Below, piece by piece: positions 1-42,629 of a DNA stretch of 42,629 bases. Source of the stretch: an uncultured Bacteroidota bacterium (GTDB lineage: Bacteria; Bacteroidota; Bacteroidia; Flavobacteriales; Flavobacteriaceae); assembly GCA_902515405.1 (NCBI GenBank), contig CABXUS010000010.1, positions 1 to 42,629 on the forward strand, in the 5' to 3' direction. How positions within the stretch are numbered: position 1 is the stretch's first letter; each line of letters opens with the position of its first letter. Under the pieces are notes generated by a model. The model made no database searches. It saw only the letters and a list, made by a program, of their open reading frames with translations, and was not told the origin of the DNA. The translations under genes were made by a program, and so were the position numbers.

Positions 1-277
1 GAAAATAACAAAAAGTATCTTAAAAAAACTTGAAAATGGAGTTAAGATTTTAAATACAATTACAAAGAAATGTACGACAACATACATAAATGAATTCCAA
101 TTTAAAATAATACTCAAACAAGGTCTAAACAGGCAAATTAGGAGAATGTGTGAGCACTTTGAGTATCGTGTCAAAAAACTAGAAAGAATAAGAATAATTA
201 ATATTAATCTTGATATTCCCAGAGGAAAATGGAGATATTTAAATGTCGATGAAATAAAACACCTTAAAAATCTGTAA
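1..277 (+). CDS. rluF: RluF/RluB-type 23S rRNA pseudouridine synthase, C-terminal fragment
   Basis: This is the last ~91 codons of a gene that starts before the window; the reading frame begins at base 2 and ends at TAA 275-277. The fragment contains GLNRQIRRMCEHF followed by KKLERIRI and a GKWRYLNVDE tail. That order (QGxNRQIRRM, V.KL.R.RI, G.WR.L...E) is the C-terminal signature of the RsuA/RluB/RluE/RluF family, which isomerises uridine to pseudouridine in rRNA. The catalytic Asp and any S4 domain lie outside the window. RluF (U2604) is my preferred assignment because the tail resembles that subfamily, but RluB cannot be excluded from so short a piece. Ten bases separate its stop from the next start. 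Confidence 0.85.
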   Translation, partial: KITKSILKKLENGVKILNTITKKCTTTYINEFQFKIILKQGLNRQIRRMCEHFEYRVKKLERIRIININLDIPRGKWRYLNVDEIKHLKNL

Positions 278-287
278 ATCTTAATTC

Positions 288-2306
288 ATGTATAAATTAA
301 AAATTATAATACTAATTATTTTTTTTTCTTTTCAAAATCTATTATCTCAAAATAATCAAATAATTAGTGACACAATAAACTTGAAAGAGGTGACTATTGA
401 GTCAATAAATATTCCTTTAAAGGAAAAAAAATCTTTGTACCCAATTTCATTTTTAAAGTTTAATGCTTTTCAACAACTTACTCCACAAATAAATATTAGT
501 GAATATTTAGAATCTGTTCCAGGTCTATTTGTATTGAACAATAATAATTATGCTCAAGATGCTAGAATATCAATTAGAGGTTTTGGATCGAGAGCTAACT
601 TTGGGATTAGAGGAATTAAGATTTTTGTAGATGGAATTCCTGAAACGTCCCCTGACGGTCAGTCACAAATAGATAATGTTAATCTTGAAATAATTGAAAA
701 AATTGAAGTTTATAGGGGTAATAACTCCTCATTATTTGGAAGTTCGTCAGGAGGAGCCATATTAATATCAACATTTGAAGATTTTAATGAAGATTTCATA
801 GATATTGGATACTCAAGCGGTTCTTTTAAAACTACTAAAAGTCAAGCTACGATTGGATTAGCTAATGATAATCAAAAAATGGTATTTTTTATTTCAAATA
901 CCAAGTCAAATGGATTTAGATCCCATAGTGGTTTTGAGAATTTTAATCTAAACTTTAAATACCTAAAAGAAATTAATTCCTCTAATAAATTACAGATAAT
1001 TGCTAACGTTTTAAACAGTCCAGATGCCCTTGATCCAGGGGGGCTAAATTTAGAGGAAGTAACAACTGATAGAGAACAAGCAAGAGCAAGAAATATTGAT
1101 TATGATGCTAGAGAAGAAGTTAAGCAATATAAGTTAGGTTTAAATTTAACTTCGATTATCAAAAAATTAAAATTAACAAATTCCCTTTATTACAATCAGA
1201 GATTATTTTACGGAAAACTTCCGTTTAATAATGGAGGAATAGTAGATTTAAACAGAGCTTTTTGGGGATATAACTTAAATTTTAATATTAATAGTTTCCT
1301 CAAATATGATTTTGGATTTTCTTATAATAATCAAAATGATAAACGACTAAGGTTTAATAATAATTCTGGATCAAAGTCTAATAAGACAATGGATCAAGAT
1401 GAGAAATATAAAAACTTGAGCTTGTATTTCTTTGGATCTAAAAGCATAAAAAAATTCAATTTTTCTTTTGGATTAAGATTTGAAGAAAATTTAATTTCAT
1501 TGGAAAATTATTTTCAATCAATTAATGAAAAAACAAAAAAAATAAATTCTTTAAATCCATCAATTAATCTTTTATATGAGTTAGGTAATTTGAATCTATT
1601 TACAAACTTTTCTACAGGCTATGAGACTCCAACATTAAATGAATTATCTGCAAATGATGATCAATCTGGATTTAATGATAATTTAAAAACAATTAAATCT
1701 AAAACATTTGAATTAGGAATTTCAAATTATAATATCAAAAATAATTTCAATTACAGTGTTAGATTTTTTAATATTTCAACTATTAATGAAATAACTCCTT
1801 ATGAATCTAGTTCTGGTTTGAGGCTTTACAGAAATGCAGGAAAAACTACGAAAAAGGGAGTTGAAATGGAGATAAACTCAAAAATATCTAATAATCTAAA
1901 TCTAGATTACAGTCTTACAATTGGTAGTTATAAATTTGATGATTTTAAATCAAACGATAATGACTATTCAAATAACTGGATGCCTGGAATACCAGATAAT
2001 AATCATAACTTAAAACTAAAATACTTTAATAAAAAAGGTTTGAATGTAATTCTAAATTTGAGAAGTGTCGGAAATATGTTTGCAGATAATTCGAATATTA
2101 CCGAAATCGATGGATATAACACAATTGGTTTTAAAATTTCTAAGAAATTAGACTTATTTAAGATTAACATTATACCATTTATTTCAATCGATAATTTATT
2201 AAATCAAGATTATTATGATAACATAAGGATTAACGCATTTGGATCAAGATTTTATGAACCAGCAGCTGGTATAAATTTAATTGGTGGTGTAAAAATTAAT
2301 CTATGA
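288..2306 (+). CDS. TonB-dependent outer membrane receptor
   Basis: A 672-residue outer membrane transporter that would import a ligand using TonB-transduced proton-motive force. Residues 1-20 form a signal peptide ending LLSQ. There is no carboxypeptidase-D-like N-terminal repeat and no SusD partner, so it is not a SusC-type glycan importer. The plug domain spans about 35-165 with the typical DGIP (115-118), PDGQ (122-125) and EVYRGNNSSLFGSSSGG motifs (140-156), which resemble FecA-like siderophore/metal receptors. The remainder is strand-rich barrel ending AAGINLIGGVKINL. Its last codons overlap the next ORF by 4 bp (ATGA), so receptor and flavoenzyme are probably translationally coupled. 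The ligand is not predictable from the sequence; an iron complex is only a guess. Confidence 0.9.
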   Translation: MYKLKIIILIIFFSFQNLLSQNNQIISDTINLKEVTIESINIPLKEKKSLYPISFLKFNAFQQLTPQINISEYLESVPGLFVLNNNNYAQDARISIRGFGSRANFGIRGIKIFVDGIPETSPDGQSQIDNVNLEIIEKIEVYRGNNSSLFGSSSGGAILISTFEDFNEDFIDIGYSSGSFKTTKSQATIGLANDNQKMVFFISNTKSNGFRSHSGFENFNLNFKYLKEINSSNKLQIIANVLNSPDALDPGGLNLEEVTTDREQARARNIDYDAREEVKQYKLGLNLTSIIKKLKLTNSLYYNQRLFYGKLPFNNGGIVDLNRAFWGYNLNFNINSFLKYDFGFSYNNQNDKRLRFNNNSGSKSNKTMDQDEKYKNLSLYFFGSKSIKKFNFSFGLRFEENLISLENYFQSINEKTKKINSLNPSINLLYELGNLNLFTNFSTGYETPTLNELSANDDQSGFNDNLKTIKSKTFELGISNYNIKNNFNYSVRFFNISTINEITPYESSSGLRLYRNAGKTTKKGVEMEINSKISNNLNLDYSLTIGSYKFDDFKSNDNDYSNNWMPGIPDNNHNLKLKYFNKKGLNVILNLRSVGNMFADNSNITEIDGYNTIGFKISKKLDLFKINIIPFISIDNLLNQDYYDNIRINAFGSRFYEPAAGINLIGGVKINL

Positions 2307-3811
2307 TGAAAAATGCTATTGTTGTAGGAGGAGGAATAAATGGATTAGTTGCATCAAATTATCTTCAAAAAAACAACTTTAATGTAACTATGATAGAAAA
2401 AAACAGTTATGTTGGAGGAGCATGTATAAAAGATAAAATTTTACATAATAACAAAGAAATTTATTTCCCAAAGGGCGCTACAGTTCTTGGAATGATGCAA
2501 AAATTTGTTTTTGAAGAAACTGGATTATCACAAAAAATTAAAACTTTTTATCCCAAATCTCCAAAACTCGTTTATTTTCCGAATTATTCTGAACCTACAA
2601 AAATTTTTCAAAACATAAATGATTTAAAAATTGAATTGAAAGAAAAATGGGGTGAAAATGGGAATATTGAGGGATTTAGAAATGATGAAAATAAGGTTAT
2701 TAAATACCTTCAAGAGATTTATAAAAGTGGAGATAGCCCTAATTTCAATAGAGCTGAAAAATTGTTGGGAAAAGAATTAACAGAAATATGGATAAAAGGA
2801 TCTGCATTTGATTTACTTAACAGATACTTTACATCAGAAAAAACAAAGCTTTATATGGGTATGACAGTAACTGAAAGCGGTCCTGCATCGATATTTGATG
2901 AAGGTTCAGCATTTACAATTCCTTTGATGGATTCAGGATCAATATTTAATGGTTATTGGGGATTTGTAAAAAATGGTATTTGGGAAGTAACAGAAAAACT
3001 ATTTGATATAAATAATAATTTAGGTGTAAAAAACTTATTATCTACTCAAATAGATAACATTGATAAAGTCAATAAAAAAATTAATTTTAATGGAAAAGAA
3101 ATAAATTATGATTTTATTTTATTTGCTACTGACCCTAAAACTCCTTCACTTTTAATTGATGACTCAGATTCTTTAAAAAAAATAAATAAAAAAGAATTGA
3201 TTGGAACAAGTGGAAAAATTACAGCTTTCTTTAAAAATCCCGTTAAATGGAAAAAAGCAAATGATAAAGAATATGACACCTCTTTTAGATTTGTATTTTC
3301 AAATAGTGACCTATATGACTTTGAAAAATCAAGTCAAAACACCAAGAATAATATAAGTAATTATGAGCCTGGATATATTCAAATATATCCTGAGGGTGCT
3401 GCACAGAGAAAAATGGGAAATAACGAAAATCTTGACAAACTAATATTGTTTTCTAAAAATTTTTCATTCAATAAAAAGTCAAAAGACTTGCTAAATAATA
3501 AAAATGAAATTATTTCATTATTATCAAATTATATTGAAAACATAGATGATCTTGTTGAAACAAAATTCCTTACTCCAATGGACTTAAATGAACAGTTTTA
3601 TTTTCCTAAAGGAAATATTGACCACATGACATTAACTAAAAATCAAAACTTTGCCAAAAGGACATTTTCAAATAATCCTGAAACTAAATTTTACCAATAC
3701 TTTAATAATGAAGATATTTATTATTGTGGAGCAGGTGCCTTCCCGTGTGGAAGTGTAGCTGGAACACCAGGATATATGTGTTCAAAGCAGCTAATAAAAA
3801 AATATTTATAA
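2303..3811 (+). CDS. NAD(P)/FAD-dependent oxidoreductase (phytoene desaturase/PYROXD2-like)
   Basis: A 502-residue flavoenzyme of the phytoene desaturase-like amine oxidase superfamily. The N-terminal dinucleotide-binding fold is plain: VVGGGINGLVASNYL (7-21) gives GxGxxG-type loop geometry and the acidic residue closing the second strand is E32 in MIEKN, followed by the VGG motif. The C-terminal FAD-contacting segment reads YYCGAGAFPCGSVAGTPGY, matching the G.G.HPGG.V.G.PG pattern of PYROXD2-like proteins, though with Phe where His is usual. It starts inside the receptor gene (ATGA overlap) and is 11 bp before the epimerase gene. No membrane segment or signal peptide is seen, so it should be cytoplasmic or peripheral. 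The substrate is unknown; assigning it to carotenoid synthesis would be unsupported because no other crt genes are nearby. Confidence 0.82.
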   Translation: MMKNAIVVGGGINGLVASNYLQKNNFNVTMIEKNSYVGGACIKDKILHNNKEIYFPKGATVLGMMQKFVFEETGLSQKIKTFYPKSPKLVYFPNYSEPTKIFQNINDLKIELKEKWGENGNIEGFRNDENKVIKYLQEIYKSGDSPNFNRAEKLLGKELTEIWIKGSAFDLLNRYFTSEKTKLYMGMTVTESGPASIFDEGSAFTIPLMDSGSIFNGYWGFVKNGIWEVTEKLFDINNNLGVKNLLSTQIDNIDKVNKKINFNGKEINYDFILFATDPKTPSLLIDDSDSLKKINKKELIGTSGKITAFFKNPVKWKKANDKEYDTSFRFVFSNSDLYDFEKSSQNTKNNISNYEPGYIQIYPEGAAQRKMGNNENLDKLILFSKNFSFNKKSKDLLNNKNEIISLLSNYIENIDDLVETKFLTPMDLNEQFYFPKGNIDHMTLTKNQNFAKRTFSNNPETKFYQYFNNEDIYYCGAGAFPCGSVAGTPGYMCSKQLIKKYL

Positions 3812-3822
3812 CTTAAAAGTTA

Positions 3823-4923
3823 ATGAAAATTGATTCGTTTGAACTGTACGTAGCGAAATTAGAACTTAAAAAGCCATTTATTACTTCATTAGGCGTAATT
3901 AATTATTCAGATCATATTTTTTTAAAGGTATTTTCTGAAGATGGAGAGTTTGGGTGGGGAGAATGTTCACCTGCTTATTTTATTAATGGAGAAACAGTAG
4001 AGACTTGTTTAGCTATCTCTAAAAAATTAACTGATTCAATAATTGGAATTTCATGCTTTTCTCATGAATTAATACAACAAAAACTTGATAATATAATTTA
4101 TGGTAATCATAGTATAAAATCCGCAATTGATGTTGCATGTTATGATCTTGCATCTAAATCTAAAAAAATTCCTTTATATAAATATTTAGGGGGTGAATTG
4201 AAAAAAAAAATTTATACAGATTATACCGTAAGTCTTAATGACATTGATAAAATGGTTAAACAAGCTAGGTCAATAGTTGAAAGAGGATTTAAAATTATAA
4301 AAGTAAAATTAGGAGATGATGGAAAAAAGGATATTGAAAGAATTAGATTAATTAGAGAATGTGTTGGAAGCAATATTAAAATCAGAATTGATGCTAATCA
4401 AGGTTGGACAATTGAAGAAGCAATTAAAACACTTAAAAAAATTAATAAATATGAAATTCAATACTGTGAAGCGCCAATAAATAGAGAGTTCTCATATAGA
4501 TTAAATGAAGTAAAAGAAGCCAGTCCAATCAAAATAATGGCAGATGAAAGTTTATTTACTTTAAATGATGCAAAAATGATGGTTCATGGAAATCATTGTA
4601 ATATGTTTAATTTAAAAATTGGAAAACAAGGAGGAATATATGAATCAACTAAAATAATTGAAATTGCAGAAAAAAATAATATTCCAATGCAAGTTGGAGG
4701 ATTTATTGAAAGTAGAATAATCTTTACTGTAAATTGTCATTTAGGACATACTTCAAATTTTATAAAATACTTTGATTGTGATAGCCCACTTTTTCATAAG
4801 ATAAATCCAATAATTGGAGGAGTTGAATATAAAAATGACTGGGAACTTATACTTCCAACTGCTAATGGGATTGGAGTTGATATAAAAAAAGATTTTTTGA
4901 AATCTTGTTCTAAAATTATTTGA
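3823..4923 (+). CDS. Dipeptide epimerase (L-Ala-D/L-Glu type), enolase superfamily
   Basis: A 366-residue enolase-superfamily enzyme of the muconate-lactonising subgroup. The catalytic set is complete: KVKLG with K160 and K162, the metal ligands D190 (DANQGW), E216 (EAPI) and D241 (ADES), and K268 in NLKIGKQGG. The DxD motif D318-C319-D320 (FDCDSPL) is the feature that in L-Ala-D/L-Glu epimerases binds the amino end of the dipeptide, and residue numbers agree closely with those known for characterised dipeptide epimerases. The family epimerises the C-terminal residue of dipeptides, often Ala-Glu released from peptidoglycan. Specificity may differ in this clade. It follows the flavoenzyme by 11 bp and probably shares its transcript. 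Confidence 0.85.
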   Translation: MKIDSFELYVAKLELKKPFITSLGVINYSDHIFLKVFSEDGEFGWGECSPAYFINGETVETCLAISKKLTDSIIGISCFSHELIQQKLDNIIYGNHSIKSAIDVACYDLASKSKKIPLYKYLGGELKKKIYTDYTVSLNDIDKMVKQARSIVERGFKIIKVKLGDDGKKDIERIRLIRECVGSNIKIRIDANQGWTIEEAIKTLKKINKYEIQYCEAPINREFSYRLNEVKEASPIKIMADESLFTLNDAKMMVHGNHCNMFNLKIGKQGGIYESTKIIEIAEKNNIPMQVGGFIESRIIFTVNCHLGHTSNFIKYFDCDSPLFHKINPIIGGVEYKNDWELILPTANGIGVDIKKDFLKSCSKII

Positions 4924-4955
4924 TTATTGTTATTCTATTTGGCACAATAATTGTT

Positions 4956-4963
4956 TATTTTTG
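4956..4963 (+). promoter_or_regulatory. Candidate Bacteroidota -7 box (TAnnTTTG)
   Basis: TATTTTTG matches the Bacteroidota -7 consensus TAnnTTTG exactly and sits in the short gap after the epimerase gene. The upstream TTG is not ideally spaced (one at 4939-4941 gives 14 bp, one at 4927-4929 gives 26 bp). If used, transcription would begin at about 4969, which would favour ATG 4979 over ATG 4967 as start of the next gene. Confidence 0.4.
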
Positions 4964-4966
4964 AAA

Positions 4967-5599
4967 ATGGAATTGACAATGCCCAAAACCGATCTTCACA
5001 GAGAATTAATTAGATCAAAAAGAAAATCAAATTTTAAAATCAATCTTGATTTTGATCCAAGAAAAATTGAATCAAATCGTTTATTTTATTTAGACGATAT
5101 AAAAAAGATATGTATAGATTACAGGCTTAGATTTTTAGATTTTGATTATTTCAAAGGTAAAGTTCCTCAGGAAGCATATGATAAATTAAAAGATTTTAAA
5201 ATCAATAATCCTAATTTAGATATTAAAATAATGATGATGGCGCCTTCGAAGCTATTTGAACTAGAAAACTACGATGATCCTCTAATGTTTGTAAGTCTAG
5301 GAAATAATTACTACTATTTAATACATAAATGGGGAAATGACATGAGTTATTTCAGGAAGCTGCTAATGTGGCCTTTCAAAAATTTATATAATATAATGGT
5401 ATTTATATGCTTTTTATCACTTTTCTTAACTGCTGTAATTCCAGATGGTTTGTTTTTTTACAAAGACAATCCTGGTATAGAGTTTCTTATAACTTTTCTT
5501 TTTGTTTTAAAATCAGTAATTGCAGTTTTTATTTATTATGGTTTTTCTCTTGGCAAAAACTTCAATGAATATATTTGGAATAGAAAGTTCTACAATTAG
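4967..5599 (+). CDS. Conserved-looking hypothetical protein with two C-terminal membrane helices
   Basis: I do not recognise this family. From ATG 4967 it is 210 residues; the open frame extends to a TTG at 4961, and ATG 4979 (giving MPKTDLHREL...) is an attractive alternative because a promoter-like TATTTTTG covers 4956-4963. The first ~130 residues are soluble and basic/acidic mixed, with LHRELIRSKRK near the start and FDPRK at about residue 28. Two hydrophobic segments follow, roughly residues 140-160 (YNIMVFICFLSLFLTAVIP) and 172-194, ending with a short polar tail NEYIWNRKFYN. This suggests an inner membrane protein with a cytoplasmic N-terminal domain. It lies 14 bp before the DNA glycosylase gene, but no functional link is evident. 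Confidence 0.75.
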   Translation: MELTMPKTDLHRELIRSKRKSNFKINLDFDPRKIESNRLFYLDDIKKICIDYRLRFLDFDYFKGKVPQEAYDKLKDFKINNPNLDIKIMMMAPSKLFELENYDDPLMFVSLGNNYYYLIHKWGNDMSYFRKLLMWPFKNLYNIMVFICFLSLFLTAVIPDGLFFYKDNPGIEFLITFLFVLKSVIAVFIYYGFSLGKNFNEYIWNRKFYN

Positions 5600-5613
5600 A
5601 CCATTATTTTTTA

Positions 5614-6255
5614 ATGCTCCTTAACGATAAGAATACAATCAAACAAGGGTTTAATTACTTAAGCAGTGATCCAATCATGAATTTTTTTATAAAAAATTTT
5701 GGTGATGAAATTGATGCTCTTGACAGGTATGATGATAATTTTGCAATTGCCTTATGTAACTTAATTATTGAACAACAAATTAGTTTTAAGGCAGCTATAA
5801 CAATTAAAAAAAAGTTTGCTAATCTTATAAAATCTTTTTCTAATAAAGAAATAATTAAACTTGATAATGATACTATTAAATCTATTGGTTTGTCCTACAG
5901 AAAAGTATCTTACATAAAAAATATATTAAGATTCTTTGAAGAAGAAAAAATTGAATTCAATAAATTAAATGATGAAGGGATTACAAAAAAACTATGTTCA
6001 ATAAAAGGAATTGGTCCTTGGACGGCAGAAATGTTTTTATTATTCATTTTTCATAGACCTGATATATTTTCTTTTGGTGATATTGCATTAATAAATAGTG
6101 TAAAAAAGAACTACGGAATTGAAAATACTAGCGAAATAAAAAAACTGACATTAATGTGGAAACCCTACAGAAGTATTGCCTCTCTTCTTCTTTGGAAGTC
6201 TATTGAAAATCAGGTTTATTATAAAAAATTAAGGCATTATACGAATTTGGATTAA
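5614..6255 (+). CDS. DNA-3-methyladenine glycosylase II (AlkA/MAG-type HhH-GPD)
   Basis: A 213-residue helix-hairpin-helix base-excision glycosylase. The hairpin is SIKGIGPWTAEMFLL (129-143) and the catalytic Asp is D156 in FSFGDIAL, in the right place after the HhH. The upstream LCNLIIEQQIS segment (48-57) is the conserved I..QQ.S helix of the AlkA/MAG1 branch. It lacks the N-terminal TBP-like domain of E. coli AlkA and is about the length of yeast MAG1-type enzymes. There is no Fe-S cluster Cys set, which separates it from endonuclease III and MutY. It would remove alkylated purines, such as 3-methyladenine. Next to it, on the opposite strand, are two tRNAs and mutS, so two DNA-repair genes flank the tRNA pair. 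Confidence 0.85.
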   Translation: MLLNDKNTIKQGFNYLSSDPIMNFFIKNFGDEIDALDRYDDNFAIALCNLIIEQQISFKAAITIKKKFANLIKSFSNKEIIKLDNDTIKSIGLSYRKVSYIKNILRFFEEEKIEFNKLNDEGITKKLCSIKGIGPWTAEMFLLFIFHRPDIFSFGDIALINSVKKNYGIENTSEIKKLTLMWKPYRSIASLLLWKSIENQVYYKKLRHYTNLD

Positions 6256-6261
6256 AAGTTG

Positions 6262-6303
6262 AAAAAATTATCCCCAAAAACAATAAATTATTCTTGGGGA
6301 TAA
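6262..6303 (-). terminator. Intrinsic terminator of the tRNA-Gly/tRNA-Leu transcript
   Basis: A perfect 10-bp inverted repeat (6268-6277 with 6294-6303; arms TTATCCCCAA and TTGGGGATAA) encloses a 16-nt loop. On the minus strand the stem is followed immediately by six T residues (6262-6267), the form of a Rho-independent terminator. It lies 4 bp beyond the 3' end of tRNA-Leu. On the plus strand, after the glycosylase gene, no T-run follows, so it is mainly a minus-strand terminator. Confidence 0.8.
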
Positions 6304-6307
6304 ATTG

Positions 6308-6393
6308 TACTCGGAGCGGGACTTGAACCCGCACGAACATTACTGCTCATTGGATTTTAAGTCCAACGTGTCTACCAATTCCACCATCCGAGC
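6308..6393 (-). tRNA. tRNA-Leu (anticodon TAA)
   Basis: An 86-nt class II tRNA on the minus strand. The acceptor stem is GCTCGGA/TCCGAGT with a G-U at the end pair and discriminator A, as expected for Leu. The anticodon arm TTGGA-CTTAAAA-TCCAA gives TAA, and the T arm carries the GTTCAAGTC-like loop. A long variable arm is present between the anticodon and T arms. CCA is not encoded (the base run after the discriminator is CAA). Confidence 0.95.
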
Positions 6394-6403
6394 ATTATCT
6401 TCG

Positions 6404-6475
6404 AGCGAAAGACGGGATTTGAACCCGCGACCCTCACCTTGGCAAGGTGATGCTCTACCCCTGAGCTACTTTCGC
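6404..6475 (-). tRNA. tRNA-Gly (anticodon GCC)
   Basis: A 72-nt class I tRNA on the minus strand. Acceptor GCGAAAG pairs with CTTTCGC and the discriminator is T, as usual in bacterial tRNA-Gly. The anticodon arm TCACC-TTGCCAA-GGTGA gives GCC and the T loop GTTCAAATC is standard. CCA is not encoded. It sits 41 bp after the mutS stop and 10 bp before tRNA-Leu; both tRNAs probably share one transcript ending at 6262. Confidence 0.96.
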
Positions 6476-6516
6476 AAAATTGGATTGTAAATGTAAAACA
6501 AAAATTTAAAAGACTT

Positions 6517-9123
6517 TTAATCATCATTAGTTATTTTTTTCTTTAATTCACTCAATTTTACCAAAGCTTCAACAGGCGTTATGTTATCAGTGTCTAAAGA
6601 TTCTAATTGTTTTTTAAAATCTTTAAAATTTCTATCATCTAAACTAAAAAAACTTAGTTGCATTTCCGACTCATTTTCAATTTCAATTTGACTAGAATTT
6701 TTATGAGATTTTTCTAGTTTTTTAAGTACATTTTTTGAAATATTGATTATTTTTTCTGGCATTCCAGCCATTTTCGCTACGTGAATACCAAAGCTGTGAG
6801 CACTTCCACCAGGTACTAATTTTCTTAGAAAAATAACATCTGAATTTGTTTCTTTAACCTGAACATTATAATTTTTAATTCTTTTAAAAGACTCGCTCAT
6901 CATATTAAGTTCATGATAGTGGGTAGCAAATAATGTTTTTGGTTTATTAATATTTTCATGTAGGAATTGCGTAATTCCCCAGGCAATAGAAATACCATCA
7001 TAGGTACTAGTTCCACGACCAATTTCATCCAATAAAATTAAACTCCTTTCACTAATATTATTTACAATCGATGCAGCTTCTAACATCTCTACCATAAAAG
7101 TAGATTCACCTTGTGAGATATTATCACTCGCACCTACTCTGGTAAAAATTTTATCAATATATCCCATTTTTAATTTTGATGCTGGCACAAAAGATCCAAC
7201 TTGAGCTAAAATTGTAATAAGTGCTGTTTGTCTAAGAATGGCTGATTTACCAGACATGTTTGGTCCAGTTATCATCAATATTTGTTGTTTTTCTCTATCT
7301 AATTTTATATCATTTGGAATATAAGATTTTGTTTCTTCAAGGGAATGTTCAATTACTGGATGACGAGAATCATAAACCTCAAAATCATCAGTATTGTTAA
7401 TTATAGGTTTATTATAATTATTAATTTTTGCTATTTCAGAAAATGAAAGTAAACAATCTAAATATGCAATTAATGCAGCATTTTTTTGAATTTTTGAAAT
7501 ATCAGGAATTAATTTATTGATTAATTTTAAGAATGTTTTATTCTCTAATTGAATTATATTTTCTTCTGCATTTAAAATTTTTGATTCATATTCTTTTAAC
7601 TCGTCCGTAATATATCTTTCAGCATTAACTAAGGTTTGTTTTCTAATCCAGCTTTCTGGAACTTTGTCTTTATGAACATTTCTAACTTCTAAATAATATC
7701 CAAATACGTTATTAAAATTAATTTTTAAGGATGGAATTTGAGTATTATTAATTTCCCTATTTAAAATATTATTTAAGTGAGATTTTCCATTATTTAGTAA
7801 TTCTCTGTATTTATCTAAATCTTTATTAACTCCAGTTCTTATAACTCCTCCTTTTGAAATATTAACGGGAACTTCATCATTTAAAAATTTTGATAAAACT
7901 TTAATTAATGAATCATTATTTATTATTTGAGTTGATATTTTATTTAAAAAATTATTTTTTGATTTGCTTATCCTTTTTTTAATTGATTTTATTTTTTCTA
8001 AAGAAATCTTAAGGTTTATTAGCTCTCTTGGATTAACCCTTGAGTTAGCTATTTTAGAAACAATTCTTTCCAAATCAATTATTAAACTAAAATCATTTAT
8101 AAATTCTCCATCATTAATAAATGATTTCATAAACTCTTCAACAATATCATATCTTTTATTTATTTCTTTAACATCAATACTTGGGAAACAAAGCCATCTT
8201 CTTAATAGCCTTGCACCCATTGGAGTAATTGTCTTATCAACAATGTCTATTAGGCTTTTGCTACCAGAAAATTTACTATTTAAAATTTCCAGATTAGAAA
8301 TAGTAAATCTGTCCATAACCAAACAAGATTTCTGATTTATGGGGCTTATTTTTTTAATATGACTTAAGTCCTTTTTATGAGATTCTTCTAAATAGTGTAA
8401 AATCATTGAAGCTGATATTACACCTTGGTTATCTTTTGATATACCAAAACCCTTTGTAGAATTTACTTTAAAATGATTTTTTATTTTTTTTAATGAAGTA
8501 TCAAAATTTATAAACCAATCCTCAACAAAGAAAAAATAATCATGATTAATATTTTTATTTTTAAGTAATAGAGAATCCTCCTTTGAAATTAAAATTTCCT
8601 TTGGATTAAAATTTTGAATTAAATTCAATATGTAATTCTCATTACCCTCACTTAATAAAAACTCCCCAGTTGAAACATCTAAAAAGGAAACTCCATAATT
8701 AGATTTATTAATATTGATAGCACAAAGAAAATTATTAGTTTTTTGAGTTAAAATTTCATCTTTAAGTGACACTCCTGGTGTTATAAGATCTGTAACTCCA
8801 CGCTTTACAATTTTTTTAGTCAATTTAGGGTTTTCTAATTGTTCACAAATTGCTACTCGATGTCCTGCTTTTACTAATTTATGTAGATAAGTATCTAAAG
8901 AATGATAAGGAAAGCCAGCAAGTTTTGTTTCAGAGTTTGAACCCGCACCTCTCTTAGTTAGAATGATGCCTAAAACTTTAGAACTTATTACTGCATCTTC
9001 ATGAAAAGTTTCATAAAAGTCTCCAACCCTAAATAAAAGAATTGAATCAGGATATTTAGATTTAATATCACGATATTGTTTCATTAAAGGGGTTTCTTTT
9101 TTAATATCTTTAGTCAATTGCAA
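6517..9123 (-). CDS. mutS: DNA mismatch repair ATPase MutS
   Basis: Full-length MutS1 (868 residues), which recognises mismatches and small loops as a clamp-like dimer and recruits MutL. The mismatch-wedging F-Y-E triad is at 36-38 (RVGDFYETF), Walker A GPNMSGKS at 620-627, Walker B LILLDE at 695-700 followed by GRGTSTYDG, and the ATPase signature THYHEL at about 734-739. A QLSFF pentapeptide at 822-826 looks like a sliding-clamp (DnaN) binding motif near the C-terminus. The start must be a TTG (9123, or 9117), because the family-conserved KKETPLMKQY lies upstream of the first in-frame ATG. The gene is divergent from trmH-like 9159, with a 35-bp gap. Confidence 0.97.
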   Translation of the reverse strand: MQLTKDIKKETPLMKQYRDIKSKYPDSILLFRVGDFYETFHEDAVISSKVLGIILTKRGAGSNSETKLAGFPYHSLDTYLHKLVKAGHRVAICEQLENPKLTKKIVKRGVTDLITPGVSLKDEILTQKTNNFLCAININKSNYGVSFLDVSTGEFLLSEGNENYILNLIQNFNPKEILISKEDSLLLKNKNINHDYFFFVEDWFINFDTSLKKIKNHFKVNSTKGFGISKDNQGVISASMILHYLEESHKKDLSHIKKISPINQKSCLVMDRFTISNLEILNSKFSGSKSLIDIVDKTITPMGARLLRRWLCFPSIDVKEINKRYDIVEEFMKSFINDGEFINDFSLIIDLERIVSKIANSRVNPRELINLKISLEKIKSIKKRISKSKNNFLNKISTQIINNDSLIKVLSKFLNDEVPVNISKGGVIRTGVNKDLDKYRELLNNGKSHLNNILNREINNTQIPSLKINFNNVFGYYLEVRNVHKDKVPESWIRKQTLVNAERYITDELKEYESKILNAEENIIQLENKTFLKLINKLIPDISKIQKNAALIAYLDCLLSFSEIAKINNYNKPIINNTDDFEVYDSRHPVIEHSLEETKSYIPNDIKLDREKQQILMITGPNMSGKSAILRQTALITILAQVGSFVPASKLKMGYIDKIFTRVGASDNISQGESTFMVEMLEAASIVNNISERSLILLDEIGRGTSTYDGISIAWGITQFLHENINKPKTLFATHYHELNMMSESFKRIKNYNVQVKETNSDVIFLRKLVPGGSAHSFGIHVAKMAGMPEKIINISKNVLKKLEKSHKNSSQIEIENESEMQLSFFSLDDRNFKDFKKQLESLDTDNITPVEALVKLSELKKKITNDD

Positions 9124-9158
9124 TAATATTTATATGTTTATAATCTAATTCTGAAAAT

Positions 9159-9692
9159 ATGAGAAAATTAAAAAACTCTGAACTAAACAGAATTGATGTT
9201 TCAACTTTTAAATCTATTAAAAAAACTCCACTAATCATCATTTTGGATGACATTAGAAGTTTGAATAATATTGGATCAATTTTTAGAACCTGCGATGCAT
9301 TTAAAATAGAAAAAATTTACTTGTGTGGCATAACAGCTAAACCACCAAATAGAAAAATAACAAAAACTGCAATTGGAGCTACTGAGAGTGTTGATTGGGA
9401 ATACTATGAAAAAATTGATGATCTAATTTCAAAACTTAAATCTTCTAATGTAAAGTTATGGGCTATTGAACAAGCTGAAGGATCAAAAAGTCTTTCAGAT
9501 TTATCCATTGAAAACCCAGTAATTAAACATGCACTAATTTTTGGAAATGAAATAAATGGTGTAAATCAAAATATAGTTAATAATTGTGATGAAGTTTTAG
9601 AAATAAATCAATATGGCACCAAACATTCTTTAAATGTTTCTATAGCAGCTGGAATAGTAATTTGGAGTTTCTTTAAGCTTTTAAATAATTAA
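9159..9692 (+). CDS. TrmH/SpoU-family RNA 2'-O-methyltransferase
   Basis: A 177-residue SPOUT methyltransferase with all three SpoU motifs: motif 1 NNIGSIFRTCDAF (36-48, catalytic Arg R43), motif 2 LIFGNEINGV (126-135) and motif 3 LEINQYGTKHSLNVSIAAG (147-165). It would transfer a methyl group from S-adenosylmethionine to a ribose 2'-OH in tRNA or rRNA; the exact target cannot be told from motifs. It is short, consisting of the catalytic domain with a ~25-residue N-terminal extension and no L30e-like substrate domain as found in RlmB. Its 3' end overlaps the convergent folK gene by 20 bp. Confidence 0.9.
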   Translation: MRKLKNSELNRIDVSTFKSIKKTPLIIILDDIRSLNNIGSIFRTCDAFKIEKIYLCGITAKPPNRKITKTAIGATESVDWEYYEKIDDLISKLKSSNVKLWAIEQAEGSKSLSDLSIENPVIKHALIFGNEINGVNQNIVNNCDEVLEINQYGTKHSLNVSIAAGIVIWSFFKLLNN

Positions 9693-10182
9693 AACTTATT
9701 TTTTCAATTGAATCATCAGATTTAATTTTCATTAAATAACTCTTAATCTTAACTTTTGACTTTGGATCAATTAATTCATTATTAATTTCAAGAAGAGGTA
9801 AAAGAACAAAGTTTCTTTCATGGAATCTAGGATGTGGAATTTTTAAGTTTTGATCCTCAAATATTAAATCATCAAATAGAATAATATCGATATCAATTAT
9901 TCTAGATTGATATTCCTCTGAATTTCTATTTTCTCTTCCCATTTCAGATTCAATACTTGAAATAAAATTTAATATTTTTAAAGGACTATTATAAGACTTG
10001 ACTTTTATACAACAATTATAAAAGTAATCACCAACAAATCCCTGTGCTAAATTTTTGTATAGACTTGAAATAGAAATAACATTTCCAATTTTTTTTTCAA
10101 TTAAAGAAATACACTTTGAAATATTATAATATCTATCTCCTAAGTTTGAGCCAATAGAAAAATATACAAAAGATTCATTCAA
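9673..10182 (-). CDS. folK: 2-amino-4-hydroxy-6-hydroxymethyldihydropteridine pyrophosphokinase (HPPK)
   Basis: A 169-residue HPPK that transfers pyrophosphate from ATP to 6-hydroxymethyl-dihydropterin in folate synthesis. Family motifs: FSIGSNLGDR (8-17), the two magnesium-binding Asp residues in RIIDIDIILF (D97, D99), and PHPRFHERNFVLLPL (116-130). Length is normal. The start codon is TTG at 10182, as no in-frame ATG precedes the conserved SNLGDR segment. The 3' end overlaps the convergent methyltransferase gene by 20 bp, and no terminator is possible between them. Confidence 0.95.
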   Translation of the reverse strand: MNESFVYFSIGSNLGDRYYNISKCISLIEKKIGNVISISSLYKNLAQGFVGDYFYNCCIKVKSYNSPLKILNFISSIESEMGRENRNSEEYQSRIIDIDIILFDDLIFEDQNLKIPHPRFHERNFVLLPLLEINNELIDPKSKVKIKSYLMKIKSDDSIEKISFNYLKA

Positions 10183-10221
10183 AATATAAAAGCTTTTTTT
10201 AATTTTAAATAAGTAAAAATA

Positions 10222-10932
10222 ATGGATTACACTGACTCTAAGAAACTTGAACTTGCTAAAAAAATTTACTTATATCTAGGTGCAATTTTTATAACTTCCC
10301 TTGTAGTATCAAATTTAATTTTTCAAAAATTTTTCTTTTGGTATCCATTTGATTTAGAAATTTTTGGATTAAAATTATTTGAACTGTCTGTTGGTATCCT
10401 TCCATATCCAATTACCTTTTTAGTTACTGATTTAATATCAGAAATCTATGGAAAAAAAAGGGCAAATGAAGTTGTTATTGCTGGAATATTTGCATCATTT
10501 TTTTCATTATCTATAATTTATATTGCGAATGAAGTTCCTGCTCTCGATGTTTCCCCAGTTGATAATGAAACATTTACTAGTGTGTTTTATCTCTCTGGTC
10601 TTGCTGTTTTGTCATCAATGTTGGCATACTTATTTGCACAGTTTATTGATATAAGAATTTATCATTTTTGGAAAAAGAAAACTAAAGGAAGAATGTTATG
10701 GCTAAGAAATAATTTTTCAACTTTTACATCCCAATTTATTGATACTTTTACTGTTATTTTTCTTCTTTGTTCATTTGGTGCACTGCCATGGGATATGTTC
10801 GAAGGATTACTTCTTTCTGGATTTATATTTAAAGTACTTGTAGCTTTAGTTGATACACCTTTATTGTACTTAGGAGTTTATTTTTTTAGAAAGAAATTTA
10901 ATTTAGAGGTCAATGAAGAAATAAATATTTAA
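10222..10932 (+). CDS. yhhQ: Queuosine precursor transporter, YhhQ/VUT family
   Basis: A 236-residue membrane protein of the VUT (DUF165) family, which takes up preQ0/preQ1 or related queuosine precursors. It has about six hydrophobic segments. Characteristic family motifs are VVSNLIFQK near 27-35 and the LPYPITFLVTDLISEIYGKK stretch at roughly 58-77, in which the acidic D and E are conserved. The predicted start follows an A-rich leader 39 bp from the divergent folK gene. The last 4 bp overlap the convergent DUF2797 gene. No queuosine biosynthesis gene is in the window, so the substrate is by family only. Confidence 0.88.
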   Translation: MDYTDSKKLELAKKIYLYLGAIFITSLVVSNLIFQKFFFWYPFDLEIFGLKLFELSVGILPYPITFLVTDLISEIYGKKRANEVVIAGIFASFFSLSIIYIANEVPALDVSPVDNETFTSVFYLSGLAVLSSMLAYLFAQFIDIRIYHFWKKKTKGRMLWLRNNFSTFTSQFIDTFTVIFLLCSFGALPWDMFEGLLLSGFIFKVLVALVDTPLLYLGVYFFRKKFNLEVNEEINI

Positions 10933-11720
10933 TCTAAACTAATATTCACAACCACACCTTCGTTCGATCTTACATTAAAAACTGTATCATCTTCAAAAAC
11001 TAAATACTGTCCCTTTATACCAACAATTTTCCCAGAATATTTTTGAGTTTTAACAATATTTAGACTACTTGGCTTTAAAGGATATTTTGATATTGGATAT
11101 TTAATTTCTATCTCTTTTTTTTCTTTAGATATATATTTTAAAACTTCATTAGGAAGATTTTTTAAACATTCTAAGCGTTCATTCTCCAAGTCAATGTCAG
11201 TTTTGTTATTTTTAAGCATTTCTCTCCAGTTGGTTTTATCCTTATAATATTCTTTAAGCTTGACTTCGCTAATCCCTGCTAAATATCTATTTGGAACCTC
11301 TAAAATTTCTATTGCTTTAATTGCTCCTTGATCAATCCATCTAGTAGAAGTTTGAGATTTTCTTGTTACACCAATTTTAATATCACTTGTATAAGCTAAA
11401 TATAAAATATGTGGTTGAAGTTGAACTTTTTTTTCATATTCAATATCTCTTTCTTGAATTCCTAAATGAGCTTTACTTAATTCAGGTTTTATTACCCAAT
11501 CTGCAGTACTGGGTAAATCAAAGAAACAACGTTTGCAGTATCCTTGTCTATAAATTTCTTGTGTTGAACTACAACTTAAACAACTATAGCCTTCAAACTT
11601 TATTATAATATTTTTATTTAAGAGTGAATCAAAAACAATAAAATCACCACCCATATCCAAAAAATAATTAATTGGATCATTGAACTCTGTGATCATTTTT
11701 TTTAAAACACCATTGAACAT
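10929..11720 (-). CDS. DUF2797 zinc-binding protein
   Basis: A 263-residue protein of the DUF2797 family, function unestablished. Two CxxC pairs (C47/C50 and C62/C65; CLSC and CKRC) should bind one zinc ion. They are followed by a segment HILYLAYTSDIKIGVTRKSQ (104-123), with TSTRWIDQGA just after, that resembles the core of GIY-YIG domains (a Tyr-containing strand followed by KIG.T). This similarity is my inference. The C-terminus is a small beta-rich part ending GIKGQYLVFEDDTVFNVR. It is divergent from the GH3-family gene with only 36 bp between starts, an association I believe is common in Flavobacteriia. Confidence 0.85.
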   Translation of the reverse strand: MFNGVLKKMITEFNDPINYFLDMGGDFIVFDSLLNKNIIIKFEGYSCLSCSSTQEIYRQGYCKRCFFDLPSTADWVIKPELSKAHLGIQERDIEYEKKVQLQPHILYLAYTSDIKIGVTRKSQTSTRWIDQGAIKAIEILEVPNRYLAGISEVKLKEYYKDKTNWREMLKNNKTDIDLENERLECLKNLPNEVLKYISKEKKEIEIKYPISKYPLKPSSLNIVKTQKYSGKIVGIKGQYLVFEDDTVFNVRSNEGVVVNISLD

Positions 11721-11756
11721 ATTTATAGTACTTTTACAATTAGTTATATAAATATA

Positions 11757-13265
11757 ATGCCATTTTCCTTTATTAATACTGTTGCGTCATGGATGTTGAA
11801 AAAAAGAATACATGAAATAGGGTTGTTTATTAAATATCCAATTGATGTTCAAAATGATCAATTAAAAAATTTAATAAATACTGCTAAGAAAACTGAATTT
11901 GGTAAAAAATATGATTTTACATCAATCGATAATTATGAAACTTTTAAAGAAAGAGTTCCAAGTTTTACTTATGAAGAATTTTTTCCAACAATTAATAGAA
12001 CTATAAATGGAGAACAAAATATTTTTTGGCCTGAAAAAATTAAATGGTTTGCTCAATCAAGTGGAACAACTAATTCTAAAAGCAAATTTATTCCAGTTAG
12101 TAATTCGTCTTTGGATGGTTGTCATTTCAAAGGAGGTAAGGATATGTTATGTTTTTATTTAAATAACAATGAAAATTCTAATATGTTTTTAGGAAAATCC
12201 CTAAGACTTGGAGGAAGTAGAAAAATTATTGAAAATAATGATAATTATTTTGGGGATTTATCTGCAATTTTAATTGATAATTTACCAATATGGGCAGAAT
12301 TAATTAGCACACCTAACAATGAAATTTCACTCTTGGACAAATGGGATGAAAAAATTGATGCAATAATAAAAGGTACTTTGCAACAGGATGTTAGAAGTTT
12401 ATCTGGAGTTCCATCCTGGATGTTAACACTAATGAATAAATTATTAGAGACTACCGGCAAAAACTATATAGATGAAACTTGGAAAAACCTAGAGGTTTTT
12501 TTTCATGGAGGAGTAAGTTTTAAACCCTACAAAAATGAATTTAACAATATAATTTCTAATAAAAATTTCAAATATTATGAAGTTTATAATGCTAGTGAAG
12601 GGTTTTTTGGAATTCAAGATTTAAATGACGGTACAGATTTGCTCTTGATGCTGGATTATGGAGTTTTTTATGAATTCATTGAAATTTCAGAATCAAATAC
12701 TAATGAAAAAATTATTGATTTAACTCAAGTTAAGAAAGGAGTTAATTACGCAATGTTAATCACTACTAACTCTGGACTCTGGAGATATAAAATTGGTGAT
12801 ACCGTAATGTTTACTTCACTTAATCCTTTTAAAATAATCATTTCTGGAAGAACTAAACATTTTATAAATGCGTTTGGAGAAGAAGTTATTATTGATAATG
12901 TCGAAAAAGCATTAGAAAAAATAATAAGTAAACATAATTGTAAAATTACTGATTATACTGTTGCACCAAAGTTTATGAAATCAGGTAAAAAGGGTAGCCA
13001 TGATTGGATCATTGAATTCTCAAAAAAACCAAATGATATTAATGGTTTTATGTTTGATTTAGATTTGGAAATACAAGAGAATAATACAGATTACAAAGCA
13101 AAGAGATTTAAAAACATAACGTTAGATAAACCAATCTTAAATATTGCAAGAAAAAATTTGTTTTATGACTGGCTAAAAAGCAAAAGGAAAGTAGGCGGTC
13201 AAAATAAAATTCCTCGACTATCAAATGATAGAAATTTTTTTGATGAATTAATTAAAATTAATTGA
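11757..13265 (+). CDS. GH3 auxin-responsive promoter family protein (acyl-adenylate/amido synthetase fold)
   Basis: A 502-residue protein of the GH3 family, named after plant jasmonate/auxin-amido synthetases. The ATP-binding loop is SSGTTNSKSKFIPVS (roughly 100-114), followed by YNASEGFFGIQD (about 277-288), equivalent to the acyl-adenylate motif 2 region, and GLWRYKIGDTVMF (about 341-353), motif 3 with the ribose-binding Asp. ATP-dependent activation of a carboxylate is therefore likely, possibly with conjugation to an amine. Bacterial members have no firmly known substrate and their function here is open. It starts 36 bp from the divergent DUF2797 gene and is followed by a 148-bp spacer. 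Confidence 0.87.
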   Translation: MPFSFINTVASWMLKKRIHEIGLFIKYPIDVQNDQLKNLINTAKKTEFGKKYDFTSIDNYETFKERVPSFTYEEFFPTINRTINGEQNIFWPEKIKWFAQSSGTTNSKSKFIPVSNSSLDGCHFKGGKDMLCFYLNNNENSNMFLGKSLRLGGSRKIIENNDNYFGDLSAILIDNLPIWAELISTPNNEISLLDKWDEKIDAIIKGTLQQDVRSLSGVPSWMLTLMNKLLETTGKNYIDETWKNLEVFFHGGVSFKPYKNEFNNIISNKNFKYYEVYNASEGFFGIQDLNDGTDLLLMLDYGVFYEFIEISESNTNEKIIDLTQVKKGVNYAMLITTNSGLWRYKIGDTVMFTSLNPFKIIISGRTKHFINAFGEEVIIDNVEKALEKIISKHNCKITDYTVAPKFMKSGKKGSHDWIIEFSKKPNDINGFMFDLDLEIQENNTDYKAKRFKNITLDKPILNIARKNLFYDWLKSKRKVGGQNKIPRLSNDRNFFDELIKIN

Positions 13266-13320
13266 TTTTCAAAAAACATAATGTAAAATTGAGGATATTT
13301 TTAAATTAACTCTATTTATC

Positions 13321-13374
13321 TCAGTTATTTTATAATATGGGTATGATTCAGGTATTTTATAATATGGGTATGAA
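13321..13374 (+). repeat. 27-bp tandem duplication upstream of the export operon
   Basis: Two adjacent 27-bp units (13321-13347 and 13348-13374) differ at only two positions (unit positions 5 and 27). Each holds the 15-base core ATTTTATAATATGGG followed by TATGA. The array ends 39 bp before the start of the DUF975-like gene, in the only large spacer (148 bp) of this region. It could hold duplicated promoter or regulator-binding elements. A near-consensus -7 box (TATTTTCG, one mismatch to TAnnTTTG) lies just downstream, at about 13385-13392. Confidence 0.85.
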
Positions 13375-13413
13375 ACGAATTGATTATTTTCGCATTAATT
13401 AAAAATAAATATT

Positions 13414-14184
13414 ATGAAATCTATTTCTGAATTAAAAAATGAAGCACTTTCAAGCTTAAATGAAAAATGGGGTATTTCTATAGGAGCTGCTCTAGTTTTT
13501 TTTGCAATTAGTATGGCATTAAGTTTAATACCAATAATTGGAAGTTTGGTTCAATTGATTCTTACTGGTGCTTTGTCAGTTGGTGTTGCATATTTTTTTT
13601 TAAAACTTTCTAAATCTGAAAATGTAGACATAGAAGATTTATTTATTGCTTTTAAATCAAAAGATAAATTTCTTGTATCATTATCGAGTTACTTATTAAT
13701 TCTTTTAATTATGGTTCCAATTATTTTACTATTTGGAAGTCTTTGGGTAGCTCTATTCATAGGAGATTTAAATAATATTTTTAATTTATTTCTAGCAGCA
13801 GTTCCTGATACTCCTAGTTTAGGAGCAACTTATCAAATTGATCCATCCCTTTTAAATGAAAATTATTCTCCCATTTTTCAGTCAGGAACAGGAACAATTA
13901 TTGTCGCAGCCATTATATTAATTTTTATTCCTTTGATTATAGTTAGTCTTGGATTATCTCAAGTATTTTTTCTAATTGCAGATGATAAAACAAAATCTGG
14001 AATTGAGGCTTTAAAAACAAGCTGGAACTTAATGAATGGTAAAAAAACTAAATTATTTCTACTTCAATTAAGTTTTTTTGGATGGGTTATTTTAAGTATT
14101 CTTACTCTTTTTATTGGTTTCATTTTTTTATATCCTTACATATATACAACACTATCAAAATTTTATAAAGAATTATATGATTAG
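13414..14184 (+). CDS. DUF975-like integral membrane protein
   Basis: A 256-residue polytopic membrane protein with hydrophobic regions at about 20-62 (two helices), 88-118, 165-193 and 215-247. The N-terminal pattern SISELKNEALSSLNEKWG, the SLIPIIGSLVQLILTGAL segment and the polar DLFIAFKS loop match the DUF975 family. Its function is unknown. The last 8 bp overlap the start of the ABC ATPase gene (ATGATTAG), so it is translationally coupled to the exporter and may be a membrane partner of it or simply the first gene of the operon. The start follows an A-rich leader 39 bp after the tandem duplication. Confidence 0.8.
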   Translation: MKSISELKNEALSSLNEKWGISIGAALVFFAISMALSLIPIIGSLVQLILTGALSVGVAYFFLKLSKSENVDIEDLFIAFKSKDKFLVSLSSYLLILLIMVPIILLFGSLWVALFIGDLNNIFNLFLAAVPDTPSLGATYQIDPSLLNENYSPIFQSGTGTIIVAAIILIFIPLIIVSLGLSQVFFLIADDKTKSGIEALKTSWNLMNGKKTKLFLLQLSFFGWVILSILTLFIGFIFLYPYIYTTLSKFYKELYD

Positions 14185-14869
14185 TATTAAAGGCTTACAT
14201 AAATCATATCAAATGGGGAGCAATTCTCTCCATGTGCTTAAGGGAATTGATTTTGAAGTTAAAGAAGGTGAATTAGTAGCTATTATGGGATCATCAGGTT
14301 CTGGAAAATCAACATTACTTAATATCATTGGAATGTTAGATAATCATGACAAAGGTTCATATAAGCTGGACGATGTTTTAATAAAAAACTTAAATGAAAC
14401 TAAAGCAGCTAATTACAGAAATAAGTTTTTAGGATTTGTTTTTCAATCATTTAATTTAATTAACTATAAATCTGCTCATGAAAATGTGATTTTACCTTTA
14501 TACTATCAAGGAATTGGTAGAAAAATGAGAGAAGAAAAGGCAATGAAATATCTTGATGATGTTGGATTAAAAAATTGGGCTACACATATGCCAAATGAAT
14601 TGTCTGGTGGTCAAAAACAAAGAGTTGCAATTGCTAGAGCTATGGTATCTGAACCTAAGGTGCTTTTAGCAGATGAGCCTACGGGTGCATTAGACTCTAG
14701 AACATCTAAAGAAGTTATGGACTTAATTCAAAAAATTAACAAATATGGAAAAACAATATTAGTAGTAACTCATGAAGAAGATATTGCCCAAATGTGTAAA
14801 AGAGTTGTTAGGCTTAAAGATGGCGTAATTGTAGAGGATAAAAAAATTAATCAAAAAAAAGCTCTTTAG
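14177..14869 (+). CDS. ABC transporter ATPase, MacB/LolD type
   Basis: A 230-residue nucleotide-binding subunit. Walker A GSSGSGKST is at 38-46, Q-loop Gln at 90, signature LSGGQKQR at 142-149, Walker B VLLADEP at 162-168, D-loop ALDS, and switch His at 199. The spacing and the DEPTGALD motif are those of the MacB/LolD/FtsE group (MetN-like superfamily), which power mechanotransmission rather than direct substrate passage. I chose ATG 14177 (MISIKGLHKSY) because the open frame's earlier ATG at 14114 would add 21 residues without family similarity and overlap the preceding gene by 71 bp. Only 1 bp separates it from the first permease gene. Confidence 0.93.
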   Translation: MISIKGLHKSYQMGSNSLHVLKGIDFEVKEGELVAIMGSSGSGKSTLLNIIGMLDNHDKGSYKLDDVLIKNLNETKAANYRNKFLGFVFQSFNLINYKSAHENVILPLYYQGIGRKMREEKAMKYLDDVGLKNWATHMPNELSGGQKQRVAIARAMVSEPKVLLADEPTGALDSRTSKEVMDLIQKINKYGKTILVVTHEEDIAQMCKRVVRLKDGVIVEDKKINQKKAL

Positions 14870-14870
14870 A

Positions 14871-16103
14871 ATGTTCAACAGAGACAGGTGGTTTGAGATC
14901 TTTGAAACTATAAAAAGTAATAAATTAAGAACTTTTTTAGCAGGATTTACTGTAGCTCTAGGTATACTTATTTTCATTGTATTATTCGGACTGGGCAATG
15001 GACTTGAAAATACTTTTAATGAATACTTTACTGATACTAAATTCAACAACATTTATGTAAATGGAGGAAGAACATCTAAACCCTTTGCTGGTTATGAATC
15101 AAATAGGCTTATTGAATTAGATAACGATGACCTACAAGAAATCTCTAATAAATTTGATTTTTTCATAGAAGGTATAACACCAAGAATTACAATTAGTGGT
15201 GAGGTTGGTTATAAATTAAAATCCAATAATTATACTATTAGAGGTGTAGGGCCCTCGAATCAACAAAATGAGATGAATGTTCTTATGTTTGGAAGATACA
15301 TCAATGAAAAAGATGTTATAAATAAAGAAAAAAACGTAGTTATAGGAAGGCTTGTAAAACAGGATCTTTTTGGTAATGGAGAGGCGGTTGGAAAATATAT
15401 AAATGGTGGTGGAAGATCATGGAAAGTTGTTGGTGTATATCAAGATGATGGTGGAGATAATGAAGAGAGAATTATTTATACTGCATATACTACGATGCAA
15501 AAAATTCTTAAAAGTACGGACAAAGTTGGCTCAATTATAATTTCTTATAAACCGTCCATTGGTTATGATGGAGCTATTGAGTTTGAAAGAAAATTAAAAT
15601 CTTTTTTAAAAAATAAAAAGAAAATTGATCCTTCTGATCCAAGAGGTGTTAGATTAAGAAGTGCTGCAAAAGACATGAAAGAAAACCAAGATTTTTCTAG
15701 CGCATTAAACTACATTATAATTTTTGTTGGTATTGGGACTCTTTTAGCTGGAGTGATTGGAATATCTAATATTATGGTTTTTGTAATTAAAGAAAGAACC
15801 AAAGAATTTGGGATTAGAAAAGCTGTAGGCGCAACACCATCATCAATTATATGGATGGTTTTACAAGAATCAATCTTTATAACTACTATTTCTGGATACT
15901 TTGGACTGTTTGTAGGTGTTGTTTTTTTGTCTTCTTTAGGCAATACTTTAAAAGAAGATTTTTATATAACTGACCCATATGTTGATCTAAATACTGCATT
16001 AATGGCAACAATAATGTTAATTATTTTTGGTGCAATTGCTGGCTACATTCCTGCTAGAAGAGCTTCGAAAATTAAACCAATAGTAGCCTTAAATGATAAA
16101 TAA
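14871..16103 (+). CDS. MacB-type ABC permease (first of two)
   Basis: A 410-residue permease with the MacB architecture: one N-terminal helix (about 20-42), a ~230-residue periplasmic MacB_PCD domain, and three C-terminal helices in an FtsX domain. The cytoplasmic coupling segment KERTKEFGIRKAVGA (about 303-317) is diagnostic. The C-terminus ARRASKIKPIVALN is the usual family ending. It lacks a fused ATPase and uses the separate one 1 bp upstream. It abuts the second permease gene exactly (stop TAA 16101-16103, next ATG 16104), suggesting that the two form a heterodimer. Confidence 0.92.
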   Translation: MFNRDRWFEIFETIKSNKLRTFLAGFTVALGILIFIVLFGLGNGLENTFNEYFTDTKFNNIYVNGGRTSKPFAGYESNRLIELDNDDLQEISNKFDFFIEGITPRITISGEVGYKLKSNNYTIRGVGPSNQQNEMNVLMFGRYINEKDVINKEKNVVIGRLVKQDLFGNGEAVGKYINGGGRSWKVVGVYQDDGGDNEERIIYTAYTTMQKILKSTDKVGSIIISYKPSIGYDGAIEFERKLKSFLKNKKKIDPSDPRGVRLRSAAKDMKENQDFSSALNYIIIFVGIGTLLAGVIGISNIMVFVIKERTKEFGIRKAVGATPSSIIWMVLQESIFITTISGYFGLFVGVVFLSSLGNTLKEDFYITDPYVDLNTALMATIMLIIFGAIAGYIPARRASKIKPIVALNDK

Positions 16104-17369
16104 ATGAAAGAATTATTTTCAGTAGATACTTGGCAAGAAATTTTTGGATCAATTCAAAAAAATAGAACTAGAACAATCATAACTATGATTGGAGTTTTAT
16201 GGGGGATTTTTATTTACATAACATTAGCTGGTGCTGCCAAAGGACTTGACAATGGTTTTGAAAAAGCTTTTGCCTCAATATCATCAAATAGTTTATTTAT
16301 ATGGGGACAATATACCACCCTTCCATATGCAGGCTACAAAGCAAGAAGAGGTATTCAATTAAAAACAAGCGATGTTGCAATAATTAAAAAAAGAGTTCCT
16401 GAAATTGAGTTTATAGCTCCAAGAAATGTTAGAGGTGTTTTTGGATCAGCTGGTGGAAATATAGTTAGAGGTTCTAAATCGGGTACATATGCTATATACG
16501 GAGAATATCCAGAATATATAAAAATTGCAACTACTAAAGTTTTTGATGGAGGAAGGTTTATTAATCAGGGTGACATGGATCAAAGTAGAAAAGTTTGTGT
16601 TATTGGAGAAAGAACTCTTGAGGAATTGTTTGAAGAAGATGAAGATCCAATTGGAGAATATATAGCTATAAATAATATTTCCTTTAAAGTAATTGGAGTT
16701 CATAAATTTGTTCAAGGCGGTGGTTTTGGAGATGATGGAGATATTTACATTCCTTTCATAACATTTAAAGACTTGTTTAACACTGGTGAAGATGTAGGAT
16801 TTTTTATGATGTCGGCTTATGATGATGTAGATGTTGTCAAAGTTGAAAAAGAAGTTAAAGCTGTATTGAAAGACATAAAGGACATAAATCCTAAAGACGA
16901 TGAAGCATTAGGAGGATTTAATTTAGGTAAGGTTTTCAAGGATACAGCTAATTTTGTTGATGGCTTATCTTTTCTTTCACTAATTGTTGGTATAGCTACA
17001 ATACTTGCTGGGGTCATTGGTATTGGAAATATATTATTAATTTCAGTAAAAGAAAGAACTAAAGAAATAGGAATTAGAAGAGCTTTAGGAGCAACTCCAA
17101 GACAAATAAGAAATCAAATAATTACTGAATCTGTTTTTTTAACAATTCTGTCTGGAATAATTGGGATAATACTTGGAACTGCTATTCTTTATGGAATTAA
17201 TGTTGCTACGGAAGATCTTTCAGATTTTCCTTACACAAACCCAACAGTTCCTCTAAAATTTATTTTTGGAGCATTAGCTCTTATGATTATATTAGGCACA
17301 TTGATTGGAATGTTACCAGCACAAAAAGCTGTAAGTATTAAACCAATAGATGCGCTGAGAGAAGAATAA
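16104..17369 (+). CDS. MacB-type ABC permease (second of two)
   Basis: A 421-residue paralogue of the preceding permease, with the same layout: N-terminal helix (about 22-44), large periplasmic domain and three C-terminal helices, with the coupling segment KERTKEIGIRRALGA and the ending KAVSIKPIDALREE. The two permeases are clearly related but diverged, most strongly in the periplasmic domain, which fits an obligate heterodimer driven by one ATPase. The gene starts immediately after its neighbour's stop codon and is followed, 18 bp on, by the adaptor gene. The likely role is export of an unknown peptide, lipid or small molecule across the outer membrane through the TolC-like channel. Confidence 0.92.
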   Translation: MKELFSVDTWQEIFGSIQKNRTRTIITMIGVLWGIFIYITLAGAAKGLDNGFEKAFASISSNSLFIWGQYTTLPYAGYKARRGIQLKTSDVAIIKKRVPEIEFIAPRNVRGVFGSAGGNIVRGSKSGTYAIYGEYPEYIKIATTKVFDGGRFINQGDMDQSRKVCVIGERTLEELFEEDEDPIGEYIAINNISFKVIGVHKFVQGGGFGDDGDIYIPFITFKDLFNTGEDVGFFMMSAYDDVDVVKVEKEVKAVLKDIKDINPKDDEALGGFNLGKVFKDTANFVDGLSFLSLIVGIATILAGVIGIGNILLISVKERTKEIGIRRALGATPRQIRNQIITESVFLTILSGIIGIILGTAILYGINVATEDLSDFPYTNPTVPLKFIFGALALMIILGTLIGMLPAQKAVSIKPIDALREE

Positions 17370-17387
17370 TAATTTAATTTTATAAAT

Positions 17388-18524
17388 ATGAAGTATTTAA
17401 AATATTTTGGAATAGCCGCGATAATACTTGGATTTTTATTTTCAATGGCCTATTACATTCAAACCAATAGTAGATCTGCTATTACTTATAAAACTACAAC
17501 TTTATCTAAACAAACTATAGAAGAAAAAATTGTTGCTACAGGTAGTGTTGTGCCTGAGGATGAAGTTAATATTGTGCCTCAAATAAGTGGAATTATTGAT
17601 GAAATTTTTGTTGAAGAAGGTGATGAAGTTGTTGCCGGCGATTTATTAGCAAAAATTAAAGTTGTGCCCAATGAACAATCCCTTAACAGTGCTGAAGGAA
17701 GAGTAAAAACTTCTAGAATTGTCTTGAATAACTCTACTAAAGAATATAATAGAAATAAAAGATTATTTGATAAAGGTGTTATTTCAGAGCAAGATTTTAA
17801 TTCTGTTGAACTTAGATTCAATCAAGATCAACAAAATTTAGAAAATGCTCTTTCAGATTTACAAATTATTAGACTTGGTTCTGTTGGTGGATCTGCATTA
17901 ACAAATACAAATGTTAGATCTACTGTTTCTGGAACTGTTTTACAGGTTCCTGTAAAAGAAGGAGACCAAGCAATTGAAGCAAATACATTTAACCCTGGTA
18001 CAACTATAGCAACTGTTGCTGATTTAAATAAAATGATTTTTGAAGGTAGAGTTGATGAAGGAGAAGTAGGTAAATTAAAAATTGGTATGGACCTTAAAAT
18101 ATCTTTAGGTGCCATTGAAGAAAAAGAATATGAGGCAAAATTAACTTTGATAGCTCCTAAAGGAATTGAAGTTGCTGGTGCCATTCAATTTAAAATTGAA
18201 GGTGATGTTTTTTTAGATAATGAATACGTTGTTAGAGCAGGATACAGTGCTAACGCTACAATTATAACTAATGTTAAAAAAGATATATTATCTGTAAATG
18301 AATCTCTTTTACAGTTTGATAACACAACTAAGAAAGCATTTGTTGAAATTCAATTATCAGGTCAAAAATTTGAAAGAAGAGATATTGAATTGGGTATTTC
18401 AGACGGTGTATATGCAGAAGTTTTAGGGGGTGTTACTGAAAAAGATAATATAAAAATCTGGAATAAAACAGAACCATTAAAAAGGGGTGATGTTGAAGAA
18501 CAGGAATATAAATATGATAATTAA
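17388..18524 (+). CDS. MacA/HlyD-type periplasmic adaptor
   Basis: A 378-residue membrane fusion protein. It has an N-terminal membrane anchor (about 6-25), then a half lipoyl-like domain (IVPQISGIIDEIFVEEGDEV, about 62-81), an alpha-helical hairpin rich in N/R/L residues (about 100-155), the second lipoyl half (VRSTVSGTVLQVPVKEGD), a beta-barrel domain and a membrane-proximal domain with LGGVTEKDNIKI. This order is that of MacA-like adaptors which link a MacB permease in the inner membrane to a TolC channel. No Cys is present at the N-terminus, so it is not a lipoprotein but anchored by its helix. It is 18 bp from the permease and 3 bp from the channel gene. Confidence 0.92.
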   Translation: MKYLKYFGIAAIILGFLFSMAYYIQTNSRSAITYKTTTLSKQTIEEKIVATGSVVPEDEVNIVPQISGIIDEIFVEEGDEVVAGDLLAKIKVVPNEQSLNSAEGRVKTSRIVLNNSTKEYNRNKRLFDKGVISEQDFNSVELRFNQDQQNLENALSDLQIIRLGSVGGSALTNTNVRSTVSGTVLQVPVKEGDQAIEANTFNPGTTIATVADLNKMIFEGRVDEGEVGKLKIGMDLKISLGAIEEKEYEAKLTLIAPKGIEVAGAIQFKIEGDVFLDNEYVVRAGYSANATIITNVKKDILSVNESLLQFDNTTKKAFVEIQLSGQKFERRDIELGISDGVYAEVLGGVTEKDNIKIWNKTEPLKRGDVEEQEYKYDN

Positions 18525-18527
18525 TCA

Positions 18528-19946
18528 ATGATGAAAAAAAATTTATTATTAGTTTTTTTAATTGCTTCTTCAATTTCATTTTCACAAGAAAAATGGACTT
18601 TAGAAATGTGTGTGAAAAGAGCAATCGATGAAAATATTTCTATAAAACAATCTGAACTTGATTATGTTGATTCGGAAATAAATAGGAAAAATGCTGTTGG
18701 TAATTTTATTCCTAATATTAATATAGGAAGTTCCCATTCTTGGAATGTCGGACTAAATCAAAATATTACCACGGGATTATTAGAAAATGTTACAACTCAA
18801 TTTTCATCAATGAATTTAAATCTTGGTGTCGATATTTATAATGGTCTTAGAAATATTAAGCAACTTCATTTAGCTAACCTCAGAATACTATCAAGTCAAT
18901 ATCAATTAGCTGATATGAAAGAAAATATCTCTTTGTTAGTAGCAAACTCATATTTACAAATTCTATTTAACAAAGAATTTATTAAGATTCAAGAATCTCA
19001 GTTAGAAATTTCTAAAAGTGAGGTTGAAAGAGCAATTGAATTGGTTGAAAATGGTGTTATTCCAAAAGGTGATCTTTATGAATTTGAAGCAAATCTTGCT
19101 GGTGTAGAAAAAACTTTGATTGATGCTGAAAATAATTTTACACTTTCAAAAATTGCTTTAGCTCAACTTTTATTATTAGATAATTATGAAGACTTTGATA
19201 TAGCAGATAGAGAATATGAATTGGAAATTTCAAATATTATAGATAGAACTCCTGATGAAATTTTTGCAGTTGCTGTTTCTAATAGAAGTGAAATAAAACT
19301 TTTTGAAACAAATCTTGATATAGCTAAAAAGAATCTTGAATTAAACAAAAGTCTTCTACAACCAAGGTTATCTGCTTTTTATTCATACAGTACAAGAATT
19401 GCATATAGTGATAGATTAATTGGTACAGGTGAATTTCAAAATGTTCCAATAGGTTTCGTAGAAAATACAAATCAAAGAGTTCTCACACCAGTTCAAAGTA
19501 CAAAAATTGTTGGTGCACCATCTTTTAGTGACCAGTTTGAAAATAATGCTGGTCAAAACTTTGGTTTAAGTCTTTCTATACCAATTCTAAATAATTTTTC
19601 AACCAGATCTAATGTGAACAGAGGGAGGGTTAATATTTTGAGAAATGAAAATCAATTATTACAAAAGAAATTAGATTTAGAAAATACTATTAATCAAGCA
19701 CATAATGATGCAGAAGGTGCTCTTAAAGCTTATTCTGCTTCAAAAAAATCCTTAGAATCAAGAAAGCTATCATATGATTATGCTAGAGAAAAATTTGAGC
19801 TTGGAGCTATGAACTCTTTTGATTTTACTCAGGTAAAACAAAGATTTGAATCTGCTCAATCAGACTTAATTACCAGTAAGTTTGACTTAATTTTTAAAAT
19901 TAAAGTTTTAGAATTTTATTTTGGTGTTCCTCTTTCTATAGATTAA
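18528..19946 (+). CDS. TolC-family outer membrane efflux channel
   Basis: A 472-residue outer membrane efflux protein. Residues 1-20 form a signal peptide (LIASSISFSQ end), and the first mature residues WTLEMCVKRAIDENISI match the family's WTLEECI..A...N start. Two outer membrane efflux (OEP) repeats follow, roughly 20-220 and 250-465, made of long helices with strand insertions. ATG 18528 or 18531 can start it. It stands 3 bp after the adaptor gene and completes the tripartite exporter. The tsaB gene begins 6 bp after its stop, apparently co-transcribed without a functional relation. Confidence 0.93.
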   Translation: MMKKNLLLVFLIASSISFSQEKWTLEMCVKRAIDENISIKQSELDYVDSEINRKNAVGNFIPNINIGSSHSWNVGLNQNITTGLLENVTTQFSSMNLNLGVDIYNGLRNIKQLHLANLRILSSQYQLADMKENISLLVANSYLQILFNKEFIKIQESQLEISKSEVERAIELVENGVIPKGDLYEFEANLAGVEKTLIDAENNFTLSKIALAQLLLLDNYEDFDIADREYELEISNIIDRTPDEIFAVAVSNRSEIKLFETNLDIAKKNLELNKSLLQPRLSAFYSYSTRIAYSDRLIGTGEFQNVPIGFVENTNQRVLTPVQSTKIVGAPSFSDQFENNAGQNFGLSLSIPILNNFSTRSNVNRGRVNILRNENQLLQKKLDLENTINQAHNDAEGALKAYSASKKSLESRKLSYDYAREKFELGAMNSFDFTQVKQRFESAQSDLITSKFDLIFKIKVLEFYFGVPLSID

Positions 19947-19952
19947 ATATAA

Positions 19953-20615
19953 ATGTCTTACATCCTTAATATTGAAACTTCTACCACTAATTGTTCGGTT
20001 TCATTATCATTAGATGGCAAATTAGTTGATATTATTGAAGAAGATTCTTCAAACTATTCCCAATCTGAAAATCTACATGTTTTTATATCAAAACTGATGA
20101 CTAACAATAAGATTAAATTTGAAGAATTAAGTGCTGTAGCAGTAAGTAGAGGCCCTGGATCATATACTGGATTAAGAATTGGTGTGTCAGCAGCTAAAGG
20201 CATATGTTATGGCGTCGATATACCTTTAATTTCTATTTCATCTCTAAAAATTTTAGCAAATAAAATAGTTTTTGATGGATATATAATTTCAACTATGGAT
20301 GCAAGAAGAGATGAGGTTTATTCATGTATTTATGACTCAAAATTAAATATAATTGAAGATGAAAAACCTCAAATAATTAATGCCAAGTCTTTTTTAGAAT
20401 ATGCTGATAATAAAAAGGTTTTAATAATTGGTGACGGACAAGAAAAGTGTAAAAATTTAATTGATATTAATAAAAATTTTGAATTTAATGAAGATATACT
20501 AAGACCATCTTCAAAAAATATGGGTGATTTAGCCTATGAAAAATTTAAAAAAAATGATTTTGAAGATTTAGCTTATTTTGAACCTAAATACCTTAAAGAG
20601 TTTAAGTCAAACTAA
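19953..20615 (+). CDS. tsaB: tRNA threonylcarbamoyladenosine biosynthesis protein TsaB
   Basis: A 220-residue TsaB, partner of TsaD and TsaE in making t6A37 in tRNAs that read ANN codons. It has the ASKHA-fold N-terminus YILNIETSTTNCSVSL and the hallmark segment VSRGPGSYTGLRIGVSAAKG (about 64-83). The C-terminal half is reduced, as usual in TsaB, and lacks the metal-binding His of TsaD. It is the last gene of the plus-strand run; its stop is only 3 bp from that of the convergent nifU-like gene, and no terminator is visible. Confidence 0.94.
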   Translation: MSYILNIETSTTNCSVSLSLDGKLVDIIEEDSSNYSQSENLHVFISKLMTNNKIKFEELSAVAVSRGPGSYTGLRIGVSAAKGICYGVDIPLISISSLKILANKIVFDGYIISTMDARRDEVYSCIYDSKLNIIEDEKPQIINAKSFLEYADNKKVLIIGDGQEKCKNLIDINKNFEFNEDILRPSSKNMGDLAYEKFKKNDFEDLAYFEPKYLKEFKSN

Positions 20616-20618
20616 GAT

Positions 20619-21491
20619 CTATCCATTTATAGCAACTACATTTGAAATTTTTCCAGGTAAAAAATCTTTTAACATAGTTTCAATCCCATTTTTTAAAGTG
20701 TAAGTTGAAGATGGACAACCACTACAGGCTCCTTGAAGAATTACCTTAACTTCCATGCTTTCATTGTCATAAGATTGAAAAAGAATATTTCCTCCATCAG
20801 AAGCAACCGCAGGTTTTATTTGTTCATCAATTAAAGCAGATATTTTTTTAGATATTTCGTCCATATTACTTTGATCAATTCCTTCACTAGTACTATTTTG
20901 AACATCATAGTTTGAATCAATAATTTGATTTCCATCTTTAATATATGATAAAATAAACTCTCTTATCTGCATTGTATATCCATCCCAACTATATTTTTCA
21001 TTAATTGTAACAGAAATAAAATTAAAATCTATATATATTTCCTTAATAAAATCATGATTAAATAAAGCCTTTGCTATAAAACAATAATTTGCGCTTTCAG
21101 ATGTTTTAAACTCATGAGCAATGTTTACAAGTTTTTTATTTGCAACAAATTTTATCACATTTGGGTTAGGAGTACTTTCAGCATATATTGTTACAGGATT
21201 GTTAACTTGGTAGATCAATCCTCCATCATTTAAAAATTTTTCTATTTGATCAATAACTTCTTCTTGTACATCTTTCCAATCTAAAAAATCTAGTTTTTCA
21301 ATTAAAATCAAATGCTTATCAAGGGTAATAGACTTTACAAATGGTAAAAAAAATAATTGTTTTACTAAGGGAAACTGCTCAGATTTTGAATCATCATTAA
21401 AAACAACCCTCGTATTGTATATCTCTTTATCGGAAGATAAAACTAAAGTATTTTTATCTTCATTTTCTAAAATTTCAAACTTAAAACCCAT
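20619..21491 (-). CDS. NifU-family Fe-S scaffold/carrier with tandem N-terminal domains
   Basis: A 290-residue Nfu-type protein. The C-terminal NifU domain (about 208-288) holds the cluster-binding pair C256 and C259 in GACSGCPSSTYTLKNG. A typical Nfu N-terminal domain lies at about 103-190 (AESTPNPNVIKF... to SYIKDG). Residues ~12-92 look like a second, degenerate copy of the same domain: FVKSITLD..LILIEK aligns with FIKEIYID..FISVTI, and both copies end in a helix closing with NDG or KDG. It would deliver Fe-S clusters to client enzymes. Its ATG overlaps the murI stop by one base (TAATG), implying coupled translation. Confidence 0.88.
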   Translation of the reverse strand: MGFKFEILENEDKNTLVLSSDKEIYNTRVVFNDDSKSEQFPLVKQLFFLPFVKSITLDKHLILIEKLDFLDWKDVQEEVIDQIEKFLNDGGLIYQVNNPVTIYAESTPNPNVIKFVANKKLVNIAHEFKTSESANYCFIAKALFNHDFIKEIYIDFNFISVTINEKYSWDGYTMQIREFILSYIKDGNQIIDSNYDVQNSTSEGIDQSNMDEISKKISALIDEQIKPAVASDGGNILFQSYDNESMEVKVILQGACSGCPSSTYTLKNGIETMLKDFLPGKISNVVAING

Positions 21492-22273
21492 TACTCAAAA
21501 TTATTAATTTCATATTTATTATCTAAAAGTTTTTTTATAATAAAATTATTATTTCCACTATTATAAAAAATATGACTTGGATCATTTTTATAATTATCAT
21601 TTAAAATTTCATTTTCAATCAAAACTTTTTTTGTTTGGATAGCAACAGCAGCGTTACAATCAACTATACTAATACTATCATTAATTATTTTTTTAATAGC
21701 TTTTTTTACCAATGGATAATGAGTACATCCTAATACTAATTGATCAATTCCATAATTTATCATAGGATCTAAATATTTATTGAGAAGAGTTTCAATTCCG
21801 TTACCACTAAAATTTCCATTTTCAATTAGTTTTACCAATCCCTCTCCATCTTTCGTAATTATGTTAATATCACTATTATAATCTGAAGAGGTTTGACTAA
21901 ATAAATCACTTGTTAATGTGCCTTTTGTTGCTAGTATTCCAATTTTTTTTGTTTTTGATCTTAATGCAGCTGGCTTAATTGCTGGCTCAATTCCTATAAA
22001 TGGAATTTTATATTTATTTCTAAGAATTGAAATTGAATTAGTAGTTGCAGTATTACAAGCAACAATAATCATTTTACATCCTTTATCAATTAAAAACTCT
22101 GTATTCTTGATGCAGATTTCATCTAATTTATCTTTAGACTTTAGGCCATATGGACAATTTTTTGAATCTGATAAGTATATTGAATTTTCATTAGGTAATA
22201 TTTTCTTGATAGCCTTCCACAAGGATATTCCTCCTATTCCTGAATCAAAAAAACCAATTGGGTAAAAACTCAT
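21491..22273 (-). CDS. murI: Glutamate racemase
   Basis: A 260-residue MurI, which makes D-glutamate for peptidoglycan. Catalytic cysteines are C73 (VACNTATT) and C183 (LGCTHYPL); the N-terminal GFFDSGIGG (7-15, D10) and NCPYG (39-43) motifs are intact. Length is typical. The start ATG 22271-22273 is preceded, 2 bp upstream, by the U-tract of a strong hairpin (22276-22312), so expression probably depends on read-through from the skp genes or on an unrecognised promoter within the hairpin. The gene ends in a TAATG overlap with the nifU-like gene. Confidence 0.95.
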   Translation of the reverse strand: MSFYPIGFFDSGIGGISLWKAIKKILPNENSIYLSDSKNCPYGLKSKDKLDEICIKNTEFLIDKGCKMIIVACNTATTNSISILRNKYKIPFIGIEPAIKPAALRSKTKKIGILATKGTLTSDLFSQTSSDYNSDINIITKDGEGLVKLIENGNFSGNGIETLLNKYLDPMINYGIDQLVLGCTHYPLVKKAIKKIINDSISIVDCNAAVAIQTKKVLIENEILNDNYKNDPSHIFYNSGNNNFIIKKLLDNKYEINNFE

Positions 22274-22275
22274 GT

Positions 22276-22312
22276 AAAAAAAAACTACCCGTAAAATTAC
22301 AGATAGTTTTTT
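22276..22312 (-). terminator. Hairpin terminator between skp2 and murI
   Basis: Arms 22283-22294 and 22297-22308 pair over 12 positions, two of them G-U in the minus-strand RNA (CTATCTGTA against TACGGGTAG). A 9-base A run on the plus strand (22276-22284, partly in the stem) gives a U-tract on the minus strand. The plus strand also ends in T6, so it could work in both directions, although no plus-strand gene precedes it. It is unusual in that the U-tract ends 2 nt before the murI start codon. Confidence 0.75.
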
Positions 22313-22336
22313 GATTTGTTATTTGTTGTTTAATAC

Positions 22337-22840
22337 TTAAAAACCTAATTCTGTTTTTACTTCAGCCATTAAATCTTTTCCATCAAAAAGTATTAATGCT
22401 CCACCTGGTGTAGCATCAATAACATAATCAAAACCTTGTGATTTAGCTACTTTTTGTATTGCAGCTCTAGCTTTTTCAATCAAAGGTCTTAGAAGATCTT
22501 GTTGTTTTTGCTGAATGTCTTGAGAAGCTGTTTGCTGGTACTGTTGAATATTTTGTTCCATTCCTTGTAACTCCTTTTGGCGAGCTTGATTTGTAACTTC
22601 AGTTTGATTTTGAGCATCAGCAGAATATGTTTGAAGCTTTGTTTGATATTCTTTCATGGAAGCTTCTATTTCAGTTTGATATGTTTTTTGTAATTTTTCT
22701 ATTTGTGCTTGAGCTTCTTTTACCTCAGGCATCTGACTTATTAGTGATTGAGAATCAATATGAGCAACGTTGCTTTGTGAAAAACTTACGCTACAAACTG
22801 ATACGAAAAATATACATGTTAATAATTTTAAATAATTCAT
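22337..22840 (-). CDS. Skp/OmpH-family periplasmic chaperone (second copy)
   Basis: A 167-residue OmpH family protein that would hold unfolded outer membrane proteins in the periplasm for the Bam complex. It has a signal peptide (about 1-22, ending SVSFSQ), then NVAHIDSQSLISQMPEVKEAQ, a long Q/E/K-rich helical hairpin (about 35-120) and the C-terminal QGFDYVIDAT strand that packs in the trimer body. It is 1 bp downstream of the first skp-like gene and the last gene before the terminator at 22276. Confidence 0.9.
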   Translation of the reverse strand: MNYLKLLTCIFFVSVCSVSFSQSNVAHIDSQSLISQMPEVKEAQAQIEKLQKTYQTEIEASMKEYQTKLQTYSADAQNQTEVTNQARQKELQGMEQNIQQYQQTASQDIQQKQQDLLRPLIEKARAAIQKVAKSQGFDYVIDATPGGALILFDGKDLMAEVKTELGF

Positions 22841-22841
22841 A

Positions 22842-23540
22842 CTATTTATTTTTTATGTTATTTCTTTTAATTCTTAATAAACTATCTCTTTTTATCATTT
22901 TTAATTCTTTTAATTTTAAGATAGAATCTCTTCTTTGTTGTATCTTTTCTTCAAGAGCTTTCTTTCTGTCATCGTCAAAAGACAATTGAAGGTTTTCTAT
23001 ATTTTCTTGTTTTAAAACGCTTTTTAAAACTAGCTCGCTAATATCGTATTTTTTTTCCGAATATAGCATAATTATAGCTGATGATTTGTCAAAAATAAAA
23101 TCAAATTTATTTTTATCTGCAATTTCTTGAACAATTGCAAGTACCTCATCCTGAATTGGTTGTATAAGAATCTTCTCTTGAATCAACCAGTCTCCATTTG
23201 GACCAAATCTTTTTTGAGCATACTCTTCTAATTGTTTTTTGTCAAAATCTATCTCATCAATCAAGTTTTGATATACTTCATCTGGAAGTAGTGGTTTTTT
23301 AATTTCTAATTCTTTAAAACGTAATTCAATTTTTTTTGTTCTTGATTCTATTTCATTTCTCCATAAATTAAGCTTGATATCATACTCATCATTAGCAGTC
23401 TTGTAGTCATCAATATTGGATAAAATATATTCCATATTAATATATCCTACTCTGAGGGGTTGTTGAGAATATATATTTAAACTAAAAAATAATACAGAAA
23501 GAAATATTATACTATTATTTTTTATATTAAATAAATCCAT
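22842..23540 (-). CDS. Skp/OmpH-family periplasmic chaperone (first copy)
   Basis: A 232-residue OmpH family protein, longer than its neighbour because of a C-terminal basic helix (about residues 178-232, rich in K, R and E with RRDSILKLKELK). The signal peptide ends near LNIYSQQPL at about residue 26, and RVGYINMEYILSNIDDYKTA is the family's N-terminal strand-helix. The body is a charged coiled coil, then KFDFIFDKSS, the C-terminal strand. The arrangement of bamA followed by two skp genes is typical of Bacteroidota. The gene is 12 bp after bamA. Confidence 0.88.
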   Translation of the reverse strand: MDLFNIKNNSIIFLSVLFFSLNIYSQQPLRVGYINMEYILSNIDDYKTANDEYDIKLNLWRNEIESRTKKIELRFKELEIKKPLLPDEVYQNLIDEIDFDKKQLEEYAQKRFGPNGDWLIQEKILIQPIQDEVLAIVQEIADKNKFDFIFDKSSAIIMLYSEKKYDISELVLKSVLKQENIENLQLSFDDDRKKALEEKIQQRRDSILKLKELKMIKRDSLLRIKRNNIKNK

Positions 23541-23552
23541 GTAGCTGTATTA

Positions 23553-26096
23553 TTAGAATTGCTGGCCAATAACAAAATGAGTTTCCCAACCATTTGGGTT
23601 TAAATCAAATTCGTTTAATGAATCTAATCCATATCCAAAATCTATTCCAAGCAATCCAAATGCTGGCATAAAAATTCTTAGACCTATACCGACGGATCTT
23701 TTACCATTAAAAGGATTAAACTCTCTAAAGTCATCATACCCTTGACCTGTTTCAATAAAAGTTAAACCAAAAATGGAAGCAGCAGGTTTTAAAGTAATTG
23801 GATATCTTAATTCAAGTGAAAATCTATTATAAATTGTTGAACCATCCTGAGCTGATAAACTTTGATTAGGATATCCTCTTAGAGAAATTGTTTCTCTACC
23901 ATCCATTGCATACTGAGACATACCATCTCCACCTAAGAAAAATCTATCAAATGGTATTACTCCTCTATCATTGTTAAATGCACCTAAAAATCCGAATTCT
24001 GTATGAGTTCTTAAAACTAATTTATCAATAATTCTTGTATACCATGATCCTTTAAATTTTATTTTATAAAACTCAAGCCATTTAAACCTTTCTTGATCAA
24101 TCTTCGACTGGTCAGGATTTCCATCATCATCTTGATACTTTTCTAAATTTTGGAGGTTAGCATAGTCTATTCCATTCCAAAGAGAATATGGTAATGAAAA
24201 TCTTGCACTTAACATAAACTCTGATCCACCTAATGGGAATATTGGGTTTGTAAAAGTATTATTTCTTGATAATGCAACAGTATATGAAACATTATTTGAT
24301 TTACCTTGTCCAAAGGTAAATAAACCTGTATAGTAATTATTTAAATTATAATATTGATAGCCGATGGATTGGGAAAGAGTAAAATAATCATCAGGGATTC
24401 TCAATCTTTTTGCTAGGCCAACACTAGCTCCAGTTATTTCAAATGACTGACTTTTATCAACTCTACCTGTAAAATAATTATACCTATATTGTTTAGTATG
24501 TGAAAATGAAGTAGAAAACTGAACTGGTTGCACACCGCCAAACCAAGGGTCAGATAATGAAAAACTGTAAACACGATAAAATCTATTTGCTTGCAATCTT
24601 AAAGATACTGCTTGTCCATCTCCTCTTGGAACAGGCTTCCAGGCCTTGGGGTCTCTCATGTTTTTCAATGAAAAATTATTAAAAGTTAGACCTATAGTCC
24701 CAATAAAACCACCTCCACCATAACCACCCTGTAACTCAACCTGACTTGCACCTTTTGGAACAAGTCCATATTGGATATCAACTGTTCCATTATTAGCATC
24801 AACATCTTTAAAATCTGGGCTTATTTGTTCTGGATCAAAAAATCCTAATTGCCCTAACTCTCTAACAGTTCTAACTACTTTATCCTTACTATATAGTTCT
24901 CCAGGTTTTGTTCTTAACTCTCTGTATATAACATTATCATTTGTAACTTCATTACCAACTACAGTAATTTTATTAAAAAATGCAGGCTTACCTTCAGTGA
25001 TTCTTATTTCAAAGTCAATAGTATCATTTTCAGCAGCAATTTCGACTGCATTAACATTAGAAAACAAATATCCATTATTCTGATATAAATTAGTTAAGTC
25101 CTCACCATCAGGTTTGGTATTATCAGATATTCTTTTCTTAAGTAAAACTCCATTATATGTATCACCAGGAACTAATCCTAGAGCTCTAGAAAGTTGTTCA
25201 TTAGAATATACTGAATTACCAATAAACTTAATATCACCAAAGTAATATTTATTACCTTCTGCTAATTGAATATCTAAATCGATTTGATTACCATCAACTT
25301 TAACAGTATCAAGTAATATTCTTGCATCCCTATAACCTTTCTCTTTGTAAAAGTTAATAATTTCTTCAAGATCCTGACGATAATCATCTTCAATATATTT
25401 TGATTTTTTCCAAATTCGTCCAAAAAGTTTAGATTTAGTTTTCTTCATTTTTTTCTTAAGCTTATTACTCTTAAACAATTTATTTCCAGTAAAGTTTATA
25501 CTATTAATTTTTACTCTATCTCCTAAGTCAACATTAATTACCATTCTTTCGTTATTTAAACCAATGGTATCAGGAATTGTGTTAATATTAACTTTTATGT
25601 TTAGAAAGCCATTTTTTTTGTATTTATTGATTATATAATTTTTTGTGGTTTCAATAAAGTTTTCTGTAATTTTTTGACCCTTTTTTATTTCTATATCTGT
25701 TTCAACGGTTTCAGACTTGGATTTTTTTAAACCAATAATTTTATAATCAGATAAAGAGGGTAACTCAATTATACTAATTTCAATACTAGCTTTTTCACCA
25801 TCAATTTTTGTAATATAAAAATTTATATCACTAAATAATTCTAATTTCCAGAGTTTATTGATTACTTGACTTATCTCTTCTCCGGGGATTCGAATTTTTT
25901 GACCAACTGTTAAACCAGTGTATGTAACAACAGTTTGCTCATTAAAAGTTTTAAGTCCTGTGACTTTTATTTCATCTAGGCTATAAAAGTTTCCTTTAAC
26001 AAAATCATTTTCCTGAGAATAAGAAATTTCAGATTTTAGCAAGAATAAAGCTATAAAAAAATAAGTAACAATAATTTTAATTTTAAACTTTTCCAA
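23553..26096 (-). CDS. bamA: Outer membrane protein assembly factor BamA
   Basis: The essential Omp85 insertase, about 847 residues: signal peptide (IALFLLKSEISYSQ), five POTRA repeats over roughly residues 30-430 (for example YSLDEIKVTGLKTF, INSINFTGNKLF, YYFGDIKFIGNSVY, FFNKITVVGNEVT) and a 16-strand barrel ending in the aromatic residue of VIGQQF. The barrel lid-loop motif appears as SLRGYPNQSL. No ATG precedes the signal peptide; I chose TTG 26096, giving MEKFKIKIIV and a 14-bp overlap with uppS. TTG 26123 is an alternative that would add nine residues and make the overlap 41 bp. Confidence 0.93.
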   Translation of the reverse strand: MEKFKIKIIVTYFFIALFLLKSEISYSQENDFVKGNFYSLDEIKVTGLKTFNEQTVVTYTGLTVGQKIRIPGEEISQVINKLWKLELFSDINFYITKIDGEKASIEISIIELPSLSDYKIIGLKKSKSETVETDIEIKKGQKITENFIETTKNYIINKYKKNGFLNIKVNINTIPDTIGLNNERMVINVDLGDRVKINSINFTGNKLFKSNKLKKKMKKTKSKLFGRIWKKSKYIEDDYRQDLEEIINFYKEKGYRDARILLDTVKVDGNQIDLDIQLAEGNKYYFGDIKFIGNSVYSNEQLSRALGLVPGDTYNGVLLKKRISDNTKPDGEDLTNLYQNNGYLFSNVNAVEIAAENDTIDFEIRITEGKPAFFNKITVVGNEVTNDNVIYRELRTKPGELYSKDKVVRTVRELGQLGFFDPEQISPDFKDVDANNGTVDIQYGLVPKGASQVELQGGYGGGGFIGTIGLTFNNFSLKNMRDPKAWKPVPRGDGQAVSLRLQANRFYRVYSFSLSDPWFGGVQPVQFSTSFSHTKQYRYNYFTGRVDKSQSFEITGASVGLAKRLRIPDDYFTLSQSIGYQYYNLNNYYTGLFTFGQGKSNNVSYTVALSRNNTFTNPIFPLGGSEFMLSARFSLPYSLWNGIDYANLQNLEKYQDDDGNPDQSKIDQERFKWLEFYKIKFKGSWYTRIIDKLVLRTHTEFGFLGAFNNDRGVIPFDRFFLGGDGMSQYAMDGRETISLRGYPNQSLSAQDGSTIYNRFSLELRYPITLKPAASIFGLTFIETGQGYDDFREFNPFNGKRSVGIGLRIFMPAFGLLGIDFGYGLDSLNEFDLNPNGWETHFVIGQQF

Positions 26097-26826
26097 ATCT
26101 TCTAGATCTATTTTGATATTCAACTATGGCTTCATAAAAATTTAATTTTTTGAAATCTGGCCATAACAATTCTAAAAAAATTAATTCTGCATATGAAATC
26201 TGCCATAATAGAAAATTACTAACTCTAATTTCACCACCGGTCCTTATTAACAAATCCACATTGTCTAAATTTCGAGTGTAAAGATGGTCATTTATTATGT
26301 TTTCATCAATATTTTCTAGAGAAATTATGTTTTTTTTAACTTTATTTGAAATTGACTTTACAGCTTCTATAATTTCTTGTTTAGACCCATAGCTTATCGC
26401 CAAATTAAGTTTAAGACCGCTATTATTAATGGTTTGGTCCTTAGCATTAACTAATTTATTACGGATTTTTTCAGTTAATAAATCTTGATCTCCAATAACA
26501 TCTAACTTAATATTATTTTTATTTAAATTTTCTAACTCATCTGTAATGGAATTAAACAATAAATACATCAATGCCTTTATTTCTGTATCAGGTCTTTTCC
26601 AGTTTTCCATTGAAAAAACATAAAGTGTTAAGTTTTTAACTCCTAAATTAATAGCAGCATCAATTGTTTCTCTTACAGAATTTACTCCACTGTTATGTCC
26701 AAAAAATCTTTCTTTACCAATCTTTTTTGCCCATCTTCCATTTCCATCCATTATTATAGCTACATGGTTAGGAATATCAGATTTATCAATTTCTTTTAAT
26801 AATTTATCTTGTGCAGTCACACTCAT
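26083..26826 (-). CDS. uppS: Di-trans,poly-cis-undecaprenyl diphosphate synthase (isoprenyl transferase)
   Basis: A 247-residue cis-prenyltransferase that builds the undecaprenyl carrier for cell-wall and surface polysaccharides. The catalytic region HVAIIMDGNGRWAKK (21-35, D27) and the C-terminal RTGGEIRVSNFLLWQISYAE block are diagnostic (Gly-Gly where Ser-Gly is more usual). I chose ATG 26826; the frame extends 9 bp to a TTG at 26835. It overlaps porG by 23 bp upstream and bamA by 14 bp or more downstream, so the three genes are tightly coupled. Confidence 0.95.
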   Translation of the reverse strand: MSVTAQDKLLKEIDKSDIPNHVAIIMDGNGRWAKKIGKERFFGHNSGVNSVRETIDAAINLGVKNLTLYVFSMENWKRPDTEIKALMYLLFNSITDELENLNKNNIKLDVIGDQDLLTEKIRNKLVNAKDQTINNSGLKLNLAISYGSKQEIIEAVKSISNKVKKNIISLENIDENIINDHLYTRNLDNVDLLIRTGGEIRVSNFLLWQISYAELIFLELLWPDFKKLNFYEAIVEYQNRSRRFGKV

Positions 26827-27556
26827 AGTTTCCAAATAGATAAGTTAATGTAATTCCAGTATAAACATACCAGTCTTGACTCAAATTACTTCCAAACGGC
26901 CTTTGAGAGTAAATGCTACTGTCTTTAAAATCTGGATAGCTTCCATCGAGGTTTTCTGTAAAGCTATGTTTTGCAGAAATTTCTAATCCAATAACAAATG
27001 AATTTATTAGTTTAATTTTTAGTCCAACAGTAATTGGTAGTGCTAAATCATTATCCTTTCCGTATACTTGAGCCTTATTAGTTCCAACAGGATAGTGCAA
27101 TGCATCATATCTGAAAAATGCTAAACCAGCATGAATATATGGTGTAAATTCAAAATCATTGGAACTTGTTTCAAACTCCAAAAAATTAAAATCTAATCCA
27201 ACATGAAATTCGTGTAAATTATTACTAAAGTATTTTCCCCTTTCAGCTCTGTAATTTTCAGTACCTTTCCAAAAATCACTTGATTGTATTTGAGCATAAT
27301 TAAATCCTAATCTTATTGCAAATCTGTTAGATAAGTTTTTTCTATAGATTAAACCTATCACACCTGTTGACATATTTTCTTTATCGTTGTTAATATTATC
27401 TTTAGAAAATGGATTAATATATATTGTAGGTCCTACATCTCCAATATAATTAGTTCCTCCAAAAAATAATCCAATTTCATTATCTTGAGACTGCAAATGA
27501 TTAAATATAAAAATCATTAATAGAGAACAGTATATATAATTTTTTTTTCTCTTCAA
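26804..27556 (-). CDS. porG: PorG/DUF6089-type outer membrane protein
   Basis: A 250-residue outer membrane beta-barrel protein. It has a signal peptide (about 1-24, ending NHLQSQ) followed by NEIGLFFGGTNYIGDVGPT, the conserved start of DUF6089 proteins, and alternating strands to the C-terminal YVYTGITLTYLFGNYECDCTR. In Porphyromonas gingivalis the type IX secretion protein PorG lies in the same neighbourhood (porG-uppS-bamA-skp-skp), so PorG is the best call; I rely on that gene order from memory. The terminal cysteines C246 and C248 are an odd detail. The start is TTG 27556, one base after the nadK stop; the first ATG would cut the signal peptide. Confidence 0.8.
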   Translation of the reverse strand: MKRKKNYIYCSLLMIFIFNHLQSQDNEIGLFFGGTNYIGDVGPTIYINPFSKDNINNDKENMSTGVIGLIYRKNLSNRFAIRLGFNYAQIQSSDFWKGTENYRAERGKYFSNNLHEFHVGLDFNFLEFETSSNDFEFTPYIHAGLAFFRYDALHYPVGTNKAQVYGKDNDLALPITVGLKIKLINSFVIGLEISAKHSFTENLDGSYPDFKDSSIYSQRPFGSNLSQDWYVYTGITLTYLFGNYECDCTR

Positions 27557-27557
27557 T

Positions 27558-28436
27558 TTAATTTCTTTTATCTTTTCCCCACAGTAATTTTTCTTTTAAA
27601 GTTTTATAAAAGTTATGATTAGAAAAATGTGCAATTTTAAATTCAAAATCAGATTTTTCAATATTAATTTTTGTATTGTTTTTTAATGTAAAAATTTTTG
27701 AATCAATTGAAAGTAAATGATTTTCTTCTCTTCCCGAAACACTCAATTCAATTTTTGTTTCGTCTGAAATTACGAGTGGTCTAGCATTTAAGTTGTGAGG
27801 AGATATGGGTGTTAACACAAAAGAACCACTTGTAGGAGAAATTACTGGGCCACCACAACTTAAAGAATAGCCAGTAGATCCAGTTGGAGTTGAGACAATT
27901 AATCCGTCAGCCCAATACGAGTTTAAGTGATTTCCGTCTAAACTAGTATTAATATTTATCATAGATGTAGTATCTTTTCTTACAACACTTATTTCATTTA
28001 ATGCATAAGGAAATACAGATTTTGGTAAGCCTATTTCCTTATGATTAACCTTTATAATTGATCTATTTTCTGTTTTAAATTTTTGGGTATATATTTTTTC
28101 GATTGATTGTTCGATATTTTCTTTTTTAATTGTGGCTAAAAACCCAAGATTACCAGTATTAATCCCCATTACAGGAATATCAAGATCTCTTATAAACTCA
28201 ATAGATCTTAAAAAAGTTCCATCACCTCCGATGCTGACCATTATGTCAATAGAAGAATCTAAATCTTCAGATTTACTAAATGAAATTAACTCTAAATTAT
28301 TATCACTATTAAAATTATTGAATATTTTATTTTCTAGAAAAAATTTAGAGTGCTTTGCATGTTTCGATGAAAAAAATGATTCAATAACATTACTTACTGA
28401 TTCATTAATTTCCTGTGAAAACAAAGCAATTACCAT
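27558..28436 (-). CDS. nadK: NAD kinase
   Basis: A 292-residue NAD kinase that phosphorylates NAD to NADP. The catalytic GGDGT loop is in MVSIGGDGTFLRS (about 67-79), followed by INTGNLGFLA, the NEISVVR segment and the TPTGSTGYSLSCGGP motif (about 185-199) typical of the family. ATG 28436 is the start; the gene is divergent from pdxJ across an 80-bp spacer in which I find no strong minus-strand promoter box. It begins the unit nadK-porG-uppS-bamA-skp-skp, with gaps of 1-12 bp or overlaps. Confidence 0.95.
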   Translation of the reverse strand: MVIALFSQEINESVSNVIESFFSSKHAKHSKFFLENKIFNNFNSDNNLELISFSKSEDLDSSIDIMVSIGGDGTFLRSIEFIRDLDIPVMGINTGNLGFLATIKKENIEQSIEKIYTQKFKTENRSIIKVNHKEIGLPKSVFPYALNEISVVRKDTTSMININTSLDGNHLNSYWADGLIVSTPTGSTGYSLSCGGPVISPTSGSFVLTPISPHNLNARPLVISDETKIELSVSGREENHLLSIDSKIFTLKNNTKINIEKSDFEFKIAHFSNHNFYKTLKEKLLWGKDKRN

Positions 28437-28497
28437 CTTAAAAATATATTAGTACAAATTAAATAAAAAATTGTAGACAAGCAGACTTTAAACTTTG

Positions 28498-28505
28498 TAT
28501 TTTTG
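28498..28505 (+). promoter_or_regulatory. Candidate -7 promoter box for pdxJ (TAnnTTTG)
   Basis: TATTTTTG fits the Bacteroidota -7 consensus exactly. An upstream TTG lies at 28471-28473, 24 bp away, slightly more than ideal. Transcription would start at about 28510-28512, which leaves almost no leader and argues for ATG 28517 rather than ATG 28508 as the pdxJ start. Confidence 0.55.
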
Positions 28506-28516
28506 AGATGAATTAT

Positions 28517-29233
28517 ATGGTAAAATTAAGTGTAAATATTAATAAGATTGCAACCCTTCGAAATTCAAGGGGAGGCAACAACCCTGATTTATTAAAAATG
28601 GCTAATGATATACAAAGTTTTGGAGCGCATGGTATCACTATTCATCCAAGGCCAGATCAACGCCATATTAAATATTCAGATGCACTAAATCTTAAAGATG
28701 TTGTTCATACTGAATTAAATATTGAAGGTAATCCAATTGAAAAATTTATAGATTTAGTTTTAGAAGTTAATCCTACTCAGGTTACTTTAGTTCCAGATGA
28801 TGAAAATGCTTTAACATCAAATGCTGGATGGAACACAAAAAAGGAATATCTGTATTTAAAAAAAATTATAAGCATTTTTAAAAAAAAAGGAATTAGAACA
28901 TCAATTTTTATTGATCCAAATCCTGAATTAATAAAATATGCCAAAAAAACAGAATGTGATAGAATTGAATTATATACTGAATTATTTGCTAAAAATTTTG
29001 ATTCAAAAAGAAAAGAAACAACAAAATTGTATGCTGAATGTTCAAGGTTAGCAAATAATCTTGGAATGAAAGTTAATGCTGGTCATGACTTAAACTTAAA
29101 AAATATTGAATATTTTTCAGCTAACATGCCTTTCCTTGATGAAGTTTCAATTGGACATGCATTAATAAGCGAATCCATTTATCTTGGAATTGATAATGTA
29201 ATAAATCTTTATTTAAATAAATTAAATAAATGA
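28517..29233 (+). CDS. pdxJ: Pyridoxine 5'-phosphate synthase
   Basis: A 238-residue TIM-barrel enzyme of the DXP-dependent vitamin B6 pathway that condenses 1-deoxyxylulose 5-phosphate with 3-amino-2-oxopropyl phosphate. Motifs: KLSVNINKIATLRNSRGG at the start, GAHGITIHPRPDQRHI (active-site His and Arg) and VTLVPDDENALTSNAGW, then AGHDLNL and SIGHALI, which carry the last catalytic His and the phosphate site. I chose ATG 28517 (MVKLSVNI...) because relatives begin like this and the -7 box overlaps any earlier start; ATG 28508 would add three residues. The gene overlaps the hydrolase by 4 bp (ATGA). Confidence 0.94.
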   Translation: MVKLSVNINKIATLRNSRGGNNPDLLKMANDIQSFGAHGITIHPRPDQRHIKYSDALNLKDVVHTELNIEGNPIEKFIDLVLEVNPTQVTLVPDDENALTSNAGWNTKKEYLYLKKIISIFKKKGIRTSIFIDPNPELIKYAKKTECDRIELYTELFAKNFDSKRKETTKLYAECSRLANNLGMKVNAGHDLNLKNIEYFSANMPFLDEVSIGHALISESIYLGIDNVINLYLNKLNK

Positions 29234-30000
29234 TTCTTAATAGTAAAATTCTAGGAGCTGATGAAAAAAAAATTATTATTCTACATGGTTTTCTCGGTTC
29301 ATTAGATAATTGGGTAACATTTGCTAAAAAACTTTCTAATAATGGTTACGAGGTTCATTTAATTGATCAAAGAAATCATGGAAAAAGTTTTCACTCTGAT
29401 GATTTTAATTATGAGTTAATGGCTGATGACTTGTACAAATATCTTTATGAAAAAAATATTAATAAAACTTCAATTTTAGGACATTCAATGGGTGGAAAAA
29501 CTGCTATGCTATACAGTTTAATGCATCCAGATACAATTAATAAATTAATTGTGGTAGATATATTGCCTGTCAATTATAATACTAATTATGATGAAATATT
29601 TGAAGCACTTTTAGAGATAGATTTGAAAGAAATTAGAAGCAGAAACGATTTTAATATACATTTAAATAAACACTTTGATGATCCAAACTTTATTCTATTT
29701 CTGTCAAAAAACTTGCAAAGGACAAGCGATGGAGGATTTAATTTTAAAAGTAATATCAAAGTTCTTTATAAAAAATACAAAAATATAACTGCTGGCTTTA
29801 AATTTATTAATCAATATAAAAATGAAGTTTTATTTATTAAGGGAGAAAAATCTAAATATATTGATGCCGAAAAACTTAAATTAAGTGAGATGTTTTTCCC
29901 TAATTATAAACTTCAAAAAATTAGAAATGCAGGACACTGGGTTCATTATGAAAATCCTAATGATTTTTTTTTAGTATGCTCTGATTATCTGAACAACTAA
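29230..30000 (+). CDS. Alpha/beta-fold hydrolase (YbfF-like esterase)
   Basis: A 256-residue alpha/beta hydrolase. The oxyanion region ILHGFLGSLDNW (17-28) and nucleophile elbow GHSMGGK (S86) are clear, and the catalytic His is H236 in NAGHWVHYENP. The DQRNHGKS segment (46-53) is typical of the YbfF/ABHD11 group of esterases. No signal peptide or membrane helix is present, so it is cytoplasmic. The substrate is unknown, perhaps a short-chain acyl ester or acyl-CoA. Its start overlaps the pdxJ stop (ATGA), and a clear promoter for the next gene lies just after it. Confidence 0.88.
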   Translation: MILNSKILGADEKKIIILHGFLGSLDNWVTFAKKLSNNGYEVHLIDQRNHGKSFHSDDFNYELMADDLYKYLYEKNINKTSILGHSMGGKTAMLYSLMHPDTINKLIVVDILPVNYNTNYDEIFEALLEIDLKEIRSRNDFNIHLNKHFDDPNFILFLSKNLQRTSDGGFNFKSNIKVLYKKYKNITAGFKFINQYKNEVLFIKGEKSKYIDAEKLKLSEMFFPNYKLQKIRNAGHWVHYENPNDFFLVCSDYLNN

Positions 30001-30005
30001 AATTG

Positions 30006-30036
30006 TTGTTATAGAATTCAAAAAAGACTACTTTTG
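30006..30036 (+). promoter_or_regulatory. Promoter of the tig-clpP-clpX unit
   Basis: This is the best promoter in the window: a TTG at 30006-30008 (-33 element), 20 bp of spacer, and TACTTTTG at 30029-30036, an exact match to the Bacteroidota -7 consensus TAnnTTTG. Predicted transcription start is near 30042, leaving a leader of about 10 nt before the trigger factor ATG at 30053. Confidence 0.7.
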
Positions 30037-30052
30037 AGCACAATTTTTTCAA

Positions 30053-31378
30053 ATGAATATAGATTTAAAGAAAAAAAATAAAGAAATTTCTGTCATTACT
30101 CTTGAAATAAAAGGCAAAGATTACAATGAAAATGTTCAAAAGGTTTTGAACGACTACAGAAAAAAGGCTAATATTCCTGGTTTCAGAAAAGGTTTTGTTC
30201 CTATGGGAATGATAAAGAAGCAATATGAAATTCCTGTTAAAGTTGATGAAATAAATAAGATTGTTCAGAATGAACTCTCTAAGTATATTTCTGAAAATAA
30301 AATTTCTATTCTAGGAAATCCAATCCCTTTAAAGGATGAATCATTAAATTGGAAGGATGAAGATCTTGACTTAAGTTTTGAAATAGCAAATAAGCCTGAA
30401 TTTAAAATTAATTTTAAAGGGAAAAAACCTATAATGTATTATGAAATAACTGCAGATGATTCAATGGTAAAAAATCAAATTGAATCTTATCAAAATCAAT
30501 ACGGAAAACTTATTTCTGTTAATAAAATTGAAGATGGAATAAATATCATAGGAGAATTTTTTTCAGAAAAAATAAGTTTTTCTAAACAAGCTAATTTTAA
30601 AACGGATCAGGTAATTAAATCAACTTTCAAAAATTATTTTTTAAAATCAAAAGTTGGGGATGTTCTTAACTTAAAACCAAAACAAATATTTAATCAAGAA
30701 AATGATATCAATAAAATTATCGGTTTAGACGAAAATGGATTGAATGAACTTGAAAGTATAAATTTTAAAATCAGTGAATTAAATAAGAACGAAAAATCAA
30801 AAGCTGATAAAGATTTTTTTAAAAAAATCTTCCCTAAAGAATCTTTTAAAAATTTAAAAGAATTTAAGAACAGGATTAAGTCTGATATTGAAAAACAATT
30901 TATTAATCAATCAGATCAAAAGTTTTTAAATGATGCCACTGAATCAATTATTGAAAACACAAAAATTAAATTGCCAAAAGATTTTTTAAAAAAACTAATA
31001 AGTATTAATTCAAAGGATGAAATTTCCTTAGATAATTTAGAAAAAGAATATTCAAATTCTGAAAATGGAATAAAATATCAATTAATTGAAGAGAAGATAA
31101 TTGAAAATAATAATATTGAAATTAATTCTGATTCAATTAAAGATTTTGCTACAAAAATGATTAAAAATCAGATGGCTGCTTATGGTCAAAAAGACCCAGA
31201 TGAAAAAGAACTGAATTCCATTCTTCAAAGAATTTTATCTAACCAAGAGGAAGTAAAAAGAATAAGCAATCAAATCATAAGTGAAAAACTACTTAATATT
31301 TACAAGGAGAAAGTAAGTAAGAAGAAACAAAAAATATCCTATGAAAAATATATTGAGATTGCTTACAAGAAAAAATAA
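30053..31378 (+). CDS. tig: Trigger factor (ribosome-associated chaperone)
   Basis: A 441-residue trigger factor, the first chaperone to meet nascent chains at the ribosome exit tunnel. The ribosome-binding loop is PGFRKGFVPMGMIKKQYE (about 42-59) with the FRK core. The middle part (about 140-240) corresponds to the FKBP-like domain but is poorly conserved, and the C-terminal helical domain is Lys/Asn/Glu-rich and divergent, as is usual in Bacteroidota. It leads the unit tig-clpP-clpX, the order known from many bacteria, with gaps of 13 and 6 bp. A strong promoter lies at 30006-30036. Confidence 0.93.
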   Translation: MNIDLKKKNKEISVITLEIKGKDYNENVQKVLNDYRKKANIPGFRKGFVPMGMIKKQYEIPVKVDEINKIVQNELSKYISENKISILGNPIPLKDESLNWKDEDLDLSFEIANKPEFKINFKGKKPIMYYEITADDSMVKNQIESYQNQYGKLISVNKIEDGINIIGEFFSEKISFSKQANFKTDQVIKSTFKNYFLKSKVGDVLNLKPKQIFNQENDINKIIGLDENGLNELESINFKISELNKNEKSKADKDFFKKIFPKESFKNLKEFKNRIKSDIEKQFINQSDQKFLNDATESIIENTKIKLPKDFLKKLISINSKDEISLDNLEKEYSNSENGIKYQLIEEKIIENNNIEINSDSIKDFATKMIKNQMAAYGQKDPDEKELNSILQRILSNQEEVKRISNQIISEKLLNIYKEKVSKKKQKISYEKYIEIAYKKK

Positions 31379-31391
31379 TTAACTTTATATT

Positions 31392-32051
31392 ATGAATTAC
31401 TCAGAAGAATTTAAAAAATATGCAACCAAGCATCATGGTGTTAATTCTATGTATTATGACAAAATAGTGAGCAGTATGACACCATATATAATCGAAGAAA
31501 GACAGCTAAATGTTGCTCAAATGGATGTTTTTTCAAGATTGATGATGGATAGAATAATTTTTTTAGGTACTGCAATTAATGATTCTGTTGCAAATATAAT
31601 CCAAGCACAACTCCTTTTTTTAGAAAGTACTGACAAAGAAAAAGATATTCAAATTTATATAAACTCACCTGGAGGTTCAGTTTATGCTGGTCTTGGTATA
31701 TATGATACTATGCAGTTTATTGGTCCTAATGTAGCTACTATTTGTACTGGAATTGCAGCTTCAATGTCAGCAGTACTTTTGTGTGCTGGTGAAAAAGGTA
31801 AAAGATCTGGTTTAACTCACTCAAGAGTAATGATTCACCAACCTTTAGGTGGTGCTCAGGGACAAGCATCTGATATTGAAATTACTGCAAGAGAAATTGT
31901 AAAATTGAAGAAGGAATTATATGAAATAATTGCAAATCATACTGGCCAAAAATATGATAAAGTTTATGAAGACTCTGATAGAGATTATTGGATGAAAGCT
32001 CCTGAAGCTAAAAAGTATGGAATGATTGACGAAGTTCTTTCAAAAAAATAA
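31392..32051 (+). CDS. clpP: ATP-dependent Clp protease proteolytic subunit
   Basis: A 219-residue serine peptidase that forms the 14-mer chamber used by ClpX. The triad is S124 (GIAASMSA), H149 (VMIHQPLGG) and D198 (DSDRDYW). The N-terminal ~40 residues (IVSSMTPYIIEERQ just before DVFSRLMMDRIIFLG) are longer than in E. coli after propeptide removal but typical for Bacteroidota. The usual ASMGA around the nucleophile is ASMSA here. It is 13 bp after tig and 6 bp before clpX. Confidence 0.97.
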   Translation: MNYSEEFKKYATKHHGVNSMYYDKIVSSMTPYIIEERQLNVAQMDVFSRLMMDRIIFLGTAINDSVANIIQAQLLFLESTDKEKDIQIYINSPGGSVYAGLGIYDTMQFIGPNVATICTGIAASMSAVLLCAGEKGKRSGLTHSRVMIHQPLGGAQGQASDIEITAREIVKLKKELYEIIANHTGQKYDKVYEDSDRDYWMKAPEAKKYGMIDEVLSKK

Positions 32052-32057
32052 TTTAGA

Positions 32058-33293
32058 ATGTCAGAAGAAAGATTATCCTGCTCTTTTTGTGGATTAAATA
32101 AACTACAAACAAAAATCCTAGTTGCTGGACAAGATGCTCACATATGTGATCAGTGTATAGAACAAGCTTTTTCTATTTTAAATCACCAAAATAAGTCTGA
32201 GGAAATATCTATTTCAAGTGAAACAAGTAATAATTTAACTCCTAAGTCAATAAAAAGTTTTTTAGACGACTATGTTATTGGTCAAGATTATTCAAAAAAA
32301 GTTATTTCTGTTTGTGTTTATAATCACTATAAAAGAATTTCTCAGAAAATTGATCTTAATGACAATATTGAAATTGAAAAAAGTAATGTTATTATGGTTG
32401 GTCCTACTGGTACTGGTAAAACACTAATTGCAAAAACAATTGCAAAAATGTTGGATGTCCCCCTTGCAATTGTAGATGCTACAGTTTTAACTGAAGCTGG
32501 ATATGTTGGAGAAGATGTAGAAAATATATTAACTAGACTTCTACAAGCATCTGATTATAATATTGAAAAAGCTGAACGAGGTATAATATTTATTGACGAA
32601 ATTGATAAAATATCTAGAAAAAATGATAACCCATCGATTACTAGGGATGTTTCCGGAGAAGGTGTTCAACAAGCCTTACTAAAATTGATGGAAGGAGCTG
32701 TTGTTAATGTTCCACCTAAAGGCGGTAGAAAACATCCAGATCAAAACTTTATAAAATTAAATACATCTAATATTTTATTTATAGCTGGTGGTGCATTTGA
32801 TGGTATAGAAAAAATTATCTCTAAAAGGCTAAACATGAATGCTGTTGGTTTTAAAAATTCTAAATTGAAATCCGTTGTTAATTCTGATCAAATTGTAAAA
32901 AATATTATTCCAAATGATTTAAAAGACTTTGGTTTAATCCCAGAAATTCTTGGTAGACTACCAATTCTTACATTCATGTTAGATCTAGATTCAAAAAATT
33001 TAAGAAAAATTCTAACTCAACCTAAAAATGCATTGGTCAAGCAATATGTGAAGTTATTTGAAATTGATGGTATAAAATTAACATTTGATGACCACGCGCT
33101 TGATTATATTGTGAAAAAAGCATTAGATTTCAAGTTAGGTGCAAGAGGATTACGATCAATTTGTGAATCTATTCTAATTGACGATATGTTTCATCTACCA
33201 GGAACGAAAACCAAGAGTTTACACGTAGATAAAAGCTACATTAAAAATAAACTTGACGGTTTAAATTTTTCAGGATTAAAAGAAGCTTCTTAA
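32058..33293 (+). CDS. clpX: ATP-dependent Clp protease ATP-binding subunit ClpX
   Basis: A 411-residue AAA+ unfoldase. The zinc-binding domain has C8, C11, C30 and C33. Walker A GPTGTGKT is at 115-122, pore loop GYVG at 148-151, Walker B IIFIDEID at 176-183, and the RKH-type loop GGRKHPDQ follows. The C-terminal domain with ARGLRSICE (sensor 2 Arg) is complete. It ends the unit tig-clpP-clpX and is 8 bp from the convergent small cox-cluster gene. Confidence 0.97.
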   Translation: MSEERLSCSFCGLNKLQTKILVAGQDAHICDQCIEQAFSILNHQNKSEEISISSETSNNLTPKSIKSFLDDYVIGQDYSKKVISVCVYNHYKRISQKIDLNDNIEIEKSNVIMVGPTGTGKTLIAKTIAKMLDVPLAIVDATVLTEAGYVGEDVENILTRLLQASDYNIEKAERGIIFIDEIDKISRKNDNPSITRDVSGEGVQQALLKLMEGAVVNVPPKGGRKHPDQNFIKLNTSNILFIAGGAFDGIEKIISKRLNMNAVGFKNSKLKSVVNSDQIVKNIIPNDLKDFGLIPEILGRLPILTFMLDLDSKNLRKILTQPKNALVKQYVKLFEIDGIKLTFDDHALDYIVKKALDFKLGARGLRSICESILIDDMFHLPGTKTKSLHVDKSYIKNKLDGLNFSGLKEAS

Positions 33294-33301
33294 ACTAAAA
33301 A

Positions 33302-33484
33302 TTACTTAGGTTTTCTGACTCTATAAAATTTTCTGTAAAGAATATAAATTGTTAATCCAGCCAAAATATATGGGATTGCTGCTAAATAAGCTATTCCATC
33401 ATTAAGACTTTCAGCAACTTGCTGGTCTGCTCCTGATTCCAGAACAGCTTTACACATAGAACATTGAATATTATGAAAAATCAT
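33302..33484 (-). CDS. Small CxxC membrane protein of the cytochrome oxidase cluster
   Basis: A 60-residue protein, starting at ATG 33484 with a 4-bp overlap (ATGA) with the DUF420 gene; the longer open frame from 33544 would run through that gene and is rejected. It has a short N-terminus with CSMCK (C8, C11), a polar linker ESGADQQVAESLNDGI, one transmembrane helix (about 31-51, YLAAIPYILAGLTIYILY) and a basic C-terminal tail RKFYRVRKPK. I know similar small genes at this place in flavobacterial oxidase clusters but no assigned function. The Cys pair and location suggest a role in copper or redox handling during oxidase assembly; that is inference. Confidence 0.75.
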   Translation of the reverse strand: MIFHNIQCSMCKAVLESGADQQVAESLNDGIAYLAAIPYILAGLTIYILYRKFYRVRKPK

Positions 33485-34071
33485 ATGTAATAAGGTGATA
33501 TCATTAAATACACAATTACGCCTGTAACTGCAACATATAACCAAACTGGAAAGGTAATTTTTGCTATTTTTTTATGTGATTTAAATTTTGATTGAAAAGC
33601 TCTTGAATAGCTCACCAAAACCATAGGAATAACAATTATCGACAGTAAAATATGTGTAATTAAAATGAAAAAATATAAGTATGCAATTGTACCAGTTCCC
33701 CCAAATGGAGTTGGATCTGATGTTATGTGATAAGCGATGTACATTACTAAAAAAGATAAAGAAAGAGCAATACAAACTTTAATTAGATTTTCGTGAATTT
33801 TTCTTTTTCCATTTTTTATATAATAAACTGCAATAATTAATAGTATGGCTGTCAATCCATTAATCGATGCATAAATCGGAGGGAGAAAAGTTAACGGTTT
33901 AGCAACAGGTAAAGTATCCATTAAAACTATTGGATCATAGTTTGGAATACGCATATTAAAAATTAATTTATCATATTCCCATTTAATGAAAAGTAATAAT
34001 GCTACAACTAAGGGAACAATGATAGAAACAGCCCAAATTAATATATTATAAATAGTATTTTTTTTATCCAT
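33481..34071 (-). CDS. DUF420 family membrane protein
   Basis: A 196-residue polytopic membrane protein with about five helices. It shows the DUF420 pattern: PPIYASINGLTAILLIIAVY, then YIKNGKRKIHENLIK, AYHITSD and FFILITHILLSIIVIPMVL, with conserved His residues in two helices (IAYHIT and LITHILL). DUF420 proteins occur next to heme-copper oxidase genes and are thought to help their biogenesis (CtaM is a relative in Gram-positives). It overlaps the SCO gene by 8 bp and the small CxxC gene by 4 bp, so all three are coupled. Confidence 0.85.
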   Translation of the reverse strand: MDKKNTIYNILIWAVSIIVPLVVALLLFIKWEYDKLIFNMRIPNYDPIVLMDTLPVAKPLTFLPPIYASINGLTAILLIIAVYYIKNGKRKIHENLIKVCIALSLSFLVMYIAYHITSDPTPFGGTGTIAYLYFFILITHILLSIIVIPMVLVSYSRAFQSKFKSHKKIAKITFPVWLYVAVTGVIVYLMISPYYI

Positions 34072-34771
34072 TTTTTAATAACTTAATAATGTCCTCCTTT
34101 ATCATATCGATACCTTGTTCTTTCTTACCTTTTGATGTAATTCCTAAGTAATAAACAATTGGATTTCCATTTTCATCTTTTCTAGATCTAATATATCCAT
34201 TCTTGTCTATTAAAGCAAAGAAACCCTGGTGTTCAAAACCTCCAGCTACAGCTGGATTTACTCCAGAAAAAATATTAAAACCAGTATTTGATAATTCATA
34301 AACACTATCAATTTCCCCAGTTAAAAAATGCCAGTTTTTAGATTTAACATTTAATCTTTCAGAATATTCTTTTAATATTTGAGGAGTATCATTAATAGGG
34401 TCAATTGTAAATGAGGCGATTCCAAAATCATCTCTGTTACCAAACTCATCATCTAAAATTTTCATGTTTTGATTCATTTCAATACAAATTGATGGACATG
34501 ATGTAAAGAAGAATTCTGCAACATAAACTTTGCCTAAAAAATCTTCATTACCTATATATATGTTATCCTGATTTAAAAAAATAAAATCAGGCACTTTTCT
34601 AGACGAACCATTTAATTTTATAAATGAAAGTTTAGAAGATTGATCAATAGATTTTGTTCTATTAGAGTCAACTGTTTTATTGTCGCTTATAGTGTGAAAT
34701 ATTTTTGGTAAAAACCAAAAACTAAAAACTAAAATAATGACACCTAGGCCTATATATGACTTATTTTTCAT
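34064..34771 (-). CDS. SCO1/SenC family copper chaperone
   Basis: A 235-residue membrane-anchored thioredoxin-fold protein that delivers copper to the CuA site of cytochrome oxidase. An N-terminal helix (about 6-24) anchors it. The copper ligands C92 and C96 (FFTSCPSICIEMN) and H181 (GFEHQGFF) are all present, as is TIDPINDTP (122-130), a family motif. It overlaps the preceding gene by 4 bp and the DUF420 gene by 8 bp. Confidence 0.92.
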   Translation of the reverse strand: MKNKSYIGLGVIILVFSFWFLPKIFHTISDNKTVDSNRTKSIDQSSKLSFIKLNGSSRKVPDFIFLNQDNIYIGNEDFLGKVYVAEFFFTSCPSICIEMNQNMKILDDEFGNRDDFGIASFTIDPINDTPQILKEYSERLNVKSKNWHFLTGEIDSVYELSNTGFNIFSGVNPAVAGGFEHQGFFALIDKNGYIRSRKDENGNPIVYYLGITSKGKKEQGIDMIKEDIIKLLKNG

Positions 34772-35400
34772 AAATCTTTTCTTGTTATTCCGTTCTTTTT
34801 TAATGCTAACCTATATTCAGCTAGAATTACCTTAACATCATCTAACATAAAATTATTAATATCTGCAACAGATCTAGAATCATAACCAAATTTAATGCCG
34901 TTATCATCATTTCTTCCCCTTTGAGATAATTTTTTATCAATAATATAAACATAAGGTGAACCATAATTATAATCTAAATTATTATCTGTCTTTAAACTCT
35001 TGAAAAGTTTGACAATGAGTTCTGGATTAAGAAAAATAAAATTCCAATTTATCATGTCAGTATTAGTTCCTGAAGCAAGTTTATTTTTTAAATTTTCAGC
35101 CAATTGCTCTGAACCTAACGGACAAATAACAACAAATTGAAAATCATTAAATTGATAAAACCTTTTGTATATTTTTTGATTAAGGTTTAAAGCATCGCCT
35201 TGACGATCATTAATATTATTTCCTAAAAAAATTAAAACTGATATTTTATTATCAAATCCTATTTTAGAGTAATTAGAAATATTATCCACATTTTGCTTTA
35301 TGACAGGTAATTTGGCAAAATTATTTACGCCAGATGCAAAAAAAAGATAAGCAACTAAAGGCAGTATAAATAGTATAGTAAGTACTATATATTTTTTCAA
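34768..35400 (-). CDS. Membrane-anchored protein of unknown function in the cytochrome oxidase cluster
   Basis: A 210-residue protein that I cannot assign to a named family. The N-terminus holds one hydrophobic helix (about 3-23, VLTILFILPLVAYLFFASG), so it is anchored facing the periplasm. The soluble part has a pattern suggestive of a thioredoxin-like fold (ISVLIFLGNN, FQFVVICPLGS, YVYIIDKKLSQRG) but has a single Cys and no CxxC, so redox activity is unlikely. It lies between cox subunit IV and SCO and overlaps SCO by 4 bp. The start is TTG 35400, as there is no ATG near the helix. A structural or assembly role for the oxidase is inferred from position. Confidence 0.7.
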   Translation of the reverse strand: MKKYIVLTILFILPLVAYLFFASGVNNFAKLPVIKQNVDNISNYSKIGFDNKISVLIFLGNNINDRQGDALNLNQKIYKRFYQFNDFQFVVICPLGSEQLAENLKNKLASGTNTDMINWNFIFLNPELIVKLFKSLKTDNNLDYNYGSPYVYIIDKKLSQRGRNDDNGIKFGYDSRSVADINNFMLDDVKVILAEYRLALKKNGITRKDL

Positions 35401-35409
35401 AATATAAAA

Positions 35410-35796
35410 TTAAAAATTCCAGCTTACAAAGCCTTCATACATGATATCATATATATAATTTCCCTCGACTAGAAAAATAAAAACAGCATATGCCATTAAA
35501 AAGAGAAGGGTAATTACAACTGAGACTTGTAATCCAAATTTTTCATCTCTCATGTGCATAAAATCCCAAGTAATATAATAAGCTTTTACCAAAGTTAAAA
35601 TGATAAAAATCCAATTAATTAATTTCATGGATAAGAAATAAGACATTAGAATTTCAGGTTTAATTATCCCTAATCCAACCTCAATCGCAGTTACAACAGA
35701 TAAGAAAATTAAAACTCCCCAAATCTTTTGAACATTAGATTTAAATTTTATTAAACCTCTAAATATTTCTAATTTATGTCCTGTATTTTGTTCCAT
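35410..35796 (-). CDS. Cytochrome c oxidase subunit IV family protein
   Basis: A 128-residue membrane protein with three helices (about 22-42, 49-70, 89-110), matching prokaryotic subunit IV (COX4) proteins, which stabilise the catalytic core. The motif TLVKAYYITWDFMHMRDEK (62-80) is typical, with the KA.Y...FMH pattern. It follows the subunit III gene by 7 bp and precedes the 210-residue unknown by 9 bp. Subunits I and II are not in the window. Confidence 0.87.
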   Translation of the reverse strand: MEQNTGHKLEIFRGLIKFKSNVQKIWGVLIFLSVVTAIEVGLGIIKPEILMSYFLSMKLINWIFIILTLVKAYYITWDFMHMRDEKFGLQVSVVITLLFLMAYAVFIFLVEGNYIYDIMYEGFVSWNF

Positions 35797-35803
35797 AATA
35801 ATA

Positions 35804-36781
35804 CTACACTAGATAAAAGAAGGTGAAAACAAAAACCCAGACTAAATCAACAAAGTGCCAATATAATCCAACTTTTTCAACCATTTCATAATGTCCTCTT
35901 CTTTCATATGTACCCAATAAAACATTAATGAAAATAATGAGATTGATTATTACACCTGAAAAGACATGAAAACCATGAAAACCTGTTATAAAAAAGAAAA
36001 AATCAGCAAATAATCTATTTCCATACTCATTTCTTATTAGGTTAGCGCCTTCAACAACATATTCACCCTGCATAACTTTTTCAATTGATTGATTTCTATT
36101 TAAAATAATTTTATGTCCTTTTTCATCAATTTTCTCTATTCTAACAACAATAGATGGATCAGCTAAAAACCCAGTTTGAACTTCCTCCAAAGAATAATTT
36201 GGTAAAGCAGATTCACTTTGAAACCATAGCCCATTACTACTTTTATGTTGTTCACGATATTCAGGATTATAAGATGCAAAGTCTTTTAAGGCTAATCTTT
36301 TATTATTTTTTGAATCAAGGAATTGAATAATCATTCCTCCTCTTGTTTCTAAAGCTCCATATTCTCCTTTTATAAAGTTTTTCCACTCCCAAGCTTGCGA
36401 TCCAACAAACACAGCTCCTCCAATTATTGTTAAAAACATGTAAAAGGCAACTCTATCTTTTTGATTATGATGACCTGCATCAACAGCTAAAACCATTGTT
36501 ACAGATGAGAAAATTAAAATAAATGTCATTAAAGCTACATAATACATTGGAGCATCAACACCATGTAAGCCAGGAAAGTGAGTGAAAACTTCATCTGCAA
36601 TTGGCCATGAATCAATATTTTTAAATCTAGAAAATCCGTAAGAAATTAAGAATCCTGTAAATGTTAAGGCATCTGATACGATAAAAAACCACATCATTAA
36701 TTTGCCATAACTAGCGTCTAAAGGTTTGGGTTCAGTATTTAACTCCGATTGAATTTGAGTAGAAGAAATCGTTGAACTCAT
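35804..36781 (-). CDS. Cytochrome c oxidase subunit III (long form)
   Basis: A 325-residue heme-copper oxidase subunit III. Conserved parts: helix 1 region YGKLMMWFFIVSDALTFTGF (25-44), the helix 3 region MYYVALMTFILIFSSVTM, FITGFHGFHVFSGVI and the C-terminal YWHFVDLVWVFVFTFFYLV. A polar insertion of about 110 residues (roughly 140-245, GEYGALETRGG... to EGANLIRNEYG) separates the middle helices; such insertions are usual in Bacteroidota. A candidate promoter box is at 36801-36808. It forms with the 191-residue paralogue a pair of subunit III genes. Confidence 0.92.
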   Translation of the reverse strand: MSSTISSTQIQSELNTEPKPLDASYGKLMMWFFIVSDALTFTGFLISYGFSRFKNIDSWPIADEVFTHFPGLHGVDAPMYYVALMTFILIFSSVTMVLAVDAGHHNQKDRVAFYMFLTIIGGAVFVGSQAWEWKNFIKGEYGALETRGGMIIQFLDSKNNKRLALKDFASYNPEYREQHKSSNGLWFQSESALPNYSLEEVQTGFLADPSIVVRIEKIDEKGHKIILNRNQSIEKVMQGEYVVEGANLIRNEYGNRLFADFFFFITGFHGFHVFSGVIINLIIFINVLLGTYERRGHYEMVEKVGLYWHFVDLVWVFVFTFFYLV

Positions 36782-36800
36782 TGACTAGAAAAATTTTTAA

Positions 36801-36808
36801 CAAAGTTA
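36801..36808 (-). promoter_or_regulatory. Candidate internal -7 box before the long subunit III gene
   Basis: On the minus strand TAACTTTG matches TAnnTTTG exactly in the 35-bp gap between the two subunit III genes. The nearest TTTG upstream is only 13 bp away and lies in the end of the preceding gene, so the -33 element is weak. If active it would give separate transcription of the downstream oxidase genes with a leader of ~10 nt. Confidence 0.4.
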
Positions 36809-36816
36809 GGTAATTT

Positions 36817-37392
36817 TTATCCAAAGAAATAGAAAAATAAAAACAAATAAATCCACAAAATATCAAGAAAATGCCAAAAGGTAACTCCGAGTTGAAAACC
36901 GAGTTTGTTTAATTGATATTTATTATTAATTGTATTAAATAATAAAACTATTAAAACAATTATCCCAGCAATCAAATGCAATGCATGTAGAAAAGTTAAA
37001 ACGTAAATGAATGAAGTTGTTATTGTACTTTGAGCACCAGCAAAATAATAGCCCTTATCAATTAAGCTTTTAAATGCATAAAATTGAAAAACACAAAATA
37101 AAATCCCTAATAAAAGTGTTGTAAACAACCAAATCAAAACATCGGATTTGGTTTTGTTTTTATTAAGATTATACTTTGCAATTTGAATTGTAATGCTACT
37201 TAAAACTATAACAATAGTGCTATAATAAAATAGTTCTGGCAACTCAAAATCAACTAACCAATCAGGCCTTCCTTTGCTTACAATATATGCGCTTGTAAGT
37301 CCTGCAAAAGTCATTGTTATACTTAAAAGTGAAAACAAGAGCATCATTTTTTTAGCTCTAATTTTATTTGAATTTAAGATCTTTTCGCTCAT
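36817..37392 (-). CDS. Cytochrome c oxidase subunit III (short form)
   Basis: A 191-residue five-helix heme-copper oxidase subunit III. Typical motifs are LFSLLSITMTFAGLTSAYIV (14-33), FLHALHLIAGIIVL (helix with conserved His, about 133-146) and the C-terminal VTFWHFLDILWIYLFLFFYFF. It overlaps the upstream ctaB gene by 4 bp (37389-37392) and is 35 bp from the longer paralogue. Both may belong to one caa3/aa3-type oxidase, or one may have an assembly role. Confidence 0.92.
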   Translation of the reverse strand: MSEKILNSNKIRAKKMMLLFSLLSITMTFAGLTSAYIVSKGRPDWLVDFELPELFYYSTIVIVLSSITIQIAKYNLNKNKTKSDVLIWLFTTLLLGILFCVFQFYAFKSLIDKGYYFAGAQSTITTSFIYVLTFLHALHLIAGIIVLIVLLFNTINNKYQLNKLGFQLGVTFWHFLDILWIYLFLFFYFFG

Positions 37393-38255
37393 AAAAATTT
37401 ATCAATTATATAAACTAATTGAATTGAAGTTAAATAAAAAATAGTATATAAAAATAAGTTCTTTGCTGAATTAATATCCATTCTATTGTACAAATTAATT
37501 GCAAAAAATAACATTATAATTCCTACACAAAATACAATTATTGCGCCATAAAGACTTAAAGTTAAAGAACCTGTAAGTCCTGAGTAAGGAAAAACTGAAA
37601 TTATAATCATCCATAGTACATATAAAATTATTTGAATTGCAGTTTTTTTATCCCTTTGTCCAGTTGGAAGCATGTTAAACCCTGCTTTTTTATAATCATC
37701 ATCAAGCATCCATCCCAATGCCCAAAAATGGGGGAATTGCCAAAAAAATTGAATCATGAAAAGAGAACCTGGTTCAATACCAAATTTATTTGTTGCAGCT
37801 ACCCAGCCTAGCATAAATGGAATTGCCCCAGGAATTGCTCCTACAAAAACAGATAGTGGTGTAATTGATTTTAATGGAGTATATATACACGTATAAATAA
37901 AAACAGATAATCCAGCGAAAAAAGCTGTTTTATAATTTATTGTATATAAAATTCCTAAACCTGCTATTGTTAAAAAAACAGAAATCCAAAAAGCATTTGA
38001 ACTGGATATTTTTTTTGTTGGCAAAGGCCTATTTTTAGTTCTATTCATTAATGCATCTTTATCTTGTTCGATTATTTGATTAAATGAATTTGAAGCACCT
38101 ACCATGCAGTAGCCTCCAATAAGTAATAGGAGCATATCCAAGACTTGAATTTTATCAGCTGCCAAAATATAACCAGCAAGGGTTGAAAAAACAACACTAA
38201 GCGCTAGCCTAACTTTAGTTAATGAGAAAAATATTTTTGAATTAATTACAAACAC
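37389..38255 (-). CDS. ctaB: Protoheme IX farnesyltransferase (heme o synthase)
   Basis: A 288-residue UbiA-type prenyltransferase that adds a farnesyl group to heme b for use by heme o/a oxidases. The first polyprenyl diphosphate-binding motif is NQIIEQDKDALMNRTKNRPL (61-80), with Glu in place of the first Asp, and the second is in LDDDYKKAGFNMLP. Eight or nine helices are apparent. The start appears to be GTG 38255, 57 bp from tonB. It begins the oxidase assembly unit and overlaps the short subunit III gene by 4 bp. Also named cyoE. Confidence 0.94.
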   Translation of the reverse strand: MFVINSKIFFSLTKVRLALSVVFSTLAGYILAADKIQVLDMLLLLIGGYCMVGASNSFNQIIEQDKDALMNRTKNRPLPTKKISSSNAFWISVFLTIAGLGILYTINYKTAFFAGLSVFIYTCIYTPLKSITPLSVFVGAIPGAIPFMLGWVAATNKFGIEPGSLFMIQFFWQFPHFWALGWMLDDDYKKAGFNMLPTGQRDKKTAIQIILYVLWMIIISVFPYSGLTGSLTLSLYGAIIVFCVGIIMLFFAINLYNRMDINSAKNLFLYTIFYLTSIQLVYIIDKFL

Positions 38256-38312
38256 GCCAATATTTAAAAGATGGTAAAATTAAAGCAGAAAAAATGAGTG
38301 AGCAAATAAAAT

Positions 38313-39014
38313 TTACTGAAGCTTAAAAATGATAGGTATACTAAAGGGAACTCTTACCGGCCTACCTCTTTGTTTTCCAGGTGTCATCTGCGGAAGTTTT
38401 CCAATAATTCTAGATGCTTCTTTCTCTAAATTCTTGTCAGGTCCTCTTGTTCTTATTGCTGAAATGGAGCCATCTTTTCCAATAGTAAATTGAACAAAAA
38501 CTCTTCCTTGTATACCCATTTCTTGAGCAATATCAGGGTATCTAAAGTTTTTTCGAATGTGAGCTTGCATCTTATCTTGAAAACACTTTCTTCGTTGAGA
38601 TTTAGGGACTCTCTCACAACCTGGATATAAAGGAACATCTTCGATGATTGCAAATGGAACATCCATATCCATTTCTTCTTCAACAACTTCAACCTCTTCA
38701 ACAATTTCTTCTTGATCAGTTTCAGTTGATTCAATAATTGTTTCTTCGATTTCTTCTTCGTCTTCGACTACTTCAATAATTTCCGGAGCTGGTGGTGGTG
38801 GTGGTGGTGGTGGTGTTTTAAGTTGTTCTGTAATTGGTATTTCTTCATCATCCTCATCATCAACATTTAGAGCGATATAGCCATAACCATCATCATCATA
38901 ATTTTTATATTCAATAGCCCTCCATGAAACAAAAAGCACAATAAATAACCCAATTGCAAAATAGAATGAACTTTTTTTATTTAAATCAACTTTTGGGTTT
39001 TTTTTTGATCTCAT
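38313..39014 (-). CDS. tonB: Energy transducer TonB
   Basis: A 233-residue TonB-family protein that couples the inner membrane proton-motive force (with ExbB/ExbD, not in the window) to TonB-dependent receptors such as the one at 288. One N-terminal helix (about 14-30, SSFYFAIGLFIVLFVSW), then a short acidic stretch (DVDDEDDEE), eight consecutive prolines (about 68-75) and a long Glu/Val-rich linker to residue ~120. The C-terminal TonB domain (about 150-233) has YPDIAQEMGIQGRVFVQFTI and the KLPQMTPGKQRGRPVRVPF signature. The linker is acidic rather than the Pro-Lys type of E. coli, as is common in Bacteroidota. The gene starts 6 bp after the vanZ relic. Confidence 0.93.
   Translation of the reverse strand: MRSKKNPKVDLNKKSSFYFAIGLFIVLFVSWRAIEYKNYDDDGYGYIALNVDDEDDEEIPITEQLKTPPPPPPPPAPEIIEVVEDEEEIEETIIESTETDQEEIVEEVEVVEEEMDMDVPFAIIEDVPLYPGCERVPKSQRRKCFQDKMQAHIRKNFRYPDIAQEMGIQGRVFVQFTIGKDGSISAIRTRGPDKNLEKEASRIIGKLPQMTPGKQRGRPVRVPFSIPIIFKLQ
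38791..38814 (-). repeat. Trinucleotide repeat (ACC)8 encoding polyproline in tonB
   Basis: Eight perfect copies of ACC on the coding (minus) strand encode the proline run of TonB. It is the only clear microsatellite in the window and lies in the linker, where length changes would stay in frame. Confidence 0.9.
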
Positions 39015-39020
39015 TCTCAG

Positions 39021-39370
39021 CTAAAGTAATTTTTTTTTTAAATAGTACAAAATAAATGCTCCAAATAAAACCCAAGTACTATTTGCAACGAAATCTACTA
39101 ATTTAAAAAATCTACTAAATGGAAGTATGTGCTGTAATATCTCAAGAAATAAGCCAAATAAAATAGAATAAACTATAAGTTTGAACATTTTAAGTTTATT
39201 AAATCCAATTTTTAATCCCTATACAATTACGAAAATTGAATATATTATGAAATGTATTAACTTATCTATTTCAAATAAATTAAAACTTGGAAAACCTAAA
39301 TTAGGAACAGGAATTACTTATAATAATATTAATAAAAGAGTGTAATAAATTGGAATTTTTTTTAATAAAA
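39021..39370 (-). pseudogene. VanZ-family membrane protein, decayed
   Basis: The 356-bp gap between gcvH and tonB translates in one unbroken minus-strand frame into a VanZ-like protein: KIPIYYTLLLILL, stop, VIPVPNLGFPSFN then LFEIDKLIHFIIYSIFVIV, stop, GLKIGFNKLKMFKLIVYSI then LFGLFLEILQHILPFSR, FFKLVDFVANSTWVLFGAF and ILYYLKKKLL. The DKLIHF, GLFLEILQ and DFVANSTG-like segments are the hallmark of the family. There are two in-frame stops: TAA (39318-39320) and TAG (39219-39221, in a place where Trp (TGG) is plausible). No ATG start is present. There is no frameshift over ~115 codons, so decay is recent or the stops are sequencing errors. The last part from ATG 39188 is a 55-codon open frame. 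In related genomes a vanZ gene is expected next to gcvH. Confidence 0.85.
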
Positions 39371-39754
39371 TTATTTTCCAATTAAATCAGAATAATCGTT
39401 GTTGTTTAATAGTTGATTAATTTCATTAGGATTTGAAACTTCAACCTTAATTATCCATCCATCATCATATGGAGAATTATTTATTGATTCAGGGCTATCA
39501 TTTAAAGATTCGTTAAACTCAATAATCTTTCCAGACATAGGTAAAAATAAATCTGAAACAGTTTTTACAGCCTCAACTGTTCCAAAAACTTCATCTTTTT
39601 CAAGTGTTTCATTGATTGTATCAACTTCAACATATACAATATCTCCTAATTCAACTTGAGCAAAATCAGTCACACCAACAGTTGCTATATTTCCATCAAG
39701 TTTTACCCATTCATGATCTTTGGTGTACTTTAAATTTTCTTTAATATCCATCAT
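39371..39754 (-). CDS. gcvH: Glycine cleavage system H protein
   Basis: A 127-residue lipoyl-carrier protein that shuttles the aminomethyl group between the P, T and L proteins of glycine cleavage. The lipoylated lysine is K64 in FGTVEAVKTVSDL, and KYTKDHEWVKLDGN (9-22) and the SPYDDGWIIKVEV C-terminal segment are typical. Two adjacent ATG codons (39754 and 39751) could start it. No other glycine cleavage gene is in the window. It lies 41 bp downstream of sprA, an order common in Flavobacteriia, and is followed by the vanZ relic. Confidence 0.96.
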   Translation of the reverse strand: MMDIKENLKYTKDHEWVKLDGNIATVGVTDFAQVELGDIVYVEVDTINETLEKDEVFGTVEAVKTVSDLFLPMSGKIIEFNESLNDSPESINNSPYDDGWIIKVEVSNPNEINQLLNNNDYSDLIGK

Positions 39755-39795
39755 TCTAAAATATAACTTCCTTTAATTAAAAAAAAATATTTTTT

Positions 39796-42629
39796 CTAAT
39801 TTCCAAAACTATATCTAAATGTAAATCCAGATCTAATATTTGTTTGAGGAAAAGCAGTGGAAATTTCATACTTAGAAAATAAATGATCGTAAAAGAAAAT
39901 AGCTGAAAAGTTTTTGCTTAAGGCATAGTCAGCACTTAACTTTAATGAAAAAATTGATTGACCTGCAGAAACTTTATTATTATCAATATCTAAATTTCTA
40001 ATTACCGTTATATTTTTTCTAAGATTTAGATCAATTTTTGTGTTAAGATCCCCAATAAAGTTGTTTCCGTTACTAGCTAAACTTGATCTTAAACGAAGAT
40101 TTTTTACTCTATAACCTAAGCCTAAAGTATATTCATTTCCCCAAGACTCAGTAACTAAGTTATTAGCCAAACTTAATGAAACTGCTCTATCTTTAACTAC
40201 ATCAAAAATTATCCTTAAGGAATTTTTTAATTCTAAATCTAATCTTATAAGTGGATTAAACTGTTCAACTAAATTAACATTTGAAAAAATTAATTCGTTA
40301 AAATAATTTCCAGATAAATCAAAGCCATCATTTATATAATTAAGATTATAATTGAAATTATTTATAGTAAAATTTGAGCGGTAACCATGTTGAACAGAAA
40401 CTCTTGAAAAAATATTATCAAATAATTCTTCTAAACCATCATATTGTAATGTCCAATTTAGCTTTGGATTATCTGAGATGGGGTTTAATGAAATTTTTGA
40501 AACATCAATACCTGTATATGCAGAGATAAATGCAGGAATTAAAACAGCTTGATTGTTTTTTCCATAGCCTATTGGATATCCATCACTATCGTAATTAATA
40601 TTACTGAGTTTTTTTAAAGAAATTAGTCTGTTCGCAATTTGTAATCTATTAGTTTTAAGATTTTCAAAATCATTTGATAAATCAACAGATCTATTTTTAA
40701 ATGATGTTCTTAGCATATTACTTGAAATAGAAAAGTTTCCATAATAACTTGTATTAATTGGGTTGTATTCATTATTAATTATTGAAAAATTTTCAGAAAG
40801 ATTATTAGAATAATTCCTGTTTGCATTTATATCAATTCTTAAATTATTTAATAATTGTATTTCTGCTGTAATATCAAATTTAGAATTGTATATTTTTTGA
40901 TATTGTTGATTAAAATTAGAAAAACTTGTTAGCCAACCATTCTTTGCAATTTCATATCTTATATCTTTTTGATCTCCAAACGCAAAACCTAGTGATGGTT
41001 TTAGAGTTCCTAAAAATCCAATTGAGGGTAAATAACCAGGCAGAACCTTTCCTGAATTTTCGCTGTAAGTAGATCTAACTCTTTTAATTGAAGTTAAAAT
41101 ATTATATACTAATTTTTTATTATCTAATTTTAAAATTCTGTAAAGTTTTTCAAAATTTAAACTTAAGTTAACAGATTGATTATTTGAGTTTTGAATTGTA
41201 TTTACTCTTCCTAATTTATTTCCAAATTCATCAATAACATTGTTTAATATATCAGATCCTCTTTGCCAATTAAAATTGCCACTGTAAGAATAATTTGCAT
41301 CAATAAAATCTAAAAATGGAAAATATGATATTGGTAAATTATAATTTGCTGTCAAATTTTGATTAAAGAAATTAGATTGTCCTACATTGAAAAAATTGTC
41401 AAATAATTCCATCCTATTTCTTTCATTTATATCCATTTCTTTGCTAAAAGATGGCACAAGGCTTGAGTTAGAGGCGTTATAATTAATTACTAAAGATCTA
41501 CTAACATTGTGGGAAATTGACATAAGCCAGTCAAACATAAATTTAGCTTGTGTAAATTCAGGAATTGGAATTTGACTATTAGAAATTATGCCTGAATAAT
41601 TAATCTCTCTAAATTTTTGTTTATAAAGACTTCTATTGAAATTTCCCGAAAATATTAAGCTGTTTGGAAGTGGATTAAAATTAAATTCCTTTAACCATTT
41701 GAGATATTTGGAATCTTTATTTTTAAAAAAACTTTCAAATGGGAATATATTTAAGCTCTCAAAATTATAAGAATATTGAGCATTAGCCATTACCATTTTT
41801 CTGTCTGAATATTCCATTTCAAAATCCTGAAAATTATTTTCTGAATAACTATATGATAAATTCAAATTTTCTAAATCATAAATTTTTGATTTTTTATCAT
41901 TTGTTTTTCTTTTAGATAATCCTAAAACACTAAAACTTTTTGAATAAGATAAAATTGTGGATTGATTCATTATTGAATCTCTATTGTTCGTAATATCTAA
42001 AATATCATTCAACTCAATATCATTATAATAACTATCATACTTGGGTTTTGTTATTTCCTCTGAATAAGTATAGCTTACAGGAATTTGTAACCCCCAATTT
42101 TCAGGCAATAGCTGCCCTGCATTTATATTTGTAACTAATGAATATTGACTATAATTTTCATTGCTTCTTTCATTAGGGGATTTATCAACAGAACCAAACC
42201 CATCTGTAGAAATTCTTCCACTAAAAGATACATTTGCAAAATCGGCTAAGTTTGCATCAAGATTGGCAACAGCTGCCCAACCACCTTTATTATTTATTTC
42301 TGAAAGTCTAAGTTCATTAAACCAAACCTCAGCGGATAAGTTTTTTCCTATTTCTGTGGAAGGGTTTTTAAGTCCTAAGGTAATTGTTTTTATTTTTCCC
42401 AAAGATGGATTTCCTTTGATTGAAAATTTGTACTTTTTTTCTCCGGGCAGTTTACTAATTAAGCTGAACTCATTAATTATATTAAGATCTTCATCAAAAT
42501 ATACAGCTTCATTTGATTGAATTCTTTCAGAAATCAATTTTAGCTTAATACTCAAAAACTTTTCTAAATCAAAATCAATAGAATTACTGTCAGGTTGCCA
42601 AACCTTTTCAGAACTAAACTTAGCTGATT
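39796..42629 (-). CDS. sprA: SprA, T9SS translocon/gliding motility protein, C-terminal part
   Basis: The frame is open from the window edge to its stop at 39796, giving the C-terminal ~944 residues of a much larger outer membrane protein (SprA/Sov is around 2,400 residues in relatives). The first residues read SSEKVWQPDSNSIDFDLEKFL; relatives have VW.P..N.ID in this place. The rest is strand-rich with repeated Y/N/S patterns, many FNFNP and LSYSYSENN segments, and ends FPQTNIRSGFTFRYSFGN. SprA forms the giant beta-barrel of the type IX secretion translocon. TTG 42555 is not the true start, as coding continues upstream. The N-terminal part and T9SS partner genes lie outside the window. Confidence 0.9.
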   Translation of the reverse strand, partial: SAKFSSEKVWQPDSNSIDFDLEKFLSIKLKLISERIQSNEAVYFDEDLNIINEFSLISKLPGEKKYKFSIKGNPSLGKIKTITLGLKNPSTEIGKNLSAEVWFNELRLSEINNKGGWAAVANLDANLADFANVSFSGRISTDGFGSVDKSPNERSNENYSQYSLVTNINAGQLLPENWGLQIPVSYTYSEEITKPKYDSYYNDIELNDILDITNNRDSIMNQSTILSYSKSFSVLGLSKRKTNDKKSKIYDLENLNLSYSYSENNFQDFEMEYSDRKMVMANAQYSYNFESLNIFPFESFFKNKDSKYLKWLKEFNFNPLPNSLIFSGNFNRSLYKQKFREINYSGIISNSQIPIPEFTQAKFMFDWLMSISHNVSRSLVINYNASNSSLVPSFSKEMDINERNRMELFDNFFNVGQSNFFNQNLTANYNLPISYFPFLDFIDANYSYSGNFNWQRGSDILNNVIDEFGNKLGRVNTIQNSNNQSVNLSLNFEKLYRILKLDNKKLVYNILTSIKRVRSTYSENSGKVLPGYLPSIGFLGTLKPSLGFAFGDQKDIRYEIAKNGWLTSFSNFNQQYQKIYNSKFDITAEIQLLNNLRIDINANRNYSNNLSENFSIINNEYNPINTSYYGNFSISSNMLRTSFKNRSVDLSNDFENLKTNRLQIANRLISLKKLSNINYDSDGYPIGYGKNNQAVLIPAFISAYTGIDVSKISLNPISDNPKLNWTLQYDGLEELFDNIFSRVSVQHGYRSNFTINNFNYNLNYINDGFDLSGNYFNELIFSNVNLVEQFNPLIRLDLELKNSLRIIFDVVKDRAVSLSLANNLVTESWGNEYTLGLGYRVKNLRLRSSLASNGNNFIGDLNTKIDLNLRKNITVIRNLDIDNNKVSAGQSIFSLKLSADYALSKNFSAIFFYDHLFSKYEISTAFPQTNIRSGFTFRYSFGN

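Follow-up and report, generated by a model that had tools for sequence, protein, structure and literature searches.

The window, by which we mean the whole stretch of 42,629 nucleotides analysed here, is contig C10 in a draft assembly (1.12 Mb, 72% complete) of a marine flavobacterium with a small genome. Open reading frames taken as genes cover 41,272 of its 42,629 bases, and the largest gap between listed frames measures 356 bp, the length given in the preliminary description. Pfam analysis of the window genes revealed the order sprA-gcvH-vanZ-tonB on the minus strand, with the vanZ-like frame occupying this gap. The 3′ part of sprA, which runs off the contig (39,796–42,627), is followed by an intact gcvH (39,371–39,754), a vanZ-like pseudogene extending from just past the gcvH stop to a terminal TAG (39,021–39,371) and an intact tonB-like gene with a TonB_C domain (38,313–39,014); ctaB and cytochrome-oxidase-like genes lie further downstream. 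No RNA families or tRNAs were found in the 356-bp gap. The second-largest gap (261 bp) is mostly taken up by genes for tRNA-Leu and tRNA-Gly (6307–6475). gcvH opens with two successive ATGs (39,749–39,763), of which the second (39,751) is probably the start, as it is in 15 of 16 congeners, the sixteenth being truncated at its 5′ end. A TATTTTAG box situated one base upstream of the first ATG would set the transcript start on the second, giving a leaderless mRNA.

Read on the minus strand from 39,371 to 39,021, the vanZ-like frame contains exactly two internal stops ahead of its terminal TAG at 39,023–39,021. The first, TAA at 39,318–39,320, falls near the end of predicted helix 1, and the second, TAG at 39,219–39,221, falls in predicted helix 2 at a column where all 21 intact relatives in the alignment have Trp. 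Both had been placed correctly in the preliminary description, which nevertheless began the frame at 39,370, one base out of register with the correct 39,371. The frame read through matches Pfam VanZ (PF04892) with an E-value of 9.7e-6 and 26.7 bits, below the curated threshold of 30.1, and it is below the NCBIfam curated cut-off as well. An intact sister, L034, falls one bit short of the NCBIfam cut-off and passes that of Pfam (38.3 versus 30.1 bits); Pfam VanZ matches all 15 intact congeners at E-values up to 0.1. A profile of these 15 orthologues, built with the window copy excluded, matches the window frame at E = 5.5e-35, which rules out a chance match and bears out the VanZ-like identity first proposed. 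The window copy is altered at 2 of 22 columns that are invariant among intact copies; in the same count, three intact copies differ at 1 of 24 columns and twelve at none. The invariant Trp and two invariant Gly residues are changed. A second convincing VanZ was not found in the 72% complete assembly, the next match having an E-value of 0.0137.

Of the genus, 23 genomes were compared, the window's among them, and 17 of these carry the vanZ frame alongside gcvH and tonB. Neither vanZ nor gcvH was matched in the other six, and tonB lies at a contig end in two of these, so that the locus is probably unassembled there. Fifteen of the 17 copies have no internal stop. The only broken copies are those of the window's genome and of G004, with two stops each; G004 carries a TGA and a TAA and has lost one base, none of which is common to the window, and its sister G016 has an open frame. 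By its sequence, this second congener is mid-loss by way of other lesions. The window copy combines disabling lesions with stop-free orthologues at the same place in 15 congeners, and loss of a VanZ gene by nonsense mutation, as originally suggested, is the best reading. In kind it is an ordinary pseudogene: both the family and the operon are already known. A functional VanZ protein is not to be expected in the window's genome, because one stop lies close to the end of helix 1 and the other within helix 2.

The start region (39,348–39,381, minus strand) carries a net gain of one base relative to five sisters. The distance from the position of the TTG start to a pair of conserved Tyr-Tyr codons is 34 nt in the window and 33 nt in G014, G006, G018, G001 and G020, leaving the TTG at 39,381–39,379 out of frame; the earlier statement that the frame is free of frameshifts is thus incorrect. 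It is true that the frame has no start codon, but this is misleading, since 5 of 15 intact congeners (G019, G012, G022, G017 and G016) likewise have none of ATG, GTG and TTG among their first 24 codons. A missing start codon was therefore rejected as a diagnostic lesion. At least 23 of 75 named loci (from the best 80 of 315) have a GTG or TTG that overlaps the gcvH stop by 8 nt. For G012 and G022, neither of which has one of the usual starts, ω is 0.257 and ω = 1 is rejected (p = 0.0058); purifying selection on this pair suggests an unusual start codon, and in some congeners, to judge from the sequences, translation of vanZ seems to begin at a codon outside the set ATG, GTG and TTG. Open vanZ frames without these codons near the start are seen at loci L101, L107, L108, L110 and L098.

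The gene might be intact, and the two stops and the length change mistakes of sequencing or assembly, a reading that we consider improbable. The lesions are read from a single draft assembly, the start region has short runs of A and T, and the rest of the frame looks constrained, so that two stops in it would also fit base errors. Against this, three lesions fall within about 160 nt, whereas 31 neighbouring genes are uninterrupted. From position 13,414 onwards, each of the 31 window genes gives a single unbroken alignment with G014, the nearest congener, that covers at least 94% of the gene; the 12 frames before 13,414 have no counterpart on the G014 stretch compared and lie outside this error control. 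The claim that this is the sole dead gene in the window is, accordingly, supported across those 31 genes. Moreover, a second congener has decayed likewise by different lesions, and entire lineages are without vanZ (see below).

The age of the loss was considered from ω estimates made with internal stops masked, in sets of 17 and 12 taxa. ω is 0.086 on the window branch compared with 0.098 for the background, although synonymous sites on that branch are saturated (length about 4.9) and bound ω only to below about 0.47, so that the estimate shows no more than constraint over the greater part of the branch. ω = 1 on the window branch is rejected, with 2ΔlnL = 7.0 and p = 0.008 for 17 taxa and 2ΔlnL = 5.5 for 12. 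Relaxed selection on the window branch was not seen in these tests; for G004, the branch estimate lies at its limit and is uninformative. In intact sisters, 7–9% of point mutations would make a stop, so that two stops would correspond to tens of neutral changes. Between the window and G014, 95 of 330 sites differ. Because ω is low and neutrality is rejected, the loss in the window's genome looks young. The preliminary description had called the decay young on the grounds that frameshifts were absent, an argument that fails; it is the ω values that support the conclusion, with a force reduced by the saturated synonymous sites.

It is more doubtful still that a functional product is made despite the stops, either by read-through or as a 55-residue protein comprising the last two helices. 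A 55-residue frame from the ATG at 39,188 is indeed open, and the copy keeps K40, H43, E80, Q83, D96 and N100 (alignment numbering). The Met at 39,188, however, has no counterpart in the nearest sisters, and the changes at the Trp invariant in 21 relatives and at two invariant Gly residues argue against a working protein. Window genes use all three stops (28 TAA, 7 TGA and 7 TAG), which makes recoding unlikely.

We favour instead the pseudogene reading, and the intact relatives indicate what would have been lost. A model of the intact L099 protein has four helices (pLDDT 86.4, pTM 0.80) that correspond to the four-helix core of the VanZ (lipocone) fold; a Foldseek search of the PDB with this model gave no matches at E ≤ 0.001. 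D39, K40, H43, D96 and N100 are invariant in 21 proteins. PMC12419801 describes a VanZ-2 lipocone gene in an FCB-group sprA-gcvH-vanZ-tonB operon. The motifs it gives for helices 2 and 4 are RKxxH and DxxxD, respectively, in VanZ-2, and Asn and DxDDxxxN in VanZ-1. The present gene resembles that VanZ-2 gene in its gene order, its small four-helix product and the KxxH of helix 2. The motifs differ in detail: in the 21 proteins we find DKxxH and DxxxN, so that the R and the last D of the VanZ-2 signature are absent. Nor is the VanZ-1 signature present in them, helix 2 having no invariant Asn and helix 4 only DxxxN, although ExxQ in helix 3 is common to VanZ-1 and these proteins. The VanZ of the VanA glycopeptide-resistance cluster (VanZ-1; PMC7146870) belongs to the same Pfam family; unlike it, the gene described here has no resistance genes adjoining in the part of the window examined, and nothing in the present data suggests an antibiotic-related role. 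VanZ proteins are proposed, in PMC12419801, to act on lipid-linked envelope precursors, and the role of the VanZ-like protein of the SprA operon is given there as a prediction only.

Examination of the end of the gene revealed a feature that is new here: in each of the 17 genomes of the genus, including the two with dead copies, the last 10 codons of vanZ are at the same time a promoter-like element of tonB, TTG-N19-TAnnTTAG. In all 17, the tail reads ATT TTG, three codons, AAA AAA AAA TTA, one codon and TAG, corresponding to the peptide pattern I-L-x-x-x-K-K-K-L-x-stop. In the window, a −33-like TTTTG (39,048–39,052, minus strand) lies in the last vanZ codons, and the −7-like box TACTTTAGC (39,020–39,028, minus strand) includes the vanZ terminal stop. 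The primary sigma promoter of Bacteroidota consists of TTTG at −33 and TANNTTTG at −7 (PMC6847099). The TTTTG element matches this consensus, and after a spacer of 19 nt a TAnnTT.G box stands just before tonB; the tonB box TACTTTAG departs from the known promoter in being one base off TANNTTTG, of the form TAnnTTAG(C), and in lying inside a coding frame. PMC9723704 places the −7 box at −12 to −5, and by this placement the tonB transcript would begin near 39,016, leaving a leader of 2 nt.

The tail is conserved: the window and G014 are identical at 33 of 33 of its bases, compared with 205 of 300 in the preceding stretch. Conserved columns among the last 13 show a synonymous diversity of 0.083 (7 columns), compared with 0.390 (19 columns) in the preceding part (permutation p = 0.002, kinship ignored). 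Of the Leu codons, TTG accounts for 11% in the window and for 15% in the rest of the vanZ frames, and TAG terminates 7 of the 42 listed window frames. Among 76 loci (from the best 80 of 315), TAnnTTAGC occurs within 70 nt before tonB in 67, compared with a mean of 1.5 and a maximum of 5 in shuffles, and is missing from 9; with a TTG 17–21 nt upstream it occurs in 44 (shuffles: mean 0.39, maximum 3). The 9 loci without the box speak against a promoter, as do three further counts. The consensus form TAnnTTTG precedes tonB in only 11 of these 76 loci (shuffles: mean 6.1, maximum 13). Across the whole window TAnnTTAGC is not enriched (3 matches versus 7.4 expected), and the TTG-spacer-box arrangement lies within 60 nt upstream of only 3 of 42 window frames, those of tonB, 30053 and 32058. 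The tail of vanZ is, from these patterns, probably kept as a candidate tonB promoter. That the gene died long ago and owes its conservation to regulatory DNA for tonB is scarcely credible: the last 33 bases are identical to those of G014 and the element is kept in both dead copies, but some 100 codons upstream of the tail are open save for two stops and ω on the window branch is well under 1.

Loss of the same gene is not confined to the genus. A tonB-protein scan gave 315 named loci, of whose best 80 we retained the 75 with gcvH and added the window. In these 76, vanZ is open in 54, absent in 19, broken in 2 and unclear in 1. gcvH and tonB are 73–92 nt apart in 16 of the 19 VanZ-less loci, and a second tonB copy stands between them in the other 3; TAnnTTAGC precedes tonB in all 19. 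A quick gcvH+tonB tree of loci from the same best 80, with 23 of 73 inner branches well supported, implies four changes for the absences, two of them forced by well-supported branches, and two separate changes for the broken copies. At locus L175, with 321 nt between gcvH and tonB, no trace of VanZ was found, and it was scored as unclear, outside the absence count. In a family-wide scan (up to 15 candidates scored per genome), 284 of 299 genomes have a vanZ profile match, and among the matches listed frame-breaking stops occur only in the window's genome; G202 was rejected as a broken copy, its single TAA being second-last in the match and taken as the gene's own end. A match is lacking in 8 of 18 genomes of at most 1.6 Mb compared with 7 of 281 larger ones (p = 1.6e-7), a comparison in which sizes were rounded and counted by eye, completeness was uncontrolled and 2 of the 7 do have the gene. 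The scan overstates absence, since G138 and G180, unmatched in it, yet have a VanZ profile match between gcvH and tonB. In G209, G112, G100, G319 and G080, gcvH lies 62–136 nt from tonB between matched ends. In G222 the two are 96 nt apart with no VanZ between, though the scan lists a match in that genome. VanZ-2 is called nearly universal in Bacteroidetes/Chlorobi in PMC12419801; unlike that picture, two species here have a broken gene, and others have none at the locus. A literature search for loss of the vanZ gene found no description among the matches listed.

Overall, we conclude that the window very likely holds a vanZ pseudogene, probably a recent one, in a sprA-gcvH-vanZ-tonB locus, with its neighbours spared, its tail retained as a probable tonB promoter and the gene lost repeatedly in relatives. 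The two nonsense mutations, together with the change of one base in length close to the start, would abolish a predicted four-helix membrane protein. gcvH would be unharmed, being upstream, and tonB is probably driven by its own promoter in the last vanZ codons, so that the gene would be free to die and its tail would not. The same gene was lost several times in relatives, and streamlining or relaxed need may be the cause. With rather less assurance, we lean towards a wider proposal: that the end of vanZ in this genus is −33/−7 promoter DNA yielding a near-leaderless tonB mRNA, that the gene dies while its tail is frozen, that deletions elsewhere leave a like box, and that some congeners start vanZ at codons other than ATG, GTG or TTG. 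If the tail is a promoter, a compact genome has dropped a protein and kept the regulatory DNA inside its gene.

sprA lies beside gcvH in 17 of the 19 VanZ-less named loci (from the best 80 of 315), and was not seen there in L161 and L169. SprA frames of 2,340–2,481 residues are present in G004, G080, G100, G209 and G319; SprA is split in two pieces in G112, and searches in G126 and G231 gave no match. Species caught mid-loss and VanZ-less lineages that mostly keep SprA amount to natural knock-outs, which suggest that VanZ is not needed for keeping SprA and permit a comparative search for genes lost along with vanZ. Tandem additional tonB-like copies occur at L119, L130, L138, L132, L145, L150 and L175. 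Locus L106, from a record titled Candidatus Neomarinimicrobiota (SAT24), groups with the window's genus, and the record is mislabelled or mixed.
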